45,947 nt of DNA from Candidatus Eiseniibacteriota bacterium (lineage in GTDB: Bacteria > Joyebacterota > Joyebacteria > Joyebacterales > Joyebacteraceae), in assembly GCA_030595835.1 (NCBI GenBank), contig JAUVLG010000012.1, positions 1 to 45,947 on the forward strand, in the 5' to 3' direction. Below, piece by piece: positions 1-45,947 of this stretch. Each line of letters begins with the position of its first letter. The first letter of the stretch is position 1. The position numbers and the translations under genes were made by a program. Under the pieces are notes generated by a model. That model saw only the letters and a list, made by a program, of their open reading frames with translations. It did no database searches and was not told the DNA's origin.

Positions 1-3000
1 ACAGCTACTGGACGTTGTCGGTCGACCTGTCGGATACGACCTACCTGATCCAGGACAACTACGACCCCACCGACAACGCGGACAACCCGGACAACTACTG
101 GCGCAAGTACCGCATCCCGCTCGGAGACGCCGTCGCCGTCAACGCCGTTGGGAGTTGGGCATCGATCAAGTCGGCGCGCATTTGGGTGGATGGCCTCGAT
201 GGCGGCGAGACGAAGATCATGATCGGGTCGATCGACATCATCGGCAATCAATGGGAGCTGGAGCCCATCCTCGCGCCAGACGGAACGGTAGTCGATGAGC
301 CTGACCTAGGTGACATGGCGTTCCGTGTGGGGACGAAGAACACGAAGGAGGACGTAGATTACGACCCGCCGTTCGATCCGGAGAACGATACGGAGACGAA
401 TCTCCCCAAACGCGAGCAGTCCCTCTTCCTGCTCTATGAAAACCTCCTCGCCGGGCACACGGCGTCCGCTAAGAAGATTCTCTTCTCCGAAGACGACTAC
501 ACGGGCTATCAGGCGCTCGAGTTCTATCTCCATGGGGATGCGGCCGTGGAGGAGGGAACGGTCTTCTTCATGCGTCTGGGGCGCGATTCGCTCAACTACT
601 ACGAGTACAGCCTGGAGGTCAGGGCTGGGTGGGTTCAGGACAGGAGCAGCGGGGACAACCTGCTGACGATCCCGTTCACGGACTTCACGGATCTCAAGCT
701 GGACATGTGCGACACATGCAATGTGGCCTGGGCGTGGGGCGATACGAACGAGGTCCGGAGAGAACGCTTCGAGGTGGTCGGGCGGCCCTCGCTCTCCAGG
801 ATCCGCAGGCTGACCATCGGTGTGCGGAACGACGTAGCGGGCGATCCCGACATCACGGGCGAGATCTGGCTGGACGACATCCGTCTCTCTGATGTTCGTG
901 ACGACATCGGATTGGCCGAGAGAATCACGATTGATGCCAAGTTCGCGGACTTCCTGGATCTGGACTTCGATCTCCGCCACGTCGACGGGGAGTTCCATTC
1001 GCTGAAACAGAAGTACGGTTCGGGGCGGGACAACATCACGTACAACATAACGGGCACCATGAACGCCGACAGATTTGTCAGCGTCCTGGGCATATCGACA
1101 CCGGTGAACGTCACGTGGAAACGCTCGGTCAGTCGCCCGAAGTTCTCGAGCGGCTCCGATGTCGTGCTCGGTGAGCAGGACAGCGAGGATCAGAAGACCG
1201 AGACGTTCGACAGGAGCATCGCGGTGTCGCTGTCGAGGAAGCGCCAGTCGCCGGATTTCTGGACGCATCTTCTGGTCGACGGGCTGTCCCTCCGTGGATC
1301 AATGGGCGAGCATCAGAAGCTCTCGCCGACGAAGGCAGATACCTCGAGGACGCTCAGGGGCCGGGTCTCGTATCGCTACGCGCCGAAGAAGCAGGGCATA
1401 CGCCTGTTCGGGAACACGGAGCTCTTCCTGAAGCCAAGCAGCATCAGGCTGAACGCGGACGCGCACGAGATTCACATGTTGAACTACGACATCGCGGCAG
1501 CCTCGGGCGATTCGACTGATTCGCAGGTGAAGACCAAGCGGTCCGACAAATACGACAGGAAGCTGAACGCGGACGCCAGCATCGACTTCCAGTTTCTGGA
1601 CAACCTGAGGACCTCCCACAACGTGTCCCTGAAGCGCGACCTCTTGCCTATTAAGAGGGTCATTGCCAACCTGAATACCGGTGTCGAGACCGAGCGTCGC
1701 TTCTCGAACTCGCTGAGTTTCAACCCGAAGTTCGGGAGGTGGTTCGCGCCGCAGTACAGCTTCAGCTCGTCCTTCACGGATGATCACGGTCTCCAGGTGC
1801 GTCGTCAGGGCGACGCCTTCGCCATCAGGAACGTTCGCGGGCAGAACAGTCATGACGTGCGAGCGAGCTTCGATATCAAGAAACTGCTTGGGTCACCGGC
1901 GTCCACGCGGAAGCGCAGTCCGAGAGACAGGCAGGAGAGCGGAAGCGGAGACGGTCGTGAGAAGAAACGCGATGAGGGTGATGCGCGCGACCGTGCGGGT
2001 GGAGGGGAAGGTGAAGGGGAGGAGCGGACCGGCATCAGTGCGACCGGCGAGGACGGTGAGGAGGTGGGGACGCGGGGCAGCCGCGAGGATGAAGATGGAG
2101 GAAGGGCAAGCGGCGCGACCGAGGTTGAACCTGTGGGGCCGGGGTTCCAGGATCTCGTCCGCCCGGTGGTGACGCTGCTGCGCAACACCGACGCCGTGGA
2201 CGCGCGCTACTCCATCAAGAGAAGCTCGCGCTACGATCGGATCACCTGGAGCCAGCTGCCGGACTGGATGTATCGTCTGGGACTGTCGAGCGGCGAGGGG
2301 GCCGACGACCGGACGGAAGAGCACACGCTGTCACTGAGCTCGGGACTGAAGCTGACGAGTCAGGTGCGTGTGAAGGGTTCCTACAAGAGAACGCGGACAG
2401 GACGGTGGTACAAGAACGCTCTTTCGGACACGGTGACCCTGATGAAGGAGACCGGCTCCGTGAGCGAGAACAGCAAGGCCTCGCTGTCCTGGAACGGGAT
2501 CGAGGAGCTGGGGCCTCTCTCCACGGTGTGCTCAAGCGTCCGCGCCAGGAGCGGCGTCGAGTACAAACGGTCCCACTCGGGTCCGGCCAGCGAACCGAAC
2601 GCGCGCAGCAAGGCGTTCTCTATGAACCCCGTGGTCTCGGTGGACACCACCTTCAAGAACGGTCTGACGAGCAGTTTCTCGTGGGACAAGAGGACGACCA
2701 CGAGCTACAAGCTCACGGGGGGCGGGTCTGTGATCGAGAACGACAGCGGGTCGATGAGCGTGGGCCTCAACTATCGGTTCTCTGCGCCCCATGGGCTCAA
2801 ACTGCCGTTCTTCGGTCAGAAGCTCAAGTTCCAGAGCAATCTGGACACGTCGCTGACCTTCCGCTCGTCGTCGAACGTCTCAAGGACGGCACAGGATGAC
2901 GAGGGGCTGGCTCACGTAGACCCGTCGGCTTCGACGCGCGATTTCTCGGTGACGACGGACCTGACCTACAGTTTCTCCCGGAGTATGTCCGGCGGGCTCA

Positions 3001-3089
3001 AGGTTAGCTTCGCTCAGAAGCGGGACGAGAAGCGCGACCAGACGCGCCGGACGATAGGCGTTCACCTTTCAGCGGAGTTCAAGTTCTAG
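1..3089 (+). CDS. sprA: SprA/Sov-like outer-membrane translocon protein of type IX secretion, C-terminal part (5' end outside window)
   Basis: The frame is open from base 3, so the gene begins upstream; about 1,028 C-terminal residues are present. Repeated domain architecture matches SprA: lectin-like beta domains with 'RIPLGD' and 'IWVDGL' motifs, then a second with 'IWLDDIRLSDVR', followed by a long beta-barrel-like stretch rich in alternating Tyr/Ser/Arg strands ('RFVSVLGISTPVNVTWKRSV', 'SVSRPKF'). It ends in 'HLSAEFKF', with a terminal aromatic typical of outer-membrane barrels. In Bacteroidota SprA forms the large outer-membrane channel of the type IX secretion system. A charged low-complexity insert rich in Gly, Glu, Arg and Asp (bases about 1905-2130) interrupts the barrel part and would sit in a loop. 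The stop overlaps the GTG of the next gene by one base, so the two are probably cotranscribed. Assignment rests on recognition of sequence style, not on a search. Confidence 0.82.
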   Translation, partial: SYWTLSVDLSDTTYLIQDNYDPTDNADNPDNYWRKYRIPLGDAVAVNAVGSWASIKSARIWVDGLDGGETKIMIGSIDIIGNQWELEPILAPDGTVVDEPDLGDMAFRVGTKNTKEDVDYDPPFDPENDTETNLPKREQSLFLLYENLLAGHTASAKKILFSEDDYTGYQALEFYLHGDAAVEEGTVFFMRLGRDSLNYYEYSLEVRAGWVQDRSSGDNLLTIPFTDFTDLKLDMCDTCNVAWAWGDTNEVRRERFEVVGRPSLSRIRRLTIGVRNDVAGDPDITGEIWLDDIRLSDVRDDIGLAERITIDAKFADFLDLDFDLRHVDGEFHSLKQKYGSGRDNITYNITGTMNADRFVSVLGISTPVNVTWKRSVSRPKFSSGSDVVLGEQDSEDQKTETFDRSIAVSLSRKRQSPDFWTHLLVDGLSLRGSMGEHQKLSPTKADTSRTLRGRVSYRYAPKKQGIRLFGNTELFLKPSSIRLNADAHEIHMLNYDIAAASGDSTDSQVKTKRSDKYDRKLNADASIDFQFLDNLRTSHNVSLKRDLLPIKRVIANLNTGVETERRFSNSLSFNPKFGRWFAPQYSFSSSFTDDHGLQVRRQGDAFAIRNVRGQNSHDVRASFDIKKLLGSPASTRKRSPRDRQESGSGDGREKKRDEGDARDRAGGGEGEGEERTGISATGEDGEEVGTRGSREDEDGGRASGATEVEPVGPGFQDLVRPVVTLLRNTDAVDARYSIKRSSRYDRITWSQLPDWMYRLGLSSGEGADDRTEEHTLSLSSGLKLTSQVRVKGSYKRTRTGRWYKNALSDTVTLMKETGSVSENSKASLSWNGIEELGPLSTVCSSVRARSGVEYKRSHSGPASEPNARSKAFSMNPVVSVDTTFKNGLTSSFSWDKRTTTSYKLTGGGSVIENDSGSMSVGLNYRFSAPHGLKLPFFGQKLKFQSNLDTSLTFRSSSNVSRTAQDDEGLAHVDPSASTRDFSVTTDLTYSFSRSMSGGLKVSFAQKRDEKRDQTRRTIGVHLSAEFKF

Positions 3090-4000
3090 TGACTGGACGT
3101 GATGCGGGACTGCGACGCGGCGCGACCGTCGCCCTGATCGTGGCTCTTGCCGGTGTAGGTGTGATGGCTGGTTGCGGCGGCCCGACCTACGACGGCGGGC
3201 TGGCCTTCTCGTTTCTCGAGAAGCAGTGTGATTTCGGACCGAGGCCGCCGGGAAGTGACGCGCACGAGGAGATGGGGCAGTGGCTCGTCGGCGTGCTGCA
3301 GGGGTATGCGGACGAGGTGTCCGTTCAGCGGTTCACCGTGCTCGATACCGGGGGCAGCGAGGTCGTGCTTTCGAACGTGATCGCATCCTTCCGATTAGAC
3401 GCGCGCGAGAGAGTGTTGTTTGGGGCGCACTGGGACACGAGGTGGATCGCCGAGAAGGATCCAGACGAGGGGAATCGGGGCACGCCGATCCTGGGCGCGA
3501 ACGATGGAGCGTCCGGCGTCGCCGTACTTCTGGGACTCGCGGCGATGATGTCCGACCGCAGTCCTGCCGTGGGTGTCGACCTGGTCTTCTTCGACGGAGA
3601 GGATGGCGGCAACGGTGGGGGCTTTGACAGCTTCTGCGTCGGTTCGACGTTCTTCGCCGGTCAGATGGGGGACTACGCACCTATCTATGCGGTGGTGGTG
3701 GACATGATCGGAGACAGCGATCTGGCCATCCCGGTGGAACCGAACTCGATGAATGCGTGTCCTTCCGTTGTGAGAACCGTGTGGGACGCGGCCGAGCGCG
3801 TCGGCGCCGCGAGCTTCACCGAGGAGTCGGGCGCGGCGATGTTCGACGATCACATTCCTCTCATCCGGGCGGGTGTGCCTTCGGTTCTTATCATCGACTT
3901 CGATTACGCCTACTGGCACACCATCGAGGATACGCCCGACAAGTGCAGTCCCGAGAGTCTGCAGGAGGTCGGGTCGGTCCTGGCGGAGCTCGTCTTCTAG
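3089..4000 (+). CDS. Glutaminyl-peptide cyclotransferase-like M28 family lipoprotein
   Basis: 303 residues, GTG start overlapping the sprA stop. The N-terminus has a hydrophobic segment ending in the lipobox VMAGC, so it should be a lipoprotein. The body is an M28-type zinc fold: 'GAHWDTR', 'GANDGASGVAVL' (metal Asp), 'FFDGEDGG' (catalytic Glu then an acidic ligand), 'VVDMIGDSD' and 'YWHTIEDT' (metal His preceded by Trp). The block 'DDHIPLIRAGVP' followed by 'YWHT' closely resembles animal-type glutaminyl cyclase (DDHIPFLRRGVP...WHT) rather than ordinary aminopeptidases. Such enzymes convert N-terminal Gln to pyroglutamate on exported proteins. The usual second Glu of the GEE motif is Asp here, which should still bind zinc. 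Alternative: an M28 aminopeptidase. Coupling to sprA suggests work on exported proteins. Confidence 0.8.
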   Translation: MTGRDAGLRRGATVALIVALAGVGVMAGCGGPTYDGGLAFSFLEKQCDFGPRPPGSDAHEEMGQWLVGVLQGYADEVSVQRFTVLDTGGSEVVLSNVIASFRLDARERVLFGAHWDTRWIAEKDPDEGNRGTPILGANDGASGVAVLLGLAAMMSDRSPAVGVDLVFFDGEDGGNGGGFDSFCVGSTFFAGQMGDYAPIYAVVVDMIGDSDLAIPVEPNSMNACPSVVRTVWDAAERVGAASFTEESGAAMFDDHIPLIRAGVPSVLIIDFDYAYWHTIEDTPDKCSPESLQEVGSVLAELVF

Positions 4001-4062
4001 CCGCCACTCGGAACATTGCTCCCTTGATTGCAGCAGCGTGGGGATTCAAGCGGGTTTTTCAC

Positions 4063-4132
4063 TTGCGTCGGATGTTGGGGCGTGCTACCTTGTGACTCGG
4101 GAAGTGGGCAGGGGGCCCGCTTTTGCTATATT
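4063..4132 (+). promoter_or_regulatory. Candidate promoters for the rimP-nusA-infB operon
   Basis: Two possible sigma70-type promoters lie in the 154-base gap before rimP. The first is TTGCGT (4063-4068), 17 bases, then TACCTT (4086-4091) preceded by TGC, an extended -10. The second is an extended -10, TGC TATATT (4124-4132), without a good -35. The first follows the format seen elsewhere in this window. Not experimentally known. Confidence 0.5.
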
Positions 4133-4154
4133 AGGGACCGATGCGAGGACTGGG

Positions 4155-4607
4155 ATGGAACGGACGGACGAGAAGCTCTACGGACTCTCCCGGGGTCTCG
4201 TTGAAGACAGGGGCTTCGTTCTTGTGGATGTGGACGAGGTTACCGAGCACGGGCGAAGGGTATTCCGCTTCTACATCGACGGCGAGGGCGGCGTCAGTCT
4301 CGGGGACTGTGCGGGCGTGAGCCGCGAGCTGGCCTATCTGCTCGATGCGGAGCCAGGGTTTGACGGCGGGTACGTTCTCGAAGTGAGTTCTCCTGGCCTC
4401 GACCATCGTCTCAAGAAGGAGAGGGAGTACGTTCACTTCGCCGGGCGGGAGGCGCGCCTCGTGCTGAGGAGCCCCGTGGAAGGCCGGAATGTGGTCGAGG
4501 GCGTGATAGTGGGCGCGGATGAGGGAGTAATTCGCATGGCGCCCGCGGACGGCGAGGAGCTGTCCATACCTCTTACTGACATAGCTCGCGCGCGGCTGTC
4601 TATCTAA
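4155..4607 (+). CDS. rimP: Ribosome maturation factor RimP
   Basis: 150 residues, the normal family length. RimP helps mature the 30S ribosomal subunit. The N-terminal domain carries 'ERGFVLVDVDEV'-like sequence (here 'DRGFVLVDVDEV'), then 'FYIDGEGGVSLGDCAGVSREL' matching the family pattern of Asp-Gly-...-Val-Ser-Leu-x-Asp-Cys. The diagnostic 'YVLEVSSPGLDHRLKKEREY' (family EVSSPGxDRPL) is followed by an SH3-like C-terminal domain. The frame is open upstream to 3873, but homology begins at the ATG at 4155. First gene of the rimP-nusA-infB translation operon; nusA follows after 63 bases. Confidence 0.95.
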   Translation: MERTDEKLYGLSRGLVEDRGFVLVDVDEVTEHGRRVFRFYIDGEGGVSLGDCAGVSRELAYLLDAEPGFDGGYVLEVSSPGLDHRLKKEREYVHFAGREARLVLRSPVEGRNVVEGVIVGADEGVIRMAPADGEELSIPLTDIARARLSI

Positions 4608-4670
4608 CCGCGCACGGGGTGGAATTCGACGGCACCGGGTGAGATTCGCTGCCGTTCGGGAGCAGTCGCG

Positions 4671-6344
4671 ATGAACAGTGGTGTGTTGGAAGCTATGAGA
4701 CGAATAGCGCGTGAGAAGCAGCTGGACGCAGAGCTCCTTTCGGAGGCGCTCGAGGCCGGCTTGCTTTCAGCTGCGCGGAAGAAGTACGGGGCGGCGGCGG
4801 AGATCGAGGTCACCATTGACCCGGAAGAGGATCTGATTGGTGTGTTCCTCAACAAGACCGTCGTGGATACCCCCGAGGACGACATCCTCGAGATCGACAT
4901 CGAGGAGGCGCAGGAACTGGATACGATCTATGAGATAGGTGACGTCGTGCGGATCGAGGTGCCTTTCGATGAGTTCGGAAGAAACGCGATCCAGGCCGCG
5001 AAGCAGATCGTGGTGCAGAGGGTTCGCGAGGGCGAGAGAGAGCAGATCTACGGTGATTTCCAGGACAGGATAGGGGATATCATCACCGGCGACGTACAGC
5101 AGATCGAGCGGGGCGGCATCGTGGTGAACCTCGGTCGTACGGAGGCTCTGCTTCCGGCGAGAGAGCAGATTCGACGCGAGCGCTACCGACAGGGCGACCG
5201 CATCAGGGCCTACCTGCTGTCTGTCGAGAGGACCACGAAGGGTCCTCAGATCATCCTGTCCAGGACGCATCCGAACTTCCTGAAGAAGCTCTTCAAGATG
5301 GAGGTTCCCGAGATATACGACGGAGTCGTGGAGATCATGACGATAGCGAGGGAGGCCGGCGGGCGTTCCAAGGTCGCCGTCGTCTCGCACGACGAGCGCG
5401 TCGATCCGGTCGGGGCTTGCGTCGGCGTTAAGGGCTCGCGAATCCAGACCATCGTCCGCGAGCTGGCGGGTGAGAAGATCGACATCGTCCCGTGGAACCT
5501 GGATCCGTCGGTTCTTGTTTCTCGCGCACTCAATCCGGCGAAGGTTTCCAAGGCGATCGTCAACGAGAGCGAGCACGAGGTCAAAGTCATAGTGCCGGAC
5601 GACCAGCTCTCCCTGGCGATCGGGAAGGGGGGACAGAACGCGCGGCTCGCGGCCAAGCTCACGGGGTGGAAGATAGACATCGTTGGGGAGACCGAGCACG
5701 GGCGTGAGCTCGAGATCAACCTTGCTCAGCGGATCGGGGTCGGGGAGCTACCCGGCGTGGGACCGAAGCTCGCGATCAGCCTGCAAGAGGCCGGCTACCG
5801 TCACGTCCAGGATCTGGATGGTGTTCCGACCGAGGACATCCTCCGGGTGCCCGGTGTGGGTCAGAAGACCGCGGAGAGGATCTCCATCGCAGTGGCGGCC
5901 GTGCTCGAGGTCCTTGAGGAGGAGAAGCAGGGCCTTCTGAAGGAGATCGAGGAGCAGGCCAGAGCGGAGGCGATGGAGCGCGCGGCAGCGCGTGAGGCGG
6001 AGCGTGCCGAGCTCGAGCGCGCCCGAATCGAGCGTCTTGAGGCCGAGAGCGCGACTGAAGAGGTCGAGGAGGACGAAGGGGACGAGGCAGTTCCCGACGA
6101 GGCCGGAGACGGTGGCGACGAGGGAGTTCCCGACGAGGCCGCAGACGGTGGCGACGAGGACGCAGTCGCGCTGGCGGACTCCGATGATGAGATCGACCCC
6201 TCCGGGCAGGACGGCGAGGGCGACGACACGGACGAGGCCAGTGATGGTGACGCCGACGACGCCGTTGCTGACACCGATGCAGAGGCCGTCGCCGACAGCG
6301 ACGGGACCGACGCAGAGACCGAGGAAGATAGAGCGTCGGAGTAG
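4671..6344 (+). CDS. nusA: Transcription termination/antitermination factor NusA
   Basis: 557 residues. Domains in order: N-terminal RNA-polymerase-binding domain (about 1-130, with 'ARKKYG' and 'IDPEED'), S1 domain (about 135-200, 'GDIITGDVQQIERGGIVVNLG'-type sequence), KH1 and KH2 (about 205-345, 'DPVGACVGVKGSRIQ' and 'LAIGKGGQNARLAAKLTGW'), then one helix-hairpin-helix pair (about 360-410, 'LPGVGPKLA' and 'VPGVGQKTAERI'). A long Glu/Asp/Ala-rich tail of about 130 residues ends the protein and includes a 36-base tandem repeat. NusA binds RNA polymerase and nascent RNA to control pausing and termination. The acidic C-terminal tail is longer than in most NusA proteins. The expected ylxR and ylxQ genes do not follow; infB comes next. 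Confidence 0.96.
   Translation: MNSGVLEAMRRIAREKQLDAELLSEALEAGLLSAARKKYGAAAEIEVTIDPEEDLIGVFLNKTVVDTPEDDILEIDIEEAQELDTIYEIGDVVRIEVPFDEFGRNAIQAAKQIVVQRVREGEREQIYGDFQDRIGDIITGDVQQIERGGIVVNLGRTEALLPAREQIRRERYRQGDRIRAYLLSVERTTKGPQIILSRTHPNFLKKLFKMEVPEIYDGVVEIMTIAREAGGRSKVAVVSHDERVDPVGACVGVKGSRIQTIVRELAGEKIDIVPWNLDPSVLVSRALNPAKVSKAIVNESEHEVKVIVPDDQLSLAIGKGGQNARLAAKLTGWKIDIVGETEHGRELEINLAQRIGVGELPGVGPKLAISLQEAGYRHVQDLDGVPTEDILRVPGVGQKTAERISIAVAAVLEVLEEEKQGLLKEIEEQARAEAMERAAAREAERAELERARIERLEAESATEEVEEDEGDEAVPDEAGDGGDEGVPDEAADGGDEDAVALADSDDEIDPSGQDGEGDDTDEASDGDADDAVADTDAEAVADSDGTDAETEEDRASE
6089..6160 (+). repeat. 36-bp tandem duplication within nusA acidic tail
   Basis: Two near-identical 36-base units start at AGTTCC at 6089 and 6125. 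Each encodes a Val-Pro-Asp-Glu-Ala-x-Asp-Gly-Gly-Asp-Glu type segment. The reading frame is kept, so the repeat lengthens the acidic tail without breaking the protein. Recent slippage or unequal exchange is the likely origin. Confidence 0.85.
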
Positions 6345-6391
6345 GCGACGCTTCGGTTTGAACATTGAAGGCGGGAGGCCTTAGGCCCCCG
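6332..6391 (+). other. Hairpins in the nusA-infB junction
   Basis: AGCGTCG (6332-6338) pairs with CGACGCT (6346-6352) across the nusA stop codon. A second hairpin follows, CGGG-A-GGCC (6372-6380) with loop TTA and GGCCCCCG (6384-6391). Neither has a T-tract, so they are more likely RNA processing or stability elements than terminators. Confidence 0.35.
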
Positions 6392-6435
6392 ACAGATCGT
6401 GCATCACCTGACGCTGGAAGATACGGAGGCATCAC

Positions 6436-8832
6436 TTGGTAAAGCGCAGGGTGTACCAAGTTGCGAAGGAGTTTCGCATATCCAGCGAAGCTCTGGTGGG
6501 CGTGCTCCGGAAGCTTGGCTACGACGTCAAGACTCACATGAACGCTATCGATGATGACGTCATCGCGAGCGCGCGTGCTGAGTTTGAGAAGGAGAAGGAC
6601 GCCGTCAAGATCGAGTTCGCCAAGAGGCTGAAGAAGGCGGCGCGCGAGCGGGCGAAGGGTGCCGTGGTGGGGAAGGGTGAGACGAAGGAAGCAGGGAAAC
6701 CCAAGGAGCCGCCCGTCGAGGGGAAGAAGAAGGCCGCGAAGCCTGCTGCCGCGAAGCCTGCTGCTGCGAAGCCTGTTGCTGCGAAGCCTGCTGCCGCGAA
6801 GCCTGCTGCTGCGTCTGCCGGGAAGGCTGCTGCCACGCCTACCGCGAAGCCTGCTGCCGCGCCTGCCGCGACGACGCCATCGAAGCCGGTGCACGCTGAC
6901 ACGGCACAGAAGCGTCGCAGAGGAGGCAGGCGGCCGCGCGTCGACCAGAAGACCGTGGAAGAAACGGTCCGGCGGACGATGGCGGCGACCGCGGGCGACA
7001 AACGTCCCAAGCGCCGGCGCAGACGGGAGAGGCCTGATGGTACTGTGATCGAGCAGGACCAGAAGCTGAAGGTCCCGGATTTCTCGTCGGTGGCGGAGCT
7101 CGCCGAGAGCTTCGAGGTACCCGCGAACGACATAATCAAGAAGTGCCTCGATATCGGTCTCATGGTCACGATCAACCAGAGGTTGGACGAGGACACGATC
7201 CTGCTGCTCGGTGACGAGTTCGGCGAGGACGTGGAGTTCGTCAGGGAATACGGGGAGGACATCCTCGGCCGTGAAGAGGAAGAGGCGGTCGAGGGCGGCG
7301 AGCAACTGCCCAGGGCACCGGTCGTGGTAGTCATGGGGCACGTCGATCACGGCAAGACGCTTCTTCTGGACTACATCAGAAGAAGCAACGTCGTCGCCGG
7401 TGAGTCCGGTGGTATCACCCAGCACATCGGGGCGTATGAGGTCCAGGTCGGTGACAAGTCGCTCACGTTCCTGGACACGCCGGGTCACGAGGCGTTCACG
7501 GCGATGCGTGCGCGCGGTGCCCAGATCACGGACATCGTGGTACTCGTAGTAGCGGCCGATGACGGCGTGATGCCTCAGACGCTTGAGGCGATAGAGCATG
7601 CGCGGGCCGCCGGTGTTCCGATCATCGTAGCGCTCAACAAGATGGACCTTCCAGGCGCGAACATGGACAAGGTCAAGGCGGAGCTCTCGAACCACGGTCT
7701 GGTTGTTGAAGAGTGGGGTGGTGAGACGGTTGCCGTGGAGACGTCGGCCAAGACGGGCGAGGGGATTGACAAGCTCCTGGAGATGGTCCTTGTTCAGGCC
7801 GAGCTGCTCGAGCTGAGCGCGGTGTGCGAAAGCCCCGCGAGAGGCGTGGTTGTCGAGGTGGAGAAGGAGCGAGGGCGCGGTGTCGTCACTACCGTTCTCG
7901 TGCAGAGCGGGACGCTACGTGTAGGAGATCCGTTCGTCGTGGGTGTCGTTGCCGGGAAGGTCCGGGCGCTCTACGACGAGCGAGGTGCGAATGTCGAAGA
8001 CGCGAGGCCGGCGCAGCCCGTGCAGATCTCGGGATTGAACGGGGTTCCGCAGGCCGGTGACGTGCTGGCCGTGGTCTCTGACGACCGCCTGGCGAAGGAG
8101 ATAAGTGCCAAGCGCAGCCAGCAGCAGTGGGAGCGCCAGACTCGCTTCCAGCATCGCGTTACCCTCGAGGATCTCCATAAGCAGATCGTGGAGGGGGCGG
8201 TCAAGGAACTCAGGATCGTCATAAAGGGCGACGTCGACGGGTCGGTCGGCGCGCTGGCGGACTCTCTGGAGAAGCTCTCTACGGAAGAAGTGAAGGTAGA
8301 GGTCATTCGAAAGGGCGTGGGCGCCGTCACGGAGACGGACGTACTCCTGGGCGCAGCGTCCGATGCGATCATCGTGGGGTTCCACATCGGCGCCACGATC
8401 AAGGTGCGCGAACTGTCACGGCGCGAGCACGTCGAGATACGGCTCTACAGGGTCATCTATGAGGTTGTGGAGGATATCAAGGCGGCGATGGAGGGCATGC
8501 TGGAGCCCGAGCGGCGTGAGGTCGTGGCGGGAAGGGCGGAGGTGCGGGAGACCTTCAAGGTGCCGAACCGCGGCGTCATCGCGGGCTGCTACGTGCTGTC
8601 CGGTGTCGTCAAGCGCAACGCCAAGTCGCGTGTGATACGCGACGAGATGGTTCTGTACGAGGGCAAGATAGATTCGCTGAAACGCTTCAAGGATGACGTG
8701 CGAGAGGTCCAGACGGGCTTCGAGTGCGGCATTGGGATGTCCGGATTCGACGACCTGACGCAGGGCGACCTGATCGAGATCTACGACATCCAGGAGATCG
8801 CCCGGAAGCTCGGCGAGCCGACGGCCGCCTAG
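6436..8832 (+). CDS. infB: Translation initiation factor IF-2
   Basis: 798 residues from a TTG start with GGAGG nine bases upstream. The N-terminal IF2_N domain ('VYQVAKEFRISSEALVGVLR') is followed by a Lys/Ala/Pro-rich linker with five 15-base repeats. A second IF2_N domain (about 215-265, 'DFSSVAELAESFEVPANDII') precedes the GTPase domain: G1 'GHVDHGKT' (about 299-306), G2 'GITQHIGAY', G3 'DTPGHEAF', G4 'NKMD', G5 'SAK'. Domains II, III and IV follow and end with 'GFECGIGMSGFDDLTQGDLI'-type sequence characteristic of IF-2. The protein brings initiator fMet-tRNA to the 30S subunit and promotes subunit joining. It is a normal full-length copy. Confidence 0.97.
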   Translation: MVKRRVYQVAKEFRISSEALVGVLRKLGYDVKTHMNAIDDDVIASARAEFEKEKDAVKIEFAKRLKKAARERAKGAVVGKGETKEAGKPKEPPVEGKKKAAKPAAAKPAAAKPVAAKPAAAKPAAASAGKAAATPTAKPAAAPAATTPSKPVHADTAQKRRRGGRRPRVDQKTVEETVRRTMAATAGDKRPKRRRRRERPDGTVIEQDQKLKVPDFSSVAELAESFEVPANDIIKKCLDIGLMVTINQRLDEDTILLLGDEFGEDVEFVREYGEDILGREEEEAVEGGEQLPRAPVVVVMGHVDHGKTLLLDYIRRSNVVAGESGGITQHIGAYEVQVGDKSLTFLDTPGHEAFTAMRARGAQITDIVVLVVAADDGVMPQTLEAIEHARAAGVPIIVALNKMDLPGANMDKVKAELSNHGLVVEEWGGETVAVETSAKTGEGIDKLLEMVLVQAELLELSAVCESPARGVVVEVEKERGRGVVTTVLVQSGTLRVGDPFVVGVVAGKVRALYDERGANVEDARPAQPVQISGLNGVPQAGDVLAVVSDDRLAKEISAKRSQQQWERQTRFQHRVTLEDLHKQIVEGAVKELRIVIKGDVDGSVGALADSLEKLSTEEVKVEVIRKGVGAVTETDVLLGAASDAIIVGFHIGATIKVRELSRREHVEIRLYRVIYEVVEDIKAAMEGMLEPERREVVAGRAEVRETFKVPNRGVIAGCYVLSGVVKRNAKSRVIRDEMVLYEGKIDSLKRFKDDVREVQTGFECGIGMSGFDDLTQGDLIEIYDIQEIARKLGEPTAA
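6736..6810 (+). repeat. Five 15-bp tandem repeats in infB linker
   Basis: Units starting GCGAAGCCTG begin at 6736, 6751, 6766, 6781 and 6796, differing by one or two bases. Each encodes Ala-Lys-Pro-Ala-Ala (Val-Ala once). Like other IF-2 linkers this is probably a flexible, length-variable segment. Confidence 0.9.
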
Positions 8833-8857
8833 ATCCGGCACGCAGAGGTTTTGGACG

Positions 8858-9139
8858 GTGACGATTGGCACTCTTGAGATTGTCCTCCTGATTCGCGAGA
8901 GTCACTCTCTGAAGTCACGGAGGAGGGTCGTCAAGAGCTTGGTAGACAGGATCAGGTCGAGGTTCAACGTGTCCGTCGCGGACATCGGGAACCAGAACTT
9001 GTGGCAGAAGGTTGTTATCGGTGTGGCGGTCGTCGCGAACGACGGCCGCTACGTCAATCAGGTCCTGTCCAAGGTCCTGGATCTGGTCGCTTCCGATCTG
9101 CGGGCCGAGATCATCGACCAATCGATGGAGATCCGGTAG
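8858..9139 (+). CDS. DUF503 (YlxP-like) protein
   Basis: 93 residues from GTG at 8858, 26 bases after infB. The sequence 'LIRESHSLKSRRRVVKSLVD' matches the DUF503 signature (hSLKeKRrvvksl), followed by 'FNVSVADIGNQNLWQKVVIG' (family FNVSVAEvg.qdlwq). YlxP proteins sit between infB and rbfA in many bacteria and have been linked to ribosome assembly, but their biochemical role is not settled. Context agrees. Confidence 0.92.
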   Translation: MTIGTLEIVLLIRESHSLKSRRRVVKSLVDRIRSRFNVSVADIGNQNLWQKVVIGVAVVANDGRYVNQVLSKVLDLVASDLRAEIIDQSMEIR

Positions 9140-9178
9140 GGCACGGCACGAGGATCGCGAGAGCTGGAGGGATCTCTT

Positions 9179-9595
9179 TTGGTTCACAAGAGAGTGCTCA
9201 GAGTGGGCGAGGCCATCAAGAGAGAGCTGGGCTTCATCCTCGACAGGAAGCTCAGCGACCCGCGCGTAGGGATGGTGACCGTAACGCGCGTGGATCTGTC
9301 CGAGGACCTGCGCTACGCGAAGGTCTTTGTCAGCTTCCTCAGCGACGAGGATGAGCGGGAGAAGTCGCTCCGGGTGCTGCGCAAGGCGCGTCGATTCATC
9401 AGGGGCGAACTCGCGCACGCGCTCAGGTTTCGTGTTGCGCCGGAGCTCACGTTCCTGATCGACGAGTCGTCGGGGAACTACATCCGCATCTCAGAGGTGC
9501 TCAAGGACATACAGGAAGAGGACTCGGAGGGACGCGGTGGACGACTTGACGAAGACAGCGGCGGAGAACCGCAGGAAGATCCTGGAAGCCCTTGA
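9179..9595 (+). CDS. rbfA: Ribosome-binding factor A
   Basis: 138 residues from TTG at 9179 with a strong CTGGAGGG ribosome site. RbfA is a KH-fold protein needed for late 30S maturation. Family hallmarks are 'RVGEAIKRELGFIL', 'DPRVGMVTVTRVDLSEDLRY' and 'LRFRVAPELTFLIDES'. The C-terminal 20 residues are acidic and Gly-rich and overlap nrnA by 59 bases in another frame, an unusually long overlap. Confidence 0.96.
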   Translation: MVHKRVLRVGEAIKRELGFILDRKLSDPRVGMVTVTRVDLSEDLRYAKVFVSFLSDEDEREKSLRVLRKARRFIRGELAHALRFRVAPELTFLIDESSGNYIRISEVLKDIQEEDSEGRGGRLDEDSGGEPQEDPGSP

Positions 9596-10529
9596 GGGGG
9601 CGGGCCCCTTTCTGATCACGTTTCACAGAAAGCCCGACGGCGATGCTCTCGGGAGCGGCCTGGCGCTGGGACTGTGGCTCGAGGCGCGAGGCAAGCGGGT
9701 AGAAGTCGTCAGCTCTGACGGCGTGCCGGATCCGTTCGGCTTCCTCCCATCGGCCGACCGCGTACTCACGGACACTCCACCTGACATTCTCGGATGCACA
9801 GCCTTCGTCCTGGACACCCCCGACGCACCCAGAGCCGCGCTCGCGGAAGGGGTGCTTGCGCGAGCCGCCCTCGTGGTCAACATCGACCACCATCCCGACA
9901 ACACCAACTACGGCGATGTCAATCTTGTGGACGCGTCGGCATCGTCGGTGGCGCTCATCATCTACGAACTGCTCGCGGACGCCGGGGAGCTGCCGGCCGA
10001 CATCTCGTCGCTCCTCTACGTCGGGGCCATGACGGACACGGGCGGCTTCCGATTCAGGAACACGGACGCGCGCACCCTTCGCGCGGCTGCAGATCTCGTG
10101 GCCCTCGGGGCCAGTCCCGGCGACCTCGCCAACGCCGTCTACGGCGAGCAGCCCCTGGGGCGTCTGAGGCTGCTCGGGAAGGTTCTCTCGACGACGGAGA
10201 CGGAGTTCGACGGGCGCGTGGCGGTCTCGGTGTTGACGGAACGTATGAAGAGCGACGCCGGATCGACAGGGGAGGACATAGAGGGTATGGCCTCCTTCGG
10301 GCGCCTGATCCGCGGAGTCGAGGTTGCTCTCCTCCTGCGTGAGGAGGACGGCCGCATCCGGGCGAGTCTCAGGTCGAAGGGCGTTGTCGATGTCAATGCT
10401 ATCGCGTGCCGTCTCGGTGGTGGGGGACACAAGGCGGCGGCCGGGGTACTGCTCGAGGGGCCGATCGAGTCGGCCCGGGAGCGATTGCTCGAGGTGGTCG
10501 CCGAGGCCATGACCAGGGAGGATGCGTGA
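9537..10529 (+). CDS. nrnA: NrnA-type bifunctional oligoribonuclease / pAp phosphatase (DHH family)
   Basis: 330 residues from GTG at 9537, with GGAGG just upstream inside rbfA. DHH motifs are intact: 'FHRKPDGDALGSGLAL' (motif I), 'LDTPD' (II), 'NIDHHPDN' (III, the DHH), 'GAMTDTGGFRF' (IV), and the DHHA1 glycine motif 'GGGGHKAAAG' near the C-terminus. NrnA enzymes degrade 2-5 nt RNA fragments and dephosphorylate 3'-phosphoadenosine 5'-phosphate. The position between rbfA and truB is conserved in many bacteria. The stop overlaps truB by four bases (GTGA), implying translational coupling. Confidence 0.95.
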   Translation: MDDLTKTAAENRRKILEALEGAGPFLITFHRKPDGDALGSGLALGLWLEARGKRVEVVSSDGVPDPFGFLPSADRVLTDTPPDILGCTAFVLDTPDAPRAALAEGVLARAALVVNIDHHPDNTNYGDVNLVDASASSVALIIYELLADAGELPADISSLLYVGAMTDTGGFRFRNTDARTLRAAADLVALGASPGDLANAVYGEQPLGRLRLLGKVLSTTETEFDGRVAVSVLTERMKSDAGSTGEDIEGMASFGRLIRGVEVALLLREEDGRIRASLRSKGVVDVNAIACRLGGGGHKAAAGVLLEGPIESARERLLEVVAEAMTREDA

Positions 10530-11455
10530 ACCGTGTCCTGATCATCGACAAGCCCAGGGGTCTCACCTCGCATGACGTTGTGGCACGCGTCCGTCGAATG
10601 ACGCGGACGCAGAAGGTGGGACACGCCGGCACCCTCGATCCCGCCGCCACTGGAGTGCTGGTCGTGCTCGTGGGGAAGGCCACGAGGCTGGCCCAGTTCT
10701 TCGTTGATCTGGAGAAGTGCTACAGGGGGCGTGTTGTCCTGGGCGTCACCACGAACACCCAGGATGCGGAAGGGGATGTTGAGTCGACCGCAGATGCTTC
10801 CGGTGTGACGCGAGCGCAGATAGAGGATGCGTTCGCGGCGTTCGAGGGAGAGAGCGAGCAGGTACCGCCCATGGTCTCCGCGCTCAAGCGCGACGGGATC
10901 CCGCTCTACGTTCTTGCGAGACGCGGCGAGGTCGTGGAGCGAGCGCCGAGGCCGATCACGATCAGAGGACTGACCGTGCTCTCCGTCGAGATGCCGGAAG
11001 TGGAATTCGAGATGACGTGCTCCAAAGGGACGTATGTTCGTACGCTCGCCGCGGACATCGGGGAGCGGCTCGGCTGCGGCGGTCACCTCGGTACGCTGGA
11101 GAGAACCGCCGTGGGGTCGTTCCACGTGGACGGCGCAACGCCCCTGGACAAGCTGGCCGAGGCCCTGGCAAGCAGCGAGGGCGTTGGATACTCGATGTAC
11201 GATGCTCTGCCTTTCATGCCCGAGGTGCGCGTGACCGAGGGAGAAGAGGAAGCCCTCTCGACAGGCGGCGCGATAGAGGTCGACAGCGAGCGGCTCGCCG
11301 ACATGGCGGGGAGTTTCTTCCGGCTCAGCGTGGATGGCTCGGAGCTCGTGGCAGTGGGCAAGAGAGTAGACCAGCCGGACGGGAGCGGCGGCGATGCGGC
11401 CGCCCCCGGGAAGATCCGGATACAGCCGGTCCGGGTGTTCGTGGAGCCCGTCTGA
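10526..11455 (+). CDS. truB: tRNA pseudouridine-55 synthase TruB
   Basis: 309 residues from GTG at 10526, inside the GTGA overlap with nrnA. It makes the universal pseudouridine 55 in the tRNA T-loop. It shows 'NRVLIIDKPRGLTSHDVV' at the N-terminus, the catalytic segment 'GHAGTLDPAATGVL' with the active Asp, and 'CSKGTYVRTLAADIGERLGC' in the core. A PUA-like C-terminal extension (about 225-309) is present. The frame is open upstream of the start, but homology begins at this GTG. Confidence 0.96.
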   Translation: MNRVLIIDKPRGLTSHDVVARVRRMTRTQKVGHAGTLDPAATGVLVVLVGKATRLAQFFVDLEKCYRGRVVLGVTTNTQDAEGDVESTADASGVTRAQIEDAFAAFEGESEQVPPMVSALKRDGIPLYVLARRGEVVERAPRPITIRGLTVLSVEMPEVEFEMTCSKGTYVRTLAADIGERLGCGGHLGTLERTAVGSFHVDGATPLDKLAEALASSEGVGYSMYDALPFMPEVRVTEGEEEALSTGGAIEVDSERLADMAGSFFRLSVDGSELVAVGKRVDQPDGSGGDAAAPGKIRIQPVRVFVEPV

Positions 11456-11560
11456 GACCCTGAGGAGCGGTCCCGGGCCCAGGTTGGAGGCGCGGCCGCT
11501 CAGGGGACATCGCTGCCGGCGCGCCGGGTGAAGGACATCGAGAGGGAGCAGGACACGAGC

Positions 11561-12493
11561 ATGCGAGTGGCACGGACACCCACGGATCTTGCGGCCGAGA
11601 GTGCCGACCAGTTGACATTCACTCTCGGGAACTTCGACGGCTTGCATCTGGGACATCAGGCGGTCATCGCCGAACTCGTGGGTAGCTCGCGCGCCCGCGG
11701 TGGAACATCCGTGGTGGTGACTTTCGATCCGCACCCGCTGTCGATTATCCATCCGGATCGCACGCCCCGGCTCCTGACCCCGTTGGCCGAGAAGCTCGAT
11801 GCAATGGCTGATACGGGCATCGACGTCGTGCTGGTGATCGATTTCACGTCCGAGCTGGCATCGGAGGACGCGCGGACCTTTCTCTCATGGCTCGGTGTAG
11901 TGCGGGGGTCGCATCTGGTCCTGGGTTACGATTTCCAGATGGGGCGGGGGCGCGCGTGTGGACTGGCCGCGCTGTCGGGGATGGGCGCGGAACTCGGATA
12001 CGGTGTCGATGTCGTCGCGGCGGTCGAGCACGATGGCCTGGCGATATCGAGCTCCAGGATTCGTGAGAGCGTGGGGCGAGGGGACGTGCAGGACGCGGCA
12101 GCGATGCTTGGCCGTCCCTACTCCATTGCCGGCGGTGTGGTTGAGGGAAGCGGCGTAGGTCGTGGGATGGGCAGCCCGACCGCCAATCTGCTGGTTCCGG
12201 CCGAGAAACTGATCCCAGGCGACGGGGTCTATTTCGTGACGACCGAGAGCCTCGGAGGGCGTCCGGGGCTCATGTATGTGGGTACCAGGCCCACTCTGGA
12301 GGGCGGACCGCGCGTTGCCGAGGTGCACGTGCTGGACTTCGAGGGAGACCTTTACGGGCAGGAACTGCGTGTCGGATTGCGGAGGCGCCTGAGAGGCGAA
12401 TTGCGCTTCGGCAGCCGGGAGGAGCTCAGGCAGCGCATCAAGGAGGACGTGAAGCGCGCCCGAGAGCTGGCAGAGGGTGGCGGCGGTATGTGA
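11561..12493 (+). CDS. ribF: Bifunctional riboflavin kinase / FAD synthetase RibF
   Basis: About 310 residues. N-terminal FAD synthetase (nucleotidyltransferase): 'LGNFDGLHLGHQAVI' with the HxGH-type motif, 'TFDPHPL', and 'ISSSRIRESVGRGDV'. C-terminal riboflavin kinase: 'GRGMGSPTANLLV' and 'RPTLEGGPRVAEVHVLDF'. It makes FMN and FAD from riboflavin and ATP. An in-frame GTG at 11528 would add 11 residues; the ATG at 11561 gives the family's usual start and length. The upstream gap of 105 bases shows no clear promoter, so cotranscription with truB is likely. Confidence 0.94.
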   Translation: MRVARTPTDLAAESADQLTFTLGNFDGLHLGHQAVIAELVGSSRARGGTSVVVTFDPHPLSIIHPDRTPRLLTPLAEKLDAMADTGIDVVLVIDFTSELASEDARTFLSWLGVVRGSHLVLGYDFQMGRGRACGLAALSGMGAELGYGVDVVAAVEHDGLAISSSRIRESVGRGDVQDAAAMLGRPYSIAGGVVEGSGVGRGMGSPTANLLVPAEKLIPGDGVYFVTTESLGGRPGLMYVGTRPTLEGGPRVAEVHVLDFEGDLYGQELRVGLRRRLRGELRFGSREELRQRIKEDVKRARELAEGGGGM

Positions 12494-12520
12494 GCGCGGG
12501 CGGCGTGTGGCTTTTCCCGT

Positions 12521-12549
12521 TTGACACTCCATGGGTCTTGTGCTAAGTT
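12521..12549 (+). promoter_or_regulatory. Promoter of rpsO
   Basis: A consensus TTGACA (12521-12526), a 17-base spacer and TAAGTT (12544-12549) preceded by TGC form an extended -10 promoter about 50 bases before rpsO. Start of transcription is expected near 12556. Confidence 0.75.
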
Positions 12550-12600
12550 GACCGGAGTATTGTTGGTTCCTGAAGGTTCGATAGATGGAGGAAGCAGAAA

Positions 12601-12870
12601 TTGTCGTTGAGCAAGGAGAAGAAGAGGGAGATCGTGCAGCGCTTCGAGACCCACTCTGGTGACACCGGGTCCGCCGAGGTGCAGATCGCGCTTCTGACGG
12701 AAAGAATCGAGACCCTCTCACAGCATTTTGAGAAGCACAAGAAGGACAACCACTCACGGCTTGGACTACTGAAGATGGTAGGGAAGAGGCGTCGCCTCCT
12801 GAACTACCTCAAGGACCAGAAGTCCGATAGCTACAAGTTGGTGCTCAAAGAATTGGGGTTGCGCAGGTAA
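12601..12870 (+). CDS. rpsO: 30S ribosomal protein S15
   Basis: 89 residues, exactly the usual length, from TTG at 12601 with GGAGGA upstream. It shows 'FETHSGDTGSAEVQIALLTE' and 'HFEKHKKDNHSRLGLLKMVG', then 'RRRLLNYLK', the rRNA-binding helices of S15. S15 binds 16S rRNA early in assembly of the 30S platform. It has its own promoter and is followed by a hairpin before pnp, the same rpsO-pnp order as in most bacteria. Confidence 0.98.
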   Translation: MSLSKEKKREIVQRFETHSGDTGSAEVQIALLTERIETLSQHFEKHKKDNHSRLGLLKMVGKRRRLLNYLKDQKSDSYKLVLKELGLRR

Positions 12871-12906
12871 TTGGTACCTGCAGACTGCGCGCCGCCCATT
12901 TGCTGG

Positions 12907-12930
12907 CCCTCCCGCGAGCTTACGGGAGGG
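12907..12930 (+). terminator. Hairpin between rpsO and pnp
   Basis: CCCTCCCG (12907-12914) and CGGGAGGG (12923-12930) form a perfect 8-bp stem with an 8-base loop, followed by TCTTGTACT. The T-tract is weak, so it may be a partial terminator or an RNase processing site, as in the rpsO-pnp spacer of other bacteria. Confidence 0.7.
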
Positions 12931-12968
12931 TCTTGTACTAGATACTCAGGCGCGCTTGGAGGTAAGTG

Positions 12969-15149
12969 ATGCACAAGGTAGAGATAGAGTGGGCAGGAAG
13001 AACACTGTCCATCGAGACTGGCAGGCTCGCAAGGCAGGCCGGTGGCGCCACGCTGGTTCAGTACGGCGACACGGTCATCCTTGCCACGGCCACGATCTCG
13101 AAACACGAGACGCCGAGGGACTTCCTTCCTCTCTTCTGTGAGTACAGGGAGAAGTTCTACGCGGCTGGCAAGATCCCGGGCGGCTTCTTCAAGCGTGAGG
13201 GCAGACCTCAGACGAAGGAAGTCCTGAGCTCGAGACTCATCGACCGGCCCATCCGTCCGCTGTTGCCGTCTCACATGAGAAACGAGATCCAGCTCTACGT
13301 GAACGTCCTCTCGGCGGACACTCAGAACGATCCTGACATCCTGGCCTTGATCGGTGCAAGCGCGGCGCTGTCTATCTCGACGGCCCCGTTCGAGGGACCG
13401 ACCGCCGCCGTGCGGATCGGGCTTGTGGATGGCGAGTACCTCGTCAACCCGACGTTCGAAGCGCTTGAGGAGAGCCGTCTCAATCTCGTCATCGCCGGCA
13501 CGGACGAGGCGGTCGTGATGGTCGAGGGATCCGCGCTCGAGATATCCAATGAGGAGATGCAGAAGGCGCTTGAGATCGGGCACGCCGAGCTCAGGAAGGC
13601 CATTGCTCTTCAGAATGAGCTCCTGTCGAAGCTCGAGATCAAGAAGATTGAGATCCCGGCGCCTGAGCTGCCGGTTGGGCTCGCGGAGCGCATCGAGAGC
13701 GACTACGGCGCTCGTGTGGTTGAGGCGGTCCACATTCAGGAGAGGTTGCCGCGGGGCGAGGCCCTCGACGCGATCAAGGAAGAGGCTCGTGCCGCTCTCG
13801 ACGAGCAGTATCCGGAGCAGAGAGGGGTCATCGGCGGCATCCTCCACGACCTGGAAAAGGCCGAGATCCGCAGGAGAGTCCTCGACGACGGCACGCGTGT
13901 GGACGGCCGCGGCATAGACGATGTCAGGTCGATCACGTGTGAGACATCGGTCCTGCCTCGGACGCACGGATCGGCCGTCTTCACTCGAGGCGAGACGCAG
14001 GCCCTCGCGGTCATGACCCTGGGCTCGACTCGTGACGAGCAGAAGATCGACGCGCTCGAGGGGGAGTCCTGGCGGAGCTTCATGCTGCACTACAACTTCC
14101 CGTCGTTCTCAGTCGGTGAGGTGAGGCCCATCAGGGGACCGGGGCGGAGAGAGATCGGCCACGGCAATCTGGCGGAGCGGGCTCTCACGCCCATCATCCC
14201 GCTGGACGAGGTCTTTCCCTATACCATCCGGCTCGTGTCCGATGTTCTCGAGTCGAACGGCTCGTCGAGCATGGCCACGGTCTGTGCCGGTTCACTGGCG
14301 CTGATGGACGCGGGCGCGCCCATCAAGACGGGCGTCGCGGGCGTCGCGATGGGACTCATCAAGGAAGGCGACCGCTACGCGGTGCTGACGGATATCCTCG
14401 GGCTCGAGGATCATCTCGGTGACATGGATTTCAAGGTCGCCGGCACCCGCGAGGGCATCACGGCCTTCCAGCTCGATTCGAAGATCGGCGCCATCCCGCC
14501 GGAGCTGCTGATCGAAGCCCTGGGGAAGGCGATCACGGCCCGCGTGCACATCCTGGATATCATGGATGCTGAGCTGTCCGCGCCAAGGCCGCAGCTGTCC
14601 GACTACGCGCCGCGAATCGTCATGGTGACGGTCCCGCCGGAGAAGATCGGTGAGATCATCGGTCCAGGCGGCAGGGTCATCAGGAAGATGCAGGAAGAGA
14701 CAGAGACGAAGATCGACATCAACGACGAGGGCATCGTCAAGATCTCCGGTGACAAGGCTGACGGCGTTCAGGCCGCGCGGGAGACCATCGAGCTCATGAT
14801 GAAGGAGCCCAAGGTCGGCGAGGAGTACGAGGGGCCGGTTAAGAGCATCACGGATTTCGGCGCCTTCATAGAGATACTCCCGAATCGCGACGGACTCTGC
14901 CACATTTCCGAGCTCGAGTACCATCGGGTCAACTCGGTTGAGGACGTGGTGAAGATGGGGGAGATGGTCAAGGTCAAGGTCATCGGCATCGAGGACCACG
15001 GCAAGGTGAGGCTTTCGCGTAAGGCGCTCATGCCGAAGCCGGAAGGCTACGTGGAGCCACCGAAGCGCGAGAGGCCTGTGAGATCCGGCGGAAGATCGTC
15101 GGGCGGAAGATCGTCAGGCGGACGCGGTGGCGGTCGCGGCAGGCGCTAG
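12969..15149 (+). CDS. pnp: Polyribonucleotide nucleotidyltransferase (PNPase)
   Basis: 726 residues. PNPase degrades RNA 3'-5' using phosphate and can add tails; it is a trimeric part of RNA decay. Domains: first RNase PH (about 10-140), helical linker, second RNase PH (about 315-545, 'GRDEQKID'-like 'TRDEQKID', 'FMLHYNFPSFSVGEVRP', 'GRREIGHGNLAERAL'), KH ('IIGPGGRVIRKMQEET'), S1 ('GPVKSITDFGAFIEI'). The metal-binding 'DILGLEDHLGDMDFKVAGT' is intact. The tail is Gly/Arg/Ser-rich. ATG at 12969 was chosen over GTG at 12966 because GGAGG (12958-12962) then has normal spacing. Confidence 0.97.
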   Translation: MHKVEIEWAGRTLSIETGRLARQAGGATLVQYGDTVILATATISKHETPRDFLPLFCEYREKFYAAGKIPGGFFKREGRPQTKEVLSSRLIDRPIRPLLPSHMRNEIQLYVNVLSADTQNDPDILALIGASAALSISTAPFEGPTAAVRIGLVDGEYLVNPTFEALEESRLNLVIAGTDEAVVMVEGSALEISNEEMQKALEIGHAELRKAIALQNELLSKLEIKKIEIPAPELPVGLAERIESDYGARVVEAVHIQERLPRGEALDAIKEEARAALDEQYPEQRGVIGGILHDLEKAEIRRRVLDDGTRVDGRGIDDVRSITCETSVLPRTHGSAVFTRGETQALAVMTLGSTRDEQKIDALEGESWRSFMLHYNFPSFSVGEVRPIRGPGRREIGHGNLAERALTPIIPLDEVFPYTIRLVSDVLESNGSSSMATVCAGSLALMDAGAPIKTGVAGVAMGLIKEGDRYAVLTDILGLEDHLGDMDFKVAGTREGITAFQLDSKIGAIPPELLIEALGKAITARVHILDIMDAELSAPRPQLSDYAPRIVMVTVPPEKIGEIIGPGGRVIRKMQEETETKIDINDEGIVKISGDKADGVQAARETIELMMKEPKVGEEYEGPVKSITDFGAFIEILPNRDGLCHISELEYHRVNSVEDVVKMGEMVKVKVIGIEDHGKVRLSRKALMPKPEGYVEPPKRERPVRSGGRSSGGRSSGGRGGGRGRR

Positions 15150-15181
15150 ACCGACCGAGACAGAGATACGCATGGCGGACT

Positions 15182-15207
15182 GACGGCGGCCGGGACCGGC
15201 CGCCGTC
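15182..15207 (+). terminator. GC-rich hairpin after pnp
   Basis: GACGGCGGCC (15182-15191) pairs perfectly with GGCCGCCGTC (15198-15207) around GGGACC; one more G-C pair leaves a tetraloop. No T-run follows, so it may serve mainly to protect the pnp 3' end rather than stop transcription. Confidence 0.5.
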
Positions 15208-15264
15208 GGAGCCGCTGCCCTGGAACGACGTCCCGCCCAGGACCGAATCGGAGTGTGTGCGGCG

Positions 15265-15732
15265 ATGGACAGGATCGAGATCGAGATAGTGCGGCTTCCA
15301 GGTTCCGAGGGGCTGCCGTTGCCTTGCCGCATGAGCAGCGGGGCAGCGGGCCTGGACCTGCCGGCGGCGGTCGCGGAGCCTGTTACCATCGCCCCGGGTG
15401 CGATCGAGCTCGTCCCGACGGGATTCGCCATCGCGGTTCCTGCGGGGTACGAGGCCCAGGTGCGGTCGCGGAGTGGCATGGCCCTGAAGCACGGGGTCTT
15501 TGTGCTCAACAGTCCCGGGACGATCGACTCGGACTACCGGGGCGAAGTGGGTGTGATCCTGGCCAACATGGGTGGGGAGTCCTTCACGATCGTGCGAGGC
15601 GACAGGGTCGCTCAGCTGGTCGTTGGGCGTGTGGCCAGCGTGTCGTGGGTAGAGGGCGAGGCTCTGGTGTCCACTGGGCGCGATTCGGGCGGATTCGGCC
15701 ACACGGGCGGCCACGGCGGCGCCGGTTCCTGA
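15265..15732 (+). CDS. dut: dUTP diphosphatase (dUTPase)
   Basis: 155 residues, normal for trimeric dUTPase. It hydrolyses dUTP to dUMP, keeping uracil out of DNA and supplying dTMP synthesis. All five motifs are visible: I 'GAAGLDLPA', II 'RSRSGMALK', III 'NSPGTIDSDYRGEVGVIL', IV 'GDRVAQLVV' and V 'RDSGGFGHTG'. An in-frame GTG at 15253 would add four residues; ATG at 15265 is preferred. Fifteen bases separate its stop from the prenyltransferase gene. Confidence 0.95.
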   Translation: MDRIEIEIVRLPGSEGLPLPCRMSSGAAGLDLPAAVAEPVTIAPGAIELVPTGFAIAVPAGYEAQVRSRSGMALKHGVFVLNSPGTIDSDYRGEVGVILANMGGESFTIVRGDRVAQLVVGRVASVSWVEGEALVSTGRDSGGFGHTGGHGGAGS

Positions 15733-15746
15733 AGGGGAGGGAGCGA

Positions 15747-16706
15747 ATGCCTGGTGCCGAGGGCCTCAAGCGCTCGCTTTTCCGCAGTCTGGATTTCATC
15801 TTCATTCTGAGGCCCACTGTCGTAGTCGGCATGTGGGTCTTCTTCTTTGCCGGTGCGGCGCTGGCGGTGCGGGCGAGCGGCGGCTCCCTGCCCTTGCTCG
15901 CTTCATCCAGAGGCCTGCTGCTGGGATTCGGGGCCATGACCGCCGCTCTCGGCGGTGGGTGCCTTCTCAATCAGATCTCCGACGTCGAAACAGATCGGGT
16001 CAATGAGAAGCTCTTCTTCCTGCCGCGCGGACTCATCTCGATGCGCGCGGCCTGGGTGGAGCTGGCCGTCGTGTGGGTTCTGGCGGCGGCTCTGGCCGCT
16101 CCTCTGTCGCCGGCTTTCAGGGTCGTGCTGGCGGCCTCGCTGTTCCTGAACGTAACCTACTCGGCGCCGCCGGTCAGGGCCAAGTCGAGCTGTCCGTGGG
16201 ACATGGTGTGGAACGGGCTTGGGTTCGGTCTTGTCTCCGCGGTGGCTGGATGGGCCAGCGTTGCGCCGCTGAGCCCGGCGATCATCCCGCTCGGTCTGAC
16301 GTACACTCTGGCCGTCGCCGGCGTGACCGCGTCGACGACGGTGCTTGACGTGGAAGGGGACCGAGCGGAGGGGCTGAAGACCACCGCGGCTGTTCTCGGG
16401 GCGTCGGGCGCGAGCGCTCTCACTCTCGTCCTCGTGGGTGCAGCCGGGATCATGGGCGCGGTGCTGCGCGATCCGCTCGGTTTCTTCGGGCCGGTGCTCG
16501 CTCTGCCGCTTCTCGTCCGGGCGCACGTGACGCGCGACAGAACGCACCGGATTGCGGCAAACCAGGTCATGGTGGCCGCGTTCGCGGTCGTCGCGTCGAT
16601 TCGCGCGCCGTATCTGCTTCTGCTGCTCGCCTTCGTCTATTTCGGGTCGCGGGCCTACTACAGGGCGCGCTTCGGCCTGTCCTACCCCGGCGCCGGGACC
16701 CCGTAG
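15747..16706 (+). CDS. UbiA-family prenyltransferase
   Basis: 319 residues, ATG at 15747 with GGGGAGGG upstream. It is strongly hydrophobic with about eight membrane segments. The two Asp-rich Mg-prenyl-diphosphate sites of the UbiA family are present: 'NQISDVETDRVNEKLFFLPRG' shortened here as NQISDVETD, and 'LDVEGDRAEGLKTTA'. These enzymes attach an isoprenoid chain to an aromatic or other acceptor in the membrane, as in quinone, chlorophyll or archaeal-type lipid synthesis. The acceptor cannot be told from sequence, and neighbours (dut, trkH) do not help. Confidence 0.85.
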   Translation: MPGAEGLKRSLFRSLDFIFILRPTVVVGMWVFFFAGAALAVRASGGSLPLLASSRGLLLGFGAMTAALGGGCLLNQISDVETDRVNEKLFFLPRGLISMRAAWVELAVVWVLAAALAAPLSPAFRVVLAASLFLNVTYSAPPVRAKSSCPWDMVWNGLGFGLVSAVAGWASVAPLSPAIIPLGLTYTLAVAGVTASTTVLDVEGDRAEGLKTTAAVLGASGASALTLVLVGAAGIMGAVLRDPLGFFGPVLALPLLVRAHVTRDRTHRIAANQVMVAAFAVVASIRAPYLLLLLAFVYFGSRAYYRARFGLSYPGAGTP

Positions 16707-16738
16707 CGCCCTCACAATGGTACTGACGGGCTTTTCCA

Positions 16739-16768
16739 TTGACATCCGTCGAGCACGCTTCCTATTCT
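16739..16768 (+). promoter_or_regulatory. Promoter of trkH
   Basis: TTGACA (16739-16744) and TATTCT (16763-16768) are separated by 18 bases, 36 bases before the trkH GTG. A 17-base spacing would give CTATTC. It sits in the only gap between the prenyltransferase and trkH. Confidence 0.65.
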
Positions 16769-16804
16769 CGGCAAGTTCATTGAGACCTTCCGGGAGGATC
16801 AGAC

Positions 16805-18565
16805 GTGCCTGAAACCGTGCGCGACAGAAGTCTCAAGTGGTTGTCCCGCGTCATGTTCGTAGTCGCGGGAGTCGCCGCCTTCTCGCTCGTTGCGCAGTAT
16901 GGGTTCTACCTGAGCGAGCGGGAACGAGGCTTCCTGAGCATGTTGGATGTCGCTATCGTCGGCGTCTTCATGCTGGACGCTGTCGTGCGGTTCGCCATGT
17001 CACGAAGGAAGGGCCTGTATCTGAAGGCGCGCTGGCCGGCTGTGGGTATAGTGGTACTGATAGTCGCCCAGCTTCTCCTCGTGTACGTCCTCAAGGGGCG
17101 CGGAGGTCTGCCGGTCTTCATGTCGTCACCGGGCGTCTTCTCGCTGGCGAAGGGGTACATAGTCGTACTTCAGGTCTACCTCGTGCTGCTGATACTGGGT
17201 GAGGCCGTGCGCGCGAACAGGAGCGTCGCGTCGACCAAGATCGCACCGGCGCGAACGGTGATCGCGTCGTTCATGCTCGTTATCGTGGTGGGTGCTCTGT
17301 TGCTGGGGACGCCCCGAGCGACAGTCGGGGGACAGATGACCCCGATGGACTCCCTCTTCACCGCCACCTCCGCCGTGTGCGTAACCGGTCTCATCGTCGT
17401 CGATACGGGCAGCCATTTCACTAGATTTGGGCACGCGATCATCCTCACGCTCATCCAGATAGGGGGTTTGGGGCTCATCACGTTTGTGACCTTCTTCGCG
17501 ACCGTCCTCAGGGGAGGACTGGGCGTTCGCGAGAGCCTCGTGCTGCGAGGCATGATGACGTTCGAGACCATCGGGCGGATAGGACGAACCCTGAGGTACG
17601 TCATTGGTATCACGTTTCTCATGGAGGTCGTGGGCGCCGGGTTGCTCTACCTCGCGACGAAATCTGATTTCGGGACGGTGGCCCAGGCCGTGAGAGCTTC
17701 CGTCTTTCATTCTGTGTCCGCGTTCTGCAACGCCGGGTTCTCTTTGCACGCGACGAGCTTCGAGCGCTACGTGTCGAACGTCCCGGTGAACCTGGTAATG
17801 ACGACGCTCATCGTGGTGGGAGGTCTCGGCTTCCCGGTGCTCATGAGCTTCGTGCACAGGTACCCCCTGAGTGGGCGCGGAGCGGGCGCGGGGCGGCGCT
17901 GGCCGCTGCACGTGCGGCTGGTGGTGGTGATGACAGCGGCGCTACTTGTTCTGGGAACGCTCTCGTTCCTCGCTCTCGAGTGGAATGGTACGCTTGCGGA
18001 CAAGCCGTTGGGAGCGAAGCTCCTGGCGTCGTACTTCGGTTCCGTTACCGCGAGGACCGCGGGATTCAACACCGTGCGAACGGCCTCACTGGCGCTGCCG
18101 ACGCTCTTCCTGATGGCGGCGCTGATGTTCATCGGGGGCTCGCCCGGAGGGACGGCCGGAGGCGTGAAGACCGTCACCGTGGGTCTGGTGCTGGCCTCGA
18201 TCCGTTCGATGTTCCGCGGGACGGACAGGGTGGAGTTCTTCAAACGCCGTGTGCCGGACTGGCTGGTCAGAGAGGCGCTGGTCGTCGTTTCGGTGGGAAT
18301 ACTGGTTGTTGTGGGAGGCACTCTCGTGCTCCTTGTCGTCGAGGATTTGACTTTGAGAGAGGTGCTCTTTGAGGTAGTCTCGGCGTTCGGAACCGTTGGG
18401 CTTTCTACCGGGATCACGTCGTCGCTCTCGGTCATCGGCAAGTTGTCTCTCGTCCTCATCATGCTCGCTGGGCGCGTGGGTCCGCTGACGCTGGCGTTGG
18501 CGCTGGCCCAGCGCCGTGACAAGCCGCTCTATGATTACGCGGAGGAGCGGGTCATCATCGGGTAA
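16805..18565 (+). CDS. trkH: TrkH/KtrB-family potassium uptake channel subunit
   Basis: 586 residues, GTG start with GGGAGG upstream. Four selectivity-filter loops are visible: 'TSAVCVTGLIVVD', 'SAFCNAGFSLH', 'TARTAGFNTV' and 'SAFGTVGLSTG', each centred on the Gly that lines the K+ path. Eight core membrane helices surround them. An extra N-terminal part of about 140 residues holds three to four more hydrophobic helices ('FLSMLDVAIVGVFMLDAVVR') resembling an ion-channel S1-S4 segment. TrkH works with the cytosolic NAD(H)/ATP-binding TrkA ring, encoded next. A 'TrkH' or 'KtrB' label cannot be separated by sequence alone. Confidence 0.93.
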   Translation: MPETVRDRSLKWLSRVMFVVAGVAAFSLVAQYGFYLSERERGFLSMLDVAIVGVFMLDAVVRFAMSRRKGLYLKARWPAVGIVVLIVAQLLLVYVLKGRGGLPVFMSSPGVFSLAKGYIVVLQVYLVLLILGEAVRANRSVASTKIAPARTVIASFMLVIVVGALLLGTPRATVGGQMTPMDSLFTATSAVCVTGLIVVDTGSHFTRFGHAIILTLIQIGGLGLITFVTFFATVLRGGLGVRESLVLRGMMTFETIGRIGRTLRYVIGITFLMEVVGAGLLYLATKSDFGTVAQAVRASVFHSVSAFCNAGFSLHATSFERYVSNVPVNLVMTTLIVVGGLGFPVLMSFVHRYPLSGRGAGAGRRWPLHVRLVVVMTAALLVLGTLSFLALEWNGTLADKPLGAKLLASYFGSVTARTAGFNTVRTASLALPTLFLMAALMFIGGSPGGTAGGVKTVTVGLVLASIRSMFRGTDRVEFFKRRVPDWLVREALVVVSVGILVVVGGTLVLLVVEDLTLREVLFEVVSAFGTVGLSTGITSSLSVIGKLSLVLIMLAGRVGPLTLALALAQRRDKPLYDYAEERVIIG

Positions 18566-18671
18566 CGGTCGAGGAACAACGCGTGTCGAGCGGGTGGCCA
18601 CGGGGACAGCGGAACGGGGCGTGTATCGGAGCAGGCTCGCGAACCGATCGGAGCACACGTCGGAGGTTCGA

Positions 18672-19346
18672 ATGAAGCGCTACGCAGTGATCGGGCTGGG
18701 ACTTCTGGGCAGGAGTGTCGCACGGGAGTTGGCCGGACGGGGGGCGGAGGTCATAGCCGTCGATGTGAACCAGCAGCTGGTCCAGTCGGTGGCGGAGGAA
18801 GTGCCTCTGGCTGTTCGGCTCGACTCGACCAACCGGGAAGCGCTGAAGCAGCAGGGTATCGATCAGGTCGACGCCGCGCTGGTCGCCATAGGCCAGAATT
18901 TCCAGGCCGCGGTACTGACGACGGCGCTCCTCAAGGAGTTCGGGATCGAACGCGTGATCTCGCGTGCGGGAACGGTGGAGGAGGCGCGCATACTGCGGCT
19001 GGTGAACGCGGACGAGGTCGTGCTCGTCGAGGAGATGGTCGCGAGGAGGCTGACGACCCGCCTGATGAGCCCCAGCCTCGTCGAGATGATCGAGCTGACT
19101 CCGGGCATGAGCCTGGCGAAGATAGAGGCGGCGCCCGAGATGCTTGGGAAGACGCTGGCTTCGCTGAAGTTCAGGCAGCGCTATGGACTGAACGTTGTGG
19201 CGGTCATCAAGAGCTGCGCAGATGGCCAGGGCGGTGCGGCAACCATGCTGCCCGACCCGGAAGAGGTCATCGAGGAGGGCGACGTTCTTGTGGTGGACGG
19301 ACCGGACGAGGCCATCGAACGGCTGGCGTCGGGGGACAACGACTAG
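18672..19346 (+). CDS. trkA: TrkA/KtrA potassium channel regulatory subunit
   Basis: 224 residues, ATG at 18672 with CGGAGG upstream. The N-terminal RCK Rossmann fold shows '[13 protein letters not shown]' (GxGxxG) and 'VIAVDVN' with the ribose-binding Asp, followed by a TrkA_C domain (about 140-224, '[17 protein letters not shown]'). One RCK unit is present, as in KtrA. It gates the adjacent TrkH channel in response to nucleotide. A strong terminator follows. Confidence 0.93.
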
Positions 19347-19351
19347 GACCG

Positions 19352-19418
19352 CGCCTGCGGGACCATCTCGGGCGTGTCGTGCCGGAGCGGGGTCCGCGGG
19401 CGTTTTCTTGTGTGTTTT
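19352..19418 (+). terminator. Rho-independent terminator after trkA
   Basis: CGCCTGCGGGACC (19352-19364) pairs with GGTCCGCGGGCG (19391-19402) with one bulged base, and TTTTCTTGTGTGTTTT follows at once. It ends the trkHA operon. As no clear promoter lies in the 25 bases before asnS, some readthrough into asnS is possible. Confidence 0.7.
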
Positions 19419-19444
19419 GGGACAGCTTCAACGCGGGGAAAGCG

Positions 19445-20743
19445 ATGAGACAGCGCTACTACATCGGTGATATCGGGGACTACGACGGGCAGGAAGTGAC
19501 GCTCGAGGGGTGGCTCGCTGGAAGAAGGTCGAGTGGCAAGATCCTGTTTCTGCAGGTGCGGGATGGGACCGGCTTCATACAGTGTGTGGTGGGCCGGGGC
19601 GACGTGGACGATGAGATCTTCGAGGAGCTGTCGGCGCTGCCCATGGAGTCGTCGCTCAGAGTGACCGGGTGTGTCGCGGCCGACTCCCGTGCGCCGGGAG
19701 GGTTCGAGGTGTCTATTGTCGGAGCCGAGGTTGTCTCCGCCGCTGCTCTGGAGTACCCGATCACGCGGAAGGAGCACGGTGTGCCCTTCCTGATGGACCA
19801 CCGCCATCTGTGGATCCGTTCCTCGCGTCAGTTTGCCATCCTGAGGATCAGGACGACCGCGATTCGGGCCGCGAAGAACTACTTCGATTCGAGAGGCTAC
19901 GTTCAGCTCGACACGCCGATCCTCACGCCCACGGCGTGCGAGGGCACGACGACCCTGTTCGAGACCAACTACTTCGAGGAGAGCGCGTATCTGTCACAGA
20001 GCGGCCAGCTCTACAACGAGGCGACCGCCATGGCGTTCGGGAAGGTCTACTGTCTGGGCCCCGCCTTCCGGGCCGAGAAGAGCAAGACGAGGAGACACCT
20101 GATCGAGTTCTGGCAGATCGAGCCGGAGGTTGCGTTCGCGGACCTTGACGACATCATGGATATTCAGGAGGAACTCGTTGCAGAGATGGTAGCGACGGTT
20201 CTTTCGGAGAGAGGTCCCGAGCTTGCTATTCTGGAGAGAGACATCGACGCGCTCGAGCGGGTGAAGGCGCCGTTCCCGCGGATCACGTACTCGGAGGCCG
20301 TGGAGCTCCTGAACAAGGCCGGACACAGCTTCGAGTGGGGCGGCGACTTCGGCGCCGAGGACGAGACGGTACTCTCACGCGAGTTCGACAGGCCGGCAAT
20401 GGTGACGCGTTACCCGCGAGCGGTGAAGCCCTTCTACATGGAGAACGACCCCGACGACGACCGGGTCACACTGTCGGTCGATATGCTGGCTCCCGAGGGT
20501 TACGGCGAGATCGTCGGAGGCGGCCAGAGGATGATGGACGCGACGGAGCTGGAAGCGCGCATGCGCGAGGACGGCGTGCCCATAGACGACTACCAGTGGT
20601 ACCTCGATACCAGGAGGTACGGGGCAGTGCCACACGGGGGGTTCGGGCTTGGGATAGAGCGCGTCGTCACGTGGATCTGCGGGATTCCCCACATCCGCGA
20701 GAGCATCCCGTTTCCGAGAATGCTAAATCGGATGAGGCCCTGA
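19445..20743 (+). CDS. asnS: Asparaginyl-tRNA synthetase
   Basis: 432 residues, the family length, ATG at 19445. It joins asparagine to tRNA-Asn. The N-terminal OB-fold anticodon domain ('[20 protein letters not shown]') leads to the class II core: motif 2 '[21 protein letters not shown]', shown here by [11 protein letters not shown] and EFWQIEPE, and motif 3 '[15 protein letters not shown]'. '[11 protein letters not shown]' is typical of AsnRS. Presence implies direct Asn-tRNA charging rather than only transamidation. It is convergent with glnA, separated by a shared hairpin. Confidence 0.94.
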
Positions 20744-20786
20744 CGCGGTATGGCCTGCCCTGTGGTCTGAGGTACCTGCAAGAGAG

Positions 20787-20818
20787 AGCGGCGCTCCGGC
20801 GATTGGCCGGGCGCCGCT
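20787..20818. terminator. Bidirectional hairpin between asnS and glnA
   Basis: AGCGGCGC (20787-20794) pairs with GCGCCGCT (20811-20818), and inside it CCGGC pairs with GCCGG around GATTG, with one bulged T. It lies between convergent genes and could terminate both. Neither side has a strong T-tract. Confidence 0.6.
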
Positions 20819-20840
20819 TGTCGTTGCGGCTCTGTCATCA

Positions 20841-22307
20841 TCAGCAGCCGAAATAGAGGCCGTACTCCGCGGGATGCGGCCGGGCCCCGATCTCCTCACT
20901 CTCACGTCGCTTGAGATCGATCCAGGCCGGCACGAACCTCTCCGGGAAGATGCCCGTGCTCGACAGGAAGGCGCCATCGCGGGCCAGCTCAGACAGTGCT
21001 TCTTCAAGGGTGACGGGTAGCGGCACTATCTTGTCCCGCTCTGCTACGGGCAGGTCGTGGATGTTCCTGTCGATGGGACCGAAGCCGTTCTGCCGCGGGT
21101 CCATCCGATTTTCCATACCGTCCAGGCCGGCGGCGAGAAGGGCCGCCATGGTCAGGTAGGGGTTCCCGGACGCATCGGAAGGACGGTACTCGATGGTCTT
21201 GGTCAAAGGCTCGTTCGCGTACTTCGGGATCCGGATGGCCGCGCTCCTGTTCGCCGCCGAGAAGAACAAGTTGGTGGGCGCTTCGTAGCCCGGCCGTAGT
21301 CTGCGATAGGAGTTGGTGCTCGGACTGGTCACGGCAGCGAGAGCGCGGCCGTGCTGGAGAATGCCGCCGATGAAGAAGAGCGCCTTCTCAGAGAGCCCTG
21401 CGTAGCCGTTCTCCGCGTGGAAGACGGGATTGCCGTCCTGCATCAGCTTGATGTGGAAATGGAGCCCGCTGCCAGGCTCCCAGGGGAGCGGCTTAGGCAT
21501 GAACGTGGCGGAGAGGTCCCAGTCGAGGGCGGTGTTGCGCACGATGTACTTGCTCCACATCACGTGATCGGCCGCCTGGACGAGCGGTTCGCCCTCGACC
21601 TCGATCTCGAGCTGACCGGGAGCGCCGTTCTCGTGGTGGTGATATTTGACGGGGATGCCCGTTTCTTCCATGCGAGCGGCGATCTCGTTTCGTATCTCGA
21701 AGTGGGAGTCGGAGGGCGGGGTCACGTGATAACCGGAGCGTGGTCTGATGTGGTAGCCGAGGTCCGGCTCGTTGGAACCGGGGTCCGGCCAGCCGGCCTC
21801 GACCGAACTCACCCGGTAGTGCGCTCCGTTCGGGGCCTCGCCGAAGGATACGCCGGAGAAGAGGTAGAACTCCAGCTCGGGGCTCCAGAGACTCTCGCTT
21901 GCGTGGCCGGACCGTCGAAGCGCGTCCTCAGCGCGTCCCGCTATGACCCTCGGATCGAGCGCGAACGGCTCCTTGGAGTCGGCATCCGCGGCGGTCGCTA
22001 TCATGGCAACGATCTGGTTGTCGCCGTATTCCTCACCGGTTGCGGTGGATCGAATCGGAAGGAGAACCATGTCACCGCTTTCGACGGAGGTGAATCCCGG
22101 GATGCTGGAGCCGTCGAATCCCGTGCCCCTCGTGAAGAGAGCCGCTGAGAGACGCGTAGTGGGAATGGTGACGTGGTGCCAACGGCCGGGCAGGTCGACG
22201 AACCGGAGATCGATGAAGTCGACGTCTCCCGAACGTATCAGCTCAATGAACTCCTCGGTGCTCTTCGCCTCACGTAGTCTGCGCGCAAGTTCCTGTAGCC
22301 CCACCAT
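20841..22307 (-). CDS. glnA: Type I glutamine synthetase
   Basis: 488 residues on the minus strand, ATG at 22307. It condenses glutamate and ammonia using ATP and is the main ammonium assimilation enzyme. Core motifs are present: 'GTGFDGSSIPGF', 'ELEFYLF', 'HHHENGAPGQLEIE' (metal-binding Glu), 'SGLHFHIKL' (HxH) and 'NRSAAIRIPKY'. The usual adenylylation loop 'NLYDLPPE' reads 'NIHDLPVAE': the Tyr modified in GSI-beta is His, so adenylylation control seems absent. The frame is open well upstream, but homology begins at this ATG. It has its own promoter and a leader of about 170 bases. Confidence 0.95.
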   Translation of the reverse strand: MVGLQELARRLREAKSTEEFIELIRSGDVDFIDLRFVDLPGRWHHVTIPTTRLSAALFTRGTGFDGSSIPGFTSVESGDMVLLPIRSTATGEEYGDNQIVAMIATAADADSKEPFALDPRVIAGRAEDALRRSGHASESLWSPELEFYLFSGVSFGEAPNGAHYRVSSVEAGWPDPGSNEPDLGYHIRPRSGYHVTPPSDSHFEIRNEIAARMEETGIPVKYHHHENGAPGQLEIEVEGEPLVQAADHVMWSKYIVRNTALDWDLSATFMPKPLPWEPGSGLHFHIKLMQDGNPVFHAENGYAGLSEKALFFIGGILQHGRALAAVTSPSTNSYRRLRPGYEAPTNLFFSAANRSAAIRIPKYANEPLTKTIEYRPSDASGNPYLTMAALLAAGLDGMENRMDPRQNGFGPIDRNIHDLPVAERDKIVPLPVTLEEALSELARDGAFLSSTGIFPERFVPAWIDLKRRESEEIGARPHPAEYGLYFGC

Positions 22308-22396
22308 GGTTGGTCCTCGTATTGTGTTTGCACCGGGGCAGACGACGGGCGGACGATGTGGTCGGACGCGATGTCGCGGGTCCCGGAGCCAGAGAG

Positions 22397-22464
22397 AGGG
22401 CGCAGCCCTTACGGCGTCGCCCTCGATGTCGGGTGAGGCATGGAGGTGACGCCGCGAGGGCGGC
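22397..22464 (-). other. Structured glnA 5' leader
   Basis: Transcription from the promoter below would give about 170 bases before the glnA ATG. On the minus strand two short hairpins can form, 22451-22464 (GCCGC/GCGGC) and 22397-22423 (AGGGCG/CGCCCT). No known glutamine-riboswitch consensus was recognised. The remaining 22308-22641 region holds only the two divergent promoters. Confidence 0.35.
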
Positions 22465-22485
22465 GCCCCTGAACCTCTAATCTCA

Positions 22486-22514
22486 AATTTAGCGCATTCA
22501 GCGTTCCCGGTCAA
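22486..22514 (-). promoter_or_regulatory. Promoter of glnA
   Basis: On the minus strand TTGACC (22514-22509) is followed after exactly 17 bases by TAAATT (22491-22486). It fires away from the cyclophilin promoter at 22556. Confidence 0.65.
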
Positions 22515-22555
22515 ACACACTAGCAGTTTGCGTGCCGGGGGCCGGGAAAACCAGC

Positions 22556-22585
22556 TTGACACCCGGAATCCCACTCGGTTAGATT
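22556..22585 (+). promoter_or_regulatory. Promoter of the cyclophilin-TPR operon
   Basis: TTGACA (22556-22561) with TTAGAT (22579-22584, 17-base spacer) or TAGATT (22580-22585, 18-base spacer), about 56 bases before the cyclophilin ATG. Confidence 0.6.
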
Positions 22586-22641
22586 GAGTCTGTAGAGGTG
22601 GGATATCGTCATTTCCGTGCGGAGTCTGATAGGAGGAGCAC

Positions 22642-23385
22642 ATGCGTCTGAACGGAGCGTTCCTTGCGACCCTGATTGCGGTCTCTTTGGTAATGGTGGC
22701 CTCGGTCGCGCTTGCGGAAGGGGAGGGGGCGGCGGAGCCGGTAACGGACGACAAGGTGCCCGTCGAGATGAAGGAAGAGGAGGCCAAGGCCGCGACTGAG
22801 GAGGCGAAGCCGGTGACCGCGACACTGACCTACATCAAGAATGGCACGCAGACCAAGGACGTCCCGTACCTTCCGGAGGGACGCAAGATCGCCACGATGG
22901 AAACGAGCAAGGGAATCGTCACGATCGAGCTCTGGGAAGACAAGGCTCCCAATACGGTTGTCAACTTCGTCAGTCTGGCTAACTCCGGCCGCTACGACGG
23001 AGTCGAGTTCCATCGCGTAATAGACGGCTTCATGGCACAGACGGGTGACGTGGAGATGAAGAAGGGCACGGGTGGTCCGGGCTACGCCATCCCGGCGGAG
23101 TTCAACGCCGACCTGAGTCACGTAAGGGGTGTGGTCTCGATGGCACGGTCTTCGGAGCCCGATTCCGGTGGCAGCCAGTTCTTCATCATGTTCGCGAGCG
23201 CATCGCACCTCGACGGCAGCTACGCCGCGTTTGGGAAGGTCATCGAGGGCATGGACGTGATCGATTCGCTCGAGAAGGGCGAGGGCAAGAGCGGCACGGT
23301 CCTGAAGCCGGACAAGATCGTCAAGCTGACTGTTGAGAGTGTGGCGGTAGAGACCGCACCGGTAGAGACCGCTCCCGAGGAGTAG
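22642..23385 (+). CDS. Exported cyclophilin-type peptidyl-prolyl isomerase
   Basis: 247 residues, ATG at 22642 with AGGAGGA upstream. A signal peptide ends at 'SVALA', followed by a Glu/Ala-rich spacer of about 60 residues, then a cyclophilin domain (about 85-235): 'METSKGIVTIELWEDKAPNT', 'VEFHRVIDGFMAQTGD' (catalytic Arg in FHRVI, Phe-Met-x-Gln), 'SGGSQFFIMFA' and 'FGKVIEGMDVID'. It catalyses proline isomerisation during folding of exported proteins in the periplasm. It begins a run with two exported TPR proteins. Confidence 0.93.
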   Translation: MRLNGAFLATLIAVSLVMVASVALAEGEGAAEPVTDDKVPVEMKEEEAKAATEEAKPVTATLTYIKNGTQTKDVPYLPEGRKIATMETSKGIVTIELWEDKAPNTVVNFVSLANSGRYDGVEFHRVIDGFMAQTGDVEMKKGTGGPGYAIPAEFNADLSHVRGVVSMARSSEPDSGGSQFFIMFASASHLDGSYAAFGKVIEGMDVIDSLEKGEGKSGTVLKPDKIVKLTVESVAVETAPVETAPEE

Positions 23386-23423
23386 GGTGGTCCTCACTTA
23401 GGTCTAACGGAAGGACAGATGGC

Positions 23424-24053
23424 ATGTTGACTGGACCGCGGATCGCCGCGATCATCCTGCCGGCGCTCCTGGCCCTGGTGGCGGTGCCCGTGGCACTTGC
23501 GCAGGACGATGGCGAGGCCCTGGACGAGCGCGTGGCCGCGATCGAAGCGCTCGCGAGAGACGCCGCGAAGAACCCCGACGACGTTGGTCTCCTCATTGAC
23601 CTGGGCAATCTCTACTATGAGGCGGGGATGGAGACCGAGGCTCTGGCGACCTATCTGGCGGTAGTGGAGCTGGACTCGACTCACGTGGGGGCACTGACAA
23701 ACCTCGGGTCCCTCTACACCGACATGGGGAAGTTCGACAGCGCTGAGGAGCGGCTCCGGAGGGCGCTCGCGTTGGATCCAGAGAACGCGATGGTATACAC
23801 CAATCTCGGGACGAACTACTACGCTGGCAGGAAGTACTACGAGGCCGTTGAGATGTACAGGCAGGCCCTCGTCGTCGATCCGGACAGCGTGGAGGCCCAC
23901 TTCAACATGGCGGTCGCGTTCGCGGACGCGCAGATCTTCGAGGAGGCCGTCAGGGAGTGGCAGAAGGTGATCGAGTTGGATCCGAAGGGAGCCATAGCGC
24001 AGATCTGCCGGGACAACATTGACATGATAAACGATTTCCGTGGGGGGAAGTAG
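23424..24053 (+). CDS. Exported TPR protein
   Basis: 209 residues, ATG at 23424. A signal peptide ends 'PVALA' and the next residue is Gln, so the mature protein would start with Gln. Four tetratricopeptide repeats follow (about residues 48-195), with 'LLIDLGNLYYEAGMETEAL', 'ALTNLGSLYTDMGKFDSAE', 'VYTNLGTNYYAGRKYYEAV' and 'AHFNMAVAFADAQIFEEAV'. TPRs form protein-binding superhelices. No catalytic domain is seen, and the partner is unknown. It sits between the cyclophilin and another TPR protein. Confidence 0.8.
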   Translation: MLTGPRIAAIILPALLALVAVPVALAQDDGEALDERVAAIEALARDAAKNPDDVGLLIDLGNLYYEAGMETEALATYLAVVELDSTHVGALTNLGSLYTDMGKFDSAEERLRRALALDPENAMVYTNLGTNYYAGRKYYEAVEMYRQALVVDPDSVEAHFNMAVAFADAQIFEEAVREWQKVIELDPKGAIAQICRDNIDMINDFRGGK

Positions 24054-24092
24054 CGAACGCTCCCCGGCGACAGGAAGAAGAGAGGCGGTTCC

Positions 24093-25319
24093 ATGATGAA
24101 ATTCAATTCGCCGCTCGTGTGGGTGTCGCTCCTGATGGTTGCGGCGGTGGCAGCGCTGTCGGGTTGTGTCGGCACAATGCCCGAGGACGAAGGGCAGACC
24201 CTGATGACCATTCGGGGCTCGGGGGAAGCGGGGCAGGCAGCGCCGGTGGTGGAGCTGACCGCCGCGGAGAAGGCGTCGCAGAACGCTGCCGAGTTCTACC
24301 GGGTCCGTGAGGTCGGGAAGGCCATAGAGAACTACGAGAGGGCGATCGCTCTCGACCCGGAACTCGTCGAGGCGTATCTGGGCCTTGGTAGGATCTACCT
24401 GGTTGAGACACAGGAGTTCGACAAGACGCTCCAGATGTACGAGGCGGCACGTGATCTTGCTCCGGATGAGCCGTACACCAGGACGTCGCTCGCCTACGCG
24501 CATTCGGTCATGGGGAACTACCAGGAATCGGTGAACGAGTACGTTGCAGCGGTTCAGATGCAGTCGGAGGACGCCGACATCTTCCTCAATCTTGGGTACG
24601 CGTACGAGAAGATGTCGATGGATCTGGCGGCTCTGAACGCGTATCGAAGGGCCTTCGAGCTCTCTCCGAGGGACCCGCGCGCAGCGCAGCAGCTGGCACA
24701 CATATACTACGGTCTCGGCCTCTTCGACCAGGCCATCTCCGCGTACGGGAAGGTGCGCGCCCACGGGGCGGCCAGCCAGTACACGCTGAAGACGCTGGGC
24801 TTTCTTTACATGAAGGTCGGCAGGCTCGACGAGGCCGAGACGCTGTTTCTCACGGTGCTGCAGAAGGAGCCCGGGGACTTCGGCAGCCGCGCGAACCTGG
24901 CGAGTGTCTACAGGTCGACGGGGGAGTTCGCGAAGGCCGTCGAGCAGTATGAGGCGCTCGTCGAGACCCAGCCCTCGAATCCGGACTTCCTGGGCGCGCT
25001 TGCGGACGCCTACAACGACATCGGCAGATTCGACTCTGCCATAGCGACCGCGCGGCGGATGCTGCAGGTCTCGCAGGGCAACGGCAGCGCGTACGTTACG
25101 TGGGCCAAGGCCCTGGAGAAGAAGGGGACCAGGGCGGCCGAGGCAAACAGCGACTTCGATGGGGCGATAGCGCTCTTCGGTCAGGCCATGAAGCAGCTTG
25201 AGCAGGCGCGAATGGACCCCAAGTGGAAGAGCCACGCCAATAACGAGATCGCGCGACAGGAGAAGCTCATCGATATCGCGCAGCAGGCCAAGCTCAGGGG
25301 CATCTGGGAAGAGGGCTAG
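24093..25319 (+). CDS. TPR-repeat lipoprotein
   Basis: 408 residues, ATGATG at 24093. A hydrophobic N-terminus ends in the lipobox LSGC. About eight to nine tetratricopeptide repeats fill the rest, for example 'AYLGLGRIYLVETQEFDKTL', 'TSLAYAHSVMGNYQESVNEY' and 'RANLASVYRSTGEFAKAVEQ'. Such lipoproteins often act as scaffolds in outer-membrane or secretion assemblies (PilW/BamD-like roles). The exact function is not clear from sequence. It is the last gene of the cyclophilin-TPR-TPR run; a GC-rich hairpin follows. Confidence 0.8.
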   Translation: MMKFNSPLVWVSLLMVAAVAALSGCVGTMPEDEGQTLMTIRGSGEAGQAAPVVELTAAEKASQNAAEFYRVREVGKAIENYERAIALDPELVEAYLGLGRIYLVETQEFDKTLQMYEAARDLAPDEPYTRTSLAYAHSVMGNYQESVNEYVAAVQMQSEDADIFLNLGYAYEKMSMDLAALNAYRRAFELSPRDPRAAQQLAHIYYGLGLFDQAISAYGKVRAHGAASQYTLKTLGFLYMKVGRLDEAETLFLTVLQKEPGDFGSRANLASVYRSTGEFAKAVEQYEALVETQPSNPDFLGALADAYNDIGRFDSAIATARRMLQVSQGNGSAYVTWAKALEKKGTRAAEANSDFDGAIALFGQAMKQLEQARMDPKWKSHANNEIARQEKLIDIAQQAKLRGIWEEG

Positions 25320-25394
25320 CAGCAGGTGGTCTGTTTCGGGATGGCGTGCATCTGAGAGGCGCGAACGTCAGGTTCCATCGACAGAGGAAAACAG

Positions 25395-25422
25395 GCGGCC
25401 GGCCCCACCGCGGGCCGGCCGC
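25395..25422. terminator. Strong 11-bp hairpin before nifS
   Basis: GCGGCCGGCCC (25395-25405) and GGGCCGGCCGC (25412-25422) pair perfectly with a 6-base loop. ATTT follows on the plus strand and TGTTTTCC on the minus strand. It ends the TPR operon, or acts as a leader structure for nifS. Confidence 0.65.
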
Positions 25423-25453
25423 ATTTCGCGTCTGACGCGAAGGGGGTGGTACG

Positions 25454-26623
25454 GTGAGTGTCGTCTACATGGATCATAACGCGACGACGCCCACGGACCC
25501 TCGGGTAGTGGAAGCGATGTTGCCGTACTTCGGTGAGAATTATGGGAACCCGTCAAGTCCCTACGAGCTGTCCCAGCGTACACGTCGCGCCGTGGAGGAA
25601 GCCAGGGAGACGGTGGCGTCGGCGATCCGGTGCGCACCCCGAGAGATAGTTTTCACCAGCGGGGGTACGGAGTCCGACAACATGGCCCTCAAGGGTGTTG
25701 CGTTCGCCAATCTCGAGCGCCGTGGCCACATTGTCACAACGTCCATCGAGCACCACGCCGTTATGCACACAGTCGCGTACCTGAAGAGCAGATTTGGTTT
25801 CGACGTAACGTCGGTGGGAGTCGACGGCACCGGGATGGTCGACCCGGCGGAGGTGGAGCGTGCCTGTCGAGGGGACACGGTTCTTGTCTCTGTGATGCTC
25901 GCGAACAACGAGGTTGGAACCGTGCAGCCGGTGCGTGAGATCTCAGCCGTCGTCAGGAAGCGCGGCATCGTTGTTCATACGGACGCCGTGCAGGCGGTTG
26001 GGAAGGTCCCCATCGACGTGGGCGAACTCGGTGTTGACCTCCTCTCCATGTCATCACACAAGATCTACGGACCAAAGGGCGTTGGGTTCCTCTACGTGCG
26101 GAGGGGCGTGCGCTTCGATCCTCTGTCCCACGGAGGGAGCCACGAATGGAGCGTGCGTGCCGGAACAGAGAACGTGCCGGGCATCGTGGGTCTCGCCACG
26201 GCCTTGCAGCTTGCCGTAGAGGGGATGCGGGAGGAGAGCGTGCGTCTGCAGAGTCTGACCGCCCACCTGGAACAGGGCATCGCCGAGAGGATACCGGAGA
26301 CGTCCGTCAACGGACACCCGACGGACAGGCTTCCCGGTACGCTGAATGTCTCTCTTCACTATATAGAGGGAGAGAGCGTGGTTCTCGCACTGGATATGGA
26401 GGGCATTGCCGTTTCCACGGGCTCGGCCTGCACAACGGACTCGGCGGAGCCTTCACACGTGCTCTCCGCGATGGGCATCTCCGCAAACGTCGCGCAGGGC
26501 TCGGTCAGATTCGGTCTCGGACGCTCGACGACGCGGGCCGACGTCGACAGGGTTCTCGATGTGCTTCCAGGCATCGTCGAGCGCCTGCGAGCCATCTCAC
26601 CGCTCTATCACCGGAAGGGATGA
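25454..26623 (+). CDS. nifS: Cysteine desulfurase (NifS/IscS type)
   Basis: 389 residues, GTG at 25454. It takes sulfur from cysteine via pyridoxal phosphate for Fe-S clusters and thio-modified tRNAs. It shows 'VYMDHNATTPTDPRV' at the N-terminus, 'FTSGGTESDNMAL', the PLP-binding Lys in 'SMSSHKIYGPKGVGF', and the catalytic Cys in 'STGSACTTDSAEPSHVL' on the usual mobile loop. Neighbouring iscU or mnmA genes are absent here. The stop overlaps a possible ATG of the next gene (ATGA). Confidence 0.94.
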   Translation: MSVVYMDHNATTPTDPRVVEAMLPYFGENYGNPSSPYELSQRTRRAVEEARETVASAIRCAPREIVFTSGGTESDNMALKGVAFANLERRGHIVTTSIEHHAVMHTVAYLKSRFGFDVTSVGVDGTGMVDPAEVERACRGDTVLVSVMLANNEVGTVQPVREISAVVRKRGIVVHTDAVQAVGKVPIDVGELGVDLLSMSSHKIYGPKGVGFLYVRRGVRFDPLSHGGSHEWSVRAGTENVPGIVGLATALQLAVEGMREESVRLQSLTAHLEQGIAERIPETSVNGHPTDRLPGTLNVSLHYIEGESVVLALDMEGIAVSTGSACTTDSAEPSHVLSAMGISANVAQGSVRFGLGRSTTRADVDRVLDVLPGIVERLRAISPLYHRKG

Positions 26624-26628
26624 TCACG

Positions 26629-27600
26629 GTGTGTAATCAGGTGCTCGCGGCGCTCTGCATCGCCGCGGTGCTTCTTCTTGCGACGGGGGCAGGCGCCGCT
26701 ACGACGGAGGCCGACGCCACCGTGCGGGAGCGCATGAACGAGGGCGACATCACCGTGGTCTATCGCGCCGGGGACGCCCGCGTGGCCACGCGTGTTCTCG
26801 AAGTGGCCGCATCGCGGGGCAGTGCGGCAGCGCGCCAGGCCGGTCTCCCCGAGCTTGGGCCAGTGGTCATCTACGTGGCGTCGACGGACGAGGAGTTCCG
26901 AGCGCTGACCTACGGGGGTGTTCCGGACTGGGGTGCGGGGTGCGCGTTTCCGGAACGTGGCGTCGTCGTCCTGAGGAACCCGGCGGCCGCGCCCGATCCC
27001 CTCCGCATGGAGGACGTGATCGTACATGAACTCGGTCACATCGCCGCCGGACGCGTCCTGAAACGCGTGCACGTCCCGCGTTGGTTCCACGAGGGCATAG
27101 CGATGACACTGGCGGGGGAGTGGCGGCTGCCCCGTTCATCGGCCCTGGTTGGTGCGTCCGCCAGTGGGGATCTCATCCCTCTGGGCGAGCTCGCGGTGGT
27201 GTTTCCGCCCGGTGCCGCCGACGCGATGCTGGCCTATTCGGAGAGTTTCTACGCTCTTCGATTCCTCATGGAGGAGGCGGGTCCGGCGACCCCGGCCGAG
27301 ATCTTGTCCGCGATCGCGGTGGCCGGGAGCTTCGAGGCGGGTCTCAGGATACTCTCGGGACGAACGCTTGAGGACTTCGAGCGTGACGCGCTGGCCTCGT
27401 TCGAAGGGCGTTTCGGCTGGGGAGTGTTCCTCACGCGTTGGAACGTGATGTTCGGGGTGGTGACGCTGTTCGCCTTGATAGGGGGCGCGGTGCGTATTGC
27501 CCGGTCGCGCCGGCTGCTCAGAGAGTGGGAGGCGGAGGAGAGCCGGCGTTCGAACGGCGGGCTTCAACGGGGTCGCGGCTCTGACTCCGGCTGGAACTAG
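26629..27600 (+). CDS. Membrane-anchored HELGH metallopeptidase (peptidase MA-like)
   Basis: About 323 residues. GTG at 26629 has GGAAGG at good spacing; ATG at 26620 overlaps the nifS stop and is the alternative. A signal peptide (to about 'GAGA') precedes an exported domain with the zinc motif 'VHELGHIAAG', and 'WFHEGIAMTLAGEW' supplies a likely third Glu ligand, the gluzincin pattern of peptidase MA (basic secretory-type) proteins. A membrane helix lies near the C-terminus ('VMFGVVTLFALIGGAVRI') followed by a basic cytoplasmic tail. The substrate is unknown. Confidence 0.8.
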   Translation: MCNQVLAALCIAAVLLLATGAGAATTEADATVRERMNEGDITVVYRAGDARVATRVLEVAASRGSAAARQAGLPELGPVVIYVASTDEEFRALTYGGVPDWGAGCAFPERGVVVLRNPAAAPDPLRMEDVIVHELGHIAAGRVLKRVHVPRWFHEGIAMTLAGEWRLPRSSALVGASASGDLIPLGELAVVFPPGAADAMLAYSESFYALRFLMEEAGPATPAEILSAIAVAGSFEAGLRILSGRTLEDFERDALASFEGRFGWGVFLTRWNVMFGVVTLFALIGGAVRIARSRRLLREWEAEESRRSNGGLQRGRGSDSGWN

Positions 27601-27664
27601 ACGAGGTGACGACCCAGCGCGAGGACGCGCTCCGTGTTGTCGGACCGTTGAGAGGTGATTCGAT

Positions 27665-27693
27665 TTGACTCCCGGTGGAGGCGTTGCTATACT
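27665..27693 (+). promoter_or_regulatory. Promoter of the Ser-Ser-Arg tRNA cluster
   Basis: TTGACT (27665-27670), 17 bases, TGC TATACT (27685-27693) form a near-consensus extended -10 promoter. The first tRNA begins 15 bases after the -10. Confidence 0.85.
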
Positions 27694-27707
27694 GCCGAGG
27701 GGAGGTT

Positions 27708-27794
27708 GGAGGGCTAGTCCTAATTGGTAAGGCAGCGGTCTTGAAAACCGCCGGGCTCACGCCCTTGGGGGTTCGAGTCCCTCGCCCTCCGCCA
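27708..27794 (+). tRNA. tRNA-Ser(UGA)
   Basis: 87 bases including an encoded CCA. Acceptor stem GGAGGGC/GCCCTCC, anticodon stem GCGGT/ACCGC with loop CTTGAAA (anticodon TGA, 27742-27744), a long class II variable arm (GGGC-TCAC-GCCC) and T arm GGGGG-TTCGAGT-CCCTC. The D arm is unusual: position 14 reads T instead of the near-universal A. Confidence 0.88.
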
Positions 27795-27826
27795 TTCTGT
27801 TTGCTTGACAACTGGAAACCACGTGA

Positions 27827-27916
<90 letters not shown>

Positions 27917-27926
27917 GATAAGAGAA

Positions 27927-28003
27927 GCGCCCATAGCTCAATTGGATAGAGCGTCTGGCTACGGACCAGAAGGTTGGGGGTTCGAGTCCTCCTGGGCGTA
28001 CCA
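27927..28003 (+). tRNA. tRNA-Arg(ACG)
   Basis: 77 bases with CCA. Acceptor GCGCCCA/TGGGCGT, D arm AGCTCAATTGGATAGAGC, anticodon stem TCTGG/CCAGA with loop CTACGGA (ACG, 27961-27963). A34 is expected to be deaminated to inosine by TadA, whose gene is at about 39733. Confidence 0.96.
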
Positions 28004-28006
28004 AGA

Positions 28007-28036
28007 GCGCCTCCTCTCCACCGCGAGAGGGGGCGC
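28007..28036 (+). terminator. Hairpin after tRNA cluster 1
   Basis: GCGCCTCCTCTC (28007-28018) pairs with GAGAGGGGGCGC (28025-28036), 12 bp with one G-T pair and loop CACCGC. No T-tract follows. Confidence 0.6.
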
Positions 28037-28117
28037 GTCTCACGTACGCCACAGGAAACGGGCTTACATGCAGGGATGGTGGGCGCGGCGCGGCGCCCGT
28101 TGGTCCGGGTTTGGGGC

Positions 28118-28146
28118 TTGCGCCTCATCTCTCCGTCTGCTATCAA
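28118..28146 (+). promoter_or_regulatory. Candidate promoter of lipoprotein gene
   Basis: TTGCGC (28118-28123), 17 bases, TATCAA (28141-28146) preceded by TGC. It lies 56 bases before the lipoprotein ATG and follows the format seen elsewhere in the window. Confidence 0.5.
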
Positions 28147-28201
28147 AGAGTGGTTGAGAAGAGTCGTCCACGGTGCAGTCGGGGACATGTGGAGGGTTGA
28201 G

Positions 28202-29416
28202 ATGAAGACGCTAAGCACACTGGTCGTGCTGGTCGTCATCGGAGGCATTGCTCTGGTGCTGGCCGGTTGCTCGGAGGACAACAGCGCCGACAGCGGGGCG
28301 ACCGCCGAGGAGCTGTTCTCTGATGGTATGGTGTACGTTGAGGACTCGATGGCTGACGCAAACATGGAGGAACCGCCCTGGGAGTGGGACGTCGATACGG
28401 AGGAGGCCAACGGCTGCTTCGAAGACGCCCTGGATGCTGACCCCGACCACTGCGGGGCGCTTGTGATGGCGGCGATAACGAGGCTCGTGATGGTGGTTGG
28501 GGATCCCGACCTCGGTGATGTCCTCGATGAGCTGTTCCCCGACGATGGACGCGGCCCGAGCGGCCCCGGGGACTTCCTCTTCCGAGTGTTCAGAAGGCCG
28601 GACGTCTACGCGGCGGCGATGCGCCTCAGGGCGTTCTCCAGGGATGACTTCGCGTTCTCTGAGCTTCAGGACTTCATCGCGGCGGAGGTGCTGCCCGCTC
28701 TGGAATATGCGGACGACAAGCTGACGCAGTTCGAGGACCTGGACGGTGTCGTGGTCCTCTATTTCGACGTGGAGGAGAAGCGCGAGACTATCGAGATCGA
28801 GATCGATGCCACTGACGTCTTCCTCCTGCACACATCGCTCGACGCTCTGCAGGCCGTGTTCCACGTCTCCGTGAGCTACAACGTCGAGACAGACGACGGA
28901 CAGGACTGGGACGAACTCATCGACGAGGATCCGAACTTCCTGAGCCTGAGGCCCGGCGATCACATGCCGTCCGCCTACACGGAGCTCTTCGAGATGCAGG
29001 AGCACCTGAGCGACTGCGCGTGGAGCATGGCGCACGAGACCGACCCTCAGGACACGGACGTGTTCACGAACACCGATGACGAGGGGTGGGTTCCGCTCGG
29101 CGCCGGTTTTGCTGACAGCCTGTCCTCGATCGCTGAGGACATATACGATGGTCTGGAGAACGGCGCGAGCATCAATCCGGCGGACGACATCGAAGAAGGC
29201 GCTCCGGACATGGACATCCTCGTCGATCTGTGGGAGTTCTTCAACGACCCGCTCGACCCCATCACGGACTACTTCCCGGCGCACACGTGGTCCGATTCCA
29301 TGACCATGGATGTGACGAGGCCCGTGGACTTCCCGGACCCGACATTCAGCAACATCACAGCGGACATGACCAACGTGGAATGGGACGAGATCTTCGAGTG
29401 GCTGGACGGGCAGTAG
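28202..29416 (+). CDS. Lipoprotein of unknown function
   Basis: 404 residues, ATG at 28202 with GGAGGG upstream. A hydrophobic N-terminus ends in lipobox LAGC, followed by a Ser/Asp-rich linker. The mature part is strongly acidic (many Asp/Glu) and mostly helical in look. 'CFEDALDADPDHCGALVMAA' resembles one TPR-like unit, but no repeat array follows. The C-terminal quarter holds 'DMDILVDLWEFFNDPLDPIT' and ends with Trp/Glu-rich sequence. No known domain is recognised. It has its own promoter and is followed by a hairpin, so it is likely monocistronic. Confidence 0.7.
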   Translation: MKTLSTLVVLVVIGGIALVLAGCSEDNSADSGATAEELFSDGMVYVEDSMADANMEEPPWEWDVDTEEANGCFEDALDADPDHCGALVMAAITRLVMVVGDPDLGDVLDELFPDDGRGPSGPGDFLFRVFRRPDVYAAAMRLRAFSRDDFAFSELQDFIAAEVLPALEYADDKLTQFEDLDGVVVLYFDVEEKRETIEIEIDATDVFLLHTSLDALQAVFHVSVSYNVETDDGQDWDELIDEDPNFLSLRPGDHMPSAYTELFEMQEHLSDCAWSMAHETDPQDTDVFTNTDDEGWVPLGAGFADSLSSIAEDIYDGLENGASINPADDIEEGAPDMDILVDLWEFFNDPLDPITDYFPAHTWSDSMTMDVTRPVDFPDPTFSNITADMTNVEWDEIFEWLDGQ

Positions 29417-29498
29417 GAGTAGGGCTGGACTGACAGACAGACGGACGGAGGGCCGGCCGGGATCGTGAACGTGGGGTCAGCCATTCCAGTGCGTTCTG

Positions 29499-29528
29499 GG
29501 GCGCGGACGTTGCACAATGTCCGCGCCC
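29499..29528 (+). terminator. Hairpin after the lipoprotein gene
   Basis: GGGCGCGGAC (29499-29508) and GTCCGCGCCC (29519-29528) pair perfectly around GTTGCACAAT; the inner bases can extend the pairing. CTGCTCGTTTGTG follows. It separates the lipoprotein gene from the SbcCD-CHAT-sigma cluster. Confidence 0.7.
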
Positions 29529-29611
29529 TGCTCGTTTGTGGGCCGGAGCGGCCGAAATCGGGGGAATTGGCCCCCGGAAATGCAGATTGAATTGCACCGG
29601 TAACGCATTTC

Positions 29612-29627
29612 AGGCACGGACTCTGCT
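29612..29627 (+). promoter_or_regulatory. Sigma54-like promoter before the SbcD-like gene
   Basis: AGGCAC (29612-29617), five bases, CTGCT (29623-29627) match the sigma54 -24/-12 form (TGGCAC-N5-TTGC) with exact GG-to-GC spacing and two mismatches. A start near 29638 would give a leader of about 60 bases. The region 29529-29700 otherwise holds only short GC hairpins. Confidence 0.5.
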
Positions 29628-29700
29628 TAACCTTCAATGCGGGGAAATCCCCGAGCAGACGATTTCGGAAAGCGCTGATGGCTCCATCGCTGGAGGTTCC

Positions 29701-30837
29701 GTGCCTATCATAATCCACACGTCCGACGTTGATCTCGGCAATCCGCTCGGCTGGCTTGGGCCGCGTGCGGCTGAACAGCGAGAGGAACTCCGGCGAACGT
29801 TGAGCAAGATCGTCGACCTGGTGATAGACCAGCACGCGGACGCCCTCGTGGTCGCCGGCGACCTGTTCCATTCCAACAACCCATCGGGGGCAACCGTCCG
29901 CTTCGTGCTCAGGGAGTTCGCGAGGCTGACGAGCGAGTCGAGCGCGAGCGTGGTGCTGCTGCCGGGTTCACACGACTCACTGGGTATCGAGTCGGTCTAC
30001 ACGAGCTACCGGTCCGAGTTCGGCAAGCTCGAGCGCGTCTCGGTGCTTGGTCTCGACGGTCTGAGTTCGATCGCTCTTGAGAACGCGGGACTCAGGATCC
30101 ACGGCAGCCCTCCTCGTGGCAATGGCCAAGACCGGTACGCCACGGCGTTGGCTCCCGACGACAGTTTCGCGTTCAATGTAGCGATGTTGCACGGCTCCGC
30201 TGAGGGAGATGCTTGTGAGGTCGGCGCCCCCTTCTCAGTGGCGGATCTCCCGGGGCCGGGTTGGTCCTACTACGCGCTCGGGCACCTGCGGTCGTGGCAC
30301 GAGATCGAGGGGTCGGACGGGCCGGCGGTCTACCCGGGGTCCCCTGAGCTGGTGGCCGTGGAGGGAGAGGGGCAGGGACACGTTGCACGAGTTGAGCTGA
30401 GAGCGAGCGGCGCGATCGTCTCGAAGGTGCGAGTCGGGGCCAGGAGCGTCATCGAGGCGAGAGTGGAGGTGACGGACACCTCGGACTCGTTCTCGATCGC
30501 GGAGCGTGTCCGGCAGCAGGCGCATTCGAATCCGAACGCCGTTCTGCGGTTGGTGTTGACAGGGTTGACGTCGGCCGAGGCGGGGATCGACGACTGGGAC
30601 CTGATCGAGGAGCTTGCCGGCGACTACTTCTTCGTCTGCCCTCCCGTCAGGGATTACCACATCAGGGTGAGCGACCAGGATCTCGTCCAGCTGCCCGAGC
30701 GGCTCGTGGTCGGGCGATTCGCGAGGCACATGAGATCGAGGCTCGAGGAGGCTGGGAGTGAGGAGGAGCGTCGGGAGATCGAGGACGCCCTTCAGCTTGG
30801 CGTGGCGCTCCTTCAGGGAAAGGACGTCATAGAATGA
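29701..30837 (+). CDS. SbcD/Mre11-like metallophosphoesterase with altered metal site
   Basis: 378 residues; GTG at 29701 with TGGAGG upstream (a longer open frame reaches 29536 but lacks homology). The calcineurin-like nuclease core is visible: 'HTSDVDLG' (D9; the usual His is D11), 'GDLFHSNNP' (D54, H57), 'GSHDS' (usual Asn is S90; H91 kept), 'LHGSA' (H164) and 'GHLRSW' (H195; the second His is R197). SbcD/Mre11 with SbcC/Rad50 cuts DNA ends. Three of the metal or catalytic positions differ, so the activity may be changed or lost. ATGA overlap with the SbcC-like gene confirms a pair (like B. subtilis YhaO-YhaN). Confidence 0.85.
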   Translation: MPIIIHTSDVDLGNPLGWLGPRAAEQREELRRTLSKIVDLVIDQHADALVVAGDLFHSNNPSGATVRFVLREFARLTSESSASVVLLPGSHDSLGIESVYTSYRSEFGKLERVSVLGLDGLSSIALENAGLRIHGSPPRGNGQDRYATALAPDDSFAFNVAMLHGSAEGDACEVGAPFSVADLPGPGWSYYALGHLRSWHEIEGSDGPAVYPGSPELVAVEGEGQGHVARVELRASGAIVSKVRVGARSVIEARVEVTDTSDSFSIAERVRQQAHSNPNAVLRLVLTGLTSAEAGIDDWDLIEELAGDYFFVCPPVRDYHIRVSDQDLVQLPERLVVGRFARHMRSRLEEAGSEEERREIEDALQLGVALLQGKDVIE

Positions 30838-32951
30838 GAATCCAACGCCTGAGACTGGTCAACTTCAAGCGCTTCGCCGACCACGAGGTCGCGCTGGAGC
30901 CAGGACTCAACCTCATTGTCGGACCGAACGAGTCCGGAAAGAGCAGCATTGCCGAGGCTCTTTCGACCGTGCTCTTTGCCGATCCGACCTCCATGGCGGC
31001 GTCCGTGAGATCTCTCGAGAGGTGGGGCGGAAGCGGTGGGATGAAGCTGGAACTCGATTTCGAGCAGGGAGAGAACAGCTACAAGTTGACGAAGGACTTC
31101 GGGGCCGGCACGGCGGAACTTGCACGCCGGACCGAGGGCGACGTGATCACGGATCGCGGCGAGATTGACCGCCTCATCGCCGGCGTGGTCGGGTTCGAGA
31201 CGCGTGACGCGTTCGAGTCCATAGCCTCGGTGCATCAGGACGATCTCGCGGGGCTCGAGGGACGTGGTGGGCACGCGCGGCGCGGCGCTCTGGTCCCGCT
31301 TATCGAGCGGAAGATGACGAGCTCGAGTGGTAGAGTCGATGCCACACGGGTCATCGATACCATCAGCAACAGGATCGATCGGCTGAAGGTCGGACTGCAC
31401 AAGCCGGCGAAGCACGCTGGTCCGCTCAAGCGGCTTCAGGATAGACGAGAGGAACTGCTGCCGAGAGCGGCGGTCATTCGCAAGCGTTGGGACGCGATGC
31501 AGCGCGTGAGGAGTGGAATGGCGCGCGATCGTGAGGAGCTGACGGTTGCTTCGCAGGAGCTGCAGAGCCTCGACGAGGCGTTCCTCAACGAGGAGACCAG
31601 GCGAGGTCAGGAGGAAGAACTGAAGCGGCTGCGGGTCGGGTTCGACGAGCGCGCGGTCAAGATCAACCGCATCCGGAAGCTCCGGAGCGACGTTGCCGAT
31701 GCCTGGGATGCACTGGTGCAGGGTTCGCGCGATCAGGAGAAAGAAGCGATCGCCGCGAAGGCCGCGCTGGATGCCCTGGACGACAGGGTTGAGACACTGA
31801 AAGGGCTCGTGCCCGGAGTCAAGAGCCCGCTGGAACTGCGACCCGGCGTCGGTGTTGCGTTGGTCGGCGTAGGGGCGGTCGCTGTCGCCGGCGCTCCCTT
31901 CATTGTGGAGATGGGGGCCGTGCTCAAGTGGGGTCTGGTGGCAGGCGGCGTGGGGCTGGCTGTCTGGGCGATCTTCCTGATGCGCAAGGCCGCGCATGTC
32001 TGGAGCGCCGCGCAGGAGATCAGGAACGTGCTCCAGGAGAGGAAGAAGCGAGAAACGGTGCTGAGCGCGGCTCTGCTGAAACTGGGCATTCGTACCTACG
32101 GGGGGCTTGAGGAGTACGCCGCGAAACAGGACGAGGCGAGGCGGAACGTGGACATCTGGAACGCAACCCTCTACGAGGTATGCGAGGGGAACGATCCCGA
32201 GACCGTGGAGAAGGAGCTGCAGACAGAGGTTGCGTCGCTCGAGGGTCGGATCCTCGATATGGAGGGTGGCGTGAGAGAGGCCGCGACCAGCGGCGGGGTT
32301 GTGACGGCGGTCGATGTGTCGAAGCTCCGCTCGGAACGCGAGCAGCTCTCAGACAGCGTGAACGAGCTGAGAGAAAGCATCAAGCGTCGCGAGGCTCAGC
32401 TGGAAGGTATGGAGACCGATGAGACGCTGCCTGACCTGGAGGCGGAGATCGAGCGTGTCACAGGCGAGATGGCCGGACTCGAGCGGCACATCAGAATACT
32501 GGCACTGACGAAGGACTCGCTGCTGAAGGCGATGGCGAGCGCCAACGAAGAGGCAGCCACGGTGCTCGAGCCCATCATCGGCCGCGTTCTCTCGCGGTCC
32601 ACGCTGGGACGGTACTCGCGGGTGATGATGGCCGACGACCTCAATCTGTCGGTCTCGACGCCCTCGGGCACCCGCTCGGCGCCGGCCAGTCTGGAAACGT
32701 CTGATCTGAGCAAAGGTACGCTGGACCAGCTCTACTTCGCCGTCAGATACGCACTTCTGGAATTCCTTTCCCCCGGAGATGGCTCACCGCTTATACTCGA
32801 CGATGCCCTCGTCCACTGGGATCCCAACAGGCGTTCAGCCACGTTGGAGCTTCTCGACGAGATCTCTGCCAAGAGGCAGGTCCTGCTCTTCACCTGTGAA
32901 GGGTACGGCAGCGAGTTCGCTGATTCGCTGGTGCTGCTCCCAGGAGCGTAG
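30834..32951 (+). CDS. SbcC/YhaN-like AAA ATPase with central membrane hairpin
   Basis: 705 residues, ATG at 30834 overlapping the SbcD-like stop. N-terminal Walker A 'GPNESGKSS' (30-38) follows a RecF/SbcC-type start ('LRLVNFKRFADHEVALEPGL'). The middle is coiled coil, interrupted at about 339-386 by two hydrophobic segments ('GVALVGVGAVAVAGAPFIV' and 'WGLVAGGVGLAVWAIFLM') that should form a membrane hairpin. The C-terminal ATPase lobe has 'LSKGTLDQLYFAVRYALLEF' (signature) and Walker B 'PLILDDALVHWD' (about 652-663). Short SMC-like ATPases of the YhaN type act with an SbcD-like partner. There is no zinc-hook CxxC. Confidence 0.88.
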   Translation: MRIQRLRLVNFKRFADHEVALEPGLNLIVGPNESGKSSIAEALSTVLFADPTSMAASVRSLERWGGSGGMKLELDFEQGENSYKLTKDFGAGTAELARRTEGDVITDRGEIDRLIAGVVGFETRDAFESIASVHQDDLAGLEGRGGHARRGALVPLIERKMTSSSGRVDATRVIDTISNRIDRLKVGLHKPAKHAGPLKRLQDRREELLPRAAVIRKRWDAMQRVRSGMARDREELTVASQELQSLDEAFLNEETRRGQEEELKRLRVGFDERAVKINRIRKLRSDVADAWDALVQGSRDQEKEAIAAKAALDALDDRVETLKGLVPGVKSPLELRPGVGVALVGVGAVAVAGAPFIVEMGAVLKWGLVAGGVGLAVWAIFLMRKAAHVWSAAQEIRNVLQERKKRETVLSAALLKLGIRTYGGLEEYAAKQDEARRNVDIWNATLYEVCEGNDPETVEKELQTEVASLEGRILDMEGGVREAATSGGVVTAVDVSKLRSEREQLSDSVNELRESIKRREAQLEGMETDETLPDLEAEIERVTGEMAGLERHIRILALTKDSLLKAMASANEEAATVLEPIIGRVLSRSTLGRYSRVMMADDLNLSVSTPSGTRSAPASLETSDLSKGTLDQLYFAVRYALLEFLSPGDGSPLILDDALVHWDPNRRSATLELLDEISAKRQVLLFTCEGYGSEFADSLVLLPGA

Positions 32952-33047
32952 GACGCAGGGCACGTTCGATCCGGTCAACCTGCATGCGACACTCGCGCTT
33001 CTTCGGAGGCGGCGAGTAGTCGCGTGCGTACACCCGAGGGGGAGCGC

Positions 33048-34571
33048 GTGAAGCGCGAACGATGCCCGCGATGCGGCGGGCGCCTCGATGTTGAGGGCGA
33101 GAGCTGGAGCAAGGCCGAAGGGACGGTGGAACGCTCGTTCCGGTGTCGCTCGTGCGGCGAGCGATTCGGTGCGTCCGTTCAGTGGCCTAATGCGGCCGCG
33201 CCCTCACAGCTGACGCGTCGCGCGAAGCGGCTCCCGGCCCTCGTTTTCGCGTGGGTATCGCTGGCACTCGCGGTCCTCTGGATTGTTCTCCGGTCTCTCG
33301 ACTACGGTAGCGTCAGGGTGGTGGTCTATGGGACCGTTGCCCGTGGCGCCGAAGGGTTCCTGCACCCGGTGTGGGTCGTGTTCCTGCTTGCCGTCGCCGC
33401 GTTCCTTTTTGCTGCAGCGCGAAGGCGCTCAGCTCCGCTGGTCGTGCCGGCGTCGGTGGCTCCCGCTGTGCAACTCAGGGCCGAACCTCGGGGGATGATC
33501 TCCGTGGTGGTCGCGGGCTCGCGGGACGCCGCGGCGAGGGATTGGGTCGTCGTGCGGAATCAGCTTGAGGAGGCGCGCGTTGTGGGGGCCTTCCACGCTC
33601 TCGCGCAGAGGAGTAGCTCGTTTGCCGCGGCGAACGAGAGCGGCGGATGGAGCCGCGCAGAGATAGAGGACGCACAGAGGGAGCTCTACGCTCTAGGGCT
33701 GGCGATCGGGAGTGCTCTCCTGGGTGGGTCCGGCGAGGTTGCCGATGCTCTGGTCGATCTGCCGGGTGACCACCTGCAGGTTGGGGTACAGAGCGAGCTC
33801 TCGGGGATCCCCTGGGAGCTTCTGGTAGCGCGGAAGGGCGGCGAGTATCTCTGGCAGCTGTTCTCTGTTACGCGTCAGCTTCGTGACAGTGCCGGTGTGA
33901 GACCCGGCCCCGTGAGGCACGGCGGCGGGTGCCGGCTGCTCCTGATTGCGAACCCCGCGGCCGGCGGGTCCGGCAGGGAGCTTGAGGCCGTTGAGCGTGA
34001 GGCGGCGGATCTGCTCGAGCTCGGGGCATCGAGGCCGGATCTGCTGCGAGTTGTGAGGAAGTCGCCGCGGTCGGCGGACGAGCTGCGTCAGCTGCTGACG
34101 GAGGGGTTCGACGTCCTCCACTTCGCCGGTCACACGGGCGACGCGACGGGGCTGGAGCGGGGGTGGGTGCTCGGCGATGGTAACGCCATCAGCCCGGCGG
34201 AGCTCTTCTCCGACGGGGTGCATGTGCCGACCCTGGTCTTCGCGAACGCCTGCAGCTCGAATCCGTCCACGCCTGGAGAGAGCGTTGCCGACGCGGCGCG
34301 TGGTCTCATGCTGGCAGGCGTCCCCGCCTACCTGTGTACCATTGCAGAACTACATGACGCCGGCAGCGCAGCCTTCAGCGGCGCCTTCTACAGAGCGGTC
34401 CTCGGTGGAGGCACCCTCGGCAGCGCGGTGACGGCGGCCAGAACCGCGCTTCTTGGCAGGCACCCGATCACCTGGGCCAACTACGTGCTGTACGGCGACC
34501 CGGCACTGATCCTGTGCGGTGGTTCCACCGCACACCCCCCGGCGAAGAAGCCAGCGTTCTCAAGCGACTGA
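33048..34571 (+). CDS. Membrane CHAT-domain caspase-like protease with zinc ribbon
   Basis: About 507 residues; GTG at 33048 has AGGGGGAG upstream (GTG at 33024 is an alternative). An N-terminal zinc ribbon ('CPRCGGRLD' and 'CRSCGERF') is followed by two membrane helices (about 70-90 and 110-130, 'FAWVSLALAVLWIVL' and 'VWVVFLLAVAAFLFAA'). The C-terminal half is a CHAT domain with catalytic His in 'LHFAGHTG' (H362) and Cys in 'FANACSS' (C402), ending 'WANYVLYGDPALIL', typical of the family. CHAT proteases cleave partner proteins on activation. Topology places the zinc ribbon and protease on the cytoplasmic side. It is directly coupled to a sigma gene (TGATG). Confidence 0.88.
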   Translation: MKRERCPRCGGRLDVEGESWSKAEGTVERSFRCRSCGERFGASVQWPNAAAPSQLTRRAKRLPALVFAWVSLALAVLWIVLRSLDYGSVRVVVYGTVARGAEGFLHPVWVVFLLAVAAFLFAAARRRSAPLVVPASVAPAVQLRAEPRGMISVVVAGSRDAAARDWVVVRNQLEEARVVGAFHALAQRSSSFAAANESGGWSRAEIEDAQRELYALGLAIGSALLGGSGEVADALVDLPGDHLQVGVQSELSGIPWELLVARKGGEYLWQLFSVTRQLRDSAGVRPGPVRHGGGCRLLLIANPAAGGSGRELEAVEREAADLLELGASRPDLLRVVRKSPRSADELRQLLTEGFDVLHFAGHTGDATGLERGWVLGDGNAISPAELFSDGVHVPTLVFANACSSNPSTPGESVADAARGLMLAGVPAYLCTIAELHDAGSAAFSGAFYRAVLGGGTLGSAVTAARTALLGRHPITWANYVLYGDPALILCGGSTAHPPAKKPAFSSD

Positions 34572-35209
34572 TGACAGGAAGGAAGCGGACCGGATTGACG
34601 GCTCGAGACGACACTGATCCGCGAATCAAGCGCATGATAGCCAGGCTTTGTGCAGGGGACTCTGACGCGTGGTCGGAGTTCATAGAGCGGTACAGGCGGC
34701 TCATCTACAGCGCCATTCACCGGGTGAACGGGCGCTACGGAGGGGAATGGGATGAGACCGCCCTGGACGAGCTGTTCGAGGAAGCTCTCTACAAGCTGTT
34801 GAGGAACAACGGGCGTGCCCTCAAGTCCTGGAAGGGCCAGTGCAAGCTGGAAACGTGGATCTATCGGATCGTCAGGAATGTATGCATCGATCGGATGCGA
34901 AAAGAGGGACGGCGCGGAGAGGTTGCGGAGCTGGTGGAGGACAGGAGTGCCGCAGCCGGTGCGGGAGATGGGGCGGCGTCCAGGAGAGAGAACAAGGATC
35001 TCAGGATATCGCTGGAGCAGGCTATCGACCGCGCGCTGACGACCCGAGAGGCACTGGCCGTGAAGCTGATCTACTTCGAGGGCTTCACATATCGGGAGAT
35101 TGGTGAGCGCCTGGGATTGACGGTCGGCGCCGTGAGTGGCCTGGTCTACCGAGCTCTGGCGAAGCTGCGGACCGAGGGCGGTGTGGCACGCTACTGGGAA
35201 GAGAGGTAG
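34571..35209 (+). CDS. ECF-type sigma70 family sigma factor
   Basis: About 212 residues; ATG at 34571 overlaps the CHAT stop (TGATG); TTG at 34595 has a better ribosome site (GGAAGGAAG) and would shorten it by 8 residues. Region 2 is visible ('LFEEALYKLLRNNGRALKSW', 'LETWIYRIVRNVCIDRMRK', the -10 binding helix) and region 4 ('LTTREALAVKLIYFEGFTYR' then 'EIGERLGLTVGAVSGLVYRA', the -35 helix-turn-helix). It has no sigma-1.1 or region 3, so it is an ECF-type alternative sigma factor. The next gene, seven bases on, encodes its likely anti-sigma. Confidence 0.92.
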   Translation: MTGRKRTGLTARDDTDPRIKRMIARLCAGDSDAWSEFIERYRRLIYSAIHRVNGRYGGEWDETALDELFEEALYKLLRNNGRALKSWKGQCKLETWIYRIVRNVCIDRMRKEGRRGEVAELVEDRSAAAGAGDGAASRRENKDLRISLEQAIDRALTTREALAVKLIYFEGFTYREIGERLGLTVGAVSGLVYRALAKLRTEGGVARYWEER

Positions 35210-35216
35210 GCGGAGC

Positions 35217-36059
35217 ATGAGACGGAGGTGTCCGGATAAGGAGAGACTCCTGCTCCACGCCGAGGGCGAGCTGAACGGCCGCGCCGGCGAGGAGGTCGCC
35301 TCGCACGTAGCCGGTTGTGAGGTGTGCGCGGAGACGGTGAGGAGTCTGCGTGCACTGACGTCCGCGCTGCGGAGGGCAGGATCGGAGACAGGTGCCTCGC
35401 AGTCGGATACGTGCCCGGACGCGGCAACCGTCGCCGGCTACGTCGACGGAACACTGGAAGGAGATCGGGCGCGCGACGTGGAGAAACACGTTGTGTTGTG
35501 TGGCACGTGCCTGCGCCTGGTCGCGGATCTCTGGGCCATGTCCGGAGCTGGCGGGCACGACGCGCCGGACGCAGTAGTTGCCCGAGTACTTGCAGGTCTG
35601 AAGAGCGATTCGCGGACCGCGGTGCTGTGTTGGGCAGAGCGCTCGATCGAGCTCGTGAGAGACTTCGCGTCATCGTGGACCAGTGGCGCGGGTCGTGTGC
35701 CCACGTTCGTGGGTGAGCTGGCGCTGGCGACGAGCAGATCGTCAGATGGGGGGGTGAGACTCCACTGGAGGGGAGCGGGGGGATCGGTGGTGGAGGGGGT
35801 AGTGCGCTCCGACGGGCGGGCGGCCTCACTGACGTGTCGTGTGACCGTGGATGGGATCCCCGCTGCGGCGGTCTCCGCCGTGCTCGCTTCCGGCAGCGCT
35901 ACAACGGGTCCCGAGTCTCTGGACGCGGACGGCCGCTTCGGCCCATGGCCCCTCGCACCAGGCGACAACGTGCTGCGGCTGACCGGTCTGTCTGCGGAGT
36001 TGGGTGGAGCAGCAGAGCTTGTTGTTGTGCTTGCCGCCCCGGTGGACGAGGCTGAGTAG
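35217..36059 (+). CDS. Soluble anti-sigma factor with two zf-HC2 domains
   Basis: 280 residues, ATG at 35217, seven bases after the sigma gene. Two zf-HC2/ASD-like domains in tandem: C-x-many-'HVAGCEVC' (about 5-45) and C-x-many-'HVVLCGTC' (about 63-105), each with the His-x3-Cys-x2-Cys zinc pattern of anti-sigma factors that wrap the sigma protein. The C-terminal half (about 155-280) is beta-rich and lacks any membrane helix, ending in a Gly/Asp-rich segment with a carboxypeptidase-regulatory-like look ('FGPWPLAPGDNVLRLTGL'). Most ECF anti-sigmas cross the membrane; this one appears cytosolic. It could be cleaved by the CHAT protease. Confidence 0.85.
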   Translation: MRRRCPDKERLLLHAEGELNGRAGEEVASHVAGCEVCAETVRSLRALTSALRRAGSETGASQSDTCPDAATVAGYVDGTLEGDRARDVEKHVVLCGTCLRLVADLWAMSGAGGHDAPDAVVARVLAGLKSDSRTAVLCWAERSIELVRDFASSWTSGAGRVPTFVGELALATSRSSDGGVRLHWRGAGGSVVEGVVRSDGRAASLTCRVTVDGIPAAAVSAVLASGSATTGPESLDADGRFGPWPLAPGDNVLRLTGLSAELGGAAELVVVLAAPVDEAE

Positions 36060-36102
36060 GCACGCCGCGCGGTTTCTTGTGGAGTCGATGGACATTCAGA
36101 TG

Positions 36103-36130
36103 CGGGGCCCACTTGTTGGGCCCCGTTCCT
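36103..36130 (+). terminator. Rho-independent terminator after the anti-sigma gene
   Basis: CGGGGCCCA (36103-36111) pairs with TGGGCCCCG (36117-36125) around CTTGT, followed by TTCCTGCATTCCTT. It closes the five-gene cluster. Confidence 0.75.
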
Positions 36131-36235
36131 GCATTCCTTGACTCAGCTGGGGCACTCGGATCGCCACTCCGGGGGGGTGATACCGCGAGAACCGGTCGTA
36201 CGGCCCTCACAGAGAGCGTCCCAGGGCCTTCAGCG

Positions 36236-36251
36236 TGGCACAGCTCTTGCA
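36236..36251 (+). promoter_or_regulatory. Sigma54 promoter of the histidine kinase operon
   Basis: TGGCAC (36236-36241), five bases, TTGC (36247-36250) then A is a full match to the sigma54 -24/-12 consensus. Transcription should start near 36262, leaving about 140 bases before the kinase ATG. The rest of the 36126-36403 gap shows no gene. Confidence 0.8.
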
Positions 36252-36403
36252 TTTGGACCACATGTTCAGCAGGACGGCGGAGCACCCGTCAGGCGGGTTT
36301 GCAGCCGCTGAGAGCGCGATTCTTGTAGTTCTGCGGTGACGGTACGCTGGGCTGCCCGAGCACCTGGTTCGGGGGCTCAACGCGGCTCATCGTTGGGGGT
36401 TGC

Positions 36404-38560
36404 ATGATGCACGTGAAGAGGGCGAAGTCGACGTGGGGAAGAGCGCGGGTATCCAGGGAGGCACGGGTCTGGGGCTTCGGAGCTGCTGCACTTGCCATGC
36501 TCATCATGGCGGGCGCGCGCATGGATGGGTTGACATGGGGTGCGGTGGGCATCATGAGCGCCGTGGGCATAGCGACGAGCCTCTTCTCGTTCCAGATGGA
36601 CGAGAAGCACTCTGTGACCTTCGGTCCCGCAGTGTTCATGGGTTCGGTAGCGCTCTTCGGCGCATTGGTGGCCGTCTGGGTGACGGCGGTATGCTGTGTG
36701 CTGCTTGAACTCGTGCGATTGAGCCGAGGTGAGAAGCCCGCGTTCGCCAGGGTCAGCATCCGTGTCATAGCGGTGGTCGCGGCGTCCGGCGTCTACATGG
36801 GCGTCGGTGGTGTCGTGGATCCTGCCGGACTGTCCCTCGCGGTCGTAGCCAGGTTCATCCTGATGTTCGCTACCTACGCGGTAATCAGCGGTGTTCTCGA
36901 GGCGTCACTCGAGGGCTCGGAAGGCGATAGGTTCGAACGCTACACAAGGTGGTTTTCCGAACGGGGTGTCGTGATCGAGCTGGCAATGCTCCCACTGTCG
37001 CTCCTTCTCGTCGCGTCGTACATCCCGGGTGAGCCGGCGACATTCCCGCTCCTGGCCTTGGTGCTCATCATCTCGAGTGCGGCTGGACAGAAGCTCTGGG
37101 AGACACAGCAGAAGCTGCTCGAGAGAGTGAGCGAGCTCAAGACACTGAACTCGGTCGGCGATGCGCTGACATGCGCGGTCAGGCTTGATGACCTCGTCCG
37201 ACTGGTTCACCGTCACACGATGAGCCAGCTTTCGGCCGACGCGGTTTCGGTCGCGCTCAAGGACGCCGAACAGGACACCCTGGAGTTCAAGATCTGCATC
37301 CGGGACGACTGCGAGATAGCCTCAGTGACCAGTGAGGCCGGGGGCTCGTACACTGACTGGGTCGCCGCGCACAAAGAGGTTCTATATGTTCAGGACATGG
37401 TGAAGGACGAGGGCCGGGCACTGGCCCCGCCGGTGGCCGAGTGCGTGGGGAACAAGCACCTGGAGGTCCGCTCATGGCTGGGTGTCCCTCTCATCGCAGA
37501 GAACGAACTCGTGGGAGTGCTGTCCATCATGAGCGAACGTGTGAGGGCATTCGACGAGCCCACCCTGGAGCTTCTGACGACGATCGGAACTCAGGTGGGG
37601 AAGGTCGTGAACACTGCGCGGCTATACGGGGAACTTGAGGTGGCCCAGCGGGCGGCCGAGAGTTGGAGCAAGGAACTCGAGCATAAGGTGAATGAGCGGA
37701 CCGGAGAACTGACCGAGGCGAGGGAGGAACTGGAGTCTCTCAACGAGGATCTTGAGCAGCGAGTCGAGAAGAGGACCAAGGAACTGAGGGACATGCAGAC
37801 GAAGATCGTGGAGTCTGGTCGACTGGCCGCCGTGGGAGAGCTGGCGGCGGGCGTGGCGCACGAGCTGAACAACCCTCTTGGTGGGATTCTGGGATACGCC
37901 CAGTACGACCTCGAGAAGCTGAAGGGTGCGGAGTCCCTGTCAGGGACCGCCATGGAGAGAGTTGTGGAGCACCTGACGTTCATCGAGAGCGGTGCTCAGA
38001 GGTGCGCGGAGATCGTTGAGAGCCTGCTACGCTTCTCGGAGACCTCTCGCTGCGCATCGACCGACGTGAACGTGAACGAACTCGTAGAAGAGACGCTCGG
38101 GTTCACGAGTCGCGAGTTTGCCAGTAGAGGGATAGAGCTCAAGATCGATCTCGAGGAGGGGGGCCTGGAGGTGGTTGGTGATCCGAGACAGCTGCAGCAG
38201 GTCTTCACGAACATAGTGATGAACGCTCGGAAAGCGATGAGGTCGGGTGGACGCTTGTCGGTCGCGAGCGCACGGATTCCTCACGAGAAGGGCGGGAATG
38301 ATTCCGTCGCGATCAGTTTCGGTGACACGGGTTGTGGGATACCAGAGAAGGACCTGGTACGGGTCTTCGAACCGTTCTTCTCGACCGGAGAGGTGGGCGA
38401 GGGCAGCGGGCTGGGCCTGTCCGTCAGCTACGGCATCGTGAAGGATCATGGCGGCAACATAGACGTAGAGAGCAAGGTCGGAGTAGGATCAACCTTCACT
38501 GTTCTCCTGCCACTCGCTGGGGGCGACGGCAGCGAGAACCTGCTTGAGGGAAGGGCCTAG
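36404..38560 (+). CDS. Membrane sensor histidine kinase with GAF domain
   Basis: 718 residues, ATG at 36404 with GGGGG upstream. About seven hydrophobic helices fill the first 230 residues (MASE-like membrane sensor, for example 'GPAVFMGSVALFGALVAVWV'). A GAF domain follows (about 245-405, 'LGVPLIAENELVGVLSIMSE'), then a long coiled coil with two 'ERTGELTEAREELESL'-type repeats, a HisKA domain with the phosphorylated His at H486 ('GVAHELNNPLGGILGY'), and HATPase_c ('NIVMNARKAM', 'GDTGCGIPEKDL', 'GEGSGLGLSVSYGIVKDHGG'). It autophosphorylates and probably passes phosphate to the overlapping receiver-GGDEF protein. Confidence 0.92.
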   Translation: MMHVKRAKSTWGRARVSREARVWGFGAAALAMLIMAGARMDGLTWGAVGIMSAVGIATSLFSFQMDEKHSVTFGPAVFMGSVALFGALVAVWVTAVCCVLLELVRLSRGEKPAFARVSIRVIAVVAASGVYMGVGGVVDPAGLSLAVVARFILMFATYAVISGVLEASLEGSEGDRFERYTRWFSERGVVIELAMLPLSLLLVASYIPGEPATFPLLALVLIISSAAGQKLWETQQKLLERVSELKTLNSVGDALTCAVRLDDLVRLVHRHTMSQLSADAVSVALKDAEQDTLEFKICIRDDCEIASVTSEAGGSYTDWVAAHKEVLYVQDMVKDEGRALAPPVAECVGNKHLEVRSWLGVPLIAENELVGVLSIMSERVRAFDEPTLELLTTIGTQVGKVVNTARLYGELEVAQRAAESWSKELEHKVNERTGELTEAREELESLNEDLEQRVEKRTKELRDMQTKIVESGRLAAVGELAAGVAHELNNPLGGILGYAQYDLEKLKGAESLSGTAMERVVEHLTFIESGAQRCAEIVESLLRFSETSRCASTDVNVNELVEETLGFTSREFASRGIELKIDLEEGGLEVVGDPRQLQQVFTNIVMNARKAMRSGGRLSVASARIPHEKGGNDSVAISFGDTGCGIPEKDLVRVFEPFFSTGEVGEGSGLGLSVSYGIVKDHGGNIDVESKVGVGSTFTVLLPLAGGDGSENLLEGRA

Positions 38561-39549
38561 TGGATCAGCTGAATGTTCCGGAGGAAATCGACGGTAGCAC
38601 CGAGGAAGAGAGCCGGTCCGAGGAGAAGACCCCCGTTCGCCTGCTCATCGTGGACGATGAGGAGATCATGCGGGAGTTCCTCAACGAGGTTCTGAAGGAC
38701 GAGGGCTACGTGATAGACCTCGCCGTGTCGGGCAAGGACGCGCTCCGGCAGATGAACGCCTCGGAGTACGACATCGTCCTCACGGACGTTGTCATGCCCG
38801 AACTTGACGGGCTCGGTGTCGTTGCCGCGACGAAGGACCTGCCTTACGACCCGAGCGTCATCGTGATGACGGGATACGCTTCCATGGAGACGGCCGTCGA
38901 GTCCATGAAGCTCGGAGCGGCGGACTACATCACCAAGCCCTTCAACATCGATCAGATAAGGATCATCGTCAGGAACGCGGTCAAGGAGCGCGTGCTCAAG
39001 GAGCGCGCCGCGGAGGGGGAGTTCTACAAGGAGCTGTCGAGAAAGGACGGCCTGACGGAACTCTACAACCACCGCTTCTTTCATCAGCTACTGGAGACCG
39101 AGGTCTCACGCGGCGAACGCTACGACAGGGTCGTGAACCTGCTGATGATAGACATCGATGATTTCAAGAGCTACAACGATTCGCACGGGCACCCCGCGGG
39201 TGACATCGCGCTCCGCAGGCTCGCGCAGCTGCTCAAGCAGGGATCACGCAGCTGTGACTTCGTGGCCCGGTATGGAGGAGAGGAGTTTGCCATCATCGTG
39301 CCGGAGGTCAGCGCGGACTCGGCAAGGCGGATGGCCGAGAGACTCCTGAAGCTGATAGAGGACGCCGAGTTCGAAGGCGAGGACGTCATGTTGGGCGGGC
39401 GGTTGACCATCAGCGTGGGCATTGCCACGTTCCCCATGCAGGCGTCCAGCAAGAGCGAGCTGGTCGAGCACGCCGACCAGGCGTTGTACAGGGCGAAGGG
39501 CCTGGGCAAGAATCGGGTCGTCGTGTTCGGTGAGGAGAGAGTGAACTAG
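38560..39549 (+). CDS. Response regulator diguanylate cyclase (PleD-like)
   Basis: 329 residues, GTG at 38560 overlapping the kinase stop by one base. Receiver domain (about 30-140): 'LLIVDDEEIMREFL', phospho-acceptor D76 in 'VLTDVVMPELDG', 'MTGYAS' and 'DYITKPF'. GGDEF domain (about 160-325): 'DGLTELYNHRFF', 'MIDIDDFKSYNDSHGHPAGD', active site 'ARYGGEEF' (239-243) and the allosteric I-site R230-x-x-D233 five residues before it. It should make cyclic di-GMP when phosphorylated, with product inhibition. It sits with the kinase under a sigma54 promoter. Confidence 0.94.
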   Translation: MDQLNVPEEIDGSTEEESRSEEKTPVRLLIVDDEEIMREFLNEVLKDEGYVIDLAVSGKDALRQMNASEYDIVLTDVVMPELDGLGVVAATKDLPYDPSVIVMTGYASMETAVESMKLGAADYITKPFNIDQIRIIVRNAVKERVLKERAAEGEFYKELSRKDGLTELYNHRFFHQLLETEVSRGERYDRVVNLLMIDIDDFKSYNDSHGHPAGDIALRRLAQLLKQGSRSCDFVARYGGEEFAIIVPEVSADSARRMAERLLKLIEDAEFEGEDVMLGGRLTISVGIATFPMQASSKSELVEHADQALYRAKGLGKNRVVVFGEERVN

Positions 39550-39581
39550 CGCTGTCTGCCAGGGTTCAGGAAGATCGTGGA

Positions 39582-39617
39582 CGGCCCCCAAGCGCCAAGA
39601 GGTGCTTCCGGGGGCCG
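39582..39617 (+). terminator. Long hairpin after the diguanylate cyclase gene
   Basis: CGGCCCCCAAGCGCC (39582-39596) pairs with GGTGCTT-CC-GGGGGCCG (39601-39617) leaving loop AAGA, about 15 pairs with a two-base bulge. It lacks a T-run. It separates this operon from tadA. Confidence 0.65.
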
Positions 39618-39633
39618 AACTCGTGGGGGTGGG

Positions 39634-39662
39634 TTGACACGCACGGGGGCCGCTGCTAGGTT
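39634..39662 (+). promoter_or_regulatory. Promoter of tadA
   Basis: TTGACA (39634-39639), 17 bases, TAGGTT (39657-39662) preceded by TGC. Transcription would begin near 39669, followed by GGGAGG at 39688-39693. Confidence 0.75.
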
Positions 39663-39732
39663 GTAGCTCCGTGGACGAGCGTGAGAGGGGAGGCCACCTA
39701 CGAGCGCCCAGGGCGACAGGGACGAACTGTGG

Positions 39733-40176
39733 ATGCGGGCCGCTCTCGTGGAGGCCCGGAAGGCGTACGAAGAAGGCGAAGTGCCCGTCGGCGCCGTGGT
39801 GGTGGCGGGCGAGCGTGTGGTTGGTCGTGGCCACAACCAGGTGGAGGGTCTCGTCGACGCTACCGCGCACGCGGAGATCCTCGCGATTGGTGCCGCTTCT
39901 CGATCTCTGAACGCGGCGCGCTTGACGGACGCTGAGATCTACGTTACGATGGAGCCTTGTCCAATGTGCGCGGGAGCCATTGTGATGGGAAGACTGAGTC
40001 GTCTGACCTATGGCTGTCCCGACCCGAAATCGGGGTACTGCGGATCACTCGGGAACATCGTCGACGATCCGGCCCTCAATCACAGCGTTCCAGTGAGGTC
40101 CGGCGTTCTCGAAGAGGAGTGCGCGTTGCTGTTGTCGCGCTTCTTCGCGGAGCTGCGCAGGCGCAGCACGACCTAG
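39733..40176 (+). CDS. tadA: tRNA-specific adenosine deaminase TadA
   Basis: 147 residues from ATG at 39733. TadA converts A34 of tRNA-Arg(ACG) to inosine. The zinc site is clear: 'ATAHAEILAI' (His-Ala-Glu) and 'MEPCPMCAGAIVM' (Pro-Cys-x-x-Cys), plus 'GEVPVGAVVV' and 'LTYGCPDPKSG'. The start is uncertain: the in-frame codons upstream read Asp-Arg-Asp-Glu-Leu-Trp-Met, resembling the usual TadA N-terminus, and a good ribosome site (GGGAGG) lies before an in-frame ACG at 39700. The true start may be that ACG. Confidence 0.95.
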   Translation: MRAALVEARKAYEEGEVPVGAVVVAGERVVGRGHNQVEGLVDATAHAEILAIGAASRSLNAARLTDAEIYVTMEPCPMCAGAIVMGRLSRLTYGCPDPKSGYCGSLGNIVDDPALNHSVPVRSGVLEEECALLLSRFFAELRRRSTT

Positions 40177-40204
40177 GGCGCGTGTCGTCGGCGTGACGGA
40201 TTCC

Positions 40205-40293
40205 GGTGGGGTGGCGGAGTTGGTCGATCGTGGCGGTCTCGAAAACCGTTGTACCTTATGGTACCGTGGGTTCGAATCCCACCCCCACCGCCA
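40205..40293 (+). tRNA. tRNA-Ser(CGA)
   Basis: 89 bases with CCA. Acceptor GGTGGGG/CCCCACC, anticodon stem GCGGT/ACCGT with loop CTCGAAA (CGA, 40240-40242), long variable arm (GTACCTTATGGTAC), T arm GTGGG-TTCGAAT-CCCAC. Confidence 0.94.
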
Positions 40294-40301
40294 GTCGTAG
40301 A

Positions 40302-40392
<91 letters not shown>

Positions 40393-40418
40393 CAATAGGA
40401 AGTTCTGTAGTTCACAAC

Positions 40419-40494
40419 GGGGATGTAGCTCAGCTGGGAGAGCGCTGCCTTCGCAAGGCAGAGGCCGGCGGTTCGAGCCCGCTCATCTCCACCA
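40419..40494 (+). tRNA. tRNA-Ala(CGC)
   Basis: 76 bases with CCA. Acceptor GGGGATG/CATCTCC, D arm AGCTCAGCTGGGAGAGC, anticodon stem CTGCC/GGCAG with loop TTCGCAA (CGC, 40452-40454), T arm CGGCG-GTTCGAGC... ending CCGCT. It reads GCG. Confidence 0.95.
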
Positions 40495-40502
40495 ACACGA
40501 CG

Positions 40503-40538
40503 CGAAAGCCCGCTCGGGTTTGAAGGGGCGGGCTTTCG
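40503..40538 (+). terminator. Terminator after tRNA cluster 2
   Basis: CGAAAGCCCGC (40503-40513) pairs with GCGGGCTTTCG (40528-40538), 11 bp, TTT inside the 3' arm. It separates the tRNAs from the SRP RNA. Confidence 0.65.
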
Positions 40539-40563
40539 TGGTTGGAAGCCCCATGGAGTCCTT

Positions 40564-40846
40564 CCGCTCTGGCACGCTAGATGGGGAACTAGCGGTGCCC
40601 TGTGACCCGCAATCCGCTACAGCGGGGTCGAACATCTGAACGAGGCCCTCTGATTCCCGTTCGCGACAGGAGTCAGGCGGTGTTGAGGGCCAGGTCCCGC
40701 GCAATCGAGCCCGGTGAATCCGGTCAGAGCCGGAAGGCAGCAGCCGTAAGCTGGTCACTCGATGTGCCGCGGGGGCGCTTGGCCGGAGCCTCCCAGCTCC
40801 CGTTCCCGTCGGGTGGGGGGGTCGAGTCGGACGCGTGCCAGAGCGG
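40564..40846 (+). ncRNA. ffs: Large bacterial SRP RNA with Alu domain
   Basis: The ends pair perfectly over 14 bases (40564-40577 with 40833-40846). The 5' part is the Alu domain: GCTAGATGGGG, then AGCGGTGCCCTGTGACCCGC and AATCCGCTACAGCGGGG, matching the large bacterial SRP RNA consensus. The S domain (40688-40784) carries helix 8, with GGTCAGAGCCGGAAGGCAGC, where Ffh binds. It is the RNA scaffold of the signal recognition particle that targets membrane proteins. The gene is just before dnaX, its usual place in several phyla. Exact ends are uncertain by a few bases. Confidence 0.88.
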
Positions 40847-40885
40847 AGTCCCTTTCCCGAACCCGTCAACAAACGCGGGGGCAAG

Positions 40886-42604
40886 ATGTCCTACCTCGTA
40901 TTGGCCAGGAAGTGGAGGCCCGAGTCGTTCTCGGACGTCGTCGGGCAGAAGCACGTCGTGTTGACCCTTGAGGCGGCGGTGCGAACCGAGCGCACGGCGC
41001 ACGCCTATCTCTTCGCCGGACCGCGCGGAGTGGGTAAGACGACCATCGCGCGGATACTCGCCAAGGCGCTCAATTGCGAGAAGGGCCCGACCGCCGAGCC
41101 GTGCGGCGAGTGCCTCTCGTGTCGCGAGATCGCATCGGGGAAGAGCCTGGACGTCATCGAGATCGACGGGGCGTCGAACAGGAAGATCGAGGACGCGCGC
41201 GGCATACGGGAGACGGTGCAGTACGCGCCTCTTTCGGGTCGGATGAAGATCTACATCATCGACGAGGCCCACATGCTCACGCGCGAGGCGTTCAACGCGC
41301 TTCTCAAGACGCTGGAGGAGCCACCTCCTCATGTGGTTTTCATCATGGCTACCACGGAGCCGGGGAAGATCCCCGAAACGATAGTCTCGCGCTGCCAGCG
41401 GTTCGATTTCCACAGAATCTCGTCCACTGAGATAGGAGCGCGGCTGTCGCAGATCTCGGGTGCCGAGGGGCTTGATATAGAGGAGGGTGCGCTCAAGCTG
41501 GTGGCGTCGCGCGCCGACGGGAGCATGCGTGACGCGGTGAGCCTGCTCGACCAGTTGGCGTCCGTGGGCGCGGACAGCGTTACGGTCGACGACGTGGCAC
41601 GCGTCCTTGGCATCCCGGATATTGAGGTGTTCTTCAGTCTGAGCGATGGCATCGCCTCGCATGACACGTCGGCCACGCTGTCGGCGCTCGAGGCCGCCAT
41701 GGACGCGGGCTTCGACGCGAGGGATCTGGTCGATGGTCTTGTGGAACACCTTCGGAATCTGCTGCTGCTCCAGGCGACGCCCTCGCCGGAACGGCTGGTC
41801 GGCAGGATCGCCGACTACGAGAAGCACGAGGGCGCTTCATCGACTATCGGCGAAGAGGATCTCGTTCGACTGCTCCGGATCGGTATCGAGGCTCAGGCGT
41901 CGGTGAAGTGGAGCACCCAGCCGGCGCTGATCGTTGAGCTTGCGCTGGTCAGAATGGCAAGGCTGACGAGCAGCGTGGACATTGCGGACGTGCTCAAGGC
42001 GTTTGCGGACGGTGGGAGCCCCGCGCGATCTGGCGGAACCACGGGATCGACCGGCGGCGAGGCCGGAAGGACCGGAGGCGGCAATCTCAAGAAGAGCGCG
42101 AAGCCCGCGGGCTTCGCGCCGGGTGGCGTGACGTCGTCGTCGGCCACGGTCGCGGTGGCGGAGGCGGGAGGTGGCGCGACGTCGGCGGCGGCGACGGTCG
42201 CCGTGGGGGATGCACCCGCGGGTGACGTCGAACCCGCGCTCTGGCCCGATGTGCTCGAGGAGATCAGGCGCCAGAAGCCTGCTCTCGCCGCGTTCCTGAA
42301 CGAAGCGGTGCCGGCGGCGGGCGAGGGCGCCGTGCTGGAGCTGGCGGTTCCGAACGGATCCCGGTTCCACAAGGATCAACTCAAGGACCGTGGGAACATG
42401 CGCCTGATGGAGAGGGCAGCGGGTGAGATCTTCGGCGGACGGGTGAAGTTCGCCTTCACGTTTGGTGACGCGCCACAGGAGAGGAACTCGTCACGCCGCG
42501 GCGAGGTCAGCATCAGCGAGGAGACGGCCGAGGATCCGGTGGTTCGGAAGGTCCTCGACATGTTCGGCGGCGAGATACGAGGGGCGCGAAGAGAGGAGCA
42601 GTAG
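40886..42604 (+). CDS. dnaX: DNA polymerase III subunits gamma/tau
   Basis: 572 residues from ATG at 40886 with GGGGG upstream; the open frame reaches 40835, but that start lies inside the SRP RNA. DnaX is the ATPase of the replicative clamp loader. It shows 'YLVLARKWRPESFSDVVGQ', Walker A 'GPRGVGKTT' (45-53), the zinc cysteines 'NCEKGPTAEPCGECLSC', Walker B 'IYIIDEAHML', and sensor region 'ATTEPGKIPETIVSRCQRF'. A Gly/Ala/Thr-rich linker (about 395-460) precedes a C-terminal domain. No slippery frameshift heptamer was noticed. It starts the dnaX-ybaB-recR run. Confidence 0.96.
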   Translation: MSYLVLARKWRPESFSDVVGQKHVVLTLEAAVRTERTAHAYLFAGPRGVGKTTIARILAKALNCEKGPTAEPCGECLSCREIASGKSLDVIEIDGASNRKIEDARGIRETVQYAPLSGRMKIYIIDEAHMLTREAFNALLKTLEEPPPHVVFIMATTEPGKIPETIVSRCQRFDFHRISSTEIGARLSQISGAEGLDIEEGALKLVASRADGSMRDAVSLLDQLASVGADSVTVDDVARVLGIPDIEVFFSLSDGIASHDTSATLSALEAAMDAGFDARDLVDGLVEHLRNLLLLQATPSPERLVGRIADYEKHEGASSTIGEEDLVRLLRIGIEAQASVKWSTQPALIVELALVRMARLTSSVDIADVLKAFADGGSPARSGGTTGSTGGEAGRTGGGNLKKSAKPAGFAPGGVTSSSATVAVAEAGGGATSAAATVAVGDAPAGDVEPALWPDVLEEIRRQKPALAAFLNEAVPAAGEGAVLELAVPNGSRFHKDQLKDRGNMRLMERAAGEIFGGRVKFAFTFGDAPQERNSSRRGEVSISEETAEDPVVRKVLDMFGGEIRGARREEQ

Positions 42605-42609
42605 CGAAG

Positions 42610-42924
42610 ATGACAGGCGGACTCGCGAAGATGATGAAGGAGGCGCAGAAGCTGGAGAAGCGTCTCGCTGAGGTTCGGAAGAAGCTCGGGGAGACGACGG
42701 TCGAGGGCAGCTCGGGGGGCGGTGCGGTGAGCGTTATCATGAACGGTCAGCGCGATGTGCTAAAGGTGTCGGTGAGCCCTGGTGTGTTCGAGGACGGCGA
42801 TGCCGAGATGCTCGAGGATCTGTTTCTCTCCGCAGTGCGCGACGCGAAGCAGAAGTCGGACGAACTGGCCTCCGCGGAGATGGCTAAGGTGACGGCCCCA
42901 GGATTCCCCACGGAGCTTCTGTAG
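42610..42924 (+). CDS. ybaB: YbaB/EbfC nucleoid-associated protein
   Basis: 104 residues, ATG at 42610, five bases after dnaX. 'MMKEAQKLEKRLAEVRKKL' and 'GGGAVSVIMNGQRDVLKVSV' match the YbaB signature (small DNA-binding dimer with tweezer shape). Its exact role is unresolved, but dnaX-ybaB-recR is a very common gene order and supports a link with replication or repair. Confidence 0.96.
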   Translation: MTGGLAKMMKEAQKLEKRLAEVRKKLGETTVEGSSGGGAVSVIMNGQRDVLKVSVSPGVFEDGDAEMLEDLFLSAVRDAKQKSDELASAEMAKVTAPGFPTELL

Positions 42925-42944
42925 ATACGAACCGGAGCAGCGCT

Positions 42945-43544
42945 TTGTCACTCTTCCCGCCCTCTCTCGAGCGATTGGTTCTGATCCTGGCCCGGCTGCC
43001 GGGCATCGGTAGGAAGTCCGCGACGAGGATAGCACTGAAGCTAGTGGCCTCATCCGAGACCGACTGCAGGGAACTGGCCAGGGTCATAGTCGAGGCCAGT
43101 GAGAGGACCATCGGTTGTTCGATCTGCGGCGCCCTCACGGAGTGTGACCCCTGTGGCATATGCGCGGATCCCCGGCGCGAAAGCAGCGTCATCTGTGTCG
43201 TCGAGCGGCCGAGCGACGTCATTGCCTTGGAGCGAACCAGCCGGTTCCGGGGGAGGTACCACGTTTTGGGTGGGCTCCTGTCTCCGCTTGATGGCGTCGG
43301 GCCCGAGGACCTCAGGCTGGACTCCCTGGTCGCGCGGGCACGAGGGGACGATATCTCCGAGATCATCCTGGCGCTGAACCCCACGGCCGAAGGCGAGGCC
43401 ACGTCACTCTACCTCGCGCGACTGCTGACCGTAACTGGTGTTCGGGTCACCAAGCTCGCCAGTGGTATACCGGTCGGAGGAGACCTGGACCTGGCAGACG
43501 AGCTGACCCTTGGAACGGCGCTGGACGAGCGAAGAGAGCTCTGA
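42945..43544 (+). CDS. recR: Recombination mediator RecR
   Basis: 199 residues, the usual length, TTG at 42945 with CGGAG upstream. The N-terminal HhH 'LARLPGIGRKSATRIALKL', zinc finger 'CSICGALTECDPCGIC' and Toprim domain ('ICVVERPSDVIALE', 'YHVLGGLLSPLDGVGPEDL') are intact. RecR, with RecO, loads RecA at gapped DNA. It ends the dnaX-ybaB-recR run. Confidence 0.97.
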   Translation: MSLFPPSLERLVLILARLPGIGRKSATRIALKLVASSETDCRELARVIVEASERTIGCSICGALTECDPCGICADPRRESSVICVVERPSDVIALERTSRFRGRYHVLGGLLSPLDGVGPEDLRLDSLVARARGDDISEIILALNPTAEGEATSLYLARLLTVTGVRVTKLASGIPVGGDLDLADELTLGTALDERREL

Positions 43545-43640
43545 CGCGTGAGTCCTCCATTCTCTTCCCGGGTGGTCTCCGGCCCGGCGACATCAGCAGG
43601 GCACGCCCCCCACACGACCCGGAAAAGCATCCCTTTGAGC

Positions 43641-43669
43641 TTGACCCGCCCCGGAAGCGGTGCTAGCGT
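43641..43669 (+). promoter_or_regulatory. Promoter of the por operon
   Basis: TTGACC (43641-43646), 17 bases, TAGCGT (43664-43669) preceded by TGC; the porG ATG is 60 bases downstream. Confidence 0.65.
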
Positions 43670-43729
43670 GATTATTCGATTTGTCTGCGCTATCGGGAAA
43701 CGAGGCGAACACCTGAAGGAGGCGGACGG

Positions 43730-44305
43730 ATGCCGCAGATGACGGAGATCCGCTGGCATGCAAGGGGAGGCCAGGGAGCGAAGACTGGTTCCCTGCTTCT
43801 CGCACAGGCAGCGGCGATGGAGGGGAAGTACAGTCAGGGGTTCCCGGATTACGGGCCCGAGCGTATGGGCGCGCCCATGCGAGGGTTCACGAGAATCAGC
43901 GACGAGCCGATTCGTTTGCACTGCGCGATCTCTGAGCCTGAGATGGTGGTGGTGTTGGACGACACGCTGCTCAGTATGGTGGACGTCGTTTCCGGCACGC
44001 CGGTGGACGGCGGCTTGATAGTCGTCAACACGCTGAAGAGCGGGGCGGACGTGCGAAGGGAACTGAAGCTCGAGGGCCGCAAGATCTTCACGATCGACGC
44101 GACCGGCATCGCCATCAACGAGATCGGACGACCCATTCCAAACGCGCCGATGCTCGGGGCACTGATCAAGGTCTCGGGCCTGCTGTCGCTTGACACCGTC
44201 AAGGACCAGCTGACGAAGAAATTCTCTCACGGTTTCAAGCCAGAGGTTCTCGAAGGCAACCTCCGGGCGATCCAGAGAGCCTACGAGGAGGTGGTCGCGG
44301 AATGA
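43730..44305 (+). CDS. porG: 2-oxoacid:ferredoxin oxidoreductase gamma subunit (pyruvate type)
   Basis: 191 residues, ATG at 43730 with GGAGG upstream. 'IRWHARGGQGAKTGSLLLAQ' is the gamma-subunit signature (hGrGGQGa), followed by 'GFPDYGPERMGAPMRGFTRI' and 'IVVNTLKSG'. It is part of the four-subunit pyruvate (or 2-ketoacid):ferredoxin oxidoreductase that interconverts pyruvate with acetyl-CoA and CO2. Order gamma-delta-alpha-beta is as in archaeal and Thermotoga-type enzymes. It overlaps porD by four bases. Confidence 0.93.
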   Translation: MPQMTEIRWHARGGQGAKTGSLLLAQAAAMEGKYSQGFPDYGPERMGAPMRGFTRISDEPIRLHCAISEPEMVVVLDDTLLSMVDVVSGTPVDGGLIVVNTLKSGADVRRELKLEGRKIFTIDATGIAINEIGRPIPNAPMLGALIKVSGLLSLDTVKDQLTKKFSHGFKPEVLEGNLRAIQRAYEEVVAE

Positions 44306-44601
44306 AAGAGAGAGGCTGGACTGAGATACCGCCAGGAGGCATCATCGAGGAGGCTGGCAACGCCGTCGCCTATGAGACAGGTTCCTGGCGCACCTATCGG
44401 CCAGTGTGGGACAGCGAGACGTGCATTCACTGTCTGAGGTGTTGGGTGGCGTGCCCCGATTCGTCCATCGAGATCGCCGACGGCAAGGTCACGGGCATAG
44501 ACTACGACCATTGCAAGGGGTGCGGGATCTGCAGCTTCGAGTGTCCGGTAGACCCCAAGGCGATACAGATGAAGCTCGAGACCGACATCGCCAAGGAGTA
44601 G
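44302..44601 (+). CDS. porD: 2-oxoacid:ferredoxin oxidoreductase delta subunit, 2[4Fe-4S]
   Basis: 99 residues, ATG at 44302 in the ATGA overlap with porG. Two ferredoxin-type cluster motifs are visible: 'CIHCLRCWVACP' and 'CKGCGICSFECP', the second continuing to 'PVDPKAIQM'. It carries electrons from the TPP/cluster core to ferredoxin. N-terminal 'ETGSWRTYRPVWD' is typical of PorD. Confidence 0.95.
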   Translation: MKERGWTEIPPGGIIEEAGNAVAYETGSWRTYRPVWDSETCIHCLRCWVACPDSSIEIADGKVTGIDYDHCKGCGICSFECPVDPKAIQMKLETDIAKE

Positions 44602-44651
44602 GCTCGGGTCGACCGGGCCCAACTCAAGCGAATCAGAAGGGAGATTTGAGA

Positions 44652-45845
44652 GTGGCGAGGAGACTGATCCTGACGGGCAACGATGCGACCGCGGAGGCGA
44701 TGCGGCAGATCGCTCCCGATGTGGTCACCTGTTTTCCCATCACCCCGCAGACCGAGTTGATGCACAAGTTCGCGGAGCACGTGGCTGATGGAGACGTGGA
44801 CACCGAGCTCGTGCTCGTTGAGTCGGAGCACAGCGCGATGAGTGCGGCGGTGGGGGCGGCTGCGGCCGGGGCGAGAGCAATGACGGCAACGGCGGCGAAC
44901 GGACTGGCGCTGATGTGGGAGATAGTCTACATCGCGGCTTCCTACAGGCTGCCCATCGTCATGCCGGTGGTGAACCGCGCGTTGTCGGGGCCCATCAACA
45001 TTCACTGTGATCATAGCGACACAATGGGATGCAGGGACACGGGGTGGATACAGCTCTACTCCGAGAACGCGCAGGAAGCGTACGACAACACCATCCAGGC
45101 CTTGAGGATAGCTGAGCACCCGGACGTTCTCTTGCCGGTGATGGTGACGTTCGACGGGTTCATCCTCAGCCACACGGCCGAGATCCTCGAGGGGTTGGAG
45201 GACGCGGAGGTCAAGGACTGGATCGGGACGTACGAGGCGAAGTACTCGATCCTGAATACGGACGACCCCGTGACGATGGGCCCGCTCGATCTCCAGGACT
45301 ACTACTTCGAGCACAAGCGGCAGCAGGTCGAGGGAATGCGGCACGCACCCGCCGTCATCAGAGATATCGGGCGTGCGTACGGCGAGCTGTCCGGGAGGTC
45401 CTACGACCTCTTCGAAGCATACAGACTTGAGGACGCCGAGTTTGCGGTAGTGGCGCTGGGTTCGACGTGCGGCACTACGAAGGTGGTCGTGGACGAGTTG
45501 AGGGAGCAGGGCACAAAGGCCGGGCTCCTGAAGATCCGCTCGTTCCGGCCGTTCCCCGAAGCCGAGATAGCAGAGGCCCTTGGGAACGCCAAGGCGATAG
45601 GGGTACTCGACAGGTCTATATCGTTCGGCGCACCGGGTGGTCCCGTCCACAAGGAGATCAAGGCGGCCCTCTACGGGACGGGTCGTGAGATCGGGATCGT
45701 CAACTACATCTACGGCCTCGGTGGACGCGACATGTCGGTGAACGACATCAAGACGGCCTTCGCCGGACTCGAGAAGGTGGCACGCGAGGGAACGCCAGAC
45801 GACAATATTCGGTTCCTCGGACTGAGGGGCGAGGGAGGAGTGTAG
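44652..45845 (+). CDS. porA: 2-oxoacid:ferredoxin oxidoreductase alpha subunit
   Basis: 397 residues from GTG at 44652, eight bases after AAGGGAG (TTG at 44646 is too close to that site). It holds the alpha-subunit core: 'GNDATAEAMRQIAPDVVTCF', 'PITPQTELMHKFAEH', 'VESEHSAMSAAVGAAAAGAR', 'TATAANGLALMWE' and 'GPINIHCDHSDTM'; the C-terminal domain II is present ('LGSTCGTTKVVVDELREQG'). It forms part of the TPP-containing catalytic core with PorB. Substrate (pyruvate) is likely but not proven. Confidence 0.93.
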   Translation: MARRLILTGNDATAEAMRQIAPDVVTCFPITPQTELMHKFAEHVADGDVDTELVLVESEHSAMSAAVGAAAAGARAMTATAANGLALMWEIVYIAASYRLPIVMPVVNRALSGPINIHCDHSDTMGCRDTGWIQLYSENAQEAYDNTIQALRIAEHPDVLLPVMVTFDGFILSHTAEILEGLEDAEVKDWIGTYEAKYSILNTDDPVTMGPLDLQDYYFEHKRQQVEGMRHAPAVIRDIGRAYGELSGRSYDLFEAYRLEDAEFAVVALGSTCGTTKVVVDELREQGTKAGLLKIRSFRPFPEAEIAEALGNAKAIGVLDRSISFGAPGGPVHKEIKAALYGTGREIGIVNYIYGLGGRDMSVNDIKTAFAGLEKVAREGTPDDNIRFLGLRGEGGV

Positions 45846-45846
45846 C

Positions 45847-45947
45847 ATGCCAGGTCTCAAGCAACTGGCCGAGCGCGAGGAACTGATGGCCGGAGGGCAT
45901 CGTGCCTGCGCGGGCTGCCTGCCGATGACGGCAATGAGACAGATCCT
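45847..45947 (+). CDS. porB: 2-oxoacid:ferredoxin oxidoreductase beta subunit, 5' part only
   Basis: ATG at 45847, two bases after porA; the window ends after 33 codons. 'GGHRACAGCLPMTAMRQI' fits the beta-subunit start, where the CAGC cysteines are [4Fe-4S] ligands near the TPP site. The rest lies outside the window. Confidence 0.85.
   Translation, partial: MPGLKQLAEREELMAGGHRACAGCLPMTAMRQI

Follow-up and report, generated by a model that had tools for sequence, protein, structure and literature searches.

The CHAT protease, the ECF sigma factor and the zf-HC2 protein encoded side by side in the region studied here make up one evolutionary unit that recurs across bacteria. Bacterial CHAT proteases are known mostly from CRISPR- and CBASS-linked immunity. 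The trio appears to be a general and widespread regulatory unit, which in Eisenbacteria belongs to the core genome and is inherited vertically.

Organization of the genomic locus

The window, i.e. the whole stretch of 45,947 nucleotides that was analysed, is part of the core chromosome of a Candidatus Eisenbacteria genome, where the cluster locus is vertically inherited. An earlier reading of the sequence alone had described five tightly packed genes on one strand and regarded them as a single system. The five ORFs (29701-36059) are indeed all open, intact and co-oriented on the plus strand, and their overlaps, gaps and coordinates were all found again, including the 96 bases that separate the YhaN-like gene from the CHAT gene (counted from the CHAT start at 33048). 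However, the cluster consists of two units, A (SbcD/YhaO-like and YhaN-like genes) and B (CHAT, ECF sigma and zf-HC2 anti-sigma genes):

29497..29530, + strand: GC hairpin resembling a terminator, after the upstream lipoprotein-like gene and before the cluster; compensatory changes preserve the stem in the genus
29612..29627, + strand: sigma54-type promoter box AGGCACGGACTCTGCT (GG-N10-GC), 73 bases before the SbcD start
29701..30837, + strand: SbcD/YhaO-like phosphoesterase (family and motif evidence); GTG start
30834..32951, + strand: YhaN-like (Rad50/SbcC-type) ATPase; ATG start, ATGA overlap with the SbcD gene
32978..33036, + strand: hairpin-forming YhaN-CHAT spacer; near-perfect stem in a sister species, with compensatory changes
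33048..34571, + strand: CHAT protease; GTG start (alternative start 33024), N-terminal zinc ribbon, two TM helices, His370/Cys410
34571..35209, + strand: ECF sigma factor with regions 2 and 4; ATG start, TGATG overlap with the CHAT gene
35217..36059, + strand: soluble predicted anti-sigma with two zf-HC2/ZAS domains; ATG start, 7-base gap after the sigma gene
36104..36125, + strand: GC hairpin GGGGCCC...GGGCCCC at the end of the operon; no clear U tract

Profile matches agree with the five families assigned earlier (SbcD-like, YhaN-like, CHAT, ECF sigma and tandem zf-HC2). The zinc ribbon of CHAT, the beta-sandwich of the anti-sigma, the YhaN-CHAT hairpin and the changed SbcD motifs were absent from that description.

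The surroundings of the cluster are housekeeping genes (tRNA genes, dnaX and recR), together with those for a histidine kinase and a receiver-GGDEF protein, and the upstream ORFs were read by eye from the sequence as nusA, infB, truB, pnp and a cysteine desulfurase. As already stated by the sequence-only reading, no CRISPR lies nearby: a CRISPR-like repeat array was sought in the window and none was found, the sole short-spaced repeats lying within the coding region at 6.0-6.9 kb. None of the five cluster genes matches a Cas protein, and PADLOC gave only a generic ATPase and weak SAVED-CHAT matches on the cluster.

Conservation within Eisenbacteria

The CHAT of the cluster, with collinear neighbours, is present in 18 of the 20 Eisenbacteria genomes examined; the two without it are G006 (100% complete) and G015 (57% complete). 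Seven of eight genera share the gene order, their proteins being roughly 40-85% identical, so the arrangement is not due to chance. In the loci examined, wherever contigs reach, the shared order is peptidase, lipoprotein, SbcD, YhaN, CHAT, sigma, anti-sigma and histidine kinase, and in all genera with the trio the latter lies on the same strand as SbcD-YhaN, with short gaps. In G006, peptidase, lipoprotein, SbcD and YhaN are followed directly by the histidine kinase, the three trio genes being missing at one point. This may reflect either loss or a branching that preceded the gain of the trio, the tree being compatible with either. Since the entire block keeps its order throughout the phylum, with or without the trio, the adjacency of SbcD-YhaN and the trio is by itself no evidence of joint function.

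Recurrence of the trio outside Eisenbacteria

The search for CHAT (PF12770) covered 241 genomes, most of them single representatives of families outside Eisenbacteria. Most, not all, of the listed CHAT matches were taken for analysis of their neighbourhoods, where sigma and zf-HC2 were called with iterated HMMs built for the survey, and the unit counted was the CHAT ORF of at least 250 aa outside Eisenbacteria (n=117). An ECF sigma lies within 1.5 kb of 38 of these 117 genes; the density of sigmas per 1.5-kb bin is 0.17 beside CHAT, 0.05 one bin further out and 0.01 in the bin after that. Both a sigma and a zf-HC2 protein, adjacent or fused, accompany 21/117, in 12 families. The arrangement seen most often is sigma > zf-HC2 > CHAT (12 cases), while the order of the window (CHAT, sigma, zf-HC2) occurs three times. 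Neither SbcD nor YhaN was found near any of the 117 genes.

zf-HC2 and CHAT are even joined in one protein in two genomes (L154 and L195), the second of which adjoins an ECF sigma and is an ortholog of DdvA (E 2e-134 over its length). The zf-HC2 proteins of the other trios are of two sorts: some are soluble, with a C-terminal beta domain, and others combine a TPR-like part and a hydrophobic segment. The input domains of the trio CHATs vary as well, and include TPR arrays, guanylate cyclase plus CsgG-like parts, and PEGA. In two different families (L037 and L179) the CHAT of the trio is a fusion protein with a CsgG-like part and a guanylate/adenylate cyclase domain, encoded next to an ECF sigma and its predicted anti-sigma. 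In L156, a compact CHAT-PEGA protein (457 aa) is followed by an ECF sigma and a soluble zf-HC2 protein, which is the Eisenbacterial order without SbcD/YhaN.

The window shows the same features, with CHAT, ECF sigma and zf-HC2 adjacent on one strand, an anti-sigma homologous to those of other trios, and an intact dyad. The linkage of CHAT, sigma and zf-HC2 put forward by the sequence-only reading is thus borne out by recurrence in 12 other families, joint absence in G006, zf-HC2-CHAT fusions, and a dyad kept in 22/24 trios. Of the conserved co-occurrence that this reading had called for, the part concerning the trio is thus found.

Components of the trio

The CHAT protein matches PF12770 (4.1e-26), and its start at 33048 has a good ribosome site and agrees with the starts in other genera. 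It comprises an N-terminal zinc ribbon, two TM helices and the CHAT domain, with no TPR match, and the positive-inside rule would place both zinc ribbon and protease in the cytoplasm. The dyad H370/C410 (numbered from the alternative start at 33024) is invariant in 16 divergent orthologs and retained in 15/15 Eisenbacterial CHATs and in 22 of 24 trio CHATs, the two others having Tyr in place of the dyad His. The earlier description of a membrane CHAT with intact His/Cys is therefore confirmed, as far as prediction goes for the two helices. The structure model (pLDDT 74, pTM 0.71) matches separase, Csx29/TPR-CHAT, SAVED-CHAT and gingipain, and also the transmembrane anti-sigma factor DdvA (8rot, E 4e-8). 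An apparent CHAT-sigma fusion in G014 (L026) proved to be an artefact, the match running through a TGA that is a real stop. A TGA seemingly inside CHAT in some genera gives no indication of recoding, the sole stop in the three alignments viewed lying at the C-terminal end. The source genome (G000) also encodes four further large CHAT proteins of about 1,055-1,266 aa on contigs C81, C110 and C159 (L086-L088); two of these genes are adjacent to each other, and 0/4 have an ECF sigma nearby.

The sigma factor (sigma70-ECF TIGR02937, 3.1e-29) has regions 2 and 4 and no region 3, as is characteristic of ECF sigmas. Eisenbacterial sigmas group with those of several trios that have soluble beta-domain zf-HC2 proteins (tree support 96/86). 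The zf-HC2 protein, which from knowledge of its family would inhibit this sigma, carries the motif twice (H30-x3-C34-x2-C37 and H91-x3-C95-x2-C98), all these residues being invariant in 12 orthologs. It has no TM segment and is soluble, with a low-confidence linker (107-176) and a C-terminal beta-sandwich (about 179-273). Its structure model is moderate (pLDDT 64), and the matches of the beta-sandwich are weak, none having an E below 0.01. Nevertheless, over its length the protein is homologous to the soluble proteins that combine ZAS and beta-sandwich in other trios (hhalign prob 98.8, E 8e-17; prob 83, E 9.5e-7 for the C-terminal part alone). Among solved structures, its ZAS is best matched by that of DdvA, and it also resembles those of ChrR and RsiW.

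Promoters and hairpins

The sigma54-like promoter noticed earlier in front of the cluster stands: the box AGGCACGGACTCTGCT has the GG-N10-GC spacing and reaches 19.7 out of 21.7 by a simple consensus scoring, a value attained by none of 200 shuffles; it is conserved upstream of SbcD in most genera, and rpoN is present in the genome. A near-perfect sigma54 promoter (TGGCACAGCTCTTGCA, 36236-36251) also precedes the genes for a GAF histidine kinase (36404-38560) and a receiver-GGDEF protein (38560-39549). It is stronger than the SbcD box, and the corresponding boxes score at least 19.2 of 21.7 in 11/12 Eisenbacterial loci, and in G006 as well. The operon is probably expressed from a sigma54 promoter, and the two boxes suggest that an RpoN activator, and not the ECF sigma, controls its expression.

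Of the terminator that the sequence-only reading had placed after the cluster, the GC hairpin 3' of the operon is real, but a clear U tract is missing. The hairpin in the YhaN-CHAT spacer is conserved in the genus (L021-L025), with a near-perfect stem of ~20 bp in L025, and may be an attenuator, a processing site or a protein site. A dispersed repeat was considered and rejected, the element being single copy in the three genomes tested.

Relationship to known systems

The module had not been recognised by the sequence-only reading. However, DdvS/DdvA of Myxococcus xanthus is a studied ECF/ZAS/CHAT system (PDB 8rot, 8rw5, 8rlz), and the proximity of CHAT genes to ECF54 sigmas had been remarked before, together with a proposal of proteolytic control (PMC8999054). 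Unit B is of this known kind, as a variant with a soluble anti-sigma and a membrane CHAT, because its anti-sigma has homologues over its length in other trios and zf-HC2-CHAT fusions exist, one of them a DdvA ortholog. DdvS-DdvA shares with the window the ECF sigma, the ZAS anti-sigma and the CHAT domain, but DdvA holds ZAS, TM, TPR and CHAT in one polypeptide, whereas in the window these are separate genes, with no TM in the anti-sigma and no TPR in CHAT. Moreover, the CHAT of the window is itself a membrane protein with a zinc ribbon, the soluble anti-sigma combines two ZAS domains with a beta-sandwich, and the trio is preceded by SbcD/YhaN-like genes. The trigger of DdvS/DdvA was unknown as of PMC4374960. 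ECF54 sigmas, whose neighbours are CHAT, subtilase or carboxypeptidase genes, resemble the sigma of the window in that CHAT lies in their genetic neighbourhood, but they were described under ECFs without an anti-sigma (PMC8999054), whereas the window has a zf-HC2 protein.

Two CRISPR-linked systems provide further comparisons. In type III-E Craspase/DiCASP (Cas7-11, Csx29 TPR-CHAT, Csx30, CASP-sigma), the CHAT protease Csx29 cuts Csx30 and thereby relieves the inhibition of an ECF-like sigma (PMC10028731). The window shares a CHAT-type protease with a fold match, an inhibitor and an ECF-like sigma, but differs by the lack of any Cas match or CRISPR array, by its zf-HC2 inhibitor and by a CHAT without TPR; its CHAT gene has housekeeping neighbours instead of a Cas7-11 effector and a CRISPR array. 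In CalpL-CalpT-CalpS (type III CRISPR), a signal-activated protease cuts an anti-sigma and frees the sigma (PMC11229360), as proposed here for the window, but this is a CRISPR-linked Lon-type protease with a SAVED domain, whereas that of the window is a CHAT. In the open-licence literature searched, which does not prove absence, we found neither the separated form with soluble anti-sigma and membrane CHAT, nor its breadth, nor its Eisenbacterial setting.

A putative protease-gated sigma switch

We propose that CHAT cuts the anti-sigma, as the sequence-only reading had suggested, and frees the sigma, a switch that we hold with about even confidence. The two ZAS domains would keep the ECF sigma inactive in the cytoplasm, while CHAT would be anchored by its two TM helices with zinc ribbon and protease on the cytoplasmic side. 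Some input would activate CHAT, which would cut the anti-sigma, probably at the exposed linker between ZAS and beta-sandwich, and the sigma would then be free for its regulon. In Eisenbacteria, the input may be taken by the zinc ribbon or membrane part of CHAT; help from the membrane ATPase YhaN and its SbcD-like partner would be the weakest step, and an unlikely one. Cleavage is the most economical model because the dyad is retained, CHAT is predicted in the same compartment as the soluble anti-sigma, and the ECF sigma is adjacent. The switch is well motivated by the recurrence of the trio, the fusions, the joint absence in G006, the homology of the anti-sigmas, the kept dyad and the fold matches of CHAT; the Csx29 precedent, the variable inputs on a constant core and the sigma54 promoter would support it further. 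Pointing against it are the two trio CHATs with Tyr for His, and the possibility that ZAS responds to redox or metal directly. If the protease does free the sigma, the proteolytic control of sigmas would gain a further class, in addition to site-1/site-2 proteolysis and CRISPR-linked systems, and DdvS/DdvA would have a simpler relative with separate parts, easily tested in E. coli.

CHAT might instead be a sensing or scaffolding subunit of the anti-sigma complex that does not cut, with a conformational change releasing the sigma or with the zinc site of the ZAS as the sensor, in the style of ChrR/RsrA. ZAS and CHAT share one protein in DdvA, L195 and L154, the ZAS of the window resembles those of ChrR and RsiW, and a direct response to redox or metal is common among ZAS anti-sigmas. 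DdvA reportedly carries its CHAT across the membrane from its ZAS, so that a CHAT need not cut the ZAS protein. However, selection for a scaffold would not require the dyad, and its invariance in the 16 divergent orthologs and retention in most trios make this explanation unlikely. The trios, in which sigma usually comes first, are also compatible with sigma controlling the transcription of CHAT, which would then be an effector that attacks other cell proteins from an operon autoregulated by the sigma. This seems rather improbable given the conserved sigma54-type promoter of the Eisenbacterial operon, the position of CHAT upstream of sigma, and the ZAS-CHAT fusions, which put CHAT in the sensing arm. 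Finally, defence systems often contain CHAT proteases and SMC-like ATPases, and DdvS/DdvA is reported to control a CBASS-CRISPR island in Myxococcus, but an anti-phage or abortive-infection system is very unlikely in a vertically inherited core locus among tRNA, dnaX, recR and translation genes, with no CRISPR-like array and only the generic and weak PADLOC matches.

The SbcD-like and YhaN-like pair

The SbcD-like protein matches Metallophos (1.8e-7) and SbcD TIGR00619 (1.2e-18, below the cut-off of that model). As in YhaO-YhaN and SbcD-SbcC pairs, the phosphoesterase gene overlaps that of a Rad50-like membrane ATPase, but the copy in the window differs by altered metal-ligand motifs and by its position ahead of the CHAT trio. 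The complete metal-ligand set of SbcCD/Mre11 (D-x-H, GD, GNHD, H and GHxH) is not present: motif I is DVD, with His replaced by Asp in the window only; motif III is GSHD, Asn being replaced by Ser in 13 of the 14 aligned members and by Cys in the remaining one; and motif V is GHLR, the second His being Arg or Pro across the genus. The GD motif and the single H motif are retained. The SbcD proteins of the other genera keep motifs I and V and lack only the Asn of GNHD. The YhaN-like protein has AAA_23/AAA_27 matches, conserved Walker A and signature motifs as in the Rad50-type ATPase partner of SbcCD/Mre11, and a central TM hairpin near residues 338-385.

According to the sequence-only reading, the SbcCD-like pair would sense DNA damage or foreign DNA. 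The locus is real and conserved, but the sensor idea, however attractive, is weakly supported, as local synteny is conserved anyway and the window SbcD has lost metal-ligand residues; none of the 117 outside CHAT genes has SbcD or YhaN nearby, and pairs occur without the trio. We consider it probable that only CHAT, sigma and anti-sigma form a functional unit and that SbcD-YhaN is an independent neighbour sharing their transcription, which is compatible with the proposed switch minus its last step. SbcD-YhaN pairs without CHAT were found in four other families (where the flanking ~8 kb on either side, or 3-6 kb at one contig end, contain none of CHAT, sigma and zf-HC2) and in G006, trios everywhere else surveyed are without the pair, the neighbourhood is collinear across the phylum, G006 included, and a hairpin separates YhaN from CHAT in the genus. 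On the other hand, the two units lie on the same strand with short gaps in all trio-bearing genera, YhaN and CHAT are both membrane-anchored, and YhaN could report membrane or DNA state to CHAT, because its ATPase motifs and TM hairpin are kept. The sole tie found between the two is operon-like spacing, with the genus-conserved hairpin in between. That this SMC-like membrane ATPase and its SbcD-like partner directly gate an anti-sigma-cutting CHAT, outside CRISPR and defence islands and as a core trait of the phylum, appears quite unlikely.

The GDLFH of SbcD motif II was also considered as a lost ligand, and rejected because Thermotoga SbcD has GDLLHS. The loss of metal ligands in SbcD is stepwise, affecting motif V within one genus and motif I further in the window species, while the ATPase partner is intact.
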